DNA of 64,000 bases, from NCBI GenBank assembly GCA_903847205.1, contig CAINDA010000008.1, positions 1 through 64,000 of the forward strand, written 5' to 3'. Position 1 is the stretch's first letter. Every line of letters begins with the position of its first letter. The notes below the pieces were generated by a model. That model did not search any database. It was not told where the DNA came from and was given only the letters and a program-made list of their open reading frames with translations. This document shows positions 1-64,000 of this stretch, piece after piece. This stretch comes from an uncultured Bacteroidota bacterium (GTDB taxonomy: Bacteria; Bacteroidota; Bacteroidia; 2-12-FULL-35-15). The position numbers were made by a program, and so were the translations under genes.

Positions 1-280
1 CTGTACCTAATACCGGTACTGCCGGTAAGGCACCCAAAGACTGCTGCGCAACAGCATGTTTAACAAGGTTTTTATACTGTACTATTGTATGCATATACTG
101 GGTGAAACTTTCCTGCATATTTACAACGTACTGAAAATAGACTGCATCCTTGTGCATGCCTGTAACTTCGTCAGGAGTTATGCCGGCAGCAGCGGCAACG
201 CTTCCTAAATTAGTATCGAAGTTATTAGTCCAAATTACCAAAGCGGGATCGCCGCTTGGCTGAAATCCATGATTATTCAT
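1..280 (-). CDS. Uncharacterised Bacteroidota protein, N-terminal part (cut by window edge)
   Basis: The gene starts at the ATG complementary to 278-280 and stays open to base 1, giving about 93 residues; the C-terminal part lies outside the window. The N-terminus begins NNHGFQPSGDPALVIW and continues with a helical stretch containing TPDEV, then a basic segment (YKNLVKH) and ALPAVPVLG. From memory this matches a family of roughly 200-250 residue Bacteroidota proteins starting F-P-S-x-D-A-D-F/L. They have helical N-terminal halves and a C-terminal fibronectin-like end. The complete gene at 51181-51942 looks like a relative. No signal peptide is visible and I know of no function. Upstream lie a 9-bp stem-loop, a 39-bp palindrome and a 21-bp tandem array. 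Confidence 0.75.
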   Translation of the reverse strand, partial: MNNHGFQPSGDPALVIWTNNFDTNLGSVAAAAGITPDEVTGMHKDAVYFQYVVNMQESFTQYMHTIVQYKNLVKHAVAQQSLGALPAVPVLGT

Positions 281-359
281 GATTTAATATTTTAAAATGA
301 AATTATTTTTTTGGAGCATCCTTTTTCGGGACGACTGAAAGAATGCATTGTAAAAAGCC

Positions 360-392
360 TGTGCCTTTTTTGCCTATTAGTTTAAAGGCACA
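360..392. promoter_or_regulatory. Perfect 9-bp inverted repeat upstream of the gene at 1-280
   Basis: TGTGCCTTT (360-368) pairs perfectly with AAAGGCACA (384-392) around a 15-base loop. It lies 80-112 bp upstream of the minus-strand start at 280, so it would sit in the leader or promoter of that gene. It could be an operator or an mRNA stem-loop; the sequence does not decide which. Confidence 0.4.
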
Positions 393-625
393 ATGGTAAG
401 GGTTTTAAGGGTGTTATCATATTCCGCAATGTTTTTAAATTGTTTAAATAAAAACTCAATATCGCGATTTCCTTATTAAAACGAGGGTATTAAAAAAATA
501 GTATATCTTTTTGAAAAATTAAGTTTTTTTAACAAATCAATTTTTTTTATTTTTCTTATTTAGTTTTCTCTTCATTCATAAAACACCTTTGTTTTAAATA
601 CTTTCAGGCCATTTCTAAAATATTG

Positions 626-664
626 CATCAATTAAAAAAAAATAATATTTTTTTTTAATTGATG
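626..664. other. 39-bp perfect AT-rich palindrome
   Basis: Bases 626-644 are the exact reverse complement of 646-664, with a single central base. The outer part reads CATCAATTA and the inner part is a run of A facing a run of T. It lies between the divergent genes at 280 (minus) and 1474 (plus), and between the first of these and the 21-bp array. It could act as a factor-independent terminator in either direction (stem plus T tract on both strands) or as a cruciform-forming boundary. No coding frame explains it. Confidence 0.7.
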
Positions 665-758
665 GGAAATAAGAAAAGTCAGATGAATAATTTTTTGGAA
701 TTTATTCTTTCCTTTTTGCTTTAAAGAAAATTTATTGAATTTTTATTCCTGCTTAGGT

Positions 759-1262
759 CGTTATTGGGTTTCCTTTTTGCATTGGGGATCCCCCTTTTTG
801 AATTGGGGATTCCCCCGATTACGGCGGGGACTCCCCCTGTTGCGTTGGGGGGCTCCCCAGTTGCGTCGGGGACTCCCCCTATTGAGTTGGGGGCTCCCCC
901 TGTTGAGTTGGGGACTCCCCTTTTTGCATTGGGGGCCTCCCCAGTTGTATTGGGGGCTTCCCCAGTTGTATTGGGGGCTTCCCCAATTGCGGCGGGGACA
1001 CCCACAATTGAGTTGGGGGCTCCCCCTGTTGCGTTGGGGGCTTTCCTTTTTGAATTGGGGTCTTCCCCAATTGCAGCGGGGATTCCCCCTATTGCGTTGG
1101 GGGCTCCACTTTTTGAATTGGGGGCTCCACTAATTGCGTAAGAGATTTCCCATTTTGAATTTGGGACTCCCCTTATTGCGCTCGGGCTTCACCTTTTTGA
1201 ATTGGGGACTCCCCATATTATTACGGGGCTCCCCTTAAATTATTTTATTCCCCCTCTGATTA
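759..1262. repeat. Array 1: about 24 tandem 21-bp units with a GGGGRCTCCCC core
   Basis: The units follow each other without spacers every 21 bp, from 759-779 to 1242-1262; the first, nineteenth and last are degenerate. Most contain GGGG-RCT-CCCC, which can fold on itself as a 4-bp stem with a 3-base loop, followed by a variable trinucleotide and TTG. Variation concentrates at unit positions 1-3 and 16-18, while the core is kept. The array is open in several frames on both strands, but this follows from a period divisible by three and no stop in the unit. No start, ribosome site or family match supports translation. It lies upstream of the gene at 1-280; a second 21-bp array lies upstream of its relative at 51181-51942. 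Confidence 0.9.
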
Positions 1263-1344
1263 GAGAGCATTTAAAAATTAGTACGTCAATATACCGTCAA
1301 GTCCTATTCTTTAGGCATATTTTTGTATAAAAATCCCCCAATCA

Positions 1345-1356
1345 CCCCCCCCCCCC
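1345..1356. repeat. Poly-C tract (12 C) upstream of adhesin-like gene
   Basis: There are twelve consecutive C residues, preceded by a C5 run at 1335-1339. The tract lies about 22 bp upstream of the -33-like element proposed for the gene at 1474. Homopolymers at this position are a known substrate for slipped-strand promoter variation, and are also a frequent place for sequencing length errors. Confidence 0.8.
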
Positions 1357-1377
1357 AATAAAAAATATCGATAAAAG

Positions 1378-1409
1378 TTGTTTGCTAACCGAAAATTCTA
1401 TTAAGTTTG
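1378..1409 (+). promoter_or_regulatory. Bacteroidota-type promoter for the gene at 1474
   Basis: The -7 element TAAGTTTG at 1402-1409 fits the Bacteroidota consensus TAnnTTTG. A -33-like TTG lies at 1378-1380 (spacing 21), overlapping a TTTG at 1381-1384. A transcript starting near 1416 would have a leader of about 58 bases. Confidence 0.5.
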
Positions 1410-1473
1410 CCAAAAATTACAGGTCACTATAAATTAAAACAAGTTTTCTTTTCTAAACATAAAATTAAATTGC

Positions 1474-2823
1474 ATGAAAAAAATTAACATTTCATTATTA
1501 ACTGTAACGAGTTTTTTATTTGTTACATGTGCTTCAGAAGCTCAAACGGTAACGGGCAGCGGAACATACCAATATATACCTAGATGGAATACCAGCCCAA
1601 GTGGAAGTACCTTAACAACTTCTTCCATATTTGATAATGGCAGTGTTGTTAATGTTGTAGGAACAACTGGCCTTACCTGGGGACAAGGTACTACCGGCTT
1701 AACAACAATAGGAACAAATGTAACCGGCGGTTCGTTATATGTGAATACGCCCGGTCAAACAGCTTGGTCTTCAGGATTAGGTATTGATGGCACTTATTCT
1801 GTACCATCAACTACGGTTAATATTAAAGCATATGGAACCAAATATTCTGGTTACGGCTCAAATTTAACATTCTCCACCACAAACGCAACGGTATTATCTG
1901 AAGCAATGAGAATAGATAAAACTGGTAACGTTGGTATTGGAACTACAACACTCCTTGCAAAGTTGCATGTATATAATGGCAATGTTTTATTCAACGGAAC
2001 AACGGGAGCTATTCCTACAACAGGCTCTGGTACAAGAATGATGTGGTATCCTGCTAAAGCTGCCTTTAGGGCAGGGGCTGTAACCGGAACTGCATGGGAT
2101 GATGCAAACATTGGAACATCATCAGTTGCTTTTGGTACAGATACAAAAGCCTATGGCGCGTATTCTACAGCCTTTGGAGGCGGGACAACCGCTACGGGTA
2201 ATACTTCTATGGCTGCGGGGGCATATACAAATGCTACTGGTGCGACTTCTTTTGCCGAAGGACTTTATTCAACGGCTTCTGGAGACTATTCAACTGCTTT
2301 TGGCACTTATACAACAGCGCAGCCTTACGGCTCATTCGTTGTTGGCCAATATAATGTTATTTCGGGAACTACAAGTAGCTGGGTTGCAGCAGACCCTTTG
2401 TTTGTAGTTGGTAATGGCTCAAGTTCATCTGTAACATCTAATGCAATAACTGTATTAAAAAACGGAAAAACCTTAATCGGCAACCCTGCATTAACAAGCT
2501 TTGCAGGCACTCCCGATGGCTATTTACTTTTTGTACAGACAGGAATATTAACGGAAAAAGTAAAAGTAGCAGTATGTACTACAAGCAATTGGTCAGATTA
2601 TGTTTTTGATAAAAAATATAAATTAAAAAGTATTGAAGAATTAGAATCATTTGTAAATATCAACAAACATTTGCCCAACGTTCCTTCTGCCGAAGAAGTA
2701 GTAAAAGACGGTATTGATATGGCAACTATGGATGCTAAATTATTAGAAAAAATTGAAGAGTTATCATTATATATAATTCAACAAAACAAACGTATTGAAG
2801 TATTGGAAAAAAAGAACCAATAG
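1474..2823 (+). CDS. Secreted YadA-head-like repeat protein with C-terminal coiled coil
   Basis: A 449-residue protein with a Sec signal peptide ending near residue 23 (SEAQ). Residues about 215-290 contain head-type repeats of the trimeric autotransporter/YadA class (SVAFGTDTKAYGAYSTAFGG, then further A-x-G-x-x-T-x-A-x-G steps), which form a left-handed beta-roll. The C-terminus (about 375-449) has the K-L-K-S-I-E-E-L-E, N-K-H-L-P-N-V-P-S and M-D-A-K-L-L-E-K-I-E-E-L signatures typical of Bacteroidota tail-fibre-like secreted proteins and ends in a coiled coil. No membrane anchor or T9SS domain is visible, so surface attachment is unclear. It is the first gene of a three-gene plus-strand group. 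A trimeric surface adhesin or fibre is likely; the ligand is unknown. Confidence 0.75.
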   Translation: MKKINISLLTVTSFLFVTCASEAQTVTGSGTYQYIPRWNTSPSGSTLTTSSIFDNGSVVNVVGTTGLTWGQGTTGLTTIGTNVTGGSLYVNTPGQTAWSSGLGIDGTYSVPSTTVNIKAYGTKYSGYGSNLTFSTTNATVLSEAMRIDKTGNVGIGTTTLLAKLHVYNGNVLFNGTTGAIPTTGSGTRMMWYPAKAAFRAGAVTGTAWDDANIGTSSVAFGTDTKAYGAYSTAFGGGTTATGNTSMAAGAYTNATGATSFAEGLYSTASGDYSTAFGTYTTAQPYGSFVVGQYNVISGTTSSWVAADPLFVVGNGSSSSVTSNAITVLKNGKTLIGNPALTSFAGTPDGYLLFVQTGILTEKVKVAVCTTSNWSDYVFDKKYKLKSIEELESFVNINKHLPNVPSAEEVVKDGIDMATMDAKLLEKIEELSLYIIQQNKRIEVLEKKNQ

Positions 2824-2845
2824 TTTTCAAAATCGGTTTTGAAAA
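2824..2845 (+). terminator. AT-rich hairpin directly after the stop codon
   Basis: TTTTCAAAA (2824-2832) and TTTTGAAAA (2837-2845) form a perfect 9-bp stem with loop TCGG, starting right after the TAG of the preceding gene. The T tract is poor, so it may attenuate rather than stop transcription into the next gene. Confidence 0.45.
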
Positions 2846-2864
2846 AATTCAATAATTTAACGAA

Positions 2865-3572
2865 ATGAAAAAATTCAAATCAATAATATTCATAGCAGTG
2901 ATTGCAGTGTTTATTACAGCATGTCAAAAGCAGCCTGAGGCATCTTTCACTACTAATTTAAGTGAATATATTGCAGGAGACATAGCACATCTGACTAATA
3001 CGACAATTGATGGGTATTCTTATATATGGACAATGCCTGATAGAACAACAGCAATTTCAAGCAATGCTGATTATCAGATTAATTCCAGCATAGGCTTTGC
3101 AACATTGACATTTAAATTAGATGCATTCTCAAAAAACGGCAAAAAAACATCCTCTGTTTCAAAATCTGTTGCAGTTATACCGGCCTCAATATTTTCCGTT
3201 GATAGTTGTTCCACTTGTATCCGTTACCCTTTCTCAATTTCTTCAGGAATGGTTGGTAGTAATTGGGTAATACAGGCTAGCATAGACCGCTTTGACGGTA
3301 TGTATCATGTTCTGAATTATGTGCAAATTTATTTTGCCGGCACAACAGCTCCTTTAGCTGGAACCTATTTAATAGAACCTAATTATGCTTCATTAACAGC
3401 AAATCAGGCTTATATTATAATGGATCTTAATACGGTAGAGATTCATCCTATTTATACTTCATTGTCTGGGCAGCTTGAGGTAACAATTACTAATGGGAAA
3501 ACACATGTTGTATTTAATCATGTAACTGCAACTGGCCCTTCTAAAATTTCTGGTGACATAACTTGTCATTAA
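2865..3572 (+). CDS. PKD-like lipoprotein, function unknown
   Basis: A 235-residue protein. A basic start, a hydrophobic segment and the lipobox ITAC (Cys at about residue 20) indicate an SPII-processed lipoprotein. Residues about 28-105 resemble a PKD domain (aromatic YSYIWTMPD, then F-x-L-D-A-F). The rest is beta-rich and unassigned, with three cysteines in a DSCSTC motif and near the C-terminus (DITCH). It lies 41 bp after the adhesin-like gene and 24 bp before the T9SS cargo gene, so co-transcription is likely. A surface or periplasmic binding role is inferred only from the domain. Confidence 0.7.
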   Translation: MKKFKSIIFIAVIAVFITACQKQPEASFTTNLSEYIAGDIAHLTNTTIDGYSYIWTMPDRTTAISSNADYQINSSIGFATLTFKLDAFSKNGKKTSSVSKSVAVIPASIFSVDSCSTCIRYPFSISSGMVGSNWVIQASIDRFDGMYHVLNYVQIYFAGTTAPLAGTYLIEPNYASLTANQAYIIMDLNTVEIHPIYTSLSGQLEVTITNGKTHVVFNHVTATGPSKISGDITCH

Positions 3573-3596
3573 ATTCCATACTAAAAAAATAATAAA

Positions 3597-5591
3597 ATGA
3601 GAACAATTATTAAAAGTATTATCCTTTTATTCAGCACAATTAATTGCGGTTTTGCACAAATTCAAGATGGATACACCGATAAAACCTCGTATCGTTATGG
3701 GGACACAGTCACTTTTTATTTGAATGCTACTTATCCAGGCACTTACGATATTAATATTTATGATATAAATGATCAACATGTCGGGACTATTAATTCAGTA
3801 AATTTAATATTTAACAGCTCAACAAATAACCAATATTGGGCGAATGGTTTAGGCTATAGCCCCACTCTAAGATGGCCAGTACCAAACTGGGCTAGCGGAA
3901 GATATTTGCTTCATACCTCAAATGGGGAATTTCCTATTCCTATTATTATCAAGGGAAGCAAGACAGTAACACAAGGTATTGTGATTGTTATCCCTACTAA
4001 TACTGATGAAGCATATAACACTGACGGTGATGTAAATGGACCGTTTGGGGCGCACAGTTTTTATGATACTGATCCGAATACAGGTAAAACCTATCCTATT
4101 TTAAATTTTCTCAGACCGATGCAAAGTCATCAACATGATTTTTATGATGGGTTTTTGAAATGGTTTATTAATGCAGGCTATACTAATGTAAATGTTAATA
4201 TAATTTCGGATGCAGACATGGATGATTATTCTGAAATTACAAATGCAAAATTGTTAATTGTTATTGGGCATAGTGAATATTGGTCTCGGCTGGCCAGGCA
4301 TAATTTCGATAAATTTGTTGATAACGGCAGTAATGCTATTATATTAAGTGGTAATACTATGTGTTGGCAGGTTCGTTATAATGGCACGCAAATAGAATGC
4401 TATAAAGAGCTCCAGACTGACCCTGATTGTGATTCTCTTCAGCAGACTAGTTATGCCTGGGCTCCCGCACCGCATTATTCTACTCTTAGCAGCATAGGTG
4501 CCGATTCTCATTTTGGTGTTTTTGGTAATTATGGAGGCTGCTTTGGAGGATTTAACGGACATAAAATCATTTCAGCTGGTTCGCCTATATTAGGAGGTTT
4601 ATATAGTAATGGTCAAATTCTTAGTTTTCCAACAGGCGAATTTGATGAAACTCTTATAAGTAATGCCGATTCAACCGATGGACATATAACTAATAATGGA
4701 GGAGTTCCAATTCTAGATTTAAATGCATTAGGATTTTATCGTGCAGAATTAATTGGATATGATCAATCTAATCATTATTATCTTAATGCCTATTCGGGCA
4801 CTGGCGCCATGAGATATGCTCCTTTTATGGCATTTCAAAAAACCAGCACTTCGGGTAAAATTATGACTGTGAGTTCTAACAGCTGGTGTAGAGATCAGTG
4901 TATGATGGGTAGTCCCTCTACAATTAATACTTATGTTGAGGGTGTCAGCGATTGTAGTTCAACTGTTCCGCCTACCCAGATGACTGTGGCTACTGCCAAT
5001 ATCCAGCAAATTACTAAAAACATGATAGATTTAATTTTGAATGGCAGTTCTGTTTTTTCATCCCTTGCTCCTGAACCTTATTCATTTACTATGAAGCCCG
5101 CACCTACTACCGTTAGTTACAGTGCATGCATTACAAATGGGTCTATTAGTATTCTCCCGGGCGGCGTTTACGTTAACAGTGGTACATATATGGACAGTGA
5201 TTATGGTTTTAAAGTTGACAGGTTCGATGGAGCCTTTGAAGCCCAAATTATAGACTGTACCACTTTAGGATGCACTCACACAACCCGAATGGCATCAGCC
5301 GAAAGCATTCCTTCAACTCCAATCGTTGAAAACAGTTCTGTAAATTCAATTCAAATTTTTCCAAATCCGAACAGCGGTAATTTCAAAATTACAGTTACTA
5401 AAAATAACGAAGCAGTAGTTGTAAAAGAAATAAGAGTGATAGATATGATGGGCAAAATAATTTGGGAAAACAAAACCCCTTCAGGTAATGTATTTGAAGT
5501 TGATATTTCAAATTACTCTCAGGGAATATATTATGTACGCTCCATCAATGAATCAGGAGATATAGAAATGAAAAAACTGCTGAAACAATGA
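3597..5591 (+). CDS. T9SS-secreted protein with N,N-dimethylformamidase beta-like domain
   Basis: A 664-residue protein with a signal peptide ending near FAQ (residue 20). Residues about 25-125 form a beta-sandwich-like part. Residues about 125-480 resemble the N,N-dimethylformamidase beta-subunit C-terminal domain (large): T-D-E-A-Y-N, F-L-R-P-M-Q, H-D-F-Y-D-G-F-L-K-W, IGHSEYWS and LSGNTMCWQVRY, a glutamine-amidotransferase-like fold. The last 80 residues are a type A T9SS sorting domain (IFPNPNSGNFKI, then D-I-S-N-Y-S-Q-G-I-Y-Y-V). The enzyme is therefore probably exported across the outer membrane. The real substrate is unknown, because most relatives of this domain are not characterised formamidases. 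It is the last gene of the group before a strong terminator. Confidence 0.75.
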   Translation: MRTIIKSIILLFSTINCGFAQIQDGYTDKTSYRYGDTVTFYLNATYPGTYDINIYDINDQHVGTINSVNLIFNSSTNNQYWANGLGYSPTLRWPVPNWASGRYLLHTSNGEFPIPIIIKGSKTVTQGIVIVIPTNTDEAYNTDGDVNGPFGAHSFYDTDPNTGKTYPILNFLRPMQSHQHDFYDGFLKWFINAGYTNVNVNIISDADMDDYSEITNAKLLIVIGHSEYWSRLARHNFDKFVDNGSNAIILSGNTMCWQVRYNGTQIECYKELQTDPDCDSLQQTSYAWAPAPHYSTLSSIGADSHFGVFGNYGGCFGGFNGHKIISAGSPILGGLYSNGQILSFPTGEFDETLISNADSTDGHITNNGGVPILDLNALGFYRAELIGYDQSNHYYLNAYSGTGAMRYAPFMAFQKTSTSGKIMTVSSNSWCRDQCMMGSPSTINTYVEGVSDCSSTVPPTQMTVATANIQQITKNMIDLILNGSSVFSSLAPEPYSFTMKPAPTTVSYSACITNGSISILPGGVYVNSGTYMDSDYGFKVDRFDGAFEAQIIDCTTLGCTHTTRMASAESIPSTPIVENSSVNSIQIFPNPNSGNFKITVTKNNEAVVVKEIRVIDMMGKIIWENKTPSGNVFEVDISNYSQGIYYVRSINESGDIEMKKLLKQ

Positions 5592-5630
5592 AGTTGTAAT
5601 ATTTATAAAAAGCTTTATATCATTTAAACA

Positions 5631-5665
5631 AAAAACGTCCGGCAAAATTGCCGGACGTTTTTCTT
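5631..5665. terminator. Bidirectional Rho-independent terminator
   Basis: ACGTCCGGCAA pairs with its complement TTGCCGGACGT around a short loop and is flanked by A5 on the left and T5 on the right. It sits between the convergent genes ending at 5591 (plus) and 5684 (minus) and can serve both. Confidence 0.9.
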
Positions 5666-5683
5666 TTAAAATATTATCCTCAA

Positions 5684-7003
5684 CTACTCAAACAAAATCT
5701 TCTTGCTGTACAGCTTCCCTTTCGCAGTAACATTCATAAAATAAATACCATTTGGTAAATTATCTCTTGTAAGTATGTATTGCTCTGCTTTTATTTTAAT
5801 AATGTTTTTTACTTTGCGTCCTATGGCATCATATAAGTCAATGCTAACATCATTGCCTTTAAATGCTGCTAAATCAACTGTTACTTCATTGTATGCAGGG
5901 TTAGGAAACACATTGATAACAGCATCAGCCGCAGTTAATTCATTTATTCCGGTTAATGGGAAAGATGTGTAACTGCAGTCAAGTGGAACACCGCAGGTAA
6001 AATGTTCTAAGAAATTCCGCATCATCACAAGTGTTGTATCGTAAATTTGTATGTTGGCAGTTTCTGGCACATGAGTACTTCCAGCATAACTCTTCCAGCA
6101 ATTAATAATGCCTACACTGTTTGCTCTTTCAATAACAACATGATCGCCGTCGATATACTGAATTGAATAGAACCCTCCTACAGAAATTATTTTTCTGCCA
6201 TAAGGCACGGTACCGTCGCCGACTGAATGCGTTGCCATCATGGGAGTATCTCCATTATGCATCCATGCCGTATCAGATATGGCACCCGAAAGGCTGATAA
6301 TTGCTTTAACTTTTGAAGAGTAACCGGGGTTGCCGCTTAATCCTTCAACACCTCCATGCATACCCAGCTGCCCTCTTTTCCAGCCTACAGTAGTACCTGT
6401 AGTATCAATATAGGTTGGGATTTTGTTTAATTGATCCATGTAAGCAAGGTGTATTGCAGTAATAGCACCGGCAGAAGCACCGCAGAAATAAATATTGTTG
6501 GTATCTATTTTATAAGTATTGCCGCCCACAGCTGCATTTTTACGAAAAAAACGAACAGCTGCGCGGGCATCATGAACAGCGCGCATAACAGCCGCTCCGG
6601 CAGTATTAGAATCCGGACCAGGAACAGGCAGTCCAGTCATACCCAGCCTGTAACTTATCGTGGCTGTTACATAACCCATTTTAGAAAAATCCTTGCATAA
6701 CTGCGCCATCTGATTTTTAGTTCCGCCTACAAAACTGCCGCCATGGCAGAAAATTATTAAAGCACGTGAAGCATCAGTATCTCCATGAGGCTGGTAAACA
6801 TCCAGCTTTAAGGTATCTGGGTTATTTGCACTACCCGGCTGGCCGCTGAAATTTATATTATACCCGTATTTAATATCCATCAACGAATCGGGTGTTTGAG
6901 AAAAAATAAAATCGTGGTAGCGGCTGCCTGTGCATTGAGCACTCATCTGTACAGCGGAAGCTAATAAAAGACTTCCGGTAATTAGTGTGTAAAGTTTTTT
7001 CAT
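5684..7003 (-). CDS. Secreted carboxylesterase-like alpha/beta hydrolase with T9SS sorting domain
   Basis: I start the gene at the ATG complementary to 7001-7003, because it is followed at once by a clean signal peptide (MKKLYTLITGS to SAQ); the open frame runs 39 codons further upstream without one. The product has 439 residues. Motifs of the carboxylesterase/BD-FAE type are present: FCHGGSFVGG (oxyanion loop), GASAG with the nucleophile Ser, an Asp in VGDGTVPYG and a His in GSTHVPE. The C-terminal 85 residues form a T9SS type A sorting domain (VFPNPAYNEVTVD, then LPNGIYFMNV). It is probably an exported esterase; the substrate is not evident. Confidence 0.8.
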   Translation of the reverse strand: MKKLYTLITGSLLLASAVQMSAQCTGSRYHDFIFSQTPDSLMDIKYGYNINFSGQPGSANNPDTLKLDVYQPHGDTDASRALIIFCHGGSFVGGTKNQMAQLCKDFSKMGYVTATISYRLGMTGLPVPGPDSNTAGAAVMRAVHDARAAVRFFRKNAAVGGNTYKIDTNNIYFCGASAGAITAIHLAYMDQLNKIPTYIDTTGTTVGWKRGQLGMHGGVEGLSGNPGYSSKVKAIISLSGAISDTAWMHNGDTPMMATHSVGDGTVPYGRKIISVGGFYSIQYIDGDHVVIERANSVGIINCWKSYAGSTHVPETANIQIYDTTLVMMRNFLEHFTCGVPLDCSYTSFPLTGINELTAADAVINVFPNPAYNEVTVDLAAFKGNDVSIDLYDAIGRKVKNIIKIKAEQYILTRDNLPNGIYFMNVTAKGKLYSKKILFE

Positions 7004-7158
7004 GTGTTTTTTAATTATTTTTTTGCTGAAGGTAATAAAACTTTTATAAAAAACAAAAGGGAGATGAAAAAATAAGAACCGATTGGCTTTAAAAGGAAAG
7101 ATGATTAAAATAAGAGCCATTAAATTGTATAATAAAACATTGCTATACCGCTAGCACA

Positions 7159-7225
7159 GTCTTCGACAGGCTCAGACTGACCACGTGTGTTGTCATATTG
7201 AGTTTGTCGAAATATGTGCGACGGC
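7159..7225. repeat. Dispersed palindromic (REP-like) element
   Basis: CTTCGACAGGCTCAGACTGA is followed by an imperfect inverted copy containing GAGTTTGTCGAAATATG. The same words recur at 16792-16890. Such CTTCGACAAGCTCAG / GAGCCTGTCGAA elements are widespread between genes in Bacteroidota. This one lies between two minus-strand genes. Confidence 0.75.
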
Positions 7226-7290
7226 TTCGGAATTGCAAGCTCCAAATTATAATCGAAAGGGAGGGTTTACCTTGCATTTTTTATCTGCTC

Positions 7291-8514
7291 TCAAGCCTTA
7301 TGAATGCCAATTTCACGTGCAATATATATTAATGCTGCTCCGGTAAACATCCATATACCGGCTCCCAGCAGCAGCCATGGAAATAAATCGCTTGTTTGAA
7401 TAAATAAAACACCTACACCCTGTGTCCACAGCAGGGCTTCGTTAATCATTACACCTGAGGCAAATACTATGAGGGCAATCCTTGTTATTTTTTTTCCGGT
7501 GTTCAGCAATCCTGTCTGTGCAATATAGGCCAGTATAAAAAGGCTTACAAAACAAAGAAACACTAAGTGCAAAAATGCCATTACAATGGTGCGGTCGCCA
7601 TAAACCATGTTGCCTAAAAAATCAATGATGGTGAAACTCTGTAAAAACATTTTTATCATAAAAGATCCAAGAGATACAATTGCGATAAATCTGAGAAGCG
7701 GAGTAACATTTTCATCGGCTTTTATCATACACCGCAGCACCGGAACAAAAAATCCTAAACAGGTTAACATTAGAATACTGCCAATAATTGCGATGATATT
7801 AAAAAGCACATTGGGGTTATGCCAATGGTAGGAGAGAAACAAAGAAGGCAGAATTGAAATAACCAAAATCACTGCAAAGCGATGAACAGTTTGTTTTGCT
7901 TCATCAGATAATTTTGTTTCAAGTTTATGAAATAGAAGTGCAAAAACTGCAAGCGTAAAAAAGCCATTGTACTGCAGATGCAGATAAGAAAATAATGCAT
8001 CGCGGTATAATACGGCATTTAATGATTTGGATGCGAACAGATAGGCCAGTGTAATAGAACCGCCGGAAGATAAAACAAGACAAACTATTGCGGAGGCTGA
8101 AAGAAGAAATGTTGTTTTGCTGACCCCAGCCTTGCGGAGATCAATTAAAAAAGCAATGAAAAAAATGTAAGTTATAAAAATAAAAAAGAAGGAAATGTAA
8201 GATGAAAGTGAAACAAAGACTGCAAACGGCAGTGTTAACAGCAATCCCCAGGTGCTTGCAAAAATGCCCCAGAAAATAATCTGGTAAGCGCGGTGCGTTT
8301 TTTGGTGTTCCGTTAAAAACGCATTTACCATCAGCACCATTAGAGCAAGCGTAACCCATCCGCCGAAAGCAAAATGAGAATGCGCCGTTAATAAATGATT
8401 GTAATCAATGGAGGGCAGTTCGAAAAGCGCTTTGCTTCTCAAAATTACACCCAGTATAGTTACTACGCATAAATTGAGAAGCGATAAGCTTATCCAAAAA
8501 TTTTTAGTCTTCAC
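7291..8514 (-). CDS. Polytopic membrane protein, haem-copper oxidase subunit I-like
   Basis: A 407-residue protein with about twelve hydrophobic segments. The start codon is GTG (complement of 8512-8514); no ATG in frame gives a better N-terminus. Conserved-looking histidines occur in LTAHSHFAFGGW (residues about 45) and YLHLQYNGFF, at positions reminiscent of haem-ligand histidines in CcoN/NorB-type subunits, but the protein lacks the full set of copper and haem ligands expected of an active oxidase. It ends a minus-strand run of three c-type cytochromes and an outer-membrane barrel, so a role in membrane electron transfer is plausible. It could also be an NnrS-like haem/copper membrane protein. 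Confidence 0.6.
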   Translation of the reverse strand: MKTKNFWISLSLLNLCVVTILGVILRSKALFELPSIDYNHLLTAHSHFAFGGWVTLALMVLMVNAFLTEHQKTHRAYQIIFWGIFASTWGLLLTLPFAVFVSLSSYISFFFIFITYIFFIAFLIDLRKAGVSKTTFLLSASAIVCLVLSSGGSITLAYLFASKSLNAVLYRDALFSYLHLQYNGFFTLAVFALLFHKLETKLSDEAKQTVHRFAVILVISILPSLFLSYHWHNPNVLFNIIAIIGSILMLTCLGFFVPVLRCMIKADENVTPLLRFIAIVSLGSFMIKMFLQSFTIIDFLGNMVYGDRTIVMAFLHLVFLCFVSLFILAYIAQTGLLNTGKKITRIALIVFASGVMINEALLWTQGVGVLFIQTSDLFPWLLLGAGIWMFTGAALIYIAREIGIHKA

Positions 8515-8569
8515 CTGAACAGGATTTGTTAATGTGTAAATTTGATAATAAATGATACTTTAATTGCTG

Positions 8570-8612
8570 ATTATCAAATCAACAAATTATCAAATCAACA
8601 AATTATCAAATT
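8570..8612. repeat. Short tandem repeat, 16-bp unit
   Basis: The unit ATTATCAAATCAACAA occurs at 8570-8585 and 8586-8601, followed by a partial third copy. It fills the gap between the GTG-started membrane protein gene and the stop codon of the cytochrome lipoprotein gene. It is A/T-rich simple repeat DNA with no recognised function. Confidence 0.8.
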
Positions 8613-8616
8613 AGTA

Positions 8617-9084
8617 TTAATGTTTCCCGTCGTTCTTTCTCATAAATTCAAGCACATTGCGTGCTTCATCGTTAGAAAGATTCTGGCTTGGCATCCTTGT
8701 AACACACACTACTACTAACTGCTGAGCTACTAAATCTTTATCAAGCATCATATTTGTATTGAGTACAAAATTCATTATCCACTCAGATGCTCTTCTGTCT
8801 GTGATGCCTTTCCATCCCGGCCCAACTAATTTTTCATCAGTAAGTTTATGGCATGCAAAACATTTTGTTTTGAAAATAAACTGACCTTGTGTTGCCATTT
8901 CTTCATCTAACGGGTAATTTAACTTCACCTCTTTGATCGGCCCTATTCCTTTGTTACTCAAATCAGGTTTGGTTTCAACCTTTTTAGCACCCTGGTCAGC
9001 GCTTTCTGGCTTAGTGTTAGAGCCGCAGCTAGCTATAATAAATAGTGAACAAACGGCAACGGCGGATAAAATTGTTTTTCTCAT
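8617..9084 (-). CDS. Monohaem c-type cytochrome lipoprotein
   Basis: A 155-residue protein. The signal peptide ends in the lipobox IASC (Cys at about 20), so it should be anchored to a membrane. A single CFACH haem-binding motif lies at about residue 76, followed by GPGWKGITDRR and, near the C-terminus, RMPSQNLSNDEARNVLEF. The Met of MPSQNLS is the likely sixth haem ligand. Its size and fold fit a class I cytochrome c. It is separated by 103 bp from the GTG-started membrane protein downstream, probably its redox partner. Confidence 0.85.
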   Translation of the reverse strand: MRKTILSAVAVCSLFIIASCGSNTKPESADQGAKKVETKPDLSNKGIGPIKEVKLNYPLDEEMATQGQFIFKTKCFACHKLTDEKLVGPGWKGITDRRASEWIMNFVLNTNMMLDKDLVAQQLVVVCVTRMPSQNLSNDEARNVLEFMRKNDGKH

Positions 9085-9273
9085 TTTTTTTAGATTAATT
9101 GTTTGATCGATTTTAGTTTTGAATTAGCTTGGACAAATGTAATAAAAAATGAATAATAAAAACTTGAAATATTGCGTGTTGCAACATCCATCTGCCTTTC
9201 CAGCTAAGAAATCTTTTCCGGGAAGGAACAAAAATAAATTAAAATAATGCCTTTTAAAAGGTTTAAATATTCC

Positions 9274-9657
9274 TTATAAAACAGCAGCCGTTTTTGCAAT
9301 ATTAGTTTTCATGGCAGATTGATTCAGCTCTCCTTTTTTTACAGGTTCATTTTCATTAATGCCGGCCAAAACCTTTAATTCCCCGCAGGCTTGGTGAATC
9401 AAATCCTGGGTATGTTTTATTTTTTTAATTTCCACTGGATTTTCTGAGTTTTGAAGAATATACTGCAGCAATAGGTTCTGGGAGGAAAGCATCCCATGGA
9501 AACACTCAAAAAGCGACTGTTCCTGGCTGCTTAAGTTTTCAAGAAGTGATGCTCTGGAATTTATTTTTTTTCTGATACAGTAAATTGTTTCCTGAACAAC
9601 CTTTAAAGAATCACTCAAATCAGATAAATTATTTTCGAAATTATTTTCTGAACACAT
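9274..9657 (-). CDS. Small helical protein, unknown
   Basis: A 127-residue, charged, mainly alpha-helical protein without signal peptide or membrane segment. Heptad-like stretches (LSDLSDSLKVVQETIYCI and LSSQNLLLQYILQN) suggest a helical bundle. I recognise no family. It has the same strand as the cytochrome genes on both sides but gaps of about 170-190 bp on each side, so it may be a separate unit. Coding is supported by length, codon composition and the absence of a competing frame. Confidence 0.55.
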   Translation of the reverse strand: MCSENNFENNLSDLSDSLKVVQETIYCIRKKINSRASLLENLSSQEQSLFECFHGMLSSQNLLLQYILQNSENPVEIKKIKHTQDLIHQACGELKVLAGINENEPVKKGELNQSAMKTNIAKTAAVL

Positions 9658-9829
9658 TGTAAACAGGGGTTTAATTGGGTTGAAAAGAAATCTACATATT
9701 CTTTATCTGCTTAGCCTGACTTTAATTAATAATAGAAGTAAATTCAAGGATTAATAGAGTTGTTTATTTTTTTAAATCTATAAATCCGCTGTAAGTTTTT
9801 CTGAATTAATTAATCTATTGATAACCTCT

Positions 9830-10153
9830 TTAGTTAGCCGATTTCAAAAAAACTCTGATTTTGTTAATTTCAGTATTTGTAAGAATAGCCTTTTGGCGCA
9901 TGTGTTCTGTTGCAGCATCCCATTGGTCATCGCTGTATGTTTTCGGATCAGGTGCATTATGGCAGCGGTTGCAGTTTTCGCCCCATAGCTGCGCACCTGA
10001 TTTATTTGCGATTGATTCTGGCACTTTACAGCCGTTCATTAGTGCAAATGAAAATATTAAAGCAAACGAAACTAGGATTACCGATTTGGGATTTCGGATC
10101 TTAAATCCTAATTCCTTCGTCCAATTTCCTATATTTTTGTATGTAGTTTTCAT
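9830..10153 (-). CDS. Small c-type cytochrome, probable lipoprotein
   Basis: A 107-residue protein with a hydrophobic segment at about 25-42 ending in NGC, a plausible though imperfect lipobox, and one CNRCH haem motif at about residue 62. HMRQKA may supply the Met ligand. The N-terminus is unusual: 25 polar residues precede the hydrophobic segment, and the DNA there reads like a dispersed repeat (GGATTT, GATCCG and AAATCC words). The start may therefore be extended by repeat DNA. The gene is 23 bp after the barrel gene and co-oriented, so an operon is likely. Confidence 0.75.
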   Translation of the reverse strand: MKTTYKNIGNWTKELGFKIRNPKSVILVSFALIFSFALMNGCKVPESIANKSGAQLWGENCNRCHNAPDPKTYSDDQWDAATEHMRQKAILTNTEINKIRVFLKSAN

Positions 10154-10175
10154 AGTATGTTTTTTTAATTATGAT

Positions 10176-11423
10176 TTAGAAAAAATAAATGAATCTGGCA
10201 GTATAGGTTGTAATGGTTGGTCCGTTGGTTGTTTTAAGAACATCATAAGCCAGGTTAAAAGGGGTTTTCCATGTAAACCAATATGTAAGGCAAACAGTGG
10301 TTTGCGTGGAAGGATTTTCACCCCAAGGAGCTGTTGTAACACCAAAAGGCACGGGGGTAGTTACAGCAGCTGTATAGGAAGGAGGCGTGTAAGCTCCAAT
10401 GCGCCCGCCTAATTCAAGGTTGCTCAGGAACGCATTGTCTGATCCTGCTAGGCGCACTGTAGCGCCAGCAAACCATCCGCTGAGTTTATTATTAAATGAA
10501 GGAACCAATTTTGTTGTTTTTGTAGAATCAGAATACCATGGATATTCTTTATTTTGTGTCATAGTGCTGTTATATTCTGCCAGAACTCTTACCATCACGG
10601 GGCTGAAAAGGTGGTAGTAATTTATGTCTGCTGCAAATGAAGTACTGCTGACGTTTTCCAAAGGGTCACTTAAATTGCCGGTTTTTCCAGCCATCTGACC
10701 CGAAACATCAATCTGAAGGTTTGAATTAGAAAGGGGAAGAAAGCCGATGGAGCCTCCAATCGCTTTATTATTATTATTATCAGCGTAATTACCGTAATTA
10801 AGCTGGCCTGTAAGGTTGGCGTTGCCATGAGTTGTGCTGTCAACTATTAACTGCGGTCCGTTTGTCAAATAAAACTGGTAATTAAATTTAGAATACCCCG
10901 CCTGAATGCCGCCTTGGATACCTATTCCTGTCTGAGTTTGCGGTCCTCTAACCATCCCAATAGGACCAGTACAATAGCGATTAGTGAAGTCATCAAGAAC
11001 ACCCATATATAATCCATACTTTGGGCTGAAGTTACCGGCAAATATGTTAAGAGCAGGAGCAACGCGGTAATACGCAACCATTTCAATCAGATTAATAGCG
11101 GCACCCCCTCCAGATGGATTAGGATCTACTTCTACCTGGGCATCCAGGAACAGCCGGTCATTCACTTTAACTAAGGGCATAAGCATAAAAGCATCCGGGT
11201 AAAAGGTATGTGAACCCGGGCTGCCGGCCGTATGGGTTTGAGTCCATGACATAGCTGCTTTCCCGGCAAGTAAAAATTTAGTATTTCCCCCTCTGGCTTT
11301 ATTAGGAGGATCAATTTGCGTGGAATCTGGCGCCGATGAAACCTGTGCCGATGAAACTAATGGAAGCGCAGCTATCAAAATGCCTCCAAGAAGCATTGAG
11401 GTTTGTTTTAAGAGTGTTTTCAT
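10176..11423 (-). CDS. Outer-membrane beta-barrel (porin-like) protein
   Basis: A 415-residue protein with a signal peptide ending at SSAQ (about residue 27). The body alternates aromatic/hydrophobic and polar residues in strands typical of a 14-18-stranded barrel (FAGNFSPKYGLYMG, YSKFNYQFYLTNGP, INYYHLFSPVMVRVLAEY), and the C-terminus ends in aromatic ARFIYFF. It resembles the outer-membrane porins encoded beside c-type cytochromes in Bacteroidota. It lies between two small cytochrome genes with gaps of 22 bp on each side, and probably admits a substrate or positions the cytochromes. The specific solute is unknown. Confidence 0.75.
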   Translation of the reverse strand: MKTLLKQTSMLLGGILIAALPLVSSAQVSSAPDSTQIDPPNKARGGNTKFLLAGKAAMSWTQTHTAGSPGSHTFYPDAFMLMPLVKVNDRLFLDAQVEVDPNPSGGGAAINLIEMVAYYRVAPALNIFAGNFSPKYGLYMGVLDDFTNRYCTGPIGMVRGPQTQTGIGIQGGIQAGYSKFNYQFYLTNGPQLIVDSTTHGNANLTGQLNYGNYADNNNNKAIGGSIGFLPLSNSNLQIDVSGQMAGKTGNLSDPLENVSSTSFAADINYYHLFSPVMVRVLAEYNSTMTQNKEYPWYSDSTKTTKLVPSFNNKLSGWFAGATVRLAGSDNAFLSNLELGGRIGAYTPPSYTAAVTTPVPFGVTTAPWGENPSTQTTVCLTYWFTWKTPFNLAYDVLKTTNGPTITTYTARFIYFF

Positions 11424-11445
11424 GGGGTTAATTTTGATTTGTTAA

Positions 11446-11880
11446 TTATTTTGATGCACTTCCTTTACTTTTTTTATCAGGCGCTGCAAGTGTTCTGATA
11501 TAGTTTACTAATGCCCAGCGCTGCTCGTCTTTTAAAGTGGTTTTGTATGAAGCCATAGGTGGTCTTCCGTTTGTAAGTTTCCAGTAAATAGCGCCGTCTG
11601 TCTGTGATTGACATTTTTGACCTGAATGGTCTGCAGGTTTAGGAGTAAGGCCTGCGGCCGCAACTCCATTGCCCTTTCCTTTATCACCGTGGCAAACCAC
11701 GCATAATTGTACATAAAGTTTTTTTCCGTCTTCAACTGAAGCGGTGTTGTTTTTTAGAGGATTTACTAAGGCGTCCGACTCTTTGGGTGCGTTCCATGGC
11801 GAGGTCTGGGTTATCAATCCGGCTGAAGAAAGAAGTAAAATACCGATAACGGCGGTTATTGTTTTCAATAATGTTTTCAT
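11446..11880 (-). CDS. c-type cytochrome, secreted
   Basis: I chose the ATG complementary to 11878-11880 because a signal peptide follows (MKTLLKTITAVIGILLLSS), giving 144 residues. The frame is open further to 12036, with another ATG at 11988. The haem motif CVVCH lies at about residue 53, followed by GDKGKGNGVAAAGLTPKPADH and NGRPPMASYKTTL, in which Met is the likely sixth ligand, and WALVNYIRTL. These are class I cytochrome c features of the type found beside nitrite, sulfur or oxidase modules. It is the first gene of the electron-transfer cluster. Confidence 0.85.
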   Translation of the reverse strand: MKTLLKTITAVIGILLLSSAGLITQTSPWNAPKESDALVNPLKNNTASVEDGKKLYVQLCVVCHGDKGKGNGVAAAGLTPKPADHSGQKCQSQTDGAIYWKLTNGRPPMASYKTTLKDEQRWALVNYIRTLAAPDKKSKGSASK

Positions 11881-12008
11881 CCGAAAACGCTTGCTATTTC
11901 TTAAATTACACCAGTTACCAGCTATTGATAATTGATTACCAGATTCATCTTGCATGGTTGAAATGGATTTTTTTACAGAGTTTTTCATTTTAGTTTTTTT
12001 TAGGTGAA

Positions 12009-12038
12009 CAAAAGTAATTAATTTAAGTTGTAACAAAA
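12009..12038 (-). promoter_or_regulatory. Promoter for the cytochrome cluster
   Basis: On the minus strand TACTTTTG (complement of 12009-12016) matches TAnnTTTG, and a TTTTG (complement of 12034-12038) lies 17 bp upstream, slightly closer than the usual 19-21. Transcription would start near 12002. Confidence 0.4.
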
Positions 12039-12072
12039 GACGTTATGTTATTTATTGTTTAATCGTTTAACT

Positions 12073-12093
12073 TTATAACAAATGATGTTATAA
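12073..12093. promoter_or_regulatory. Operator-like inverted repeat TTATAACA-N5-TGTTATAA
   Basis: TTATAACA (12073-12080) and TGTTATAA (12086-12093) are perfect inverted repeats separated by five bases. The right half also belongs to a 12-bp palindrome, ATGTTATAACAT (12085-12096). It lies about 35-55 bp upstream of the -33 region of the cytochrome cluster, the usual place for an activator of the CRP/FNR type. The regulator cannot be named from sequence. The rest of 12037-12359 holds only A/T-rich DNA. Confidence 0.5.
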
Positions 12094-12359
12094 CATATAT
12101 TAATACAAAGGACAAAAGATTGATAATTTAAAACTATGATTTTGGTCATAAAACTAAAACTATCTGGTCAAATGGATATGAAGAATCTTTGTAATAATGC
12201 AGAAGTTGTTTTGATGAGGAGAATTGACTTCAGCTGACTCAATCATAAAAACGGGCTTTGTGAGAGGTAAGCAATTTAATACCAAATGATAAAAACTATT
12301 TCAGAATATTGAGCAGGCAATAACAATTGAAGGAAATAAATAGGCTCTAAGCGATCTTA

Positions 12360-15300
12360 TTATTTTCTTTTTAAATATTTTCCTTTTCCCTCACTTTTGA
12401 GTTTTGCATAATTGGAGCGTATTCTTATCAGCCAGAACAATCTTTCCTCTTCGTAATATTCATTTATTTCAGGTATGTATTTCTTGAAATATTTGTAAAA
12501 GCCTATAAATGCAGACTTCGACACATCTCCATTGGAATCTTTAATATAATGATAGAAAGGGAAAACGCTTTTCTCTTTTCTGCCCAGCTTATTAATATTC
12601 GCATAACCCAAATGAAGAAATCTTGTTTCAAAATCTCCGTTTAAATATTTTTCAGTATTAAATAATTTCCACAAAAAACTATTTGAAACAGAACTGCCAA
12701 TTTGATTTTCGTATTTATACAAATACCAGCTCAGGATAAAAGTCTTTCTGGATGCACTTTTGTAAGAATAAAAGAAAGGCTGTATTGAAAACATTTTTGA
12801 AGTATCCGTTTTTTTATACCAGACAAAAGGGGCAACTCTGAAATAATTGTTGTTGTCAAATTTTAAATGATCGCAAATGGGCCAAAGTATTGATGTTTCG
12901 GAATAATTTGGCTTCTTGGTTTTTCTAAAAACAAAAAACAGTAGGGAAGAATGTTTTTCATTTTCCTTCTTTTCATAAAAGAACACTGGGAAGAGAAACA
13001 TTTTTGTTTTAACTGAATTGCGGAAAATTCCTGCAAAGGGTGTAATCATAAAATGAGTTTCTGTGCGGCTTGAATTATGCCCGAAAGAAAACAATGGGAA
13101 GAAAGTAAATGAATGATAACCCAGATTTTTGAAGCTGTATATCAAAGGGAAAAGCACTTTATTGTTTTTATATTTATTTTTAACCGACCAATAAATCGGG
13201 AAGAAAGTACTCTTCGTTATTGTGTCATTATTGCGATACCTCTCAGTTCTCCAAAATAGGGGGAATAAAACATCCTTCTTATAATTAGGGCGGCTCAAAT
13301 GCCAATAAAATGGCGTGACTGCGAAATAACTTCTGCTCCTGTCATAGGTATGTCCGCTCGAAAAAAGCGGGAAGAAAGTGAAGGACTGATAATTCCAATC
13401 TTTGAAACTCCATAGTAATGGAAAAAGTATTTTATCGTTTTTATCCTTGCTTTTTACAGACCAGTAAATTGGGAAAAAAACAGCTCTATTTATTGTGTCG
13501 AGATTAAGATACTGCTGCGTTTTCCAAAAGAGCGGGAACAAAACATCTTTCTTATAATCGGCTCTTTCCCAATGCCAGTATAAAGGCGTAACTGCGAAAT
13601 AACTCTTGCTCCAATCATTTGTATGACCGTTTGAAAAAAGAGGAAAAAAAGTAAAGGATCGGTAATATTTGTCATTAAAAATATAGAGAAGCGGGAAAAG
13701 TACTTTATTGTTTTTATCCTTGCTTTTTACCGACCAATAAATCGGGAAGAGTGCGGCTTTAGTTATTGTGTCATCACTTAGGTACTGCTCCGTTTTCCAA
13801 AAGAGTGGGAACAAAACATCCTTCTTATAATCGGGTCTTTCCAAATGCCAGTATAAAGGCGTAACCGCGAAATAACTCCTGCTCCAATCAGAGGTATGGC
13901 CGTTTGAAAAAAGAGGGAAAAAAGTGAAGGACTGATAATATTTGTCATTAAAAATATAGAGCAGGGGGAAAAGTATTTTATTGTTTTTATCCTTGCTTTT
14001 TACCGACCAATAAATCGGGAAGAGAGTGGTTTTTGTTATGGTGTCATCACTAAGGTACTGTTCCGTTTTCCAAAAGAGAGGGAACAGAATATCTTTTTTA
14101 TAATTCGTTCTTTCCAGATGCCAATACAAAGGAGTGACCGCAAAATAGCTGCTGCTCCAATCCCAGATATGGCCGCTTGAAAAAAACGGAATAAAAGTGA
14201 AAGACTGGTAATCCCTGTTATTAAAGCTGTATAGGAGAGGGAAAAGTACTTTGTTGTTTTTATTCTTGCTCTTTACTGACCAGTAAATCGGGAAGAGAGT
14301 AGTTTTATTTATGGTGTCATTATCGAGATAACGCTCGGTTCTCCAAAAAACAGGGAACAAAACATCCTTCTTATAATTGATGCGGTTCAAGTGCCAATAC
14401 AATGGTGTTACTGCAAAATAGCTCCTGCTCAAATCGGTTTTCTGTCCGGCTGAAAAAAGCGGAAAAAAAGTAAAAGACTGATGATACTTGTCTTTAAAAA
14501 TATAGAGCAGCGGAAAAAGTACTTTGGTGTTTTTATCCTTACTTTTTAATGACCAATAAATAGGAAAGAGTGCAGCTTTATTAATAGTGTCATCATGCAC
14601 ATAACGCTCGCTTTTCCAAAAGAAAGGAAACAACACATCCTTGGTGTAATTGGGGCGGTTTAAATGCCAGTAGAAAGGAGTAACTGCGAAATAGCTTCGT
14701 CTTGAATCGCCGCTTTGTCCTGCAGAAAAAAGCGGAAAAAAAGTAAAGGATTGATAATACTTGTCTTTAAGAATATACAGCAAAGGGAATAGGACTTTAT
14801 TGTTTTTATCCTTGCTTTTTACTGACCAATAAATGGGGAAGAGAGTGGTTCTATTTATGGTGTCATTATAAACATAACGCTGGCTTCTCCAAAACACCGG
14901 CAGCAAAATATCTTTTTTATAATTCGGACGGTTTAAGTGCCAATACAGCGGAGTAACTGCAAAATAGCTCCGGCTGGAATCAGATTTTTGACCGATCGAA
15001 AAAAGAGGAAAAAAAGTGAATGACTTGTAATGACTGTCTTTAAAGCTATACAGCAATGGGAAAATTACTTTATTGTTTTCATTCTTGCTTTTTACCGACC
15101 AGTAAATGGGAAAGATGGTAGTTTTCTTTACTGTGTCATCAGTGTAATAGCGCTCGTTTTTCCAAAAAAGAGGGAATAAAATATCCGTTTTAGAATCAGC
15201 AAGATTCAGATGCCAGTATAGAGGCGTAACGGCGAAATAGCTTTCGTCCGACACGTAGTTTTCACCGGCAGAGAAAAGCGGGAAAAAAGTAAATGATTCA

Positions 15301-16667
15301 TAATTTTTGTTTTTGAAACTATATAGTAAAGGGAAAACTATTTTATTGTTTTTATCCTTGCTTTCTTCCGACCAGAAAATCGGGAAGAGGGTAGTTTTCG
15401 TTACGGTGTCATCAGTGTAATATCGCTCTGTTCTCCAGAAGACCGGAAACAAAACATCTTTTTTATAATTGGTCCGGTTTAGGTGCCAGAACAAAGGAGT
15501 AAATGCGAAATAATTTTGATCAGAATCGTAGTTTTGTCCGGCTGAAAAAAGCGGAAAAAAAGTAAATGATTCATAATTTTTGTTTTTGAAACTATATAGT
15601 AAAGGGAAAACTATTTTATTGTTTTTATCCTTGCTTTCTTCAGACCAGTAAATGGGGAAGAGGGTAGTTTTCCTTACTGTATCATCATTATAATAGCGCT
15701 CGCTTCTCCAAAATATTGGGAACAAAATATCTTTCTTATAATTGATTTCATTCAAATGCCAGAATAATGGAGTAACTGCTAAATAGCGGCTCTTCAGATC
15801 AGGCGTGCTGCCTTTTGAATAAAACGGAAAAAAAGTAAATGAATGATAAGCCTTGTCTTTATAGCTGTAAAGCAAAGGAAAAAAGATTTTGTCATTTTCA
15901 TCCTTGTTTTTTACTGACCAATAAAGTGGGAACAGTGTGGTTTTTTTGATTGTATCATTATTGAAATAACGTTCAGTTTTCCAAAAGAGAGGGAACAAAA
16001 TATTTTTTTTCTCGTTTTTTGTTTTTTCAGAATAATACAAAAAGGCGACGTCGAGTTTTTGTTCATTTAAACTTTTTGTTTTAAAATACAGCGGAAAAAG
16101 TAAACGAGTTGTGTCAATACTATTAGCAAACGACCAATAGGCCGGGAAAACAACAAATCGTGTTTTATATAAAAGCATATCTCTTTTATACCAGATGAAA
16201 AAGAACAGGTTGTTTTCAACAAACAATCCGCTGGGCGACCGGCTTACGCTCAAGCATGAAATATTAGGGGCAAGTTCTAAAAATTTGTAAGAATTTATTT
16301 TAGTATTTGAGCTGTTTTGTTTTTGAATATGAAAAACTGATGGGTAGTAAAAAGAAAGGAAACGTTTATCAATGCCTTGAGAACTGCTGTCGTTAATAAC
16401 AAAGGGTAAAAACTGCAGATGTTTAGTATGCAGTTTGTAATTATTAGTTTTCGAAAAAATAGGATACAAAATCTGCAGCTCATTTTTTTCTGAACTTTTG
16501 AATTTTTTTAAGACCGGCCACAAATTAATATTGCGGTCTCTCGTTATTCCTAAATCGAAAGTGAGATTTTTTTTTGTGCTGTCCTGCTGAGAAAACGTGG
16601 TGCTTGAAGCAAAGAGTACTATAAAAAGAAGAAGGATGTTTTTTACACAAAAACTTTTTAAAATCAT
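12360..16667 (-). CDS. Giant secreted protein with eleven 91-residue aromatic repeats
   Basis: A 1435-residue protein with a signal peptide (residues about 1-27, ending TFSQ). Residues 224-1224 are eleven head-to-tail repeats of exactly 91 residues. Each has five hydrophobic blocks with Pro and aromatics (LFPxFW, LFPIYW, LFPLLY, FTFFPLFS, YFAVTPLYW) linked by charged stretches such as ERYxxDDT and KSKDKNNK. Flanking regions at both ends carry looser forms of the same blocks. The alternating strands suggest a beta-solenoid, a large propeller or an outer-membrane barrel. I recognise no family. No T9SS domain is visible. It stands alone on the minus strand between cytochrome and beta-oxidation genes. 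Confidence 0.8.
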   Translation of the reverse strand: MILKSFCVKNILLLFIVLFASSTTFSQQDSTKKNLTFDLGITRDRNINLWPVLKKFKSSEKNELQILYPIFSKTNNYKLHTKHLQFLPFVINDSSSQGIDKRFLSFYYPSVFHIQKQNSSNTKINSYKFLELAPNISCLSVSRSPSGLFVENNLFFFIWYKRDMLLYKTRFVVFPAYWSFANSIDTTRLLFPLYFKTKSLNEQKLDVAFLYYSEKTKNEKKNILFPLFWKTERYFNNDTIKKTTLFPLYWSVKNKDENDKIFFPLLYSYKDKAYHSFTFFPFYSKGSTPDLKSRYLAVTPLFWHLNEINYKKDILFPIFWRSERYYNDDTVRKTTLFPIYWSEESKDKNNKIVFPLLYSFKNKNYESFTFFPLFSAGQNYDSDQNYFAFTPLFWHLNRTNYKKDVLFPVFWRTERYYTDDTVTKTTLFPIFWSEESKDKNNKIVFPLLYSFKNKNYESFTFFPLFSAGENYVSDESYFAVTPLYWHLNLADSKTDILFPLFWKNERYYTDDTVKKTTIFPIYWSVKSKNENNKVIFPLLYSFKDSHYKSFTFFPLFSIGQKSDSSRSYFAVTPLYWHLNRPNYKKDILLPVFWRSQRYVYNDTINRTTLFPIYWSVKSKDKNNKVLFPLLYILKDKYYQSFTFFPLFSAGQSGDSRRSYFAVTPFYWHLNRPNYTKDVLFPFFWKSERYVHDDTINKAALFPIYWSLKSKDKNTKVLFPLLYIFKDKYHQSFTFFPLFSAGQKTDLSRSYFAVTPLYWHLNRINYKKDVLFPVFWRTERYLDNDTINKTTLFPIYWSVKSKNKNNKVLFPLLYSFNNRDYQSFTFIPFFSSGHIWDWSSSYFAVTPLYWHLERTNYKKDILFPLFWKTEQYLSDDTITKTTLFPIYWSVKSKDKNNKILFPLLYIFNDKYYQSFTFFPLFSNGHTSDWSRSYFAVTPLYWHLERPDYKKDVLFPLFWKTEQYLSDDTITKAALFPIYWSVKSKDKNNKVLFPLLYIFNDKYYRSFTFFPLFSNGHTNDWSKSYFAVTPLYWHWERADYKKDVLFPLFWKTQQYLNLDTINRAVFFPIYWSVKSKDKNDKILFPLLWSFKDWNYQSFTFFPLFSSGHTYDRSRSYFAVTPFYWHLSRPNYKKDVLFPLFWRTERYRNNDTITKSTFFPIYWSVKNKYKNNKVLFPLIYSFKNLGYHSFTFFPLFSFGHNSSRTETHFMITPFAGIFRNSVKTKMFLFPVFFYEKKENEKHSSLLFFVFRKTKKPNYSETSILWPICDHLKFDNNNYFRVAPFVWYKKTDTSKMFSIQPFFYSYKSASRKTFILSWYLYKYENQIGSSVSNSFLWKLFNTEKYLNGDFETRFLHLGYANINKLGRKEKSVFPFYHYIKDSNGDVSKSAFIGFYKYFKKYIPEINEYYEEERLFWLIRIRSNYAKLKSEGKGKYLKRK
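12996..15998 (-). repeat. Eleven 273-bp coding repeats inside the giant protein gene
   Basis: The period is exactly 273 bp; for example, the word CGACCAATAA recurs at 13731 and 14004. Copies eight and nine are the most alike. Copy two and copy three also share long identical stretches, as expected from recent duplication or gene conversion. There are no frame-breaking length changes between copies. Confidence 0.85.
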
Positions 16668-16791
16668 TATTGAAAGTAATTATTGAAGCAAATTAATTTA
16701 AAAAATTTCGTGTTGTAATACTGGTTGTAAATATATGAATTGCATTTTTCACTTCTCAAAACGCTCGAAATTACATACTGGAATTGTGCGT

Positions 16792-16890
16792 TGTCATGTT
16801 GAGTCTGTCGAAACATCTGCGGGGGCTTCCCACACTCTTCGACAAGCTCAGACTGACCGCTCGCTGGTCATATTGAGCCTGTCGAAATAT
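16792..16890. repeat. Dispersed palindromic (REP-like) element, three half-sites
   Basis: The half-sites are GTCATGTTGAGTCTGTCGAA, then CTTCGACAAGCTCAGACTGA, then GTCATATTGAGCCTGTCGAA, at about 16794, 16837 and 16867. It belongs to the same family as the element at 7159-7225. It lies between the giant repeat protein gene and the fatty-acid oxidation gene. Confidence 0.8.
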
Positions 16891-16923
16891 GTGTGAAAGA
16901 CTTTTTTGAATTTAAAACTTTCA

Positions 16924-19074
16924 TTACGAAAGCTCCAATACTTCAGCCGCTTTTTCCTGATAAAAACTTTTCCCTTCAGCAGCCATTTCTTTCAGTCTGC
17001 GGGTGGGTTTGAAACGTTTGCCGTATTTTTTTGCAAGTGCATTGCATTCATCAACAAATTTTTTCACTCCGATAGTATCAATGAAGGAAATTACTCCGCC
17101 AGTATGAGGCGCAAAGCCCCAGCCCAAGATGGACCCGATATCAGCATCGGCAGGCTTGGTAACAATTTTTTCTTCCAGGCATTTAACAGCTTCCAGGGCT
17201 TGTATATACAGCAGACGTTTTTTTATTTCTGAAACGTCGGGCTGCACTGCTGCAACAGGAAACAGCGAAGCCAATTCCGTCCATAAGAATTTTTTTCCGC
17301 CTTCAGGATATTCATAAAATCCTTTTCCAGCCTTCTTTCCCGGACGGTGCAGTTCTTCAATAAATTTGTTGATCACACCTACTGCGGCATCTTCTTTTTT
17401 CTTTCCTGTATCTTGTTCCGTCTGTTTATTTATTTTATAACAGAGCTCAATACTTACTTCATCTGCAAGTGCCAGCGGGCCGACAGGCATACCGGCCATC
17501 TTGCCTGCATTTTCAATCAGTGCCGGAGAAACGCCTCCTGCAAGGCATTCCATGCCTTCAAATAGATATGTTGAGAAAACTCTTGATGTATAAAAACCTC
17601 TGCCGTCATTTACCACGATAGGGGTTTTCTTAATTCTTTTTACAAAATCAATTGCCGTGGCAATGGCATAGTCAGAAGTTTTTTCGCCTAAAATAATTTC
17701 CACCAGCTGCATTTTATCAACAGGAGAAAAGAAATGGAGACCAATAAAGTTTTTAGGACGTGCTGAAGCTTTTGCTAATCCTGTGATTGGAAGTGTTGAG
17801 GTATTGGATGCAAAAACAGCATCCGATGCAAGCACTGCTTCGGATTCTTTTGTTACTGCTGCTTTCAATTCGCGGTTTTCAAAAACAGCTTCAATCACCA
17901 AGCTGCAATCTGCAATATCAGAGGGGTTTTCAGTAGTATAAATTCTATTTAGCAGCTCATCGTATTTCTCCTGGCTGAGCTGATTTTTTGAAAGTTTTTC
18001 AGATAAAAGTTTTACAGAATATTCTTTTCCTTTTTCAGCGGCTTCTTTTGTAACATCTTTCAATACTACGTTTAAGCCATTCATAGCCGAAACATAAGCG
18101 ATCCCGGCTCCCATCATTCCAGCGCCGAGTATGCCGATTTTTTTCAGGTTAGTCGGCGGAATGCCCGCCGGTCTTGCTTCTCCTTTATTTGCTTCGTTCA
18201 TATTAATGAACAAAGTGCGGATCATATTTTTAGATTCCGGTGATAATACACACTGTGTGAAATAGCGGCACTCAACTGTTAATGCCCTGTCTATAGGCAG
18301 CTGCAGACCTTCATAAATGCAGTTCATAATTGCAATCGGTGCAGGATAATTGCCATAGGTTTTTTTAAGAACCAATCCTGCAGCTGCTGGCAGCACAGAT
18401 AAAATTTTAGGGCTTTGTATGCCCCCGCCGGGGATTTTGAATCCTTCTTCATCCCAAGGCTGTATTGATTTGCCCACAGTTGTTATCCATTCTTTTGCAG
18501 CAGCAATTAATTCCTCCTGCGTAGCTGCTAATTTATTGACTAAGCCTGTTTTCAAAGCCTGTTCCGGGCGAAGTTTTTTTCCTTCAAGTAATAAAGGCAG
18601 TGCTTCCTGAATACCTATCATGCGCGGGAGTTTCTGTGTGCCTCCTGCTCCAGGCAATAGTCCCAGAAGTACTTCCGGTAATCCTATCTGTATTTTAGGA
18701 TCATTTAATGCTATTCTGTAGTGACATGCGAGGCAGATTTCATATCCGCCGCCGAGTGCTGATCCATTAATGGCAGCAACTACGGGCTTTTTGCCGGTTT
18801 CTAATTTGCGCAGCACAGCATGAAGCCTATTGGCAATTGCCATAATCTGTGCCGGCTCTTTTATGCCGATGATCATCTTTAAATCTGCGCCGAGCATAAA
18901 ATCTTTCTTTGAAGAAGTTACGATAATTCCTTTTACAGACGGGTCAGAAACAGCGTCGCTGACATTCAATTCGAAATTGGAAAGCATCTCAGCATCAATC
19001 ACATTAACTGATGAATTTTTATTGTCGAAGCTTATAATGGCTATGCCGTCCGTGCCTTTTGTATATTGTATCAT
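16924..19074 (-). CDS. fadJ: Bifunctional enoyl-CoA hydratase / 3-hydroxyacyl-CoA dehydrogenase
   Basis: The start is the ATG complementary to 19072-19074 (MIQYTKGTDGIAIISFD); the longer frame adds 39 residues without homology that run into the 3' end of the thiolase gene. The product has 716 residues. The N-terminal crotonase domain has GSALGGGYEICLAC and LPEVLLGLLPGAGGTQKLPR (oxyanion hole and catalytic Glu region). The central NAD-binding domain starts at about residue 310 with GILGAGMMGAGIAY, followed by GLHFFSPVDKMQLVEI with the catalytic His and VVNDGRGFYTSRV. It catalyses steps two and three of beta-oxidation in the cytoplasm. The thiolase gene lies 58 bp upstream on the same strand. 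FadJ versus FadB assignment is by overall resemblance only. Confidence 0.93.
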   Translation of the reverse strand: MIQYTKGTDGIAIISFDNKNSSVNVIDAEMLSNFELNVSDAVSDPSVKGIIVTSSKKDFMLGADLKMIIGIKEPAQIMAIANRLHAVLRKLETGKKPVVAAINGSALGGGYEICLACHYRIALNDPKIQIGLPEVLLGLLPGAGGTQKLPRMIGIQEALPLLLEGKKLRPEQALKTGLVNKLAATQEELIAAAKEWITTVGKSIQPWDEEGFKIPGGGIQSPKILSVLPAAAGLVLKKTYGNYPAPIAIMNCIYEGLQLPIDRALTVECRYFTQCVLSPESKNMIRTLFINMNEANKGEARPAGIPPTNLKKIGILGAGMMGAGIAYVSAMNGLNVVLKDVTKEAAEKGKEYSVKLLSEKLSKNQLSQEKYDELLNRIYTTENPSDIADCSLVIEAVFENRELKAAVTKESEAVLASDAVFASNTSTLPITGLAKASARPKNFIGLHFFSPVDKMQLVEIILGEKTSDYAIATAIDFVKRIKKTPIVVNDGRGFYTSRVFSTYLFEGMECLAGGVSPALIENAGKMAGMPVGPLALADEVSIELCYKINKQTEQDTGKKKEDAAVGVINKFIEELHRPGKKAGKGFYEYPEGGKKFLWTELASLFPVAAVQPDVSEIKKRLLYIQALEAVKCLEEKIVTKPADADIGSILGWGFAPHTGGVISFIDTIGVKKFVDECNALAKKYGKRFKPTRRLKEMAAEGKSFYQEKAAEVLELS

Positions 19075-19132
19075 GTTAATTTGAAAATTTGTTAATTCGT
19101 TAATTTGAAAATCAAGTACTAATATTTTAAAA

Positions 19133-20341
19133 TTATACTCTCTCAATAATTGTTGCAATGCCCATACCGCCTCCCACACAAAGGGTAACAAGGCCTGTCT
19201 GTTTATTTGTTCTTTCTAATTCATCAAGAACAGTTCCTATAAGCATCGCTCCGGTTGCACCCAGCGGATGTCCCATTGCAATGGCTCCTCCATTCACATT
19301 CAGTTTATCGGGCGTGATGTTGAGCTCTTCCATAAAACGCATCGGTACAACGGCAAATGCTTCATTGACTTCAAACAAATCGATATCTGAAACATTCATC
19401 TTTGCTTTTTTTAATGCCTTTAAAGAAGCTGGTCCTGGCGCAGTAAGCATTATAGTGGGTTCTGCGCCGAGTACAGCAAATGAACGTATCCGTGCACGGG
19501 GCTTCAGGTGCAGCTTTGCGCCGATTTTTTTACTTCCGATGAGAACAAGCGATGCGCCGTCAACAATGCCGGAGGAGTTGCCTGCATGATGCGGATGAAG
19601 CATTGTTTCTACTTCTGGATACTGCTGAATGGCCACAGCATCAAAGCCTCCCATGGTTCCCATCATTTCAAATGCGGGTTTGAGTCCGGCAAGTTTTTGA
19701 ACACTTGTATCTGCGCGCATCATTTCATCTCTGTCGAGAATGGTGATGCCGTTTATATCTTTAACTGCAATAATTGATTTATTAAATCGCCCTTCCTCCC
19801 AGGCTTTTGAAGCGCGCATGTGAGATTCAGCGGCAAATGCATCAAGGCGGTTCCGGTCAAAACCATACTTAGTTGCAATCAAATCAGCAGATATTCCTTG
19901 AGGAACAATGTGATGTTTGAGAACCATTCCTGGATCTGAAAACAAGGCAAACCCGTCAGAACCCATCTGTACACGCGACATAGATTCAACACCGCCTGCA
20001 ACAATCAAATCGGTAAATCCTGACATGATATAAGCAGCAGCTTGGTTAACGGCTTCTAATCCTGAACCGCAGTATCTGTTTAAAGAAACACCTGCTGTAT
20101 TGTTGCTGAACCCTGCCGCAATAGCTGCTGTTTTTGCAATATCAGAGCCTTGTTCAGCTACCTGAGTAACACAGCCGATAATTGCATCTTCAACATAAGA
20201 TGTATCCAGATTATTCCGTTCGCGGACCGCCTTAAACACAGTTGTAAGGAGGCGCAGTGCCGGCACTTCGTGTAAAGAGCCGTCTTTCTTGCCCTTCCCG
20301 CGGGGCGTGCGTACTGCATCATAAATAAAAGCTTCTGCCAT
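19133..20341 (-). CDS. fadA: Acetyl-CoA C-acyltransferase (3-ketoacyl-CoA thiolase)
   Basis: A 402-residue thiolase. The nucleophilic Cys lies in NRYCGSGLEAVNQAA at about residue 90. The active-site His is in GGAIAMGHPLGATGAM and the second Cys in TLCVGGGMGIATIIE at the C-terminus. Length is normal. It cleaves 3-ketoacyl-CoA to acetyl-CoA and a shortened acyl-CoA, completing the cycle carried out by the multifunctional protein encoded just downstream. The two genes form the usual Bacteroidota beta-oxidation pair. Confidence 0.95.
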   Translation of the reverse strand: MAEAFIYDAVRTPRGKGKKDGSLHEVPALRLLTTVFKAVRERNNLDTSYVEDAIIGCVTQVAEQGSDIAKTAAIAAGFSNNTAGVSLNRYCGSGLEAVNQAAAYIMSGFTDLIVAGGVESMSRVQMGSDGFALFSDPGMVLKHHIVPQGISADLIATKYGFDRNRLDAFAAESHMRASKAWEEGRFNKSIIAVKDINGITILDRDEMMRADTSVQKLAGLKPAFEMMGTMGGFDAVAIQQYPEVETMLHPHHAGNSSGIVDGASLVLIGSKKIGAKLHLKPRARIRSFAVLGAEPTIMLTAPGPASLKALKKAKMNVSDIDLFEVNEAFAVVPMRFMEELNITPDKLNVNGGAIAMGHPLGATGAMLIGTVLDELERTNKQTGLVTLCVGGGMGIATIIERV

Positions 20342-20456
20342 GATTGAAAAGATTTAAAATTTTAATTTTAAAATTTATAGTTTAAAGTTTCGTTTGCTGT
20401 CTGTATGTATTGCTGTGTCTCATAAAATTAAATTCAAAAAAATAATTTAAATTTAA

Positions 20457-21779
20457 TTATTGAATTATAATTTTTTTATCTGCGATTAGGCCTTTTTCAG
20501 AAACAATTTTAATAAAATAAACACCTGCCGGCAGTTCTCCTTTTTCAAGTACCATGCTGGTTCCGGAAAAGCTCATGCTTTTTACTTCTTTACCCAAGGC
20601 ATCTATAATTTTTAGGGATGCATTTTTTATTTCTTTATCAAATGCAATAAATGTTTGATTGGAAAAAGGGTTAGGGTATATAGTAATTTTACCGCTAATT
20701 GAGCTTTCTTCTATACCTGCCGGCGGATTCCATTTAGCAACGTTGTTTGCTGCATTACCGCCCGCCATTGTGAATTGCCCTCCTGCATAAAGTCCCGAAG
20801 CTGAAGAGGTAAGTGCTCCGACAAGTGCATCTGTTCCTGTACCCATTGCAGACCATGAAGTTCCGTTCCAGCCGGCAATATTACTTGCAGCTGTACCGCC
20901 TGCGGATGCAAAGTAGCCGCCTGCATAAAGGCTGCCATTATAAACTGCAAGAGCACTGATAGAAGTATAAGTGCCGGCTCCCATGCCTGTTCCCACGGGC
21001 ATCCAGTTTGTTCCATTCCATTTTGCAATATAATTTGCAGTGCTTCCGCCGGCAGTTACAAATGCACCGCCGGCATAAAGTTCGTTATTGTAAACTGCCA
21101 GCGCACTTATTAGAGAATTGGTTCCAGTGCCAACAGCAGTCCATGCTGTTCCATTCCATTTAGCAGCATGATTTGCGGTAATTCCGCCGGCAGTTGTGAA
21201 ATTGCCAGCGGCATATAACTCTCCGTTATAAACCGTTAAAGCTGATACATCGCCATTAGTTCCAGCGCCTACAGCTGACCAAGCTGTTCCGTTCCATTTG
21301 GCAATGTGAGCAGCTGCAGTGCCGTCGGCGGAAGTAAAACTGCCTCCGGCATAAAGTTCGTTATTATAAGCGGCTAATCTATAAACGGTAAAGGATACGC
21401 CTCCCATGCCAGTGCCTGTGCCTACAGCCAACCATGCTGTTCCATTCCACTTTGCAATATTACCTGCGGCTGTTCCGCCGGCTGTTGTAAAATTGCCGCC
21501 GGCATACAGAGATCCATTATAAATGGCTAATGAATATGCAGGATTGCTTAAGCCTGTTCCCATTGCAGACCAAGCTGTTCCGTTCCATTTTGCGATGTAG
21601 CTTGCAGAAACGAAACCGGCTGTAGTTAAATATCCTCCGGCATAAAGAAGGTTATTGGTTGTATCTTTTTGTAAACAATAAACACTGCTGTTCATCCCAT
21701 TACCAAGCGGCGACCATACTTGCGAAACCGCGCAAAAACTATAAATAGTAAAAAATACCAGTAAGTAATTTTTTTTCAT
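20457..21779 (-). CDS. T9SS-secreted repeat (propeller-like) protein
   Basis: A 440-residue protein with a signal peptide ending near AVSQ. It has about eight repeats of roughly 40-45 residues with the pattern N-I-A-K-W-N-G-T-A-W-S-A-V-G-T-G, then A-L-x-V-Y-N-x-E-L-Y-A-G-G-x-F-T-x-A-G-G, a beta-propeller signature related to Kelch/delta-60 repeats. The C-terminus (about 360-440) is a T9SS type A sorting domain (IYPNPFSNQTFIAFD, then LPAGVYFIKIVSEKG). It is an exported surface protein; no catalytic residues are apparent. The function is unknown and there is no clear link to the neighbouring metabolic genes. Confidence 0.8.
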   Translation of the reverse strand: MKKNYLLVFFTIYSFCAVSQVWSPLGNGMNSSVYCLQKDTTNNLLYAGGYLTTAGFVSASYIAKWNGTAWSAMGTGLSNPAYSLAIYNGSLYAGGNFTTAGGTAAGNIAKWNGTAWLAVGTGTGMGGVSFTVYRLAAYNNELYAGGSFTSADGTAAAHIAKWNGTAWSAVGAGTNGDVSALTVYNGELYAAGNFTTAGGITANHAAKWNGTAWTAVGTGTNSLISALAVYNNELYAGGAFVTAGGSTANYIAKWNGTNWMPVGTGMGAGTYTSISALAVYNGSLYAGGYFASAGGTAASNIAGWNGTSWSAMGTGTDALVGALTSSASGLYAGGQFTMAGGNAANNVAKWNPPAGIEESSISGKITIYPNPFSNQTFIAFDKEIKNASLKIIDALGKEVKSMSFSGTSMVLEKGELPAGVYFIKIVSEKGLIADKKIIIQ

Positions 21780-21880
21780 CTGTGGAAAATATTTTTTTTT
21801 AAGGTTAGAATTTTGGTTGTTTTTTAATTTTATTTTTTATAAAATTAAAACAGTTTTTTTAATATGCAAGAGAATTATTG

Positions 21881-22855
21881 TCAATCATTATATATGCCGA
21901 TATACACCTCGCCTCCGGATTTTCTGCTTGCGCGGTACATCCCTTCAGAGTTAAAAGGCATTTCAATATTTCCTTCAGCATCAATCGCAATTAGTCCGCC
22001 TTCCCCGCCGAGTTTCACAAGCTTTTGATGAACTACCTCATCGCAGGCCTTATTCAAGGACAAACCTTTGTATTCCATCAGACAGGAAATATCATAGGCT
22101 GCAACAGCGCGGATAAAAAATTCGCCGTGCCCGGTGCATGAAACTGCACATGTATTATTATTAGCATACGTGCCTGCGCCTATTACAGGGCTGTCTCCGA
22201 CTCTTCCGAATTTTTTGTTAGTCATGCCGCCGGTAGAAGTGGCAGCAGCAATGTTTCCGTGAATGTCCAGTGCTACAGCGCCTACAGTGCCTTTCTTTGA
22301 GGTCGGCGTTTTATTTTCAGCATCGCCTAAAGCCGTATTCGTACTTCTTAAAATACTGTGATCTAAAACCATGTGATCGCTTTCTTTGGCCTGTAATAAT
22401 TGATCATAGCGCTCTTGTACAAAAAAATATTCATCCGGTGCAAATTCCAATTTCATTTTTTTAGCAAATTCAATTGCCCCTGAGCCGGATAAAAACACGT
22501 GTTCCGATTTTTCCATTACCGCTCTTGCCAGAGAAATAGGATTTTTAATATTGTTAATTCCTGTAACAGCCCCTGCCATCAGGTTTTGTCCATTCATTAT
22601 CGAAGAATCCATTTCATTTTTTCCTTCGTTTGTAAATACAGCCCCTCTGCCGGCATTGAAGAGTGGGTTATCTTCCAGTTTTTTTACTGCTGCTTCCACA
22701 GCATCAAGTGCAGTCCCTCCGGATGATAGGATAGCGTCTCCAGCAAGAATAGCCTCTTCCAAGCCTTTTTTATAATTCATTTCATTTTCGGGACTCATTG
22801 TTGAACGCAATATAGTTCCCGCTCCGCCATGTATTGCAATTGCAAATTGTTTCAT
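21881..22855 (-). CDS. iaaA: Isoaspartyl peptidase / L-asparaginase (Ntn-hydrolase, T2 family)
   Basis: A 324-residue protein matching the usual length of plant-type asparaginases. It has the N-terminal AIHGGAGTI and the autoprocessing and catalytic Thr in SKKGTVGAVALD at about residue 185; cleavage before this Thr yields alpha and beta subunits. Substrate-binding GGMTNKKFGRVGDSPVIGAGTYA and CTGHGEFFIR follow. It hydrolyses isoaspartyl dipeptides and asparagine. No signal peptide is present, so it is cytoplasmic. It lies 67 bp downstream of the aldehyde dehydrogenase gene on the same strand. Confidence 0.92.
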   Translation of the reverse strand: MKQFAIAIHGGAGTILRSTMSPENEMNYKKGLEEAILAGDAILSSGGTALDAVEAAVKKLEDNPLFNAGRGAVFTNEGKNEMDSSIMNGQNLMAGAVTGINNIKNPISLARAVMEKSEHVFLSGSGAIEFAKKMKLEFAPDEYFFVQERYDQLLQAKESDHMVLDHSILRSTNTALGDAENKTPTSKKGTVGAVALDIHGNIAAATSTGGMTNKKFGRVGDSPVIGAGTYANNNTCAVSCTGHGEFFIRAVAAYDISCLMEYKGLSLNKACDEVVHQKLVKLGGEGGLIAIDAEGNIEMPFNSEGMYRASRKSGGEVYIGIYND

Positions 22856-22922
22856 AATTATTTTTTATTAATTCAGCCTCCGTTGAAATCTCCCATTCAA
22901 GGAAACCGCAAAGGCCTTGGGA

Positions 22923-24347
22923 TTACATTAATTTTCTGAGCAATTTTAAAATTAGTCCTTTGCTCTTATAAGGGGGATAAATTATTTTACTTACATCGAT
23001 AAACCTCGACTGATACATCACCGACCGTTCGTGAGAAAAAGCTTTAAACCCATGGATGCCATGAGAACCGCCAATTCCGCTGGCGTTTATTCCGCCAAAA
23101 GATAAATGAGGATTTGATATATGAATCATTACATCATTTATGCAGGCACCTCCGGAGGATGTTTGTTTTAAAATATTTTCAATGTTGCGTTTATTATTAC
23201 CGAATACATATAATGCGAGGGGTTTATTATTTGCATTTATGTGCTCAATAACCTGACTGATATTTTTATATGTTAGTACCGGAAGTACTGGGCCGAAAAT
23301 TTCTTCCTGCATGATCAGCGAATCAAGAGATACATTTGTAAGTACTGTTGGATGTATGGTTCTGTCGGATTCTTCGAATGTTCCTCCGATTTCAATTTTT
23401 GCACCTTTTTTTACTGCATGGTCGAATAAATTTTTAATGCGTTTGAAATGATTTTCTGAAATGATTTTTCCGAAGTCCTCTTTATTAATCTCGCCGTTTT
23501 GAAAATATTTTTTCTTAATATTTTCTTTCATCAGCTCAATAAATTGTTCGTGCTGATCTTCGTGCACAAAAACGTAATCGGGTGCAATGCAGGTCTGACC
23601 GGCATTTGCAAATGTTCCCCAGGTTATTTTATCTGCAGCTTTTTTTAAATCGGCCTGTTCATCAATAATTGCAGGAGATTTACCGCCTAATTCTAAAGTA
23701 ACAGATGATAGGTTTTTGGATGCGGCTTCCATTACAACTTTGCCGATTTGAGTGCTGCCTGTAAAAAAAATATGATCGAACGGCAGGCGCAGTAATTCGG
23801 CGGCAACAGCGGCATCGCCCTCTACAATTGCGATTTCATTTTCATTAAAAATTTCTTTTATCAGTTTTGTTATCACAGTGCTTACCGCAGGAGCCAATTC
23901 AGATGGTTTAAGAATACTGCAGTTCCCGGCAGCGATTGCAGAAATCAGCGGCGCCATCAATAATTGAAAAGGATAATTCCAGGGAGCAATAATTAAGCAG
24001 ACACCTTTAGGTTCGTAAATGATGCTGCATTTTGTCATAATGTTCAGCAGGTTGGAAGGCACAGTCTGCGGGTAATTCCAGTCGGATAAGTTTTTTATCG
24101 CAAAATCAATTTCGGCATAAATAAAAAGCACTTCAAAAACGGCCGATTCAAAAACAGATTTTCTTAAATCTTTTTTCAGAGCATCAAAAATTTCATTTTC
24201 AGAGCTCTTAATTGCAGCTTTTAATTTTTTTAATCTTTTCTTACGATCCTCAGTTGCAGCCATTTTAACAGCAAGCTGATTTTTTTTCTGCAATTCAAAA
24301 ATCCGTTTGATATTGCTCTTCATTTCTTCGGTTAATGAGTTTTCCAT
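22923..24347 (-). CDS. Aldehyde dehydrogenase, class 3 (fatty-aldehyde) type
   Basis: A 474-residue protein. Motifs are IIAPWNYPFQLLMAPLISAIAAGN, FTGSTQIGKVV (NAD site), LELGGKSPA with the general-base Glu, and NAGQTCIAPDYV with the catalytic Cys at about residue 243, then EEIFGPVLPVL. The short N-terminus and the basic, hydrophobic C-terminal tail (YPPYKSKGLILKLLRKLM) match ALDH3, which oxidises medium and long-chain aldehydes to acids at membranes. The lysoplasmalogenase-like and alkylglycerol monooxygenase-like genes upstream on the same strand would both produce fatty aldehydes, so this enzyme probably clears them. Confidence 0.9.
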   Translation of the reverse strand: MENSLTEEMKSNIKRIFELQKKNQLAVKMAATEDRKKRLKKLKAAIKSSENEIFDALKKDLRKSVFESAVFEVLFIYAEIDFAIKNLSDWNYPQTVPSNLLNIMTKCSIIYEPKGVCLIIAPWNYPFQLLMAPLISAIAAGNCSILKPSELAPAVSTVITKLIKEIFNENEIAIVEGDAAVAAELLRLPFDHIFFTGSTQIGKVVMEAASKNLSSVTLELGGKSPAIIDEQADLKKAADKITWGTFANAGQTCIAPDYVFVHEDQHEQFIELMKENIKKKYFQNGEINKEDFGKIISENHFKRIKNLFDHAVKKGAKIEIGGTFEESDRTIHPTVLTNVSLDSLIMQEEIFGPVLPVLTYKNISQVIEHINANNKPLALYVFGNNKRNIENILKQTSSGGACINDVMIHISNPHLSFGGINASGIGGSHGIHGFKAFSHERSVMYQSRFIDVSKIIYPPYKSKGLILKLLRKLM

Positions 24348-24483
24348 TTGTTGAAACCGCTCTTTTCATCTCTCTCCAAAATGAGAGGCAATAGGTGAGT
24401 CAGGCGTATTTTATTAATAGTTGTTTTTTATTTTATTTAAAATTCAGCATCCTCTTTTCTGGCTGTGCATATTAGGATTTGTT

Positions 24484-25164
24484 TTATTCCTTTCCGCTTA
24501 AAACTCCTTTTGTAATAAAAAATTGAGCTGCTCCGTAAGAAGCCATAATCCATAATCCTGCAAAAGGAATAGGAAGTAAAAATTTATTAAGTGCAAGCAG
24601 GCTGTCGGAAACTAAGAAACACAATGCGCCTGTCATAATCAGTTTAAAACTGCTGTCGTTTACTTTTCCGTAACGATTCAAAGCAAAAATATTCATACAT
24701 ACCAAGGCCGTTGTATAAACCAATACAGGGACTTTTAAATCGCCGAGATTTTTACTAAGAAGCAAAAAAAACACAAGACCGTAACTAATCATCAATAAGA
24801 AAATAAGGTTTTTGCTGCCTAGTTTTTTTTCAGCTGCAGCATCCGATGAACGGAGGTAATAAAAAATATATGAAACATGTGCAAGTAAAAACGAAACTAG
24901 TCCGCCCATAAAAAACAAAGCATTTTGTTCTTGAAAAATAAGCAATACGTCTCCCATAAGAGATAAGAGTAATCCCGTTACAGCAAAGGCTACAGCCTTT
25001 TTTTTATTCCCTTCCAGGATAAATAAATAAACTAATAAACTTATTACGATGAGCGGTTTGAAAATAATATTTAAGATTGGGCTTGCTGCAGTACTTGCAT
25101 ATAAATCAACTGCAAGTATGAAAAAGAAGATGATTGTAAAATTGTTTTGCAGAATTTTTTTCAT
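24484..25164 (-). CDS. YhhN family membrane protein (lysoplasmalogenase family)
   Basis: A 226-residue protein with about eight hydrophobic segments. It resembles the YhhN/TMEM86 family in length and in motifs such as RxSSD-type SVLVY, FLLGLLAHVSYIFYY and the near-C-terminal VSDSLLALNKF with conserved Asp and Asn. Characterised animal members (TMEM86B) hydrolyse lysoplasmalogen to a fatty aldehyde and a glycerophospho-base. The start is only 6 bp downstream of the alkylglycerol monooxygenase-like gene, so the two are almost certainly co-transcribed. The activity in bacteria is inferred from the family. Confidence 0.8.
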   Translation of the reverse strand: MKKILQNNFTIIFFFILAVDLYASTAASPILNIIFKPLIVISLLVYLFILEGNKKKAVAFAVTGLLLSLMGDVLLIFQEQNALFFMGGLVSFLLAHVSYIFYYLRSSDAAAEKKLGSKNLIFLLMISYGLVFFLLLSKNLGDLKVPVLVYTTALVCMNIFALNRYGKVNDSSFKLIMTGALCFLVSDSLLALNKFLLPIPFAGLWIMASYGAAQFFITKGVLSGKE

Positions 25165-25170
25165 ACAGAT

Positions 25171-26388
25171 TTAAGCTGATTGTTTTATTTTTAATAGCCA
25201 GACTCCAGATAATAATGCCCAAGAACCAATGACAATTAAAAGGCTGGTGGTCTGCATATGAAAGTATAAAGTTAAAATCAAGAGCGTAACTACTATCCTT
25301 ACTATTTCTGTAGTAGCTGCATGTTTTTTTGATTCAAATAAACTGCTGTAGTTTATGATGCTGAAAACAACCAAAGACATCGCAATCAGCTTTTCTTCAA
25401 AACTTAATTTACCATCTCCTTCTTTTATTCCGGCCTTTAATAAAAAAACAGTAGCGCCAGCGAGAGTTACCACATATTGAAACAAGACATAATAGTTAAT
25501 ATTATTAGGCACTTTGGTATCAAATTTTTTATAAGTATCTGAATAAACCGGATAGTCCGAGTCACTAATATAAGCGGGTTTCCAGCCAGGGGGCATAAAA
25601 ATATATTTCAATTTATCTTTTAAGCCGAGCATCTGCTTCAGCCCGTAATACATCTGTTTCCAATGATGAAGATTTGCAGACAGCGGATCCCAGGTATTGA
25701 TTGGGTGAGTAATACCATAGATAGGCTCTTCTTCTTCTTTTTGAAAAGTGCCGAACATTTTGTCCCAGATAATTAAAGTCCCAGCATGATTTTTATCAAT
25801 ATATTTTGGATTCACCCCATGGTGAACCCTGTGATGTGAGGGTGTATTGAGGACATATTCCAAAACACCCATCTTATTAATATTTTTTGTGTGAATCCAA
25901 AACTGGTATAATGTAACAAAAGAAGATACCGTTAAAAACTGAATTGGATCAAAGCCGATAAGAGCAAGAGGCAGATAAAAGCCGAATGAAAAAAACTTTT
26001 GAAACCAGCCCTGGCGGAGAGCTACAGAGAGATTGTATTCTTCACTCTGATGATGAACAACATGCCCGCCCCAAAATAAATTGATAACGTGGCTGTAACG
26101 GTGGAACCAATAATAAAAAAAATCAACGCTGATAAAAAGAATAATTCCAGTGATCCAATTCGCAGGAATTTTAAAAAAAGCATAATGCTCAAACAGCAGT
26201 GTATAAATGGTTACAACAAAAAGTTTAAAAAATACTCCTGTAACCTGTTCGCCGATACCGCAGCTTATATTGGTAATGGCATCATTAAAGCGGTAGTTGC
26301 TTTTTTTACGAAGTTTATCAACCAATAATTCAAATCCAATGAGGATAAAAAATATCGGAATTGATAAAATGATCGGATTAAAATTCAT
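25171..26388 (-). CDS. Alkylglycerol monooxygenase-like membrane enzyme (sterol desaturase/fatty acid hydroxylase superfamily)
   Basis: A 405-residue protein with several membrane segments at both ends. The di-iron histidine motifs are complete: WFHRYSH, GHVVHHQSEEYNLS and TPSHHRVHHG (residues about 95-190). Beyond the shared fold, the stretches YQFWIHTKNINKMG, IDKNHAGTLIIWDKMFGTF, YGITHPINTWDP and MPPGWKP closely follow animal alkylglycerol monooxygenase (AGMO/TMEM195) as I remember it. AGMO cleaves the ether bond of alkylglycerols to glycerol and a fatty aldehyde using tetrahydrobiopterin. The two downstream genes (YhhN family and ALDH3-type) fit an ether-lipid breakdown pathway. A generic fatty acid or sterol hydroxylase is the alternative. 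Confidence 0.85.
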   Translation of the reverse strand: MNFNPIILSIPIFFILIGFELLVDKLRKKSNYRFNDAITNISCGIGEQVTGVFFKLFVVTIYTLLFEHYAFFKIPANWITGIILFISVDFFYYWFHRYSHVINLFWGGHVVHHQSEEYNLSVALRQGWFQKFFSFGFYLPLALIGFDPIQFLTVSSFVTLYQFWIHTKNINKMGVLEYVLNTPSHHRVHHGVNPKYIDKNHAGTLIIWDKMFGTFQKEEEEPIYGITHPINTWDPLSANLHHWKQMYYGLKQMLGLKDKLKYIFMPPGWKPAYISDSDYPVYSDTYKKFDTKVPNNINYYVLFQYVVTLAGATVFLLKAGIKEGDGKLSFEEKLIAMSLVVFSIINYSSLFESKKHAATTEIVRIVVTLLILTLYFHMQTTSLLIVIGSWALLSGVWLLKIKQSA

Positions 26389-26488
26389 TCAAAAGTCTTT
26401 TAGCAATTTATTATTTAAGTGAATTAAGAAAGTCCAATGCTTTTACTGATTTTATTTTGTCATCATTTCAGGCACTGCATTAGGATGT

Positions 26489-27754
26489 TTATTTCTTCAC
26501 TTTCATTTTACTGATTGATAATGCAAGCCTCTTACCCAATGGACCTTTTCGCCCTTTTTTGCTCCCGTTCAAAAAACTGTCGAAATACATTTTTGTATAC
26601 ATTGATGAATATACTGCACACGTTTTATGTCCAAACCTGCGGCCAGCGGAACGTAATTTAATATTTTTTGCCCCCCTCGCTTTCATATTAGCAGATGCTA
26701 TAATAGCATTTTCGTAACTCACCTGTTCATCGGCTTTGCAGTAGCATAGCAGAACAGGGGTTTCAGGTTTCCAATCGTTAACACTGTTTAGTTTCAGCTC
26801 AGCTTTAAAGGGAAACTTGTCGTCATTTACATAGCCATTTAAAAAATCATCCGTCAACACATCTTTAGGTATTTCAGGCATTGCCTTATTAATGTCATGC
26901 ATGTTGTAGGTGCCGTCAAACAGATGAGACAGCGTTTTATCATAAGGAGCTTTGAATGGGCAGTTGGGATCATCAAAGCACTTATAAACTTCCTGATAAG
27001 AATAAATAAGATAAGGGAGGTAACCGGGGTGTGAGTATGGATGAAACATTACTCCGCCTTGTTTTCCAACCAAATCATAAGGGCCGCTCATTGGAGCAGA
27101 TGCTGTTACTTTGAATTCGTCGGGATATTTTTCCTGCATCACTTTTAGCGTTGCCAAGGTTGCATGGCCGCCCTGCGAGTAGCCTGTTAAAAAAAGAAAC
27201 TTGCTTTGTTCAGCTCCCTCTTTTGCAATCAGCTGTTTTACCGCCCGAAGCAGATCTATCGAGGTATTTGCTTCACTTTCGAGGTGAAGGTAAAGATGTG
27301 TTTTTTCACCTTGCCCCAGCCCTAAATAATCGGGGAAAGCAACCATGTAACCGCTTCCGCCGAATACAGTGCATATTGCCTGCTCGCCTTCAAAATTAAT
27401 TTTCCGGTCTTTCACTACCTGTGTGCCGTGATGGTAGCAGATCATTGGGAATGCCTTGCCTTTTTCCCTTGGAAGAAAAAATATTCCCGAAGCCTTTATC
27501 GGCGTTCCATCATGCCAGACAGTTTCATACATTACCTCAAAAACATCCAGCGGATTATTAATCGGCGCAATAAATTTTGGAATTTTTTTGCTTTTCCAAA
27601 GTGAGTCAAGATTAGTAACTGAATACGAATGAACCAGCTTGTAACTGATCAGCTTCCCGCGCTCGGCATGCAGAGCGGAAAATGGGGAAAGAAAAAGGAG
27701 CAGCCAAAGGATGCAGGTTTTCTCATGTTTGTTTTTAATAGTTTTCAGAATCAT
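26489..27754 (-). CDS. Secreted alpha/beta hydrolase (lipase/esterase-like)
   Basis: The ATG complementary to 27752-27754 begins a protein of 421 residues with a signal peptide (KTCILWLLLFLSPFSALHA). The longer frame overlaps the adenine deaminase gene and is unlikely. It has LTGYSQGGHATLATL with the nucleophile Ser, LLCYCKADEQVS with Asp, and RRFGHKTCAVYSS with the catalytic His. CYHHGTQV supplies the oxyanion region. It resembles the secretory-lipase (LIP) type of serine hydrolase. The substrate is unknown; an ester lipid would fit the nearby ether-lipid and beta-oxidation genes. Confidence 0.8.
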   Translation of the reverse strand: MILKTIKNKHEKTCILWLLLFLSPFSALHAERGKLISYKLVHSYSVTNLDSLWKSKKIPKFIAPINNPLDVFEVMYETVWHDGTPIKASGIFFLPREKGKAFPMICYHHGTQVVKDRKINFEGEQAICTVFGGSGYMVAFPDYLGLGQGEKTHLYLHLESEANTSIDLLRAVKQLIAKEGAEQSKFLFLTGYSQGGHATLATLKVMQEKYPDEFKVTASAPMSGPYDLVGKQGGVMFHPYSHPGYLPYLIYSYQEVYKCFDDPNCPFKAPYDKTLSHLFDGTYNMHDINKAMPEIPKDVLTDDFLNGYVNDDKFPFKAELKLNSVNDWKPETPVLLCYCKADEQVSYENAIIASANMKARGAKNIKLRSAGRRFGHKTCAVYSSMYTKMYFDSFLNGSKKGRKGPLGKRLALSISKMKVKK

Positions 27755-27803
27755 TAATTTATTTTTTGAAACGGACTTATATAAATAAATATTTTTCAAA
27801 TTA

Positions 27804-29429
27804 TTAAACAAACAACGACGTAAATTTAAATTGAGTCCCGTCAAACAAACCCTTGTCGCTTAATTTTAATTCAGGAATTACAAGGAGCGCAAGGAACGAT
27901 AAAGTCATGTATGGCGACTGCAGTGTACAGCCCCATGATTTTATTTTATGATCCAGCAGTTCGTATTTTTCCGCAACGATATAGCCATCCTCAACAGTCA
28001 TTAATCCCGCAACGGGCAATGGCAGAATTCCTTGATATCCCCCGTTTACGGCACCTACACCGCCTTTGTGTTCAATCAATAAATTAATGGCGGCAGCAAT
28101 ATCAGCATCGCTGACTCCCATGGCAATAATATTGTGGCTGTCATGCGCTACGCTAGAGGCCAGTGCGCCTTCTTTTAATCCGAAATTTTTAACAAAAGCA
28201 ACTGCCGGGGGAGCAGTGTTGTAGCGGTTAACAACAACCATTTTTAAAATATCTTTGGAAGTATCACTGTAAATTTTATTGTTTTTTATTGTCATTTCAG
28301 CAATCAGATGCTGTGTTATGAGCTGTCCGTCCTTTACAGTAATAACTTTTATTTTATTGCTTTCTGCGTTAACTTCAAGATCTTTTTCTGAAATTTTGCT
28401 GCAGTTAAAATTATTTACTATTTCTGCTTTTACTGATTGGATAAGACTTTTCCCGTTTTTTGCAACAAGCTGTCCATTGATGTATGTTTCAAGAATTGTG
28501 AAGTCGGATAAATTGTCCACTATAATAAAATCAGCGGGATCACCGGGTTGCAGCAGCCCTACATTCATTCCATAGTGCTTAACAGGATTCACACAGACAG
28601 CCTGCAGTACATTCATTAATGGGATTCCTTTTTTTAACGCGCGTTTTACAAGCAGGTTGATGTGGCCTGAAACCAAGTCATTCGGGTGTTTGTCATCGGA
28701 GCAGAACATCATTTCATCAGAATGATCATGCATCAAATCAATAAGTGCTTCAAAATTTTTTGCGGCGCTTCCTTCCCGTATCAGTATTTTCATGCCGGCT
28801 TGCAATTTTTCCAATGCTTCTTCAGATGTAAAACATTCGTGATCGGTGGTAATGCCGGCGGCAATATATTTTTTTGCATCATCGCCGCGAAGGCCGGGAG
28901 CATGGCCGTCCACAACTTTTTTGTATTTGTGGGCAAGCTGAATTTTTTTCATCACTGTTTCATCCTGAAATAAAACGCCCGGGAAATTCATCATTTCCGC
29001 CAGGTAAACAATTTCAGGCATCTGCAGTAATTCATCAATTTCTTTCACATCGATTACAGCACCTGCTGTTTCAAATGTTGTTGCAGGAACGCAGGAAGGC
29101 GCACCGAAATAAAATTTAAAAGGGACTTTCTTTCCGTTATCCAGCATGTATTTAACGCCGTCGATACCCAATACATTTCCTATTTCATGAGGATCAGAGA
29201 TTGTTGCTACAGTGCCATGAACAACTGCCAGGCGGGCGAACTCGGAAGGGATAAGCATGGAACTTTCCACATGCACGTGAGAATCAATAAAGCCAGGCAG
29301 AATATAATTATCAGAGGTGTTATCCTTTTTTAGAATGCTTTTAATAATTCCGTCTTCAACAGTTACAACTCCTTTAAATACGGCTTTATTCAATACGTCA
29401 ACAATGTTTCCTTCAATTGTAAATGTCAT
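27804..29429 (-). CDS. ade: Adenine deaminase
   Basis: A 541-residue amidohydrolase of usual length. It has PGFIDSHVHVESSML (metal ligands HxH), SDPHEIGNVLG, VDGHAPGLRGDDAKKYIAAGI, TTDHE and CSDDKHPNDL. The Ade-specific C-terminal domain has SSVAHDSHNIIAMGVSDADI and EHKGGVGAVNGG. It converts adenine to hypoxanthine with release of ammonia. The guanine deaminase gene lies 98 bp upstream on the same strand. Together with the xanthine dehydrogenase genes at 35209-39049 it feeds purine bases toward urate. Confidence 0.95.
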   Translation of the reverse strand: MTFTIEGNIVDVLNKAVFKGVVTVEDGIIKSILKKDNTSDNYILPGFIDSHVHVESSMLIPSEFARLAVVHGTVATISDPHEIGNVLGIDGVKYMLDNGKKVPFKFYFGAPSCVPATTFETAGAVIDVKEIDELLQMPEIVYLAEMMNFPGVLFQDETVMKKIQLAHKYKKVVDGHAPGLRGDDAKKYIAAGITTDHECFTSEEALEKLQAGMKILIREGSAAKNFEALIDLMHDHSDEMMFCSDDKHPNDLVSGHINLLVKRALKKGIPLMNVLQAVCVNPVKHYGMNVGLLQPGDPADFIIVDNLSDFTILETYINGQLVAKNGKSLIQSVKAEIVNNFNCSKISEKDLEVNAESNKIKVITVKDGQLITQHLIAEMTIKNNKIYSDTSKDILKMVVVNRYNTAPPAVAFVKNFGLKEGALASSVAHDSHNIIAMGVSDADIAAAINLLIEHKGGVGAVNGGYQGILPLPVAGLMTVEDGYIVAEKYELLDHKIKSWGCTLQSPYMTLSFLALLVIPELKLSDKGLFDGTQFKFTSLFV

Positions 29430-29527
29430 AACAATTTTTTTACTGCGAATTACGAATTTTATCTAATTACGAATATAAAGGAGCCATTCGTAATTCGTCC
29501 TTATTCGTAATTCGAAGGAGTTTAATT

Positions 29528-30001
29528 TTAATATTCAATTTTATTTGTTTTCTTCTCCCATTCTTTAAAGGCTTCCAAAGCTTCTTGATTGAGCAGCTGT
29601 TCAGTGCACAGGTGCCTTCCTGATATTGGAAGAGCGATCTCCTCATAAATAAACTGGTCATCAAAACCAATTGCGGCAGCATCTGTTTTGGTATTTGCAA
29701 AATACATTTTGTCGGGCCGGGCCCAATAAATAGCTCCAAGGCACATGGGGCAAGGTTCGCAGCTTGTATAAATTTCACAGCCGGTAAGCTGAAAACTGCC
29801 TAAAACATTGCATGCTTCGCGGATTGCAACTACTTCTGCATGAGCTGTAGGATCATTACTTGATGTAACTTTATTAAAACCGCGTGCAATAATTTTTCCG
29901 TCTTTAACAATTACAGCCCCGAAGGGTCCGCCATTTCCTGCCCGCATTGAATCTATCGAAATCTTGATAGCTTCCCGCATAAAATTTTCTTTTTCTTCCA
30001 T
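29528..30001 (-). CDS. guaD: Guanine deaminase, cytidine-deaminase fold
   Basis: A 157-residue protein of the small CDA-fold type. The zinc site is complete: THAEVVAIREA (His and catalytic Glu) and TSCEPCPMCLGAIYWA (two Cys). TKTDAAAIGFDDQFIYEEI matches Bacillus guanine deaminase, which distinguishes it from TadA. It converts guanine to xanthine. The neighbours (adenine deaminase downstream, XdhC divergent upstream) support the purine role over tRNA editing. Confidence 0.9.
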   Translation of the reverse strand: MEEKENFMREAIKISIDSMRAGNGGPFGAVIVKDGKIIARGFNKVTSSNDPTAHAEVVAIREACNVLGSFQLTGCEIYTSCEPCPMCLGAIYWARPDKMYFANTKTDAAAIGFDDQFIYEEIALPISGRHLCTEQLLNQEALEAFKEWEKKTNKIEY

Positions 30002-30083
30002 TAATTTTAAAAAATTTATTTCATTCTTTTGTTTAAAATGAAATTTTGGAGTGTTGAATTAAATTGAATAATTTGTTTAAATT

Positions 30084-30287
30084 TTACAATTGGTTACGCA
30101 TGTATTTTGCAAGCGCCTTTAAGAGTTGAAAGGTAAGCCTTTTTCTGCTTTTTGCCAAATACAGATTTAATGCTTCTTTTAAGTTGGTTTTAGCCGTATC
30201 CACAGAGGTTTTAAAGTTTTTTTTGATATAAGTCAATACATAATTACCATTCTTTTTAGAGAATATTTTATGTAGTTTTGCTATGCT
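30084..30287 (-). pseudogene. Possible relic or unannotated small basic ORF
   Basis: The 316-bp gap between guaD and xdhC holds a 67-codon open stretch on the minus strand, bounded by in-frame stops, with no ATG before the last few codons. The peptide is basic and helical (for example NYVLTYIKKNFKTSVDTAK and LLKALAKYMRNQL). It could be the 3' remnant of a lost gene, or a small gene using TTG. The xdhC promoter overlaps its upstream end. I recognise no family. Confidence 0.25.
30273..30280 (+). promoter_or_regulatory. -7 promoter box for xdhC
   Basis: TAGTTTTG fits TAnnTTTG. It lies 38 bp before the TTG start at 30318, giving a leader of about 30 bases. No clear -33 TTTG is visible at the right distance. 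Confidence 0.4.
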
Positions 30288-30317
30288 TTAAATCTTACAA
30301 AATATCTTTTAAACATT

Positions 30318-31076
30318 TTGAGCCTGTATCAAAAAATAATCGACATAGAAAACGGAAGCCATAGGGCCGCATTATGCACTATAATCGCAGTAAAAGGTTC
30401 TGCTCCCCGCAAAACAGGGGCTAAAATGTTAGTTTATAAAAACGGCAGCATTCAAGGAACAATCGGCGGTGGTTCTCTCGAAAAAAAGGTGATAGAGCAG
30501 GCTTTGGAGGTTTTGAAAAACAATGAATCGCAAATTGTCAAACACAATTTGGTGAGTGAGCTGGCAATGTGCTGCGGAGGAGTGGTTGAACTTTTTATTG
30601 AACCAATTATGAACAGAAAAAAATTACATATTTTCGGTGCCGGTCATATCGGTAAGGCGTTAGCAGGGTTTGCACTGCAGCTTGATTTCGATGTCACTCT
30701 GATTGATGAACGGTACGATGTTTTTGAAGGAATTGATCCGCAGGAATTCAAATTAATTCAAAATCATCATGCTGAAGCAATTGAGAAATTGGCTTTCGAT
30801 GAAAACACTTTTGTTGTAATTTTAACTCATAACCATTCTTATGACCGAGAAATCCTTGCACTAACATCTAAAAAAGCGCATCAGTATATTGGAATGATAG
30901 GCAGTGAGCGCAAAGTGGCAATTGCAAAAAAAAACATTACAGCATCCAACATTCTTAACATGGAAGAAATTAATAAAATTGACATGCCCATCGGTTTGGA
31001 TATTGCCGCAATTACGCCTCAGGAAATAGCAATAAGTATTTTAGCTAAACTGATTGATGTAAGAAATAAAAAGTAA
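30318..31076 (+). CDS. xdhC: XdhC family molybdenum-cofactor maturation factor for xanthine dehydrogenase
   Basis: A 252-residue protein. The start is TTG (30318-30320); no ATG lies before the conserved region. The N-terminal half has the XdhC/CoxI signatures TIIAVKGSAPRKTGAKMLV, GTIGGGSLEKKVIEQA and ELAMCCGGVVELFIEP with the conserved Cys pair. The C-terminal half is a Rossmann domain (LHIFGAGHIGKALAG, then LIDER). It binds and sulfurates or inserts molybdenum cofactor into xanthine dehydrogenase. The enzyme subunits are encoded 4 kb away on the same strand. Confidence 0.9.
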   Translation: MSLYQKIIDIENGSHRAALCTIIAVKGSAPRKTGAKMLVYKNGSIQGTIGGGSLEKKVIEQALEVLKNNESQIVKHNLVSELAMCCGGVVELFIEPIMNRKKLHIFGAGHIGKALAGFALQLDFDVTLIDERYDVFEGIDPQEFKLIQNHHAEAIEKLAFDENTFVVILTHNHSYDREILALTSKKAHQYIGMIGSERKVAIAKKNITASNILNMEEINKIDMPIGLDIAAITPQEIAISILAKLIDVRNKK

Positions 31077-31159
31077 AAAAATCCCCTCCTCTCAGCTTTG
31101 TTAAAGGCAGAGAGAAGGCGATCAAATGAACTTTTATCAATTTCTGGAGACCCTTTATT

Positions 31160-32887
31160 TTACATACCTGCCAGTAATTTATCTTTCGGATATTTTACAC
31201 TATAAGTAATAATTACCTTTTTAGTGTCTTTGGGTTTCAGGTTAAATTTCCAATTTAATATACCTGTGGCGGGATCAAGTTCAGCATTCGAAGATTCCAT
31301 CAGCTGAACCACTACTTCTTTATTTTGTGAAACAGGAATTTGGTCCTGAAGATTAAAATCAGAGGCCGCAGATTTAGTATTTCGGATTGAAATTTCATAT
31401 GTTATTGTTTTTACTTTTTGATCACCGATAATTTTTTCTTTCGTTTTATCTTTTTGTTTAACACGTGTAACCACTATATTTTTATCTCGTCCCAGTGTTA
31501 TGTCAAGCGTATCTGTCAGGCTGTTCGGATTAATATATGACTGGCCGACAAATGTTCCGTCGAAATAAATATTTGCGCTGCCGGGTACTAAATTTAATTG
31601 ATCCCAATTAGTAATTTGAGCAACTAAAAAAGCATCTTTATCAATTTTTGGAGCTGCAAAATGAACATAGTTAGCTGCAACATCTTTTGTCTGAATTGCA
31701 ACAAAATGTGTTTTACCATCGCTTGGTATCGTATAAGGCAGCTTTATTTCATATTCCATATTTGTAAAATTTTCTGATGCTATGGTATAATCTGCAATAA
31801 CAGGTGCTGGCGCCTGCTGCGGAGCCTCCTGCTCTGACATTTCTTTTGAAACAGCCTTGTCTTCCATGGCCATTGCTGCAGGAGCCTCGCTTCTTGCTGC
31901 ACCTCCTGCATTTGAAGCAGGATAACGATATGGATTATAAAAACTCAACCACCAAGTGCTAAGCGTCGGCTTTACATTGCTTTGATTAGGGTTTGCAGTT
32001 GAGAGCTTCAGTTTTACATCATTCCAATCCATACCGGTATTTTGAAAAACCTGTGCTTTATAAACCAGCTGTACGTTGCCGCCGGCACCTTTAGCGCGTA
32101 TATCATAAGAGGATGTCCAGCCGGCTCCCTGCAGCATGTAGTTAATATTTACACTGCCGTTTGCCGGAGCTTCTGAAGATACTGTTACAACTATCTGGTA
32201 CTTGGTTTCATCTTTTACTATTTCATTTGTATTTACATTGTAGTTCTGCAGCTGCGCTAAATCACTCTGCATACGGCGTTTTTTAATATTCATTCTATAT
32301 AATTCCTTTTTCAGTTTAATGGATTCGGAATTAATATTAGTTAATTTTTCACGCAAAAAAGTCATTGCTTCTTTTAAGAGATTCAGCGTGTCTTTTTTTG
32401 TTTCCCCTTTAATGATGCGGTTATTCAGCAATGAGTTTTTTTCAATTGTTAAAGCATCCTGCTTTGTATTAATTTCTTCTAAGTCGTAATCAATCATTAC
32501 CAATGAATCCTGGATCAGTTTAACCTGCCTGATGTTTTTTGGACTTTGAGCATCTCCATTTTGTTTTGGTTCGGGATACTTAATTACCTGCTGCACATCC
32601 ATAATTACAAAGCTGCCAGTGCCGCTCGCTTGAATGCTCGCAGCATCAATTGCAGGTTCAAGATTTTCAAACACCAGTGTTGTTATTCCTGCATTAACAT
32701 TTACTGCTGCTGAACGGTAAATCTGCGCAGCGTTCGTAAAAACAGTTACACTCTCAATTTTTGATTTAATAGTTTTTTCAGTATTTGCTGTTGCGGCATC
32801 GGCATTGGCAGTAAATAAAATTAATCCGATGATCAAGCCTGCCATTTTTTTATTTGAAAAATTGACAACTAAGGACGATGTTTTCAT
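31160..32887 (-). CDS. DUF4139 protein (mucoidy inhibitor MuiA family), copy 1
   Basis: A 575-residue protein with a hydrophobic N-terminus ending near ANADA (probable signal peptide). Residues about 40-110 match DUF4140 (IESVTVFTNAAQIYRSAAVNVNAG, then LVFENLEPAID). A central charged helical coiled coil spans about 130-215. The DUF4139 part follows, with LQGAGWTSSYDIRA, STANPNQSN, YTIPSDGKTHFVAIQ and NWDQLNLVPGSANIYFDGTFVGQSYI. The molecular function is unknown. It is transcribed divergently from the sigma-factor gene at 33052; a second, shorter DUF4139 protein is encoded at 41344. Confidence 0.85.
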   Translation of the reverse strand: MKTSSLVVNFSNKKMAGLIIGLILFTANADAATANTEKTIKSKIESVTVFTNAAQIYRSAAVNVNAGITTLVFENLEPAIDAASIQASGTGSFVIMDVQQVIKYPEPKQNGDAQSPKNIRQVKLIQDSLVMIDYDLEEINTKQDALTIEKNSLLNNRIIKGETKKDTLNLLKEAMTFLREKLTNINSESIKLKKELYRMNIKKRRMQSDLAQLQNYNVNTNEIVKDETKYQIVVTVSSEAPANGSVNINYMLQGAGWTSSYDIRAKGAGGNVQLVYKAQVFQNTGMDWNDVKLKLSTANPNQSNVKPTLSTWWLSFYNPYRYPASNAGGAARSEAPAAMAMEDKAVSKEMSEQEAPQQAPAPVIADYTIASENFTNMEYEIKLPYTIPSDGKTHFVAIQTKDVAANYVHFAAPKIDKDAFLVAQITNWDQLNLVPGSANIYFDGTFVGQSYINPNSLTDTLDITLGRDKNIVVTRVKQKDKTKEKIIGDQKVKTITYEISIRNTKSAASDFNLQDQIPVSQNKEVVVQLMESSNAELDPATGILNWKFNLKPKDTKKVIITYSVKYPKDKLLAGM

Positions 32888-32946
32888 AATTTATTTTTTA
32901 ATTAATGTTGGAACAATTGATTTGAAGGACTTTCGGATATAAGATG

Positions 32947-32954
32947 CAAAACTA
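32947..32954 (-). promoter_or_regulatory. -7 promoter box for the DUF4139 gene
   Basis: On the minus strand the sequence is TAGTTTTG, a match to TAnnTTTG, 60 bp upstream of the ATG at 32887. Together with the box at 33035 it makes a divergent promoter region of about 160 bp. Confidence 0.4.
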
Positions 32955-33034
32955 ATTATAATTCCATAACCGTTAAAAAAAATAATCGAACTTACGGCGG
33001 GAAGGATACGCAAATCCTACAAACAAAAAAATCG

Positions 33035-33042
33035 TATTTTTG
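33035..33042 (+). promoter_or_regulatory. -7 promoter box for the sigma-factor gene
   Basis: TATTTTTG fits TAnnTTTG. It overlaps the TTG at 33040 that could start a longer frame, which argues for the ATG at 33052 as the real start and for a very short leader. Confidence 0.5.
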
Positions 33043-33051
33043 CACTATATA

Positions 33052-33645
33052 ATGCACTCCGCACAATTAAATACTCTTGACGATTTAGAACTGGCAGCTC
33101 AGTACAAGCAGACCAGCGACAGCACCTTTGCAGGCATACTTTTCCAACGCTATACACATTTAATATTCGGTGTTTGTATTAAATACCTGAAGGATGAAGA
33201 TGACGCTCAGGACGCCAGTATGCAGATTTTCGAAAAACTTTTAATAGATTTAAAAAAACACGATATACAGCAGTTTAAAGCCTGGCTGCACATGGTTTGC
33301 AAAAATTATTGTTTGATGCAGCTGCGTTCAGGTGCATCAAAGCTCAAACGTGATAAAGAAATGCATAAAGATTTTGCAGGCTTTATGGAATCGGATCATG
33401 AATTGCATCTTACAGTTCAGAACACCAAAGAGGTTCAGTTAACTCACATGGAAGAATGCATGAAAGGGTTAAATGAGGAGCAGAAATTATGTATTGAACT
33501 TTTTTTTCTGCAGGAAAAAAGCTATCAGGAAGTTACAGAAACAACCTGCTTCACAATGAACAATGTTAAAAGTTATATTCAAAACGGAAAACGAAATTTA
33601 AAAAATTGTATTGAATCACGCTCTGGGGATTTAAATAAACAATGA
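33052..33645 (+). CDS. RNA polymerase sigma-70 factor, ECF type
   Basis: A 197-residue protein from the ATG at 33052. Region 2 has ILFQRYTHLIFGVCIKYLKDEDDAQDASMQIFEKLL and KAWLHMVCKNYCLMQLR. Region 4 has LNEEQKLCIELFFLQEKSYQEVTETTCFTMNNVKSYIQNGKRNLK, the helix-turn-helix for -35-type recognition. The stop codon overlaps the start of the next gene by four bases (ATGA), as in sigma/anti-sigma pairs. It probably governs the genes around it, including the divergent DUF4139 gene. Confidence 0.9.
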   Translation: MHSAQLNTLDDLELAAQYKQTSDSTFAGILFQRYTHLIFGVCIKYLKDEDDAQDASMQIFEKLLIDLKKHDIQQFKAWLHMVCKNYCLMQLRSGASKLKRDKEMHKDFAGFMESDHELHLTVQNTKEVQLTHMEECMKGLNEEQKLCIELFFLQEKSYQEVTETTCFTMNNVKSYIQNGKRNLKNCIESRSGDLNKQ

Positions 33646-35066
33646 ACGATTCATTAAAACATATAATATTTACAGAAACCGACTGCATTTCTGAGCAGAC
33701 AATGTTCGATTACATTGACAAAAAACTCAGTGCGAAGGAAAACCATTCTGTTGAAAAACATTTGCTCCACTGCGAATTATGTTCGGATGCAATGGAAGGA
33801 TTAGAGCTGGTAAAAAACAGAAGCCTTATTTCTGCCGTTAATCAAAACATACGTGAACGCATTGCAGCTCCTGTTATTAAAAAAGAAACCAAAACGATTT
33901 TATTTTATTACAAACTGGCGGCCTCAATTGCGGCTGCTATTGTGCTGCTTCTTGGCGGAGTCTTTTTCTTTGATCAGATTAATAAAAAAAATGATATGGT
34001 GTCTGTTGCGGAAGTAAAACCTCAGTCAAGCCCCTCGCAGCCTATTATTAACGATAAAACAGTTTTAGATTCTGTGCCTTCAAGTTCTCCGCCGCCTCCT
34101 CCTGTGACTGGGAAAGCGGCAGATTTAGAAACAATAGCTGGAACACGCCTGAAAGAAGCAAGCAAGCTGAAAGAAGAACCTGAATTAATTTCGGCTGAAA
34201 AAACAGTTTCTCAAAAACATTTTAAAACACCGGATTTGGCATTTGGAACGAAGGAAACGATTTCACCTGTGGCATCAGATGCTCCTGTGCAGCAGGAAAC
34301 CGCCAACGAAACGGCTTCAAATTCGAAGCTGGCAGACGATTTAGCCGTAACTCCAAAAGCCGAGTTACGCGATCGTGAAAGAACTGTTAAATTTGACGAT
34401 GCTAAAAAGTCAGAAGAAGGTGCCGGCAGTGTTGCAAATATGCAAAGTGTTACTTCGTCTGTACCTGCTTCTCCAGCTAAAGCAGCTGCCAAGCCGGCAG
34501 CCGAAGAAAAAATTGCCGCCTATGCAGTTACGGAACAATCAGCAAAAAAATCTAAAAGCAATATGGCGTATCGTTCTGAATCGGCAGGAAAAGACAAATC
34601 GAAGGCTCAGCATGAAAATTTAAAAATGGAACCTTCGGTTGAATCAAAGGGGGCAGACAAAGACGCAAAAGAAACTTTTGCAATGGATGAAGTTCGCAGA
34701 GCCGACAATACAAACGTGAGTTCCGCTAATGACACCAGGAATTTAGAGGGAGCTGCAAGCACTCAACAAATACAAATGCCCCAGTTTCCAGGAGGGCAGG
34801 ATTCTTTGCTCAAATTTATTTCCAAAAATTTTAATTATCCGGTTGAAACTAAAAATAAAAAGTCCGGAGAGAGGATAATACATGTACAGCTGACCATTGA
34901 TGAAAAGGGGAATGTGAAAAAGTCTAAAATAATAAAAGGTATAAATTCTGAATTAGATAAGGAAGCATTGCGTGTTGTAAGTCTGATGCCTAAATGGAAA
35001 CCCGCATTCGCAGATGGCAAGCCTGTGGAACAAAAAGTTAATGTTCCAATAAAACTAACCAATTAA
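33642..35066 (+). CDS. Membrane anti-sigma-like protein with C-terminal TonB domain
   Basis: A 474-residue protein, translationally coupled to the sigma gene. Residues about 20-50 have a zf-HC2-like zinc motif (SVEKHLLHCELCSDAMEG), typical of anti-sigma factors. One membrane segment follows at about 88-110 (LAASIAAAIVLLLGGVFFF). A long low-complexity periplasmic linker rich in Ala, Lys, Glu and Ser spans about 115-370. The last 95 residues are a TonB C-terminal domain (QFPGGQDSLLKFI, IHVQLTIDEKGNV, SELDKEALRVVSLMPKWKPA). The order suggests that a periplasmic or outer-membrane contact is passed to the sigma factor. Confidence 0.85.
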   Translation: MNDSLKHIIFTETDCISEQTMFDYIDKKLSAKENHSVEKHLLHCELCSDAMEGLELVKNRSLISAVNQNIRERIAAPVIKKETKTILFYYKLAASIAAAIVLLLGGVFFFDQINKKNDMVSVAEVKPQSSPSQPIINDKTVLDSVPSSSPPPPPVTGKAADLETIAGTRLKEASKLKEEPELISAEKTVSQKHFKTPDLAFGTKETISPVASDAPVQQETANETASNSKLADDLAVTPKAELRDRERTVKFDDAKKSEEGAGSVANMQSVTSSVPASPAKAAAKPAAEEKIAAYAVTEQSAKKSKSNMAYRSESAGKDKSKAQHENLKMEPSVESKGADKDAKETFAMDEVRRADNTNVSSANDTRNLEGAASTQQIQMPQFPGGQDSLLKFISKNFNYPVETKNKKSGERIIHVQLTIDEKGNVKKSKIIKGINSELDKEALRVVSLMPKWKPAFADGKPVEQKVNVPIKLTN

Positions 35067-35208
35067 TTTTTTTCGACGTGTTGTTAAATGATGTGGATTT
35101 TTTTTCTGCAATCCAGAGTGTCTTTTATTTTGTCTTCAAAAAATCCCCGATTTTTTATTAATTTCCCAATCTGTTTGATCACAATTAAAACACAAAATTT
35201 TATTTTTT

Positions 35209-36651
35209 ATGCAGCAAACCATCTCCTTTGTTTTAGACGGAAAGGTTCAAACCATTGATTTTAATGGACAATATACGCCTACAACTACAGTTCTTAATTA
35301 TTTACGCAGCAGTCCCGTTCACAAGGGAGTGAAGGAAGGCTGTGCTGAAGGCGACTGCGGTGCCTGCACTGTTGTAATCGGCGAATTAGACGGAGAAAAT
35401 AAAATAAAATACAAGGCCATAGATTCCTGCCTTGTGTTTTTACCAATGATACATGGGAGCCAGCTTATAACCGTTGAAAATTTATCGCAGAAAAAAGGAG
35501 ATGAAGAAACACTGCATCCTGTGCAGGAAGCCATGGTATCAGGTAACGGGAGCCAATGCGGTTACTGTACTCCGGGCATTGTAATGTCCTTGTTTTCTTT
35601 ATATAAAAATGAAAATGATCCTGCGAAAGAAAGCATAGAGGATGCACTGACGGGGAATCTTTGCCGCTGCACGGGCTACAAACCAATTATTGAGGCAGCT
35701 GCAAAAGCATGCGTGAATAAGGGCTTTGATAAATTCACGCAATGCGAAAAACAAATTGTGGAATTGCTGCTGCAGATAAAAAATCAAAGCACACCGCTTG
35801 AAATAATAAACGAAAAACAAAAATATTATCAGCCTAAAACAATAAAGGAAGCACTTGAATTAAGAAAAAAAATTCCGGATTCTGTTTTAGTGAATGGCGC
35901 AACTGATGTGGCTTTAAGAGTTACAAAAAAACATGAACGGCTTGAAGAGATTATTGATTTGTCGGCTGTCGAGGAATTAAAAAAATGTATCAAAACAGAA
36001 TCTTTTATTGAGTTTGGCGCAGGCATTAACCTGGAAGATGTAAAAAAACTTGTTGAAAAAGAACTGCCTGCATTATTTGAAACGCTTGTTGTATTCGGTT
36101 CACGGCAAATTAGGGCCCTCGCAACACTTGGGGGAAATGTTGGTTCAGGATCGCCGATAGGGGATACCCTGCCAGTATTAATGGCTTACAATGCAGAAAT
36201 TAAACTTCAAAGCAGCGCGGGAGAAAGAAAGGTGAATATGAATAATTATATTCTCGGTTACAGGAAAACAGAACGAAGACCGGATGAAATTATTACTTCC
36301 GTAATCATTCCAAAACCTTCATCAAAAACAATTGTAAAATTTTATAAAATTTCTAAGCGCAAAGATCTTGATATATCCACTGTCAGCGCAGGATTCAGTT
36401 TAACATTGAATAATAAAACGGTTGAATCAATATCACTTGCATACGGCGGTATGGCTGCGGTAACTAAACTGGCGTTAAAGGCAGAACAGTATTTAACAGG
36501 CAAGTTCTGGGATAGAAATAATGTGGAAAAAGCTATGGAATTAGTCGCTGCAGAATTCACACCTATTTCGGATGCACGATCAAGTGCGGAGTTTAGAAGC
36601 ATTGCAGCAAAAAATTTATTATTGAAATTCTGGACTGAAACAAAACAATGA
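35209..36651 (+). CDS. xdhA: Xanthine dehydrogenase small subunit (2Fe-2S and FAD)
   Basis: A 480-residue protein. The N-terminal plant-type [2Fe-2S] domain has GCAEGDCGACTVVIG. The second cluster domain has GSQCGYCTPGIVMSLFSLY and GNLCRCTGYKPII. The FAD domain (about 195-370) has VNGATDVALRVTKK and LATLGGNVGSGSPIGDTLPVL. The C-terminal CO-dehydrogenase flavoprotein domain closes the protein. Electrons from the molybdenum subunit pass through both clusters to FAD and then NAD+. The start ATG lies at 35209. The large-subunit gene follows after 79 bp. Confidence 0.95.
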   Translation: MQQTISFVLDGKVQTIDFNGQYTPTTTVLNYLRSSPVHKGVKEGCAEGDCGACTVVIGELDGENKIKYKAIDSCLVFLPMIHGSQLITVENLSQKKGDEETLHPVQEAMVSGNGSQCGYCTPGIVMSLFSLYKNENDPAKESIEDALTGNLCRCTGYKPIIEAAAKACVNKGFDKFTQCEKQIVELLLQIKNQSTPLEIINEKQKYYQPKTIKEALELRKKIPDSVLVNGATDVALRVTKKHERLEEIIDLSAVEELKKCIKTESFIEFGAGINLEDVKKLVEKELPALFETLVVFGSRQIRALATLGGNVGSGSPIGDTLPVLMAYNAEIKLQSSAGERKVNMNNYILGYRKTERRPDEIITSVIIPKPSSKTIVKFYKISKRKDLDISTVSAGFSLTLNNKTVESISLAYGGMAAVTKLALKAEQYLTGKFWDRNNVEKAMELVAAEFTPISDARSSAEFRSIAAKNLLLKFWTETKQ

Positions 36652-36730
36652 GCAATTTGCTTAGTAGGCAATTGGCAATTCAACAATACAAATTTGTAAT
36701 TCGTTAAAAATTCGTAATCCGCAATAACAA

Positions 36731-39049
36731 ATGACTAGCAGCTCCATACCTCACGACAGTGCCATAAAGCATGTCAGCGGTGAATCCGTTTACATAGATG
36801 ATATTCAGGTAAACTCGCAGCTACTAATAGGCAGGGTAGTTTACAGCCCGCACGCTCATGCGAAAATAAAATCAATTGATTTGTCAGCAGCAAAAAAACT
36901 GAAGGGCGTTCATGCTGTGCTTTGCAGCAAAGACATTCCGGGAATTAACCAGATGGGGCCTGTTGTTCACGACGAAGTCTGTCTTGCCGCTGATGAAGTT
37001 ATCTGTGTTGGACAGGCTATACTTCTTATTGCCGCTGAATCAAACGAAATTGCAATTGCTGCCGAAAAGTTAATTCAAATTGAATACGGGCAGCTGGAGC
37101 CAATATTAAATTTGAGAACTGCAATAGAAAAAAACTCGTTACTGGGCCCAGTAAGGACCATGCAGCGCGGGGATGCAGATGCAGCTTTAAAAATTGCAGT
37201 ACATGTTTTGAAAGGTGAGCTTGAAACAGGTGCACAGGAACATTGGTATTTAGAAACACAATCATGCCTCTGCATTCCCGGCGAACATCAGGAAATAACA
37301 GCATACAGCTCCACACAGCACCCATCTGAAACACAGGCAATCATATCAGAAGTGTTAGGAATTGCGAAAAATGAGGTGGTAGTAGAGACCCGCAGAATGG
37401 GCGGTGCTTTCGGAGGCAAGGAAACACAGGGCAACTGGGTTGCTGCATGGTCAGCTTTGCTTTGCAATGCAACTAAAAGACCTGTAAAAATTCACCTTTT
37501 CAGAGATGACGACCAGATAATGACCGGGAAACGTCATCCATATCTCATCAGGTACGAAGCAGGTTTCGATGATGAAGGAAAAATTTCTGCAGTGAAATTT
37601 GAACAGAATGCAGATGGCGGCTGTGCAACTGATTTGAGCCTAGCCATACTGGAAAGGGCCATGCTCCATGCCGACAGCAGTTACTACATTCCTAATATGC
37701 ATGTAACGGGCAAAGCATATAAAACAAACCTGCCTTCAAATACGGCTTTCAGAGGGTTCGGCGGACCGCAGGGCATGGCAGCTATGGAAGCGGTAGTTGA
37801 CCGCATTGCGCGTTTTCTGAAAAAAGATGCAGCCGATATCCGCAAAATTAATTTTTACGGCATCGATGAAAATAACATTACACATTACGGACAGACAGTT
37901 GAATTGAACCGCCTGCACACGATTTACGACCAGCTGATGATTTCTTCGGAATACCGCGAACGAAGGAAAGCAGTTAATAAATTTAATTCATCTAATGAGT
38001 TTTATAAAAAAGGAATAGCGCTTACGCCTGTAAAATTCGGCATTTCGTTTACTACTTCATTTCTTAACCAGGCAGGGGCACTGGTGAATATTTATAAAGA
38101 CGGGACAATACTTGTGAATCACGGCGGCACTGAAATGGGGCAGGGGCTGAACACAAAAATAATGCAGATTGCTGCTGCTGAGCTTGGAATTAATGTTTCT
38201 AAAATAAAAGTAAATGCGGCCAACACCTCCAAGGTTCCAAACACATCTGCCACCGCTGCATCTGCCGGAACTGATCTAAACGGCATGGCAGTTAAAAATG
38301 CCGTGGACATACTTAAAACAAGAATAGCTGAAGTTATGGCTGCTGAGTTTTCAAAACAGCGCCCTGAAAAGCCTTCCCTGCCTGAAAATATTATTTTTGA
38401 AAACGATTACATTTCTGATAAACTGCAGCCGTATCATAAAATTGCTTTTGCTGATGCCATGCCGATAGTCAATTTTAACCAGGTAAGTTTAAGTGCCGCC
38501 GGTTTTTACCGGACGCCGAATATCGGCTGGGATAAGTTAACCGGCTGGGGAAAGCCCTTTAATTATTATTCTTTCGGCATGTGCGTAAGTGAAGTGCTTG
38601 TTGATACTTTAACTGGTTTTCACAAAAATTTGAGAACAGATATTCTTCATGACGTAGGCGATTCAATCAATCCCGGTATTGATATAGGGCAGGTGGAAGG
38701 AGGCTATATACAAGGAGTCGGCTGGTGTACTACTGAAGAAATAAAATGGAATGATAAGGGGCAGCTCCTGAATCACTCTCCCGACACTTACAAAATCCCC
38801 TCTGTGCAGGACATTCCGAGTGATTTCAGAACAACGTTATTACAAAACGCTCCTAATCCAAATGCCGTACGAAAAAGTAAAGCAGTTGCTGAACCGCCGT
38901 TAATGCTGGCCTTTGCAACATGGCTTGCTATTAAAGATGCCGTATCTGCAGTTGCAGATCATCAGCATGAACCTCAATTTAAACTGCCGGCAACGAACGA
39001 AGTTATTTTACTGAGTATTGAAGATTTGAAAAAAAGAATGAAAGGATAA
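36731..39049 (+). CDS. xdhB: Xanthine dehydrogenase molybdopterin-binding subunit
   Basis: A 772-residue protein of usual length. It has SGESVYIDDI at the N-terminus, RRMGGAFGGKETQG, NTAFRGFGGPQGMAAMEA (its Arg corresponds to the substrate-binding Arg of the bovine enzyme), GGTEMGQGLNTKIMQIAA, and KAVAEPPLMLAFA with the catalytic Glu. It oxidises hypoxanthine to xanthine and xanthine to urate. Maturation needs XdhC (30318). No urate-degrading gene lies in the window, so the fate of urate is open. Confidence 0.95.
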   Translation: MTSSSIPHDSAIKHVSGESVYIDDIQVNSQLLIGRVVYSPHAHAKIKSIDLSAAKKLKGVHAVLCSKDIPGINQMGPVVHDEVCLAADEVICVGQAILLIAAESNEIAIAAEKLIQIEYGQLEPILNLRTAIEKNSLLGPVRTMQRGDADAALKIAVHVLKGELETGAQEHWYLETQSCLCIPGEHQEITAYSSTQHPSETQAIISEVLGIAKNEVVVETRRMGGAFGGKETQGNWVAAWSALLCNATKRPVKIHLFRDDDQIMTGKRHPYLIRYEAGFDDEGKISAVKFEQNADGGCATDLSLAILERAMLHADSSYYIPNMHVTGKAYKTNLPSNTAFRGFGGPQGMAAMEAVVDRIARFLKKDAADIRKINFYGIDENNITHYGQTVELNRLHTIYDQLMISSEYRERRKAVNKFNSSNEFYKKGIALTPVKFGISFTTSFLNQAGALVNIYKDGTILVNHGGTEMGQGLNTKIMQIAAAELGINVSKIKVNAANTSKVPNTSATAASAGTDLNGMAVKNAVDILKTRIAEVMAAEFSKQRPEKPSLPENIIFENDYISDKLQPYHKIAFADAMPIVNFNQVSLSAAGFYRTPNIGWDKLTGWGKPFNYYSFGMCVSEVLVDTLTGFHKNLRTDILHDVGDSINPGIDIGQVEGGYIQGVGWCTTEEIKWNDKGQLLNHSPDTYKIPSVQDIPSDFRTTLLQNAPNPNAVRKSKAVAEPPLMLAFATWLAIKDAVSAVADHQHEPQFKLPATNEVILLSIEDLKKRMKG

Positions 39050-39070
39050 ATAAAAAAAATTCCCGAAAAG

Positions 39071-39098
39071 AAGCGCTGATTTAATCAGCGCTTTTTTT
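39071..39098 (+). terminator. Rho-independent terminator after xdhB
   Basis: AAGCGCTGATT and AATCAGCGCTT form a perfect stem, followed by seven T. It lies about 20 bp after the xdhB stop codon. Confidence 0.9.
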
Positions 39099-39170
39099 AT
39101 GCCCGATAATCCCGCAGTTTATATTTTCTAAAAGTCTTGGAACAGCCTGTTCTTTTGAGATTAACTAAAT

Positions 39171-39318
39171 CTGTTACCTGTTTGTGTTATAGTATTAAGT
39201 AACACATAATCATGGTAAACAAACTAAAAAACATAAAGCAATTTTCTTTTGATGTTACAGCTTCAGGAGATTTTTTTCAAAGGCTGTTACCAGTATGTGT
39301 TATCCTAATAAGAAATAA
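39171..39318 (+). repeat. Duplicated segment upstream of the porP/sprF-like gene
   Basis: Two similar segments of about 36 bp begin at 39171 and 39283, both starting CTGTTACC and continuing TGTGTTAT, then TAAT/TTAA-type sequence, 112 bp apart. Both lie in the leader region of the gene at 39342. They may be duplicated promoter or regulator sites. No TAnnTTTG box was found nearby. Confidence 0.5.
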
Positions 39319-39341
39319 ATAATTCTCAAAAAATAACGATC

Positions 39342-40298
39342 ATGCAAAAACGAAATAACATAATTCCAGTTCTGCTGCTTTTAGCTTTTTGCAGCGGAAA
39401 TTTATTTGCACAAGATCCCGAGTTCACTCAATTTTATGCAAACCCGCTCTACCTGAATCCTGCAATGGCTGGAATAGTGCGGTGCCCAAGGGTTAATTTA
39501 AATTACCGCAATCAATGGCCTGGTATTTCAGGCACGTATGTTACTTATGCTGCATCTTACGATCAGCATGTTGATGCAGTCAACGGCGGTTTAGGGCTGC
39601 TTGTGACCAATGATAAAGCAGGACAGGGGACTCTCACAACTTCTACTGTCAGCGGGATATATTCATACCTCTTGAATGTTACACGCGAATTTTCATTAAA
39701 GTTCGGAGTTCAGGCATCCTGCTTTCAAAAAAGTATCGATTGGTCTAAACTTACATTCGGCGATATGATTGATGAGCGCAAAGGCTTTGTTTACAATACA
39801 AATGAACAGCAGCGCCTTCAGAATAAAACAAATGTTGATTTTTCTGCCGGCATTTTAGGTTACTGCAAAAAATATTTTTTCGGGTTTGCTGCCCACCATT
39901 TAACTGAGCCTGATGAAGGACTTCTTGGAGTAAGTAAACTTCCGATGAAAATTACCGCGCATGCCGGAGCTGTTTTGCCAATAGGGGATAAGGGAACACA
40001 AACATTTATTTCTCCTAATGTTTTATATCAGCAGCAGCAAAATTTTCAGCAGCTCAATTTGGGAATGTATGTTACCAAGGGGACTATTACTGCTGGTTTG
40101 TGGTGTCGTAATCAGGATTCATTTATTGCGGTAATCGGATTTCAAAACCATTTTTTTAAAGTGGGATACAGTTATGATGTAACAATTTCCAAGCTGACTA
40201 ATACAACTGCAGGCTCTCATGAACTTTCATTTTCCATACAATTTGAGTGCAGGCAAGTAAAGAAAAACTATAGGCCGGTTATCTGTCCTTCATTCTGA
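39342..40298 (+). CDS. PorP/SprF family T9SS outer-membrane protein
   Basis: A 318-residue protein with a signal peptide ending at LFAQ. The family signature follows at once: DPEFTQFYANPLYLNPAMAG, then CPRVNLNYRNQWPGI and YVTYAASYDQHVD. The remainder is a predicted 14-strand-type barrel. PorP/SprF proteins help T9SS-secreted proteins attach or pass at the cell surface. The C-terminus ends KKNYRPVICPSF, a tail that recurs almost unchanged in the DUF4139 protein encoded two genes downstream. It is the first gene of a plus-strand cluster. Confidence 0.92.
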   Translation: MQKRNNIIPVLLLLAFCSGNLFAQDPEFTQFYANPLYLNPAMAGIVRCPRVNLNYRNQWPGISGTYVTYAASYDQHVDAVNGGLGLLVTNDKAGQGTLTTSTVSGIYSYLLNVTREFSLKFGVQASCFQKSIDWSKLTFGDMIDERKGFVYNTNEQQRLQNKTNVDFSAGILGYCKKYFFGFAAHHLTEPDEGLLGVSKLPMKITAHAGAVLPIGDKGTQTFISPNVLYQQQQNFQQLNLGMYVTKGTITAGLWCRNQDSFIAVIGFQNHFFKVGYSYDVTISKLTNTTAGSHELSFSIQFECRQVKKNYRPVICPSF

Positions 40299-40377
40299 AT
40301 TTATTCGAAAAACAATTTTTGAATCTTGATATACTTTTTAGGATACAGCATAAATGAATTAAGAAATAATTAGTACA

Positions 40378-41340
40378 ATGGAATATCAGCAAAAAATATA
40401 TAATACGCTTTTACCTTCAAAGGCTGTTGTTTCAGTCATAGTGTTTTTATTAATGCTTGGTTTAATCAGCCCGATTTATTCTCAAGTGTATAATTATTCA
40501 CCAATAAATTATAAAGATATTGAAACGAATCCCGCGGTTACTGCTTCCGAAAGCAAAAACAGCCAGATTGATGCCAGGCATCTGAATACATTTTCAGCTT
40601 CAAATAAATTATCGTCCAGCAGTATAAAAGTTTCTAAATATTTTGAATCTGCATTTTCCGGTTTGGGCTTAATTCTCAATAATACAAATACGGGCGACAG
40701 CATTCGTTATGATTACATTGGTTTGGCTGCGGGTTACCGAAATGTTTTATTTAACAAAGTGTACTTTAAGATGGGACTTACATATAAACTCATCCAAACA
40801 AATGCACCTTCGGGAAACTTTGATTATTATTCTTTCGCTCCAACAGGAAGTAACAAACAGAAAAAAGTAAACAGCAGCGTTAATCTTGCATTGTCACTTT
40901 CCACTCCTTCCGACAGGTACTTCGCTTCATTAGCATCATTAAATACCAATGTTCTGTGGGATAAAATAAACAGCGGAGCCCAATTTCCTTCTTATTATGT
41001 TTTTCATCTGGGTAACCTGATGAGTTTATTTGACGAGAGCAGCAGAAATTCAGAAATCTCGTACACTGCTTTCAGCAAATATTCTTTAATGAATAAAAAA
41101 ACTGTTTACAGCCAGTATATTGATTTGAAATTTGTATTCAACATCACAAGGAGCAGCAGTCTTAAATACGGTTCAAGAGCTGGTTATACAGAAAATCAGT
41201 TTATACATTTTATTCCTTTCCTAACTTACTTTACCCGCAAATCAGCCCTCACGGCATCCTATAGTTTTTATTTAAATAAAAATAACTTTCAATCAAAATA
41301 CCCATCGGCAATTCAACTTAGTATAATTTATAATCTGTGA
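40378..41340 (+). CDS. Second PorP/SprF-like outer-membrane protein
   Basis: A 320-residue protein. An N-terminal hydrophobic segment (VVSVIVFLLMLGLISPIYSQ) is the signal peptide. It is followed by YNYSPINYKDIETNPAVTAS, a divergent form of the PorP/SprF N-terminal motif, and strands such as FSGLGLILNNTN, YIGLAAGYRNV, VYFKMGLTYKLIQT and IQLSIIYNL at the C-terminus. It lacks the C-P-x-F tail of its neighbour. The gap to the next gene is 3 bp, so co-transcription is very likely. Confidence 0.75.
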   Translation: MEYQQKIYNTLLPSKAVVSVIVFLLMLGLISPIYSQVYNYSPINYKDIETNPAVTASESKNSQIDARHLNTFSASNKLSSSSIKVSKYFESAFSGLGLILNNTNTGDSIRYDYIGLAAGYRNVLFNKVYFKMGLTYKLIQTNAPSGNFDYYSFAPTGSNKQKKVNSSVNLALSLSTPSDRYFASLASLNTNVLWDKINSGAQFPSYYVFHLGNLMSLFDESSRNSEISYTAFSKYSLMNKKTVYSQYIDLKFVFNITRSSSLKYGSRAGYTENQFIHFIPFLTYFTRKSALTASYSFYLNKNNFQSKYPSAIQLSIIYNL

Positions 41341-41343
41341 ACT

Positions 41344-42924
41344 ATGAAAAATTTATTCTCATTAACAATCGCATCAGCGATCGCATTCAATTCTTTCGGT
41401 CAGGGTAAAGAAATTGAAATAAACGCAGAAATTAAAAGCGTTACAATTTATAATTCGTCAGCTGAAATTAATTATCAAAAGGAAGTTTTTCTTCCTGAAG
41501 GAAACAGTACAATTGTTTTTACAAATTTGTCTCCGTTTATTGTAGAAAACACTGTAAACATAAGCACTTTGGATCCTTCGGTTGATATAATTACAGTTAC
41601 AGAAAAAATCAACTATACGAAAGAACGAAAAGAGCAAAATCAGAAAGTCGGGCATTTGCATGACAGTATTTCAAATATAAAAACTGAACTGGGTTTATTA
41701 AAATGCAAAGTGGATGCTTTGAAAATGGAAAAGGATTTATTATTCAGAGATAAAGATGAATCTATCGGAGGGGTCTCAAAAGGTATTGCTGTTGCTGAAA
41801 TTGAGAAGGCTTCTGTTTTTTTCAGTAAAAGGTATTATGAAATTACAAAGGAACTTTTTGAATCAAGCGAAAAAGAAAAGGGCTGGACTGAAAATTTAAA
41901 CAAATACAACAGCCAGATTAGTGAACTAAGTGTAAACACATTAAAAGCTAGTTCCGAGATTCAAGTTGCAGTAAACAATTCTTCTAAAAAAAACGTAACC
42001 TTTGTGTTTAAGTTTTTAACAGCAAAAGGGGGCTGGGCACCTGTTTATGATTGTAAATATCTGGGAGCAGACAGCCCTTTAAAATTTGTTTTCAGAGCAA
42101 ATGTATTTAATGCTTCTGGCACCTCTTGGGAAAATGTAGATATCACATTATCTACAGCAAGCCCTACAAGCGGATTTAATGCACCATCGTTAAATTCAAA
42201 AAATAATAACAGACCGTCGGGCCATGCGCAAAATGAAGGCAGTGTTCAATTTCGGGAGGTTCAGGTATCAAATGCAATAGCCGAGTATAGTATTAAGCAC
42301 AAATATACTATCCCTTCTGATTCAAAACCATATCTGATAGATGTCAGTTCTTATAGCATTAACGCTTCATTCAGCTATTTATTAATTCCGAAACTCGATC
42401 CATTTGGTTTTTTGATGGCGAAAATACCTGATTGGAATAAATACAATTTAATTCCGGGAGTAACCAATATATATAACAAAGGCTCTTTTATGGGGAAAAC
42501 ATTTTTAAATACGTATTCGGAAAACGACACACTGAGCCTTTATTTAGGCAAGGACAAAAATATTCAATCGATTATAAAGGAAGTCAGCTCGGACAATCAA
42601 AAAAATATTATAGGAAATTACTATGTTGATAAAACAATAATTAATATTTCTGTAAAAAATAATTCTGCAGAGAAGCTGAATGTTCAGCTGATAGACCAGG
42701 TGCCGGTATTTAAAGAGGATGAAAAAGTGAAATTCAATCTTCAAAATATTGATCTGGCAGTTTACAACAAAAACGAAGGGATTTTAATTTGGAATTTTTC
42801 CTTGGCACAGAAAGAAAATAAAGCGATTGATTATAAATATGAAATTAAAGCGCAAAAAAATGATATTAACGATTATAAACCTATGAAGAAAAAGTTTAGA
42901 ATGGTCACCTGTCCTGCGTTTTAA
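41344..42924 (+). CDS. DUF4139 protein (MuiA family), copy 2, with PorP-type C-terminal tail
   Basis: A 526-residue protein with a signal peptide ending near SFGQ. DUF4140-like residues about 30-95 (IKSVTIYNSSAEINYQKEVFL) are followed by a helical coiled coil (about 95-205), then DUF4139 (AKGGWAPVYDCKYLG, ITLSTASPTSGFNAP, YTIPSDSKPYLIDV, IPDWNKYNLIPGVTNIY). The last 12 residues, KKKFRMVTCPAF, repeat the tail of the PorP/SprF protein at 39342. Copy 1 (31160) lacks this tail. The context suggests an accessory role in T9SS or the cell surface; the family function is unknown. Confidence 0.85.
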   Translation: MKNLFSLTIASAIAFNSFGQGKEIEINAEIKSVTIYNSSAEINYQKEVFLPEGNSTIVFTNLSPFIVENTVNISTLDPSVDIITVTEKINYTKERKEQNQKVGHLHDSISNIKTELGLLKCKVDALKMEKDLLFRDKDESIGGVSKGIAVAEIEKASVFFSKRYYEITKELFESSEKEKGWTENLNKYNSQISELSVNTLKASSEIQVAVNNSSKKNVTFVFKFLTAKGGWAPVYDCKYLGADSPLKFVFRANVFNASGTSWENVDITLSTASPTSGFNAPSLNSKNNNRPSGHAQNEGSVQFREVQVSNAIAEYSIKHKYTIPSDSKPYLIDVSSYSINASFSYLLIPKLDPFGFLMAKIPDWNKYNLIPGVTNIYNKGSFMGKTFLNTYSENDTLSLYLGKDKNIQSIIKEVSSDNQKNIIGNYYVDKTIINISVKNNSAEKLNVQLIDQVPVFKEDEKVKFNLQNIDLAVYNKNEGILIWNFSLAQKENKAIDYKYEIKAQKNDINDYKPMKKKFRMVTCPAF

Positions 42925-42980
42925 ACTTTCATTCAATTATCGCCGATTAGAAATTAAAAACAGGAACGTCTTTAATTTAA

Positions 42981-43011
42981 AGCTTTGCGTCTTAGCGCCT
43001 TTGCGATAAAA
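42981..43011. repeat. Short dispersed repeat (CTTTGCG type)
   Basis: CTTTGCGTCTTAGCGCCTTT followed by GCGATAAAA belongs to a word family (CTTTGCGnnnTnGCGCCTTTGCG) seen between genes in many Bacteroidota. Only one copy was noticed here. Confidence 0.4.
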
Positions 43012-43119
43012 ATTTTTAAAACAGTCTTTTCATTTGACTAAAAATTAATTTATAAAACTTCAATTTTGTACCTTGCCTTTGATATTTGGAATGAACCTGA
43101 TATTTCTTGTCTGCCGTAT

Positions 43120-43680
43120 ATGTTTGATATCGCTGCGAAAATAAAAGAGAAAGATGCTGATGCAATTGCGCTGTTATACAGTCGCTATGGAAAAAAACTA
43201 TACGGTTATTCCGTGAGTAAATGGAAACTCAGCGAAGATGATTCTTGGGAAATTGTATATAAAACTTTATATAAAGTAATCAAAGTCATAGATGAATACA
43301 CGTTTGAAAACGAAAATAAATTTGTCGGTTTTTTATTTAAAATATTTATCAATTACCTCCGGAACCATTACCGCGACGCTAAAGGCCGGACATTAGAAAC
43401 CGTTGAGCTTTTGCAGGCACATGAAAAACTTGCCGGTGATAGAAATGAAAAAGAGGATACTGCAGCTAAACTCAGCCCTATGATGAAATGCCTTCAAAAA
43501 GTTTTGCATGTGATGGAAGACTGGCAGCGGATTATTCTGCTGATGCGCGCGCAGGATTATTCTTACGAAGATATTGCAAAGTATGTAAGCCGGCCTGCCG
43601 GACAGTTAAAGGTATATCACATGCGGTTGAAAAAAATAGTGACCGAAAAAACAAATGATTGCATAAATAAAGGAGAGTAA
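43120..43680 (+). CDS. RNA polymerase sigma-70 factor, ECF type (second)
   Basis: A 186-residue protein from the ATG at 43120 (MFDIAAKIKEKDADAI); the longer frame needs TTG at 43066 and adds unrelated residues next to a TACCTTG promoter-like word. Region 2 has ALLYSRYGKKLYGYSVSKWKLSEDDSWEIVYKTLYKV. Region 4 has DWQRIILLMRAQDYSYEDIAKYVSRPAGQLKVYHMRLKKIV. The stop overlaps the start of the next gene by one base. It follows two PorP/SprF-like genes and a DUF4139 gene. In Porphyromonas an ECF sigma (SigP) controls T9SS genes, so a comparable role is plausible. Confidence 0.82.
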   Translation: MFDIAAKIKEKDADAIALLYSRYGKKLYGYSVSKWKLSEDDSWEIVYKTLYKVIKVIDEYTFENENKFVGFLFKIFINYLRNHYRDAKGRTLETVELLQAHEKLAGDRNEKEDTAAKLSPMMKCLQKVLHVMEDWQRIILLMRAQDYSYEDIAKYVSRPAGQLKVYHMRLKKIVTEKTNDCINKGE

Positions 43681-45158
43681 TGAAAAATAAAAAATTCGTA
43701 GAAGAGAAGGATGTTGATGAAATGCTCAAGAGCTTATTCATTGAAGAAAATTCTGTGTCGCCAGATGAAAATGCAGCGCGTTTTGTTTTTGATCAAGAAT
43801 ATGATGTAAAAGTAAATTCAAAAAAAGAGAAAGAACTGCTTCGAAGATTGAACGGGAAACCAAATGGTTCTGGCGGGTTTTGGACTTACCTGATTATTAC
43901 CATAGCTCTAATTACTGCTGGAATTGGTATTGTGTTTTATAATAAACACCTTACTTCTATTAATAAGAAATCGCAGGAACATTTTAATAAAATTTATAAA
44001 AATGAAAATACTAACCTATCCGAGAATGCTTCAACTGTAACTTCTCAGCCCTCATTGCATTTTCAAAAAATCAAAGACAGCGCATCAATTCAGCTTCAAA
44101 CACCTTTTGCCATCAGCCGAACCAATGTAAAACCTCTCAATAATTTTTCTGCGGATAATTTTTCTGTTTATTCTTCACAGCCTGATGCGGATGAAAGGCT
44201 ATTCGCTTTAAATTTATTTGCACCTTCTGAACAGGATTTTATTTTTTACAGCATGGTTAAATCTAAGATGCTTGAAAAATTACTGAATATTGATAAAGCT
44301 TTATACACAGCGGTTGAAGAGGGTGAAATACAATACCGTGGCAATCCTTTAGCTGTGGATCCTTTTGTTATGCGCAACCAAGCAATTACAAATCTTGAGT
44401 ACAAAGTTTTTCTTTCAGACCTTATTAAAAATATAAAAAACGAGGATTTCAAAAAAGCTTCTGTACGCTCAGTTCTGTGGAAAAATTATGATGACAATAC
44501 TCTGGCTGATTCTTATTTTCTGGATGAGAAGTACAATGATTTTCCTGTTGTAAATATAGGCCGCGAAGGAGCGCTGCTTTTCTGCAGCTGGCTGGAAGGG
44601 GAAACAAATCAGCTGTTACAGAGGATACATCCGAAAGCACAGCCTTTAAAAATAAGGCTGCCTTATGATTCGGAATGGATTTTTGCAACAAGACGCGGTT
44701 ATTCACAGCTGCCGGACTGCGGGGGATATAAAACAATTTATGATATTAGAGAAGGAATAGTTGACATAAATTTTATCAAGCGGATAGAACTTATTAAAAG
44801 GCGCGGTAACAGTAAAGTAACTGAGCTTGATCAACTTTTTGCATCTAACAGATACGGGATGGAGGAAGAAAAAATACTTAAGTTATTTGAACAGGGATTC
44901 GCTTATAAAGGCAAACCTATTACAGACAGTCTCTATCCTAACAGAATGGACGTCTTCAGCAAAGCAGCCCATGTTTCGGAAATCAATCAGGAGCAGGGAA
45001 CAGGCAAGACGGTGATTATTGGCTCATGCTGGAATAGCAAAGAAGAATATTTGAAAATGGTATCTGAATTTAATAAAGAAACGGCTTCCCCTTTTGTTGG
45101 ATTCAGAGTCGTGATCATCAATGATAACAAAGCAAGTTATAAGAATCCTTTTTGGTAA
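43680..45158 (+). CDS. Single-pass membrane protein with SUMF1/GldK-like periplasmic domain
   Basis: A 492-residue protein. The N-terminal about 68 residues are cytoplasmic and charged, followed by one membrane segment (YLIITIALITAGIGIVFY, about 70-90) and a linker. The C-terminal part (about 220-488) resembles the formylglycine-generating-enzyme fold used structurally in GldJ/GldK: FVMRNQAITNLEYKVFLSDL, FPVVNIGREGALLFCSWLEGE, RLPYDSEWIFATRRG and C-terminal GFRVVII. Active-site cysteines are not evident. The position directly after a sigma gene and the topology suggest an anti-sigma-like sensor whose outer domain contacts T9SS components. Confidence 0.75.
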   Translation: MKNKKFVEEKDVDEMLKSLFIEENSVSPDENAARFVFDQEYDVKVNSKKEKELLRRLNGKPNGSGGFWTYLIITIALITAGIGIVFYNKHLTSINKKSQEHFNKIYKNENTNLSENASTVTSQPSLHFQKIKDSASIQLQTPFAISRTNVKPLNNFSADNFSVYSSQPDADERLFALNLFAPSEQDFIFYSMVKSKMLEKLLNIDKALYTAVEEGEIQYRGNPLAVDPFVMRNQAITNLEYKVFLSDLIKNIKNEDFKKASVRSVLWKNYDDNTLADSYFLDEKYNDFPVVNIGREGALLFCSWLEGETNQLLQRIHPKAQPLKIRLPYDSEWIFATRRGYSQLPDCGGYKTIYDIREGIVDINFIKRIELIKRRGNSKVTELDQLFASNRYGMEEEKILKLFEQGFAYKGKPITDSLYPNRMDVFSKAAHVSEINQEQGTGKTVIIGSCWNSKEEYLKMVSEFNKETASPFVGFRVVIINDNKASYKNPFW

Positions 45159-45169
45159 TTGAAAAAAAT

Positions 45170-45193
45170 AATTTATCTGGGTGGTGATAAATT
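45170..45193. terminator. AT-rich hairpin between convergent genes
   Basis: AATTTATC (45170-45177) and GATAAATT (45186-45193) form a perfect 8-bp stem around an 8-base G/T loop, with an A-rich run on the left side. It lies between the convergent genes ending at 45158 and 45217 and may terminate the minus-strand one. Confidence 0.4.
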
Positions 45194-45216
45194 GAAAAGA
45201 GTATAATTTAGCTTCA

Positions 45217-46722
45217 TCAATTTAACCACTTATCTTTTGTTGCAATTATTTTTTCACTTACCCTGTCAGCTAAAGCCATAATAGTAAGATAAGGATTGAC
45301 GTGAGAGCTCTGCGGGAAAAGGCTTCCGTCAGCGATATACAGCCAGTCCCTGCCATGAACCCTGCCCCAGCAGTCAGTAACAGAATCATTTTTATCTTTG
45401 CCCATTCTGCAGCCACCTTGCAAATGTGCTGTAGCAATGGGAACTTTATTGGGAATAAATGTTTTCGGAGTAATAAATGATTCAGTTTCTTTTCCTTTTA
45501 AATCTTCTTTAGAAAAAAGTGTCTTCTCTGCAGCCGGCATCACCACTTCGTTGCAGCCAGCAGCGAAAAATATTTTTGATGCTTTCGCCTGAGCATCGCA
45601 GAATGCAGCTATTGATTTTTCGGACAACTTATAATCCAGCACCGGCTCATTTTTCCAATTTAGTTTTATCCTGTTAGAAGCCAAAGCATCATCATGAACG
45701 AGAATAAGAATGGCCATCAGGTTATTATAATTATTCATCGCATGCTTTAAATCTTTTCCCCATAAGGATAAATTTTTGGCTGTAATAAAAGGGTAATAAA
45801 AAGCTGTTTCGAGATAATACCCTTTAGCAGTGCTGTATTCAGACGAATAATATATTTTTGGAAAACCTTTATAGTTTTTTATTTTCTGCGGATAAATTCC
45901 ATAAACAGTCATTGCAGGATGAATAGTAATATAAGAGCCGAGCATCGGAAACTCTTTCTTAAAGCCTGATTTCAGAAGCAAAGACGATGAGCCGACTGTG
46001 CCGCCTGCAAGAATAATTATTTTGGCATTGAATTCATAAGTTCCTTCATTCAATGTTCCCTGCAAAGACCCGGAAGGCGCCTTGCTCACAACAGCGCGTA
46101 CCCTTTTTTCAAGAAGGGCTGTAACCTTGCAGTTGGGAATTAATTCCACACCAGCCTGTGAAGCATCGGGTAATTGAACAGACAAAGTACCTTGCTTGTT
46201 TCCGTTAGCACAGCCAAGATTGCAAAAACCCATCTGCTCGCAGTTCTTAATATTCAAAAGAATTTTGCTGACTGAAATACCAAGTTTTTCGCAGCCTTCT
46301 TTAAACAAGCGGTTGTTATCGTTTTCGAAATCCTTATCAGGTTCAATTACATTTAACTCTTTCTCTAATTTTTCAAAGCGGCTATTAAGATCAGTCGAGG
46401 TAAGACCTTCTACAGCCCATTCTTTGCAGACAGAATCAGGCAGCCGGAAAGTCACCCCTGTGTACATCACTGTACTGCCGCCCATTGCCTTGCCGAAACT
46501 AGCGGTGATGCTGCCGTCAGCGCTGGGAAATGCTCCTCCGCTTTCAAACAAATCAAACATTTCTATTTCACGCTGTGTGAAATATTCTTTTGGAAAATGA
46601 GGGCCGGCTTCCAGTACAGCAATTTTTAAACCTTCTGAAGCCAGCGCTGCCAGGCGGCTTGCGACTGTGCCGCCTCCGGCTCCCGAACCAATTATTATAA
46701 CATCGTAATTGAGCTGTGTCAT
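45217..46722 (-). CDS. GMC family FAD-dependent oxidoreductase
   Basis: A 501-residue protein. The FAD-binding N-terminus has DVIIIGSGAGGGTVASRLAAL. The GMC signature is GKAMGGSTVMYTGVTFRLP. A cysteine-rich stretch (NCEQMGFCNLGCANGNK) is typical of the bacterial long-chain alcohol/sugar dehydrogenase-like branch. The C-terminal GMC domain has HLQGGCRMGKD, DWLYIADGSLFPQSSHVNPYLTIMALADRVSEKI, with the active-site His and Asn in SSHVNP. The upstream gene encodes a gluconate 2-dehydrogenase subunit 3-like partner 18 bp away. The substrate is unknown; an alcohol, sugar or sterol is likely. Confidence 0.88.
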   Translation of the reverse strand: MTQLNYDVIIIGSGAGGGTVASRLAALASEGLKIAVLEAGPHFPKEYFTQREIEMFDLFESGGAFPSADGSITASFGKAMGGSTVMYTGVTFRLPDSVCKEWAVEGLTSTDLNSRFEKLEKELNVIEPDKDFENDNNRLFKEGCEKLGISVSKILLNIKNCEQMGFCNLGCANGNKQGTLSVQLPDASQAGVELIPNCKVTALLEKRVRAVVSKAPSGSLQGTLNEGTYEFNAKIIILAGGTVGSSSLLLKSGFKKEFPMLGSYITIHPAMTVYGIYPQKIKNYKGFPKIYYSSEYSTAKGYYLETAFYYPFITAKNLSLWGKDLKHAMNNYNNLMAILILVHDDALASNRIKLNWKNEPVLDYKLSEKSIAAFCDAQAKASKIFFAAGCNEVVMPAAEKTLFSKEDLKGKETESFITPKTFIPNKVPIATAHLQGGCRMGKDKNDSVTDCWGRVHGRDWLYIADGSLFPQSSHVNPYLTIMALADRVSEKIIATKDKWLN

Positions 46723-46740
46723 AAATACTTTTGCAGTGTT

Positions 46741-47244
46741 TTATTCCGAAATTTCAAGAATGTTTCGGCATAATTCACGGATAGTATTATCTGAATATGC
46801 CCTATCTGTTAATATCGGCCCGTCATAATTGATGGACTTCCACACATCTTCTCTTGTATAATAACCCATCTCTACAAAAGTTTTAATTCCAAAAAATCCC
46901 ATCCTTAAAAGTCTTACTTTATTATTTTCCATCCACTTTAACTGACGTTCCTGGGCTTGAATGCTGTTGTTCGAAAATGTTTTTCCTCCAAAAAAAAGTC
47001 CGGTAAATTGTATGACATCGATAAAAAGCAGTATTTTTTTTCTGATGTCTTCGGGAACCTTCATCATATACCAGTCAACCACTGCTGCAGTCTGCATGCT
47101 TCCCCCTTCGGGAGAATTCGCATCAGCAGGGAGAATCCTGTCGGCGACAGCAGAAAAAGTCAGCAGCTTGTTTTTCTTTAGATATTTTAGACTGTACGTT
47201 TTTCGCAATTTGGAGATTGTTAAAGTAAAATGCAGATGATGCAA
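46741..47244 (-). CDS. Gluconate 2-dehydrogenase subunit 3-like protein
   Basis: About 167 residues. No ATG precedes the conserved part, so TTG at 47244 or a second TTG at 47208 is the likely start. Motifs are FSAVADRILPADANSPEG and AAVVDWYMMKVPEDIRKKILLFIDVIQF, then GFFGIKTFVEMGYYT, which fit the small helical subunit family encoded beside GMC flavoproteins. No TAT signal is visible, unlike many relatives. It probably forms a complex with the downstream oxidoreductase. Confidence 0.75.
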   Translation of the reverse strand: MHHLHFTLTISKLRKTYSLKYLKKNKLLTFSAVADRILPADANSPEGGSMQTAAVVDWYMMKVPEDIRKKILLFIDVIQFTGLFFGGKTFSNNSIQAQERQLKWMENNKVRLLRMGFFGIKTFVEMGYYTREDVWKSINYDGPILTDRAYSDNTIRELCRNILEISE

Positions 47245-47283
47245 TTTGCTTTTAAAAGTAAATCCGTAATTATTTGAAATTTT

Positions 47284-47790
47284 TTAAACAGTTTCTAGTT
47301 CAGTTTTTCTCCATAAATCGGGAGTTGCTAATTTTTCTTCAGAAGATAATTTTAATTTCAAAAACAACTGCATTTTGTATGCTGTGAGCCATTTGATGCT
47401 TGTTTCAATAATAGCTTCACCTAACATTGCTTTTTCTCCCCAGGGGTAATCAACTTCTTTATTTAAAATATCATCTTCAGATATCTCATTAAATAATTTG
47501 GTAATCAGTTCAATCTGCGAATCCATTTCAGCAATGAAATTTTCATGAGTAACAGTTTTACGATGAGCGTTTACTGCTTCAAAAAATGTTTTTAAATCTG
47601 AATTGTCTTTTCTATACCAAAAGCGGATCATCCCTGTTCCGCATGACGACAGGTATTGCAGTAATTCTAAAGTGCTGCGGATATTTTCTTTAGGTCTGAA
47701 ATCAATTTTGTCCGAAGGGATTTTTGTGGAAAGTCTGCGGATGATTTTCATTTCTTTAATAATGCTGTTAAGCAGAAATTGTTTATACAT
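47284..47790 (-). CDS. DinB-like four-helix-bundle protein
   Basis: A 168-residue, mainly helical protein. The order of segments (a first helix with MKIIRRLSTKIPSDKIDFRPKEN, a loop, LLQYLSSCGTGMIRFWY, then EMDSQIELITKLFNEISEDDI, and a last helix with TSIKWLTAYKMQLFLKLK) matches the DinB superfamily. The expected metal-binding histidines are largely absent. Function unknown; members are often thiol-dependent transferases. It is 39 bp upstream of the gluconate-dehydrogenase-like gene on the same strand. Confidence 0.6.
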   Translation of the reverse strand: MYKQFLLNSIIKEMKIIRRLSTKIPSDKIDFRPKENIRSTLELLQYLSSCGTGMIRFWYRKDNSDLKTFFEAVNAHRKTVTHENFIAEMDSQIELITKLFNEISEDDILNKEVDYPWGEKAMLGEAIIETSIKWLTAYKMQLFLKLKLSSEEKLATPDLWRKTELETV

Positions 47791-47869
47791 GATTTGTTTT
47801 GGTTTAGATTAATTAAGTTTTCAGTAGTGTTCGATTAAATTATATTGATTATTATTTGTTTGTATTTAT

Positions 47870-48217
47870 GTTCTTTGACATTTTGAGAGATAGGGTTTTG
47901 AAGTAGCTGATTTAGTTATGTTTTGTCAAAAAATGATGCGCTTAAAATGTATAAGATTTCGTAAGTCGAGTGATTGGTTTTAAGTTTGCTTTTTATAACT
48001 GCAACAAGAGCGTATGTTATGATGGCGATATATACTTGTGTTATGATACCTGTTGATTTGTCAATTTGCTTAAATTGAAAATTATTTTTAGCTCTTGTAA
48101 CAAAAAATGCTTTGTGTTGGTGCATGGTATAAAGTCGTTCAAAATCAATATACCCTCTGTCCATTATATGGGATGAGCGATAATAGTTACCCCCTATCTA
48201 TCAATATGTCAAAGAAC
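47870..48217 (-). mobile_element. Decayed insertion sequence, about 348 bp with both terminal inverted repeats
   Basis: The left end begins GTTCTTTGACATTTTGAGAG and the right end, read on the minus strand, GTTCTTTGACATATTGATAG. The two match at about 24 of 26 positions. Between them only the 3' part of a transposase gene survives. No target-site duplication is clear. The element looks like an IS4-family copy that lost most of its length but kept its ends, so a related full-length element could in principle still move it. Confidence 0.75.
47916..48187 (-). pseudogene. IS4-family transposase, C-terminal fragment
   Basis: About 90 codons are open, including MDRGYIDFERLYTMHQ and AFFVTRAKNN, then VYIAIITYALVAVIKSKL and the end SASFFDKT. 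These fit the last part of DDE transposases of the IS4 group (D-R-G-Y region through the C-terminal helix). The N-terminal two thirds, with the first catalytic Asp residues, are missing, so it cannot be active. Confidence 0.8.
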
Positions 48218-48327
48218 TTTAACTTATTTTTATAGTCCACTAATGGTCAATATTAATGATTTACATCCTAAAAATTGGGATACTTTTAAATTAAACTTTA
48301 AAACTTTGAACATTTTAAAGAATAATA

Positions 48328-49383
48328 TTATCTATCCCTTTTTTTGAGGCTGAAGGTTAAAGGATTAGCAGTAAGTTCTGCATATTGGTTCCTGGTTTTG
48401 TAAATATCTACAGCCAGGTAAACTGCTCTCCGGAAGGATTCTTCTGAAGCCAAATTTTTTCCAGCAATATCGTAAGCTGTGCCATGGTCGGGTGATGTTC
48501 TTACTATCGGCAGCCCGGCGGTAAAATTAACTCCTGAATTAAATGAGATGGTTTTGAATGGAATCAAACCTTGATCGTGGTACATTGCCAAAATTGCATC
48601 AAAATTTTTATAGGTGCCGCTTCCAAAAAAGCCGTCGGCTGAATAAGGTCCGTAAACTAACATACCTTCTTCTTTTGCTTTTTCAACGGCTGGCTGTATC
48701 AGGAGCTGTTCTTCATTTCCTATCACTCCGTTATCACCGGCATGCGGATTCAAGCCCAGCACTGCAATTTTAGGTTTGCGGATAGAAAAATCTTCAATTA
48801 ATGATTTATGAAGCGCCTGTATTTTTTTGATTATTTTTTCTTTAGTTAATTCCTGACCTACTTGGGTTACTGGTATGTGTCCGGTTGCTACAGCTACTCG
48901 CAGGGTATCGCTCACTAAAAACATAAGGCTGCTGCCATTGCCGAATTTTTTCTCTAAATACTCAGTATGCCCGGGGAAATTAAAATCAGGCGACTGAATA
49001 TTTTCTTTATTGATGGGCGCTGTGACTAATACATCTACCTCTCCTTTTTCAAGGGCATTGGCTGCCGCTTCAAGTGATTTCAAAGCGTATTTCCCGCCAT
49101 TGGCTGTTTGTTTTCCGAGTTCAATCACAACATCTTCGTCATAAACATTAATGATATTAGCGCGTTTGTGATTTATTTCAGAAACATTATGAATTTGATT
49201 GAAACTGAAATCCTCTATATTCAGTGCCTTGCGGTGGTAAGAGGCAGTTTTATTTGAGCCGAAAATTACCGGTGTGCATATTTCAAGCATCTGCGGATCG
49301 AGAAAGGTTTTAATAATTACTTCTAAACCTATTCCATTAATATCGCCCTGAGAAATGCCTACAATTATTTTTTCTTCTGTCAT
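48328..49383 (-). CDS. pdxA: 4-hydroxythreonine-4-phosphate dehydrogenase
   Basis: A 351-residue protein of usual length. The N-terminus has ISQGDINGIGLEVIIKT. Metal-binding histidines lie in DFNFPGHTEYLEKKF, GLNPHAGDNGVIGNEE and AMYHDQGLIPFKTISF, followed by RTSPDHGTAYDIAGK. It oxidises 4-phosphohydroxy-L-threonine in pyridoxal phosphate synthesis (DXP-dependent route). It is probably monocistronic or paired with the following acid phosphatase gene, which lies 61 bp upstream on the same strand. Confidence 0.95.
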   Translation of the reverse strand: MTEEKIIVGISQGDINGIGLEVIIKTFLDPQMLEICTPVIFGSNKTASYHRKALNIEDFSFNQIHNVSEINHKRANIINVYDEDVVIELGKQTANGGKYALKSLEAAANALEKGEVDVLVTAPINKENIQSPDFNFPGHTEYLEKKFGNGSSLMFLVSDTLRVAVATGHIPVTQVGQELTKEKIIKKIQALHKSLIEDFSIRKPKIAVLGLNPHAGDNGVIGNEEQLLIQPAVEKAKEEGMLVYGPYSADGFFGSGTYKNFDAILAMYHDQGLIPFKTISFNSGVNFTAGLPIVRTSPDHGTAYDIAGKNLASEESFRRAVYLAVDIYKTRNQYAELTANPLTFSLKKRDR

Positions 49384-49444
49384 GTTTTTAATTAAATGCG
49401 GTTAAATTTTACTGAGATAATTTTTAATTGTATTTATTTCAAGA

Positions 49445-50248
49445 TTAATAATTTTTTAAACTGCTTTTGATAACTGAGTCTTTTTGTTCTGCCGAGAGTT
49501 TAAAATTATATTTAAATAATGCATTTTCCCAATCGCCGTAATTCGAATTCGGCAAAATAATAAATTTCCTGCCAAATTCAGCCGCTGACTGGTTCATGGC
49601 CTGCAACCGTTCATCAGCTGATTTTTTATCAAATGCGGCGCTGAAGTCAGTAAGATTATCACCTAATAATAAAACAATATCGTGAGAGGCCGTAACATGC
49701 TGCCGTCTGCTTTCTTTGCTTGATGATTCTTGTTTTAATACCAGGTGGTCGTTGTCGGCAAAGGGGAAACCAAAGTGTTTCATATTCTGTAATGTGCCTG
49801 CTCTTTCTTTTTCATCACGGTTGGTTATGTAATAAACTTCAATTCCTTTTTCGGCGGCGTATTTAAAAAAAGAGAGAGAGCCTGCAAGTGTGTCGCATTG
49901 CGACTTTCCTGTCCATTCAAGCCAGGCATCAAATTCATAGCCTTTGCCGTTTAATGCCTGATGAACTGCAAAAGGGCTGTTGTCGAGCATGGTTTCATCA
50001 ATATCTGTAACTATTGCTCTTGGTTTGGCAGCAGGTTTCTGGAGTACTTGATCAAGCTGCAGCCTTGCAGTATTATAGGCTTGAAAACAAAGTGCTTTGT
50101 ATTCGGCCGCCTGCTGCTGGTAGAGGGATGTAAAAAGTTTTCCGTTTACAGCAATATTATGCGGTACTATTTTAGCATCTGTTTCTTTAAACCGGAAGGC
50201 CGTTACTGCTGCTATTGAAAGAGCAAAAAGGAAATAATATTTTTTCAT
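49445..50248 (-). CDS. Secreted HAD-type acid phosphatase / 5'-nucleotidase, e(P4) family
   Basis: A 267-residue protein with an N-terminal hydrophobic segment (YYFLFALSIAAVTAF). The catalytic motif is VTDIDETMLDNSP (DxDET), with YYITNRDEKE as motif two and LLLGDNLTDFS as the final Asp motif. These match the lipoprotein e(P4) class C acid phosphatase family. The N-terminus lacks the lipobox Cys of the founder, so it may be soluble in the periplasm. It hydrolyses phosphomonoesters such as nucleotides. Confidence 0.87.
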   Translation of the reverse strand: MKKYYFLFALSIAAVTAFRFKETDAKIVPHNIAVNGKLFTSLYQQQAAEYKALCFQAYNTARLQLDQVLQKPAAKPRAIVTDIDETMLDNSPFAVHQALNGKGYEFDAWLEWTGKSQCDTLAGSLSFFKYAAEKGIEVYYITNRDEKERAGTLQNMKHFGFPFADNDHLVLKQESSSKESRRQHVTASHDIVLLLGDNLTDFSAAFDKKSADERLQAMNQSAAEFGRKFIILPNSNYGDWENALFKYNFKLSAEQKDSVIKSSLKNY

Positions 50249-50393
50249 GAAATTAAAATTTTAAGCGTTTTAAAAATTACTGTATTAATGCCTTTCTATC
50301 ATTGTTATTTTTTAAAAATTAATTTTATGCAAATTTACGTGAAAATCCATTCAATGGGATTGCTGGTGAAATAACACCTTCAATGGCGGCGTT

Positions 50394-50449
50394 TGTGCAA
50401 CACCTGCAAGGGTGGAAAAAGCCACAATTGTGCTTAGTCGGTGTTAGGC
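50394..50449 (+). other. attC-like site, left of the small gene
   Basis: GTGCAACACC at 50394 and GGTGTTAGGC ending at 50449 are partly inverted (AACACC with GGTGTT), with an inner GTGG/CCAC hairpin. The right end GTTAGGC matches the integron core GTTRRRY; the left end GTGCAAC deviates from RYYYAAC at one base. Length (56 bp) is at the low end for attC. No integrase gene is in the window. Confidence 0.35.
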
Positions 50450-50457
50450 GTTCGTAA

Positions 50458-50904
50458 TTAATTAAGTTTAAGTCTCGCCATCAGTGTCGAATATTCGACC
50501 TGATTAGGATTTTGAATAGTCATAAAAATGTCTAACACTTCCTTATTAGTCAACTTGTCATAAATGTTCTTCAATGGAATATTCGCTTTGTAGCCAAGTA
50601 ATTCGTTTTCCTTATTTGTAGACTCTGCAATTATTCTTTGATGCCGATCTTTAATTGTCAGTTTCGTTACACTATTCGTTTCAGGAAAGTTTCCACATAA
50701 ATACTGTTCTGCATATAAGGTGTCAGTCAAGTTTACTTGGTCTTTGCGCAAATTCGCAGTGTCACCCATCCGATTACTTTCAGATGTAAGAATTTTTGTC
50801 TGACCAATGCGGATATTCCACGTGTTTTTATTAGGTCGTAGATTAACCCATGAACAAAATACAATTAGAAAAAATGTCGAAATGATTATTATGTCTTTTC
50901 TCAT
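50458..50904 (-). CDS. Small secreted or membrane-anchored protein, unknown
   Basis: I start at the ATG complementary to 50902-50904 (MRKDIIIISTFFLIVFCSW), giving 148 residues; the longer frame adds 14 residues from the adjoining inverted-repeat region. The N-terminal hydrophobic segment is a signal peptide or anchor, with a Cys that could be lipidated (VFCS). The rest is polar with LTIKDRHQRIIAESTNKENELLG and LTNKEVLDIFMTI; no family recognised. It is framed by GTTAGGC and GCCCAAC integron-type core sites, which suggests arrival as a gene cassette. Confidence 0.55.
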   Translation of the reverse strand: MRKDIIIISTFFLIVFCSWVNLRPNKNTWNIRIGQTKILTSESNRMGDTANLRKDQVNLTDTLYAEQYLCGNFPETNSVTKLTIKDRHQRIIAESTNKENELLGYKANIPLKNIYDKLTNKEVLDIFMTIQNPNQVEYSTLMARLKLN

Positions 50905-50919
50905 GTTATGTATTATGAC

Positions 50920-51005
50920 GCCCAACATCCCGCTAATCGCAGCCAACTCGTTTATATACTATAGCCGATATTCGCAGCCCGGCTGTGCCTATTTCTGCAT
51001 TAGTC
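50920..51005 (+). other. attC-like or degenerate recombination site, right of the small gene
   Basis: GCCCAAC at 50920-50926 matches the attC core RYYYAAC. Behind it GCTAATCGCAGC is partly complementary to CTGCATTAG and GCTGC further right, with one unpaired base, as in attC stems. A matching GTTRRRY right end is not clear, so the site may be truncated. Confidence 0.3.
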
Positions 51006-51112
51006 GTAGCTGCATCCGATTATAATCGCCTACAACTAATTAAAATTGAATTCCTGAAAAATCTGATCTCTTTCAAAATAATTATTACCGTTATTCCCCG
51101 CAAATATACCCT

Positions 51113-51153
51113 TATAAAAAACAAATTCGGATTCTTTAAATAAGAATCCGAAT
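51113..51153 (-). terminator. Rho-independent terminator of the gene at 51181
   Basis: ATTCGGATTCTT (51125-51136) and AAGAATCCGAAT (51142-51153) form a perfect 12-bp stem with a 5-base loop. On the minus strand the stem is followed by TTTGTTTTTT, placed 28 bp after the stop codon. Confidence 0.85.
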
Positions 51154-51180
51154 CTGTAAAAAAACATATCTGTTTTATTA

Positions 51181-51942
51181 CTACGATACCGTTACAGTAA
51201 TTGTATTGCTCCAATCGCCGGGCTGTTTGCGGCTGTTGAGGTAGCGTGCTCTTATAATTTCGTCGCCTCCTTTTTGGTCGGCAGTAAAATGTGTTTTGTA
51301 TAAAAACTTGCCGGTGTTGGCAATGTGTAAAAAATCGCTTTCCTGCGGGAAAGCTGGCAATACCGGGCTGCCTGCTGCAGGCGGTAAAGCGGCGGCGGCA
51401 ATAGCTGCGCGTGATTGAAATGCACCTTCTAACTCGGTTGAAGCTACTCCTGCCGGTTTCGACTGTGTGTGCGGGTGGGCAGGGTCGGTGATGCTGAGTA
51501 CAGCAAACAAGTGGCCTATTTCAACAATAGCAATTACAGGGGCATTGGCAGGTATGGCTGCAGGGGTATGGGTACCGCTGTGTGCGGCAATAAGTAATGT
51601 ACTGCGGTCGGTAGTTGTAAGCACCGAATTAGGTATATCATTAATTATGATGCGTATTGATTCTTCTAATTGTTTTCTGCGCGCTGCAATCAGGTCGTTT
51701 ATAGGTTTTGTTCTGGTACTGGGATTATTACGCAGCAGCCATAATTCTTTCCAGCCTAACTCATCGGGTGCTGTATTGGGCGGCGTATTGGGGTTGGTGT
51801 ATAACTTATTTGCATTTGCAAGAAATGCAGCCAAAATACACAAACGTGTGGTGTTCAGCGGGTCGTTAAAATAAGCAATGTCGGTATCAAACTGTGCGTT
51901 AACGTCAGCTAATTTTGATGGAAAGTGTCCTGAAGCAGGCAT
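51181..51942 (-). CDS. Uncharacterised Bacteroidota protein, same family as the gene at 1-280
   Basis: A 253-residue protein without signal peptide. It begins with SGHFPSKLADVNAQFDTDI (family motif F-P-S-x-x-A-D), then a helical half (LCILAAFLANANKLY, LWLLRNNPSTRTKPINDLIAARRKQLEESIRIIIND). PAHPHTQSKPAGVASTELEG is a conserved linker in relatives that I remember. The C-terminal fibronectin-like end is FLYKTHFTADQKGGDEIIRARYLNSRKQPGDWSNTITVTVS. Transcription ends at a strong terminator. A 21-bp tandem array begins 38 bp upstream of the start. Function unknown; cytoplasmic location is inferred from the lack of a signal. Confidence 0.85.
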   Translation of the reverse strand: MPASGHFPSKLADVNAQFDTDIAYFNDPLNTTRLCILAAFLANANKLYTNPNTPPNTAPDELGWKELWLLRNNPSTRTKPINDLIAARRKQLEESIRIIINDIPNSVLTTTDRSTLLIAAHSGTHTPAAIPANAPVIAIVEIGHLFAVLSITDPAHPHTQSKPAGVASTELEGAFQSRAAIAAAALPPAAGSPVLPAFPQESDFLHIANTGKFLYKTHFTADQKGGDEIIRARYLNSRKQPGDWSNTITVTVS

Positions 51943-51979
51943 GTTAATTTAGTTTAGGTTTGTTTATAATTGATTTTTG

Positions 51980-52210
51980 ATTTTAAAATGAAAGTTTTGG
52001 GATTGTAAGCCAAGTAGTTGGTTTCGATCCCAAAACATTTGGGATGAAGCGACAAACATTTGGGATAGGTTATGAAACATTAGTGATAGGCTGCGCAGCA
52101 TTCGGGATGCAGCCGGAAGTACCGGGGACAGTTCCCAAATGTTTTGGGATGGGGAGCGGAACATTGGCTTACGATCCCAAATACTTGGCTTCCAATCCCA
52201 AAAAGTTGCC
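51980..52210. repeat. Array 2: eleven tandem 21-bp units
   Basis: Units begin at 51980, 52001, 52022 and so on to 52190 without spacers. The common pattern on the plus strand is GAT, then about six variable bases, then C-x-A-A-x-ATTTGG. Sequence is less conserved than in array 1 but the period is exact. Some units pair strongly: ATCCCAAA (52027-52034) with TTTGGGAT (52038-52045), and TCCCAAA (52133-52139) with TTTGGGA (52143-52149), both with 3-base loops. The open frame across it on the minus strand has no recognisable protein features. The remaining 52211-52660 shows nothing I can support. Confidence 0.85.
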
Positions 52211-52660
52211 TTTTTAAAGTAAGGTTTGTTTTTATGATTGGGAATAATTGTTAATGGTTCAGAAACAGTTCTCTTTTTATCCGAAAAGAACCTTTTTAAT
52301 ATTAAAAAAAAGCGGAAAGGTTTTAAAAATTGTTTAGAGAAGAGCGCTGCATCAGCCCTGTTTGCAGGCTGCTGTGCTGAAATAAAGAAACTGCCGGAGT
52401 GTGTCATTGCTGCTGCGATAATCATTTCGGAGGCGATATTAAATATTTTAGAGAAGGAAAATTATGATATAAAGCAGAAAAAAGTATGACGAAAGGATAA
52501 TGGTTGGTTTTAAGCCAAGAGTGGTAAGGTTAAAAGGATAAGTAGTATTTATTCAGCCAATGGCCTAAACGTAAAATATATAGAGCCCAATATTTGAGTA
52601 TTGCCGGCCGGCATTTGTATATAGTTTTTGTGTAATTTAGAAAATGTAATTTTTTTTGAA

Positions 52661-55600
52661 ATGAACAGCGCTTTGTACAAAAATTCTATTCTTTTCTTAA
52701 CCTTCACTTTCTTTTTTTTCTCCTGCGTGCAGGAGCAGAAGAAAAAGAAAGAAATTTCTTTCAGCGCGCCGGTTACAGTAAGGGCCGTACATCCAATAAC
52801 AACGCTGCTGGATACATGTCCAAAACCTTTCGTGCTTGTTCTTCCTGAAAAGGGAAAGATCAATTATATTATCCCTGCAGCCAATGGCCTGGAGACAGTA
52901 AAATTATCAGCACCTATTGTAACTCCTTTATTAGATGGCGAAGCAGGCGGAGTAACGTATATGCAAAATTTTAATACCGATCAGGGCTTGGCATTGAGTA
53001 CTATTTACTGCAGCTTTAAAGATAAAATCGGAAACCTGTGGTTTGGCACTTCAGGAGGCGGGGTAAGCAAATACGATGGAAAAAATTTCACAAATTATAC
53101 CACTGCACAGGGGCTTGGAAATAATATTGTTAAATGTATTTTTCAGGATAAAATCGGGAATATTTGGTTTGGCACCAATGGCGGCGGAGTAACTAAATAT
53201 GATGGAAAATGTTTTACAAATCTTACTACTGAACAAGGGCTGGCAAACGACAGAGTTTCAGCCATTGCTGAAGATAACGGCGGTAATCTATGGTTTTCTA
53301 CACTCAATGGAGTGAGCAGATATAATCCCTCAGTAAAAAAGGACAGCAGCAAATTGTTTATTAACTATACCGCAGCACAAGGGTTGGCCGGTAATGAAAT
53401 TTTGGTAAGTGTTATAGATAAATCTGGCAATGTTTGGTTCGGTACTTCTGCCGGCGCAAGCAAATTTAACGGCAGCACTTTTATTAGTTATACCGAAGCG
53501 CAGGGTTTAGCAAACAATTTCATAAGGTGCATGTTAGTTGATAAAGCAGGAAACATTTGGTTCGGAACTACTAATGGCGTAAGCATGTTCAGCCCCGACA
53601 TAAAATCACCTTCAGCAGCGCCTGTTTTTATTAATTACAGTATAACTCAGGGACTCCCTAAAACTCTTATTACCGCTATTATTGAAGACAAAAGCGGTAA
53701 TCTATGGTTTGCAGCCACAACAGGTATGAGCAGGTTCAACCCAGCTTTAAAAGATAATGATACAACAGCTTCAAAGCGGGTTACTAATTTTGGTACAGCT
53801 CAGGGCTTGTCAAATGATGCCGTTGCAAGTATCACAGAGGATAAAACCGGAAGCCTTTGGATAGGCACTAACGGCGGCGGGCTCAGCAAATACGATGGCA
53901 GTTCGCTTACCGGATTTACGCATTATCAAGGACTGACCATGGGAAAGGTATGGAGCATCATCGAAGATAAAAAAGGAGATTTATGGTTTGGTTCAAGCGG
54001 AGGCCTTTGTAAATATGATAGAAAATCTTTTACAAATTACAGCGTAAAGTTTTTTACCGGAAATACCAGATGTGTTTTACAGGATAAATTGGGAAATTAT
54101 TGGTTTGGAGGATCTTCGGGAGCTATAATGTTTGATGGTAAAACATTTACTAATTATACCACAGCGCAGGGACTGGCACACAATTCAATTTTAAGTATTG
54201 CCGAAGATAAAAGCGGGAATATTTGGTTCGGAACCTATGGAGGCGGAGTCAGCAAATACGACGGCAGCAGGGTTGATGCTGCTTTAAAAGGAGAAATAAC
54301 TTCTCCGGAAAATCTGCAGGACCTGAAAAAAATAAATGGAAAATTTGTTAAATCTTTTACCAATTATACAACAGCACAAGGGCTGGCAGGCAATACCGTT
54401 AAATGCATAATTGCTGATAAAAATGGGAGCGTATGGTTTGGTACAAATGGAAACGGAGTAAGTAAATTTGATGAACCTCGATCCCCAAATGAACGAATGA
54501 ATGCGCCGGCCGGCTATTTCACCAATTATACAAAATTACAGGGGCTTTCTAATAATACCATTTACAGTATTATGGAAGATAAGAAAGGAATTATTTGGTT
54601 TGGCACCGGCGGCGGCGGGGTTTGCAGATATGACCCCTCTTTGAAAGACAGCCGGGGTTCCATACTTTTCAGAACCTTTACATCTGCTCAGGGACTGGCA
54701 AACGACGCTGTATATGCCATTGCTGAAGACACAATTAACAATTCAATTTGGTTCGGAACTAATTTAGGATTATCCGCATTGAAACTGAATTCAATATCTT
54801 CTGCATCAGATGAACCTAAATTCGAAAACTTTAACGTCGGCACCGGTTACCCGATTAACGATTTAAATACTGGTGCTTTATTTTTAGACAGAAAAGGGAT
54901 ATTGTGGGCTGGAACAAGCGATAAGCTGGTGCGATTTGATTACAGCGGTGTTCATAAAAGCCAGGAACCGCCAGCAGTATTTATACAAAATTTAAAAATA
55001 CAAGGAGAATATATTTCATGGTACAACCTGAAATCAAATGAATTCAATAAAACTGAAATAAATGTAGAAGATTCTCTTGCAGCCCTTAATGAAGAGGTTA
55101 CTGCATACACTCACCCTTTAACAGAAGCACAGCGCGAAGCACAGCGCAAAAAATTCGGAGATATTAAATTCAACGGCATCACGCATTTTTATCCGCTGCC
55201 CGAAAACCTTGTACTTCCCTATGAACACAACAATATAACTTTTGATTTTGCTGCGGTAGAAACTACACGTCCTTCAATGGTAAAATATCAGTATAATCTC
55301 GAAGGTTATACCAATGGCTGGATTTCTTTAACTAATAAAACAACTGCCGAATTTGGCAATATCCGCGAAGGCAGCTATATATTCAAAATCAAAGCCCAAA
55401 GCCCTGATGGTATTTGGAGCGAACCGGTTATTTTTAAATTTAAAGTTTTACCGCCCTGGTTCCGTACCTGGTGGATGTATTTAATTTATGCAGCTATAGG
55501 CTTATTATTAATCGTGCTATTTATACGCTGGAGGGAACAAAAGTTAAAACGTGAAAAATTAATTCTTGAAGATAAAGTTGATTTGCGGACAAAACAGTTA

Positions 55601-56416
55601 GCTGAAAAAAATAAAATAGTTGAAGAGCAGAAGCAGGAAGTAGAAGAAAAAAATATTAAAATAACCGACAGCATCAACTATGCAAAGCGGATACAGCAGG
55701 CTATTCTGCCTTCACAGGAATTAATTAAATCTTTTTTCCCAAATTCATTTATCTTTTTCAGACCCAAAGATATTGTCAGCGGTGATTTTTACTGGATTGC
55801 TGAAAAAAGGGACAAGCTGCTTATTGCTGTTGCGGACTGCACCGGGCATGGAGTTCCTGGAGCATTCATGAGTATGATCGGGAATACTTTATTAAATGAA
55901 ATTGTAAATGTGAAAAATATTTCAAGGCCCAATCAAATTCTTAATGAAATGAACAAAGGTATTGTCAGCCTGCTTCGTCAAAGCAGTAATGAATCCGCAG
56001 TGCAGGAAGATGGTATGGATATTTCAATACTTGCAATTAATAAGTTGAGCAGGGAAATTGAGTTTGCAGGCGCTAATCATTTCTCTTATCTTTTTAACCC
56101 CGAGAAATTCGAAACCTTAAAAGGCGATGTGTTTTCCATCGGCGGGATGTTTGGGAGATCTGATATAAATTTCACAAGTCAAAAAATAAAAATTGATAAA
56201 GGAAGTACAATTTATTTATTTACAGATGGATTTGTTGATCAGTTCGGCGGAGAAAAAAACACTAAATTTTTATCGGCGAGGTTTGAGCAGCTTTTGAAAA
56301 GTATCCAGCAAAATGATATGGAACTTCAGGAAAAAAATCTTGTTGAAGCATTTGATGCCTGGAAAGGAAATAATAAACAGTTAGATGATATATTGGTTGT
56401 AGGCATTCGGTTTTAG
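52661..56416 (+). CDS. Two-component-propeller / triple-Y / SpoIIE phosphatase sensor, lipoprotein-like
   Basis: The ATG at 52661 gives 1251 residues; the longer frame needs TTG. A signal sequence ends in FFSC, a plausible lipobox. Residues about 95-770 hold around fourteen Reg_prop repeats (GNLWFGTSGGGVSKYDG, then FTNYTTAQGL), expected to form two seven-bladed propellers. A Y_Y_Y domain (about 865-945) follows with KYQYNLEGYTNGWISL. One membrane segment (WWMYLIYAAIGLLLIVLFI) and a coiled coil lead to a SpoIIE/PP2C domain (about 1020-1251) with GDFYWI, VADCTGHGVPGAFMSM, DGMDISIL and DDILVVGIRF. It is a transmembrane Ser/Thr phosphatase sensing an outside ligand; the target protein is unknown. 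Confidence 0.9.
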   Translation: MNSALYKNSILFLTFTFFFFSCVQEQKKKKEISFSAPVTVRAVHPITTLLDTCPKPFVLVLPEKGKINYIIPAANGLETVKLSAPIVTPLLDGEAGGVTYMQNFNTDQGLALSTIYCSFKDKIGNLWFGTSGGGVSKYDGKNFTNYTTAQGLGNNIVKCIFQDKIGNIWFGTNGGGVTKYDGKCFTNLTTEQGLANDRVSAIAEDNGGNLWFSTLNGVSRYNPSVKKDSSKLFINYTAAQGLAGNEILVSVIDKSGNVWFGTSAGASKFNGSTFISYTEAQGLANNFIRCMLVDKAGNIWFGTTNGVSMFSPDIKSPSAAPVFINYSITQGLPKTLITAIIEDKSGNLWFAATTGMSRFNPALKDNDTTASKRVTNFGTAQGLSNDAVASITEDKTGSLWIGTNGGGLSKYDGSSLTGFTHYQGLTMGKVWSIIEDKKGDLWFGSSGGLCKYDRKSFTNYSVKFFTGNTRCVLQDKLGNYWFGGSSGAIMFDGKTFTNYTTAQGLAHNSILSIAEDKSGNIWFGTYGGGVSKYDGSRVDAALKGEITSPENLQDLKKINGKFVKSFTNYTTAQGLAGNTVKCIIADKNGSVWFGTNGNGVSKFDEPRSPNERMNAPAGYFTNYTKLQGLSNNTIYSIMEDKKGIIWFGTGGGGVCRYDPSLKDSRGSILFRTFTSAQGLANDAVYAIAEDTINNSIWFGTNLGLSALKLNSISSASDEPKFENFNVGTGYPINDLNTGALFLDRKGILWAGTSDKLVRFDYSGVHKSQEPPAVFIQNLKIQGEYISWYNLKSNEFNKTEINVEDSLAALNEEVTAYTHPLTEAQREAQRKKFGDIKFNGITHFYPLPENLVLPYEHNNITFDFAAVETTRPSMVKYQYNLEGYTNGWISLTNKTTAEFGNIREGSYIFKIKAQSPDGIWSEPVIFKFKVLPPWFRTWWMYLIYAAIGLLLIVLFIRWREQKLKREKLILEDKVDLRTKQLAEKNKIVEEQKQEVEEKNIKITDSINYAKRIQQAILPSQELIKSFFPNSFIFFRPKDIVSGDFYWIAEKRDKLLIAVADCTGHGVPGAFMSMIGNTLLNEIVNVKNISRPNQILNEMNKGIVSLLRQSSNESAVQEDGMDISILAINKLSREIEFAGANHFSYLFNPEKFETLKGDVFSIGGMFGRSDINFTSQKIKIDKGSTIYLFTDGFVDQFGGEKNTKFLSARFEQLLKSIQQNDMELQEKNLVEAFDAWKGNNKQLDDILVVGIRF

Positions 56417-56479
56417 TTAATTTGAAATAGGAACGGAATCAATATTTCAGACTGTGATTTTCGAAATACTAAGTATTTA

Positions 56480-56487
56480 TACTTTTG
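56480..56487 (+). promoter_or_regulatory. -7 promoter box for the second SpoIIE gene
   Basis: TACTTTTG fits TAnnTTTG. It lies 118 bp before the ATG at 56606, in the 189-bp gap after the first sensor gene. No convincing -33 TTTG is seen at the right spacing. Confidence 0.35.
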
Positions 56488-56605
56488 TTTTTTCTGACTT
56501 TAATACCGAAATAAAAAACATTAGCAAAAAAGTTATAAATTAGCAAGGCTTATGATATCATACGGAAGATAATTCGCAAGAGGAAAAAAAACAAAAAATA
56601 TAAAA

Positions 56606-59600
56606 ATGAAAAAATCTCTCATCTGGTTTTTATGTTTTGTCATGCTGAATTTTTTTTCGCATGAAGCTAACGCTCAATCCGCTAAAATTGATTCTCTTCT
56701 TCTTAGTCTAAAGACTGCCGCTGAAGATACATCCAAAGTAAACACGCTAAATTCATTAAGCAGGCTTTATGCAGATATCGCCAAATATGAACCTGCAATG
56801 CTTTATGCGCAGCAAGCATTGGAACAAAGCGGAAAACTATTTTATAAAAAAGGAGAGGCCGCATCTAACAATAATGTTGGAGTAGTTTACTGGCAGCAAG
56901 GGAATAATGACAAGGCGCTGGATTTTTTTACAAAGGCCTTAAACATATATATTGAAATTAGGAACAAAAAGGGAATAGCAAATTCATATAATAATGTCGG
57001 CCTTGTTTATTGGAACCTGGGTAACTACGAAATGGCAGTGAACAATCTCCTAAAGGCTCTGGAAATTTGGGAGGAAATTGGAGACAAAGGCGGAATTGGG
57101 ATGTCATATTTAAACATTGGAAATATTTATATGAATCAAGGGCTTTACGATAAAGCCTTGGAGCATTATTTGAAGTCTTTAAAAATTATTAGAGAAACCG
57201 GAAACAAAACTTTTGAAGCTACAAATATCAGTAATATAGGTTTGATATACCAGTTCCGGGGAGATTATGAAAAGGCATTGGACAATTATTCTTCCGCGTT
57301 AAATATTCAGAAAGAGATTAATGACAAAAAAGGCATAGCAACATCTTACAACAATATCGGACTTATTTATCTTGAGCATAAAAATTATAAAAAGGCTCTG
57401 GATAATGAATTGAAATCACTTGAAATAAATAAAGAAATTGGCAGCCAGCAGGGAACAGCGGTTGCTTACACCAATATCGGCACTATTTATACAAAGCAGG
57501 GGAAACTCGAAGACGCTTTTCGCTGTATCAGCCTGTCAATAAAATTATGTAAAGATATTGGTTATAGAAATGGGCTTAAAGATGCCTATTCTTCTTTAAT
57601 TGATTTTTATGATAAGAAAAAAAATTACAAACAGGCATTAGAGTATTTTCAATTATTAGCTGATCTAAAGGATACGCTGTTTAATGAGCAATCGAATAAA
57701 CAAATGGCGGAGATGAATACTAAATACGACTCCGAAAAAAAAGATAAAGATCTGATTAAAAAAGATGCCGAAATTAAACGTCAGCAGGCAGAAGCAGAAA
57801 AGCAGATTTTTCAGCGGAATACTTTTAGCATCGGTTTTGCTTTGGTGCTCATACTTGCTTTTTTTATTTACAGAGGGTACCGCCAAAAACAAAATGCTAA
57901 CAGCGAGCTTGAATCAATGAACAGAGAACTTGAAAAACTTTCTATCGTTGCCAGCGAAACCGATAACGGAGTTTTAATCTGCGGCCCGCAGGGTGAAATA
58001 GAATGGTCAAATGACGGTCTAACTCGTCTGCTTGGTTACACGTTTGAAGAAATGAAACAACGCGGCAATACAATAGAAGAATTAAGCTCTAATCCCGATA
58101 TTAAGCGCCTCATTCATCAAAGTATATTAGATAAAAAATCGTCCACGTACCAGTTATTAAACGAGACAAAGGATGGAACAAAAAGATGGACACAGAGCAC
58201 ACTCACACCTATTCTTGATAAAACAGGCCGTGTAAAAAAACTGGTAATCATTGATACAGATATAAACGAAAGAAAAAATATCGAAGAAAAACTCAGTGAA
58301 CAAAATGAAGAGCTCGAAAAATCGCAGCGAACGATTTCCATTTTAAGTGAAATAGGCCAGGAAATAACCTCATCTCTTTCAGTTGAAAAAATAATTGAAA
58401 AGGTGCATGAAAATTTAAACAGGTTAATGGATGCGGATGTTTTTTGTATCGGTATTCATAATAAAACGGCTAATTCTATTGATTTCCCTGGGTTTATTGA
58501 AAGGGGTAAAATATACAGCAGTTCTTATGATTTAAAAGATGAAACACGGCTGCCGGTTTTATGTTTTAAATACCGGGTAGAAATTTTAATAAATGATTTG
58601 GAGAAAGAGTTTATACAGTATATCCCGCATATACCGACACCTGTCGCTGGTGAGAGTCCCGAATCATTGATATACCTGCCGCTTCTTTCAAAGGAAAAAG
58701 TTATAGGCGTAATTAATGTCGAAAGTTTTCATAAAAATGCTTACACAGTTTATCATCTTAACATTCTTAAAAATCTCGCAGCCTACGTATCCATTGCAAT
58801 TGAAAATGCACAGCTATATGAAAACCTGGAAGAAAACATTCAGGAGCGTACCATAGAGCTGGTCAAGAAAAAAGAAGAAATAGAAAAAACATATAATAAC
58901 ATACAAGTGTTAAGCGAAATCGGGCAGGAAATTACTTCCACTCTGAATTTTGAAAAAGTGCTTGATACAGTTTATAAAAAAGTGAATTCACTGATGGATG
59001 CTACTGAATTCGGAATTGGAATTTACAATCCCGAAAACGAATCTATTGATTTTAGTATTTACATCTATGAATCAAAAAGAATGAGCGATGATTTAGATAC
59101 CTGGGTTTCTATGAAAGATAAAAACCGCTTGTCGGTTTGGTGTGTCGAAAATAAGAAGCCAGTATTTATAAACGATATGCAGATTGAATATATTAAATAC
59201 ATTTCAAATTTAGATTCCTATAAAGGTGAGGGGAAATTATTGCTGGAATCAATGATTTGCCTCCCATTAATCGTTGAAGAAAAATTGGTTGGACTAATAA
59301 GTGTTCAAAGTCCGAATAAAAATACATATACTCAGAACCATTTCGAAATGCTGCAGACTCTGGCTTCCTATGTTGCTATTGCATTGGATAACGCACGCCT
59401 GTTTGATAATTTGATTAGGGGAAAAGAGGAAATTGAAAAAACATACGACAATATTCAAGTTTTAAGTGAAATAGGCCAGCAAATCACAGCTATGTTGAAT
59501 TTCGAAGATATTTTCAGCAAGCTTCATGAAAACATTAATCGATTAATGGATGCCGAAACATTTGGTATCCGCATTTACCATCCTGAAAACAACAGTATTG

Positions 59601-60769
59601 AAATCAAATATGAGTTTGATAAGGGAGAAAGACAAGAACCTGTTTTTTTCTCAATGGATGATGAAAATAATTTGTCAGTTTGGTGTATTAAAAATAAAAA
59701 AGAAATATTTCTGAATGACAATAGTAATGAATATAAAAAATATGTAAATGAAATTGTTGTGATTGATGGAGAGATGACTCATTCATTAATGTTTTGCCCA
59801 ATGATTTTAAAAGATAAAGTCATCGGCGTTTTAACAGTACAGAGTTATCAGAAAAATAAATATACAAAACAGCATCTCGATATTTTAAGAACTCTGGCTA
59901 ATTATACTGCTATAGCCTTTGATAATGCCCGTTTGTACGATAATATGGAAGGTGAAGTGAAACAACGTACAGCAGAAATTGAAAAACAGAAAGTCTCGTT
60001 GGAAGATAAAAATCTCAAAATTACAGATAGTATTAATTATGCACAGCGCATACAGCAATCCATCCTGCCTACCAGAAAAATTATAAGGGACATCCTTCCT
60101 GATTCATTCGTTTTTTTTCGCCCCAAAGATATTGTCAGCGGCGATTTTTATTGGATACATCCCGTTGATGAACATCAAATACTCCTGGCGGCTGTTGATT
60201 GCACCGGGCATGGTGTTCCTGGTGCATTTATGAGTATAATGGGATATAACTTTTTAGAGCGGATTGTAAAAGAACAAAAGATTTACCAGCCTGCATTAAT
60301 TTTGAATGAGCTCAGTACATTAATAATAAATTCGCTGAAACAGACTGATGAGATAGGATCAATCAAAGAAGGGATGGATATTGCACTTTGTAAAATTGAT
60401 TATAAAAATTTAGAAATTGAATATGCAGGTGCGCATAATTCAATGTACCTGATCCGAAATAATATATTAACAGAAACCAAGGCCGACCGCAGAGGTATTG
60501 GTATTTCATTAAAGACAACACCTTTTGTGAATCACAAAATTAAAATAGAAAAGGGCGATTGTTTATATATTTTTTCTGACGGCTATGCAGATCAGGAAGG
60601 CGGGCCTGAAAAAGAAAAATTTTATTATCAGCCTTTCAGAGAACTCCTCACCGAAATACATTCACAAAGTATGGAATACCAGGAGCATAAATTAGATGAA
60701 GTAATTTTAAAATGGAAAGGCAGTCGCCCGCAGATTGATGATATGCTTGTAATGGGCGTAAAAATTTAA
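56606..60769 (+). CDS. TPR / PAS / triple-GAF / SpoIIE phosphatase sensor
   Basis: A 1387-residue protein with a signal peptide ending at ANAQS. About eight TPR repeats (residues about 35-370) share forms such as A-x-S-Y-N-N-I-G-L-I-Y and Y-x-K-A-L-D. A membrane segment lies at about 405-425 (FSIGFALVLILAFFIYRGY). A PAS domain follows (about 445-565: VASETDNGVLICGPQGEIEW), then three GAF domains (about 590-750, 770-935, 945-1110), each introduced by the near-identical IQVLSEIGQ and joined by coiled coils. The C-terminal SpoIIE domain has SGDFYWIHPVD, VDCTGHGVPGAFMSIMG and DDMLVMGVKI. It combines a periplasmic TPR head with cytoplasmic ligand sensors. The output phosphatase is closely related to the gene before it. 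Confidence 0.9.
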   Translation: MKKSLIWFLCFVMLNFFSHEANAQSAKIDSLLLSLKTAAEDTSKVNTLNSLSRLYADIAKYEPAMLYAQQALEQSGKLFYKKGEAASNNNVGVVYWQQGNNDKALDFFTKALNIYIEIRNKKGIANSYNNVGLVYWNLGNYEMAVNNLLKALEIWEEIGDKGGIGMSYLNIGNIYMNQGLYDKALEHYLKSLKIIRETGNKTFEATNISNIGLIYQFRGDYEKALDNYSSALNIQKEINDKKGIATSYNNIGLIYLEHKNYKKALDNELKSLEINKEIGSQQGTAVAYTNIGTIYTKQGKLEDAFRCISLSIKLCKDIGYRNGLKDAYSSLIDFYDKKKNYKQALEYFQLLADLKDTLFNEQSNKQMAEMNTKYDSEKKDKDLIKKDAEIKRQQAEAEKQIFQRNTFSIGFALVLILAFFIYRGYRQKQNANSELESMNRELEKLSIVASETDNGVLICGPQGEIEWSNDGLTRLLGYTFEEMKQRGNTIEELSSNPDIKRLIHQSILDKKSSTYQLLNETKDGTKRWTQSTLTPILDKTGRVKKLVIIDTDINERKNIEEKLSEQNEELEKSQRTISILSEIGQEITSSLSVEKIIEKVHENLNRLMDADVFCIGIHNKTANSIDFPGFIERGKIYSSSYDLKDETRLPVLCFKYRVEILINDLEKEFIQYIPHIPTPVAGESPESLIYLPLLSKEKVIGVINVESFHKNAYTVYHLNILKNLAAYVSIAIENAQLYENLEENIQERTIELVKKKEEIEKTYNNIQVLSEIGQEITSTLNFEKVLDTVYKKVNSLMDATEFGIGIYNPENESIDFSIYIYESKRMSDDLDTWVSMKDKNRLSVWCVENKKPVFINDMQIEYIKYISNLDSYKGEGKLLLESMICLPLIVEEKLVGLISVQSPNKNTYTQNHFEMLQTLASYVAIALDNARLFDNLIRGKEEIEKTYDNIQVLSEIGQQITAMLNFEDIFSKLHENINRLMDAETFGIRIYHPENNSIEIKYEFDKGERQEPVFFSMDDENNLSVWCIKNKKEIFLNDNSNEYKKYVNEIVVIDGEMTHSLMFCPMILKDKVIGVLTVQSYQKNKYTKQHLDILRTLANYTAIAFDNARLYDNMEGEVKQRTAEIEKQKVSLEDKNLKITDSINYAQRIQQSILPTRKIIRDILPDSFVFFRPKDIVSGDFYWIHPVDEHQILLAAVDCTGHGVPGAFMSIMGYNFLERIVKEQKIYQPALILNELSTLIINSLKQTDEIGSIKEGMDIALCKIDYKNLEIEYAGAHNSMYLIRNNILTETKADRRGIGISLKTTPFVNHKIKIEKGDCLYIFSDGYADQEGGPEKEKFYYQPFRELLTEIHSQSMEYQEHKLDEVILKWKGSRPQIDDMLVMGVKI

Positions 60770-60782
60770 AATTATTTGTTTA

Positions 60783-61242
60783 ATGAAAATAGATTTTCTT
60801 TTTTTTTGTATTATAAAATAATCTTGGTTTTTTTATTCTTTTTCTGTCTGCCTCAAATTTCTAATGCGCAGCAAACCAAAATTGATTCGCTGCTGCATTT
60901 TTTAAAACTGCAAAAGAAGATACTGCGCAGGTAATTGCTATAAATGCATTAAGCGGACAGTATATTAATATCGGAGCATATCAACATGCATTTCAGTATG
61001 CGCAGCATGAAATAAAATTAGAAAAAGGAGATGTTTTATATATTTTTTCAAATGGATTTATAGATCAGGAAGGCGGCCCTGAAAAGAAAATATTTCTGTC
61101 GCAGCCTTTTCGAAAACTGCTCTTGAAAGTTCATTCTCTTAATATGAGCGATCAAAAAATACAATTAGAAAATGGGAATAAAAAATGGATAAACGGTAGA
61201 GAACAAATTGATGATATTCTAGTTATTGGAATTCGGATATAA
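60783..61242 (+). pseudogene. Remnant of a third TPR-SpoIIE sensor, internally deleted and frameshifted
   Basis: The 5' part encodes a signal peptide and head start (LPQISNAQQTKIDSLLHFL, then after a one-base shift KTAKEDTAQVIAINALSGQY), which match residues 15-75 of the preceding sensor. At about 61005 it jumps directly to the end of a SpoIIE domain (HEIKLEKGDVLYIFSNGFIDQEGG, then QIDDILVIGIRI and TAA). About 1200 residues are missing. Another frameshift lies in the poly-T after the ATG at 60783. No functional product is expected. Confidence 0.88.
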
Positions 61243-61320
61243 TGTTCTATATTTATTTTTTTGTTGCCATATTGCGCAAATCGGAACAACATAATTTTAT
61301 AAGTCACAAAAAACTTTTGA

Positions 61321-61944
61321 ATGAGAACACATACCCAAGAAACACAAAACGACTTAACCCCTGAACTTGCACTTGAAATATTGAGGGATGGAAACAAAAG
61401 ATTTATAAATAACATCAAAGCACATCGTAACTTATTACAGCAGGTAAACGAAACTTCATCCGGACAATTCCCTTTCGCTGCAATCCTGAGCTGCATTGAT
61501 TCAAGAACATCTGCAGAATTAATTTTTGATCAGGGATTAGGGGACATATTCAGCATTCGAATTGCCGGAAATGTCATCAATCAGGACATCTTAGGCAGCA
61601 TGGAATTTGCTTGCCAGTTAGCAGGCTCCAAATTAATTGTGGTGCTGGGTCACACAAAATGCAGTGCTATTGAAGGTGCCTGCAATAACATTGTAATGGG
61701 AAACATAACTGCGCTGCTAAGTAAAATAAAACCGGCCATTGCCATGGAAACAAAAACAACATCCTCGAGAACCGGCAGCAATAGGACATTCGTAGAAAAT
61801 GTGACAGCCAATAATGTTTCTCTTACCGTTCAAAAAATAAAAGAACAGAGCAGCATCTTAAATGAAATGGAGCGCACAAAACAGATAAAAATTATCGGCG
61901 GGCTTCATGATCTGGAAACCGGGCAGGTAACTTTTTATGAATAA
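61321..61944 (+). CDS. Beta-class carbonic anhydrase
   Basis: A 207-residue protein without signal peptide. Zinc ligands and the dyad are present: AAILSCIDSRTSAEL (Cys, with the Asp-Arg pair) and VVLGHTKCSAIEGAC (His and Cys). IFSIRIAGNVINQDILGSMEFAC is also typical. It interconverts carbon dioxide and bicarbonate in the cytoplasm. It appears monocistronic, followed by a strong terminator. Confidence 0.93.
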   Translation: MRTHTQETQNDLTPELALEILRDGNKRFINNIKAHRNLLQQVNETSSGQFPFAAILSCIDSRTSAELIFDQGLGDIFSIRIAGNVINQDILGSMEFACQLAGSKLIVVLGHTKCSAIEGACNNIVMGNITALLSKIKPAIAMETKTTSSRTGSNRTFVENVTANNVSLTVQKIKEQSSILNEMERTKQIKIIGGLHDLETGQVTFYE

Positions 61945-62003
61945 TCAGAAAACAAAAAAAATATTTTTATTTTCCGGCAAAAAAATATTTTGAAAACTAG
62001 TTG

Positions 62004-62039
62004 AAAAAAAAAGCCGCCTTCAACGGAGGCGGCTTTTTT
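62004..62039. terminator. Bidirectional Rho-independent terminator
   Basis: AAGCCGCCT and AGGCGGCTT (with one flexible base) form a GC-rich stem around TCAACG, flanked by A7 on the left and T6 on the right. It separates the convergent carbonic anhydrase and substrate-binding protein genes. Confidence 0.92.
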
Positions 62040-62059
62040 GTAATTTAAATTATAGTAAT

Positions 62060-63814
62060 TTATTTTTTATCTTCTTTTTTTTCAGCTCCTGCCGGCGGAA
62101 CTACACTTTTTAAATATACTTGAGAATAATCTCTTAGTCTCATAGGATTGGAGAAAAAGTTGCGGACATTTGATTTTATCAATCGGTAATTTTCACCATA
62201 CCAAAGAATCATTATTGGTGCATCATCCATTAATAGCTGTTCAGCTTTCATAAAATCAGCATAGCTTTCTTCCTCTGTTTTAGCTGATTTACCAGCTTCA
62301 TAAAGTTTATCAAATTCTTTGTTTACATAACGAGCCGTGTTCGGCCATGATGGTTTAGTGACATCATTTGGCACATTGGCACCATAGTGAATAAATAAAA
62401 AGTTTTCAGGACTTGGGAAATCGGCAATCCATGAGGCGCGGAATATTTCTGCACGCGCATAAATTTCATCATCTAATTTTTGTTTCAGCGCAACAACTTC
62501 AAAGTCCACATCAACATTTAAAACATCTTTCAATTGCTTTTGAATTTCCAATACAACATCTGCACTTTTTGAACCGCTGCCGTTTAATTCAATTTTTACT
62601 TTCGGAAACCCTTTCCCGTTTGGAAAGCCGGCTTCGGCCAATAATTTTTTTGCTTCTTTAGCATCAAAATCATAACCTTTTATTTTAGTAATATCATAGC
62701 CTTTAAACGACGGAGGAGAAATACCGTTGATTCCCGGTCCATATGCTTCGCCTTTTAATACATCTTCAATAATTTTATTTCTGTCAATAGCATAACTAAA
62801 GGCTTTGCGTACTTTAACATTATCAAAAGGAGCTTTAGTAAGGTTGAAAGAGTAATACTGGCAGGCCATTTCGGTTGACCGTTCTAAGATATATTTTGGC
62901 GGTTTGTTCTGAAAATCTGTGATTTCTTTCTCAACCATTTCTTTGATGGATTCAGAAGGAAGTCCAATAACCATGGCTAGGTCGCCATTTTTGAAATCAT
63001 CCAATTCTTGTTTTTTTGTCGGTAGAAAACTTACAACAACAGAATCAAGGAAAGGCAGCTGATTACCCAAAGAGTCAATATTGTGGTAATTATTATTCCG
63101 TTTCAAAACAATTTTATCTGCTCCGCTTTTCTCGTCAAAAACAAACGGACCGGTACCAGTTTTGATATTTATGCCGTATTTTTCAACTGCTTCCTTCGCT
63201 ATAATACTTGTTGCCGGCGATGCTAAAGCGTATAAAAAGGAAGCGCTCGGTGCCATCAAAGCAATTTTAATGGTATAATCATCAACTGCTTTAATTCCTT
63301 CGATTTCCCCGTTAGGCTTTCCTTTGCTGGCCTCAAAAAACTTGTCGGCACCCACAATTCGATCTTTAAAAGTTGACGTGAAATTTAAATTATCTTTACT
63401 GTCAACACATAATAACTCAAAAGAATATTTAACATCTGAAGCTTTTACTTCACGGCCTTTGCCGCCTGGAAAACATCCATTATCCTGGAACATTACACCT
63501 TTTTTTAAATGAAAAACATAGTTCGTTCCAGCCGGATCAATTTCCCATTTTTCAGCCAGACTTGGTATAATGGAAAGGTTTCTTGGGTTGAATTTTACAA
63601 GGCCTTCATAAATCTGGTTTGCAAGATGGTATGAAACAATATCTGTAATTGCTGCTGGGTAAAGAGTCTGATATTGTTCAGTCTCATTTATCCGTAGAAC
63701 GCCTCCGTAAACTCTATCGCCTTTGGCTGTTTTTGTCTCCGATCCGCCACGTCCTGAATTAGAGCATGATGTGTATAACAGCGCTAATGAAAGAAAAAGA
63801 AATAGTTTTTTCAT
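62060..63814 (-). CDS. ABC transporter substrate-binding lipoprotein, family 5 (peptide/nickel type)
   Basis: A 584-residue protein. The signal peptide ends in the lipobox YTSC (Cys at about 17). The SBP_bac_5 domain follows: YQTLYPAAITDIVSYHLANQIYEGLVKF, LAEKWEIDPAGTNYVFHLKKGVMFQD, VKASDVKYSFELL, TGPFVFDEKSG, KVRKAFSYAIDRNKII and KKLLAEAGFPNGKGFPKVKIE. It captures an oligopeptide-like solute for an ABC importer. No permease or ATPase gene follows within the window, although its downstream side faces a terminator, so it may work with genes elsewhere. Confidence 0.9.
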   Translation of the reverse strand: MKKLFLFLSLALLYTSCSNSGRGGSETKTAKGDRVYGGVLRINETEQYQTLYPAAITDIVSYHLANQIYEGLVKFNPRNLSIIPSLAEKWEIDPAGTNYVFHLKKGVMFQDNGCFPGGKGREVKASDVKYSFELLCVDSKDNLNFTSTFKDRIVGADKFFEASKGKPNGEIEGIKAVDDYTIKIALMAPSASFLYALASPATSIIAKEAVEKYGINIKTGTGPFVFDEKSGADKIVLKRNNNYHNIDSLGNQLPFLDSVVVSFLPTKKQELDDFKNGDLAMVIGLPSESIKEMVEKEITDFQNKPPKYILERSTEMACQYYSFNLTKAPFDNVKVRKAFSYAIDRNKIIEDVLKGEAYGPGINGISPPSFKGYDITKIKGYDFDAKEAKKLLAEAGFPNGKGFPKVKIELNGSGSKSADVVLEIQKQLKDVLNVDVDFEVVALKQKLDDEIYARAEIFRASWIADFPSPENFLFIHYGANVPNDVTKPSWPNTARYVNKEFDKLYEAGKSAKTEEESYADFMKAEQLLMDDAPIMILWYGENYRLIKSNVRNFFSNPMRLRDYSQVYLKSVVPPAGAEKKEDKK

Positions 63815-63844
63815 AACAAATTAAATATTTTTTTATATTAGGTG

Positions 63845-63876
63845 CAAGATTACTTCATCTTTTGGAGAAAACCAAA
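63845..63876 (-). promoter_or_regulatory. Promoter for the substrate-binding protein gene
   Basis: On the minus strand TTTG (complement of 63873-63876) and TAATCTTG (complement of 63845-63852, one mismatch to TAnnTTTG) are 20 bp apart, the usual Bacteroidota spacing. A transcript would start about 25 bp before the ATG at 63814. The remaining bases to 64000 are A/T-rich and show no gene. Confidence 0.5.
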
Positions 63877-64000
63877 TTAATTTTAAAATATGGCCCATTT
63901 GATATGAATTAATAAAAATAGTTTAAAAGATGTTTTTATATGAAACAAATTTGTTTAGTTTTGCGAATAGTTTTTAAAAAATGATTTTTATTTTGAATTT

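Follow-up and report, generated by a model that had tools for sequence, protein, structure and literature searches.

Two genes in the 64,000-nucleotide stretch of DNA from an uncultured Bacteroidota bacterium analyzed here (the window) are each preceded by a tandem array with a period of 21 bp, and this pairing of array and gene is real and recurs across many Bacteroidota genomes. With one detector and one threshold, the 900 bp on the upstream side include a 21-bp array for 61 of 74 members of the gene superfamily, compared with 1/68 on the downstream side. Array, gene, and terminator disperse as one unit, and the account of the locus at 51181–52213 that we favor, with about even confidence, is that it is one of the dispersed copies of a two-part cassette in which the array is a row of phased, iteron-like protein-binding sites with a locus-specific sequence.

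The gene of this locus (51181–51942, minus strand) is an uninterrupted open reading frame for a 253-residue protein, assigned to type A of the superfamily on the basis of the reading frame, an AlphaFold2 model, structural matches, and homologues. An AT-rich leader (51943–51989, minus strand), comparable to that seen in most members, connects the start codon to a degenerate array of ∼10.6 units (∼51990–52213, no strand assigned) that includes dyads such as ATCCCAAATGTTTTGGGAT and was delimited by autocorrelation against shuffled sequence and by unit stacking. The best 126-bp stretch of the array has a lag-21 match fraction of 0.55, compared with a maximum of 0.44 among 1000 dinucleotide shuffles; the array is not reported by Tandem Repeats Finder. 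Directly after the gene, a terminator-like hairpin with a T-run (51114–51153, minus strand) forms the 3′ end of the cassette.

The second locus (1–1219) holds the N-terminal 93 codons of a type B member (1–280, minus strand), recognized from its reading frame and from the homology of the type A and type B profiles. Since position 1 of the window is the edge of contig C8, this gene is truncated by the assembly and not biologically; other copies of it are present in the same genome. Near-identical type B copies are found at four contig ends (C8, C68, C5, and C63), as two upstream and two downstream halves; the cassette thus breaks the assembly, and its copy number in the genome is understated. 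A long leader (281–770, minus strand), conserved in a second copy (L006), separates the gene from an array of ∼21 units (771–1219, no strand assigned) with the core GGGGACTCCCC and a TTGNNTT spacer, identified by Tandem Repeats Finder, unit stacking, and autocorrelation (lag-21 match 0.81, maximum of the dinucleotide shuffles 0.48). The first-pass annotation had reported an array of 21-bp period 5′ of both genes, which the lag-21 values bear out, and had noticed no other 21-bp array in the 64 kb. The latter holds for non-coding DNA, where these two arrays are the only ones of period 21, but not for coding DNA, where a third, weak signal (2109–2413) corresponds to a 7-residue repeat inside an open reading frame at 1474–2823. 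Coding 7-residue repeats are a trivial source of 21-bp arrays that any naive scan will count; others lie in long open reading frames at L074:3874–4348 and L137:1245–1730. The window also contains a 273-bp tandem repeat in 10.5 copies (13138–16000, Tandem Repeats Finder).

A direct search with either window protein does not return the other, and small alignments of the two families match over the C-terminal 41 columns only. The type A and type B family profiles (27 and 25 members, respectively) can be aligned by hhalign across 198 columns (probability 96%, E = 1.3e-9). On this profile evidence, the genes at 51181–51942 and 1–280 belong to one superfamily, as had been proposed from their sequences, and are homologous over their full length, with a predicted N-terminal helix bundle and C-terminal fibronectin-III (FN3) fold. 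AlphaFold2 models of both types (mean pLDDT 92 for type A and 91 for type B) place helices at the N terminus and a beta sandwich after them, with predicted helices at residues 11–115 and strands at residues 136–251 of the type A protein; because the pTM is only 0.54–0.58, the relative placement of the helix and beta domains in the models is uncertain. The best structural matches of both predicted models in the PDB are FN3 domains. At the sequence level, a more distant member (L181) matches the PF00041 fn3 family with 32.6 bits (cut-off 25), and P0001 and most other members score below this cut-off. Similar to FN3 proteins (PF00041) in their C-terminal domain, the family proteins differ from them in the N-terminal helix bundle, for which there is no curated Pfam or NCBIfam family. 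Searches of Pfam, NCBIfam, and PDB sequences yielded no further family with a significant match to the window types, and no DNA-binding domain was recognized in the family proteins by Pfam, NCBIfam, or fold matches; most of the proteins are near-neutral in charge. The superfamily is multi-copy in carrier genomes. A phage, plasmid, or defense origin was considered and rejected, as there was no match to the family in phages, plasmids, viral contigs, or PADLOC; in PHROG, two members have one weak match each.

Homologues were gathered by profile searches of the window's own genome and of other Bacteroidota genomes. At a stricter threshold than the one used for the counts given above, the upstream 21-bp array is found in 57/74 members. 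Other periods upstream of members are rare (none at 18, 19, 22, or 23 bp, two at 20 bp, and one at 24 bp), and the members below threshold include some with arrays of period 42, 41, 62, or 20. In sampled regions of carrier genomes, an upstream array is present at 15 of 20 family genes versus 29 of 924 other genes (odds ratio 93, Fisher p = 1e-17), the background being 20-kb stretches that lie partly on contigs chosen for carrying family genes; because related genes are counted as independent, the p value is nominal, but the effect size is not in doubt. The association suspected in the first-pass annotation is thus seen both among the homologues and in comparison with other genes. One later homologue search gave an array at 11/11 of the members found, and two arrays located by scanning alone (at L080 and L093) pointed to family genes absent from the results of the first two single-protein searches.

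When 1.26 Mb of two carrier genomes were scanned for periods of 15–30 bp, 33 arrays were found at 21 bp, 29 of them non-coding, compared with 0–3 non-coding arrays at each other period; 21 bp is likewise the only common period of non-coding arrays in two genomes from other families of the phylum (G450 and G538). No genuine 21-bp array was seen in ∼700 kb from genomes without a detected family member, the spurious matches being three runs of N and one GGGTTTT repeat. It should be noted that this is a good but not perfect control: family absence was judged by profiles that may miss distant members, and one of the control genomes (G142) has a weak type C member. The type C members L211, L228, and L233 have arrays with periods of 20, 41, or 62 bp, which are not multiples of 21; the period can thus drift by about half a base per unit.

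The order of elements in the cassette is array, leader, gene, and terminator. Arrays comprise ∼5–37 units of 21 bp (median 10.6), the distance from the array end to the ATG has a median of 94 bp, and a terminator-like hairpin lies within 240 nt downstream of 44/59 family genes. For the paralogous copies L005/L006 and L007/L008, homology begins near the 5′ end of the array and stops shortly past the terminator, and the recurring two-part locus that had been postulated is indeed what disperses, terminator included. Unit number changes in whole-unit steps, as seen in L050 and L062, which are otherwise near identical and differ in length by 63 bp (i.e., three units). No consistent promoter was found between array and gene, and a canonical Bacteroidota promoter is found at few loci only.

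The contrast first noticed between the two window arrays, a diverging sequence with a persistent period and position, is seen across the family loci. Array similarity rises above the null only where the proteins are more than ∼50% identical, and it does not distinguishably track either the N- or the C-terminal half of the protein. Dyad symmetry exceeds that of column-permuted controls (mean z 2.0 over 49 arrays), although this null destroys nearest-neighbor composition, such that A- or T-runs could account for some of the signal. Taken one by one, about half of the arrays fall short of significance as palindromes, and the covariation of dyad positions is no more than suggestive (mean z 0.30 ± 0.16). 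The arrays also fold better than column-permuted arrays, by the same margin on either strand (z −1.79 and −1.75, difference −0.03 ± 0.16), which argues for double-stranded DNA rather than a one-strand RNA. Orientation varies: L034 and L039 have genes that are 91% identical and a 60-bp leader that is 100% identical, with arrays that are mutually inverted, and an inverted relative orientation occurs in 4 of the 12 array pairs that can be oriented. Most arrays have all 21 columns conserved, without spacers, and a division of the unit into a conserved and a variable half is weak overall (mean z 0.58) and strong for L108 only. The array upstream of the L108 gene is repeat-spacer-like, each unit consisting of a 10-bp palindrome that stays constant, GCTGCGCAGC, and 11 bp that vary. 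Near 52100, the window array contains a single instance of this palindrome.

Arrays are not confined to family genes: in carrier genomes, roughly one half to two thirds of them are solo arrays, with no family gene alongside. Several of them sit between convergent genes, and solo arrays are dyad-symmetric too (mean z 1.7 ± 0.3). One solo array, at L092:11785–12060, lies between genes for non-family proteins of 1391 and 308 residues. We rejected the idea that solo arrays are relics of lost cassettes, as tblastn with family proteins found homology at only 2/30 arrays, and both of these "solo" arrays adjoin intact FN3-type genes that the profile had missed. Among the cassettes collected, a subset of those in these genomes, a clear match to a cassette array of the same genome was found for 1 of 25 solo arrays: L144:12547–12699 is 0.93 similar to the L034 cassette array and has no gene homology, indicating that an array can occur without its gene.

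The array-gene unit matches none of the known systems with which we compared it, and we take it to be new within the scope of the open-access literature, in which no description of the pairing was found; this is weak evidence of novelty, given that an unlisted description could exist. Nearest in geometry are iteron arrays. The iterons of theta plasmids are tandem Rep-binding sites 5′ of rep, each spanning about two turns of the helix and in phase with the next, with a replicon-specific sequence. The arrays described here are likewise tandem, in helical phase, and directly 5′ of a gene, but they are chromosomal, multi-copy, more palindromic, and invertible, with no replicon function suggested, and the neighboring protein is not an initiator, with no replication-initiator (Rep) or winged-helix match in Pfam, NCBIfam, or fold comparisons. 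TIGR-Tas, CRISPR, REP-RAYT, and BrickBuilt do not describe the unit either, since each fails in a defining feature. REP/BIME elements with RAYT genes (REPtrons) are palindromic repeats that occur both in association with a gene and scattered elsewhere, in many cases between genes that converge or run in the same direction (PMC3733652). The present arrays are similarly palindromic, gene-associated, and dispersed; unlike REPs, they have a fixed 21-bp head-to-tail period and a sequence that is nearly unique to each locus, and the neighboring protein has no Y1-HUH tyrosine transposase match (Pfam, NCBIfam, structural matches). TIGR-Tas loci have two alternating repeats of 8–12 nt, 9-nt spacers, and a Nop-domain Tas protein (PMC12045711). 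They share with the present loci an array that adjoins one gene, a constant architecture, locus-specific repeats, and a period of 19–21 nt per half unit; they differ in that our arrays are mostly without spacers (L108 alone being repeat-spacer-like), strand-symmetric, and invertible, next to proteins of FN3 fold without a Nop-domain match in Pfam. Unlike CRISPR, most arrays have no unique spacers of similar length, and the protein has no match in PADLOC. Finally, the BrickBuilt MITE of Porphyromonas gingivalis is also an intergenic tandem minisatellite of the Bacteroidota, of about two helical turns and with many copies per genome; its 23-nt unit has one conserved sequence and terminal inverted repeats, whereas the unit sequence here varies by locus, and the abstract describes no partner gene (PMC4596501).

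A constant period, a changing sequence, tolerated inversion, dyad symmetry, and a fixed position together fit a row of phased protein sites. DNA makes one helical turn per 10.5 bp, and no whole number below 21 (2 × 10.5) is a multiple of this value, so all sites stay in phase when units of 21 bp are duplicated in tandem. The array would act as double-stranded DNA, independently of its orientation, and present, along one face of the helix, a row of putative sites to which a dimeric or multimeric protein would bind; the binder would read the sequence, its specificity drifting with the cassette lineage, and duplication and recombination would homogenize the units within each array. The likeliest use would be iteron- or operator-like control of the adjacent gene, with cooperative binding and expression tunable by copy number, and solo arrays would be copies of such sites without a gene. 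That the putative binder is the neighboring protein rather than a separate factor is a tentative suggestion that we regard as somewhat doubtful: the protein is an economical candidate because array sequence follows protein lineage, but descent alone predicts the same. Several observations count against this reading of the array as a whole: several solo arrays lie between convergent genes, a setting with no evident use for an operator; most of the proteins are near-neutral, with no DNA-binding domain recognized; no consistent promoter was found; and dyad covariation is no more than suggestive, with about half of the arrays not significant palindromes on their own. Above all, the reading leaves unexplained the solo arrays at gene ends. 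A broader and speculative proposal, which we consider rather unlikely, is that the cassettes constitute a new kind of chromosomal element, dispersed in the genome, whose own DNA-recognition system, possibly the helix-bundle/FN3 protein and specific to each cassette, reads the array of that cassette, sequence and specificity co-diversifying while the geometry stays fixed. Constant geometry combined with free sequence is an uncommon signature and would separate what the protein needs from the DNA (phase and symmetry) from letters that can drift, and if the array is indeed the cognate site of the neighboring or another protein, the natural pairs would provide a data set for specificity and co-evolution.

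The solo arrays are better explained, and the cassette geometry worse, if the arrays are REP/BIME-like selfish repeats, i.e., mobile or self-amplifying palindromic DNA spread by some enzyme, with the FN3-protein gene as a passenger or a RAYT-like mobility partner. Palindromic units, dispersed copies, solo arrays that often lie between convergent genes, as REPs do (PMC3733652), and the resemblance of the L144 solo array to the L034 cassette array all point in this direction; if the arrays do spread by themselves, they would be a new kind of bacterial mobile repeat. We nevertheless consider this unlikely, because L144 is the only clear match of its kind among the cassettes collected, the FN3-fold protein has no transposase match, and a REP family would not be expected to combine a fixed in-phase 21-bp period with a sequence that is new at almost all loci. 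The arrays could instead be minisatellites that tune expression, their length or helical phase setting the level of a surface or matrix protein in a sequence-blind manner (as curvature or spacer). Whole-unit changes in copy number, a position just 5′ of the gene, a sequence that is free to change, and a predicted curvature above that of the flanks are consistent with such a role, which we judge quite unlikely: close relatives keep a similar sequence even when it is inverted, solo arrays lie away from promoters, and intrinsic curvature was rejected as a selected property, because, unlike dyad symmetry, it is no higher than in column-permuted arrays (z 0.16 ± 0.19).

The first-pass annotation had also raised a template role for the array. 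In an RNA role, the repeats would be transcribed as guides or hairpins that work with the protein, as in CRISPR, TIGR-Tas, or sRNA systems. A single adjoining gene and a repeat sequence that differs by locus, as in TIGR (PMC12045711), are compatible with an RNA array, as are the constant palindrome and variable part of the L108 units, but we find it very unlikely in view of non-coding arrays that fold without strand asymmetry, occur inverted, and for the most part have no spacer, all 21 columns being conserved; nor is there a Nop, Cas, or other RNA-binding match in the protein or an Rfam family above threshold, the best array match falling below it. As 21 = 3 × 7, the arrays might finally be coding heptads (i.e., 7-residue protein repeats), which is the case for the open reading frame at 1474–2823, L074, and L137, and the L066 array reads as heptads. 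For the array class as a whole this is hardly credible and was rejected on stop codons and open-frame counts: 19/59 arrays have stops in all six frames, and open frames are about as numerous as expected from column shuffling (32 sense versus 25 ± 3 and 30 antisense versus 29 ± 3). Arrays of period 20, 41, or 62 likewise speak against it.

Two pairs of paralogues have protein halves that are unequally conserved (L096/L102, 95% in the N-terminal and 64% in the C-terminal half; L098/L101, 58% and 88%, respectively), which, at the level of sequence, suggests domain exchange. In both L096 and L102, an ATG-containing segment (MATKDKYK[DV]FYNK) is conserved ahead of the array, ∼350 bp 5′ of the gene; it may be a short open reading frame or an array leader.
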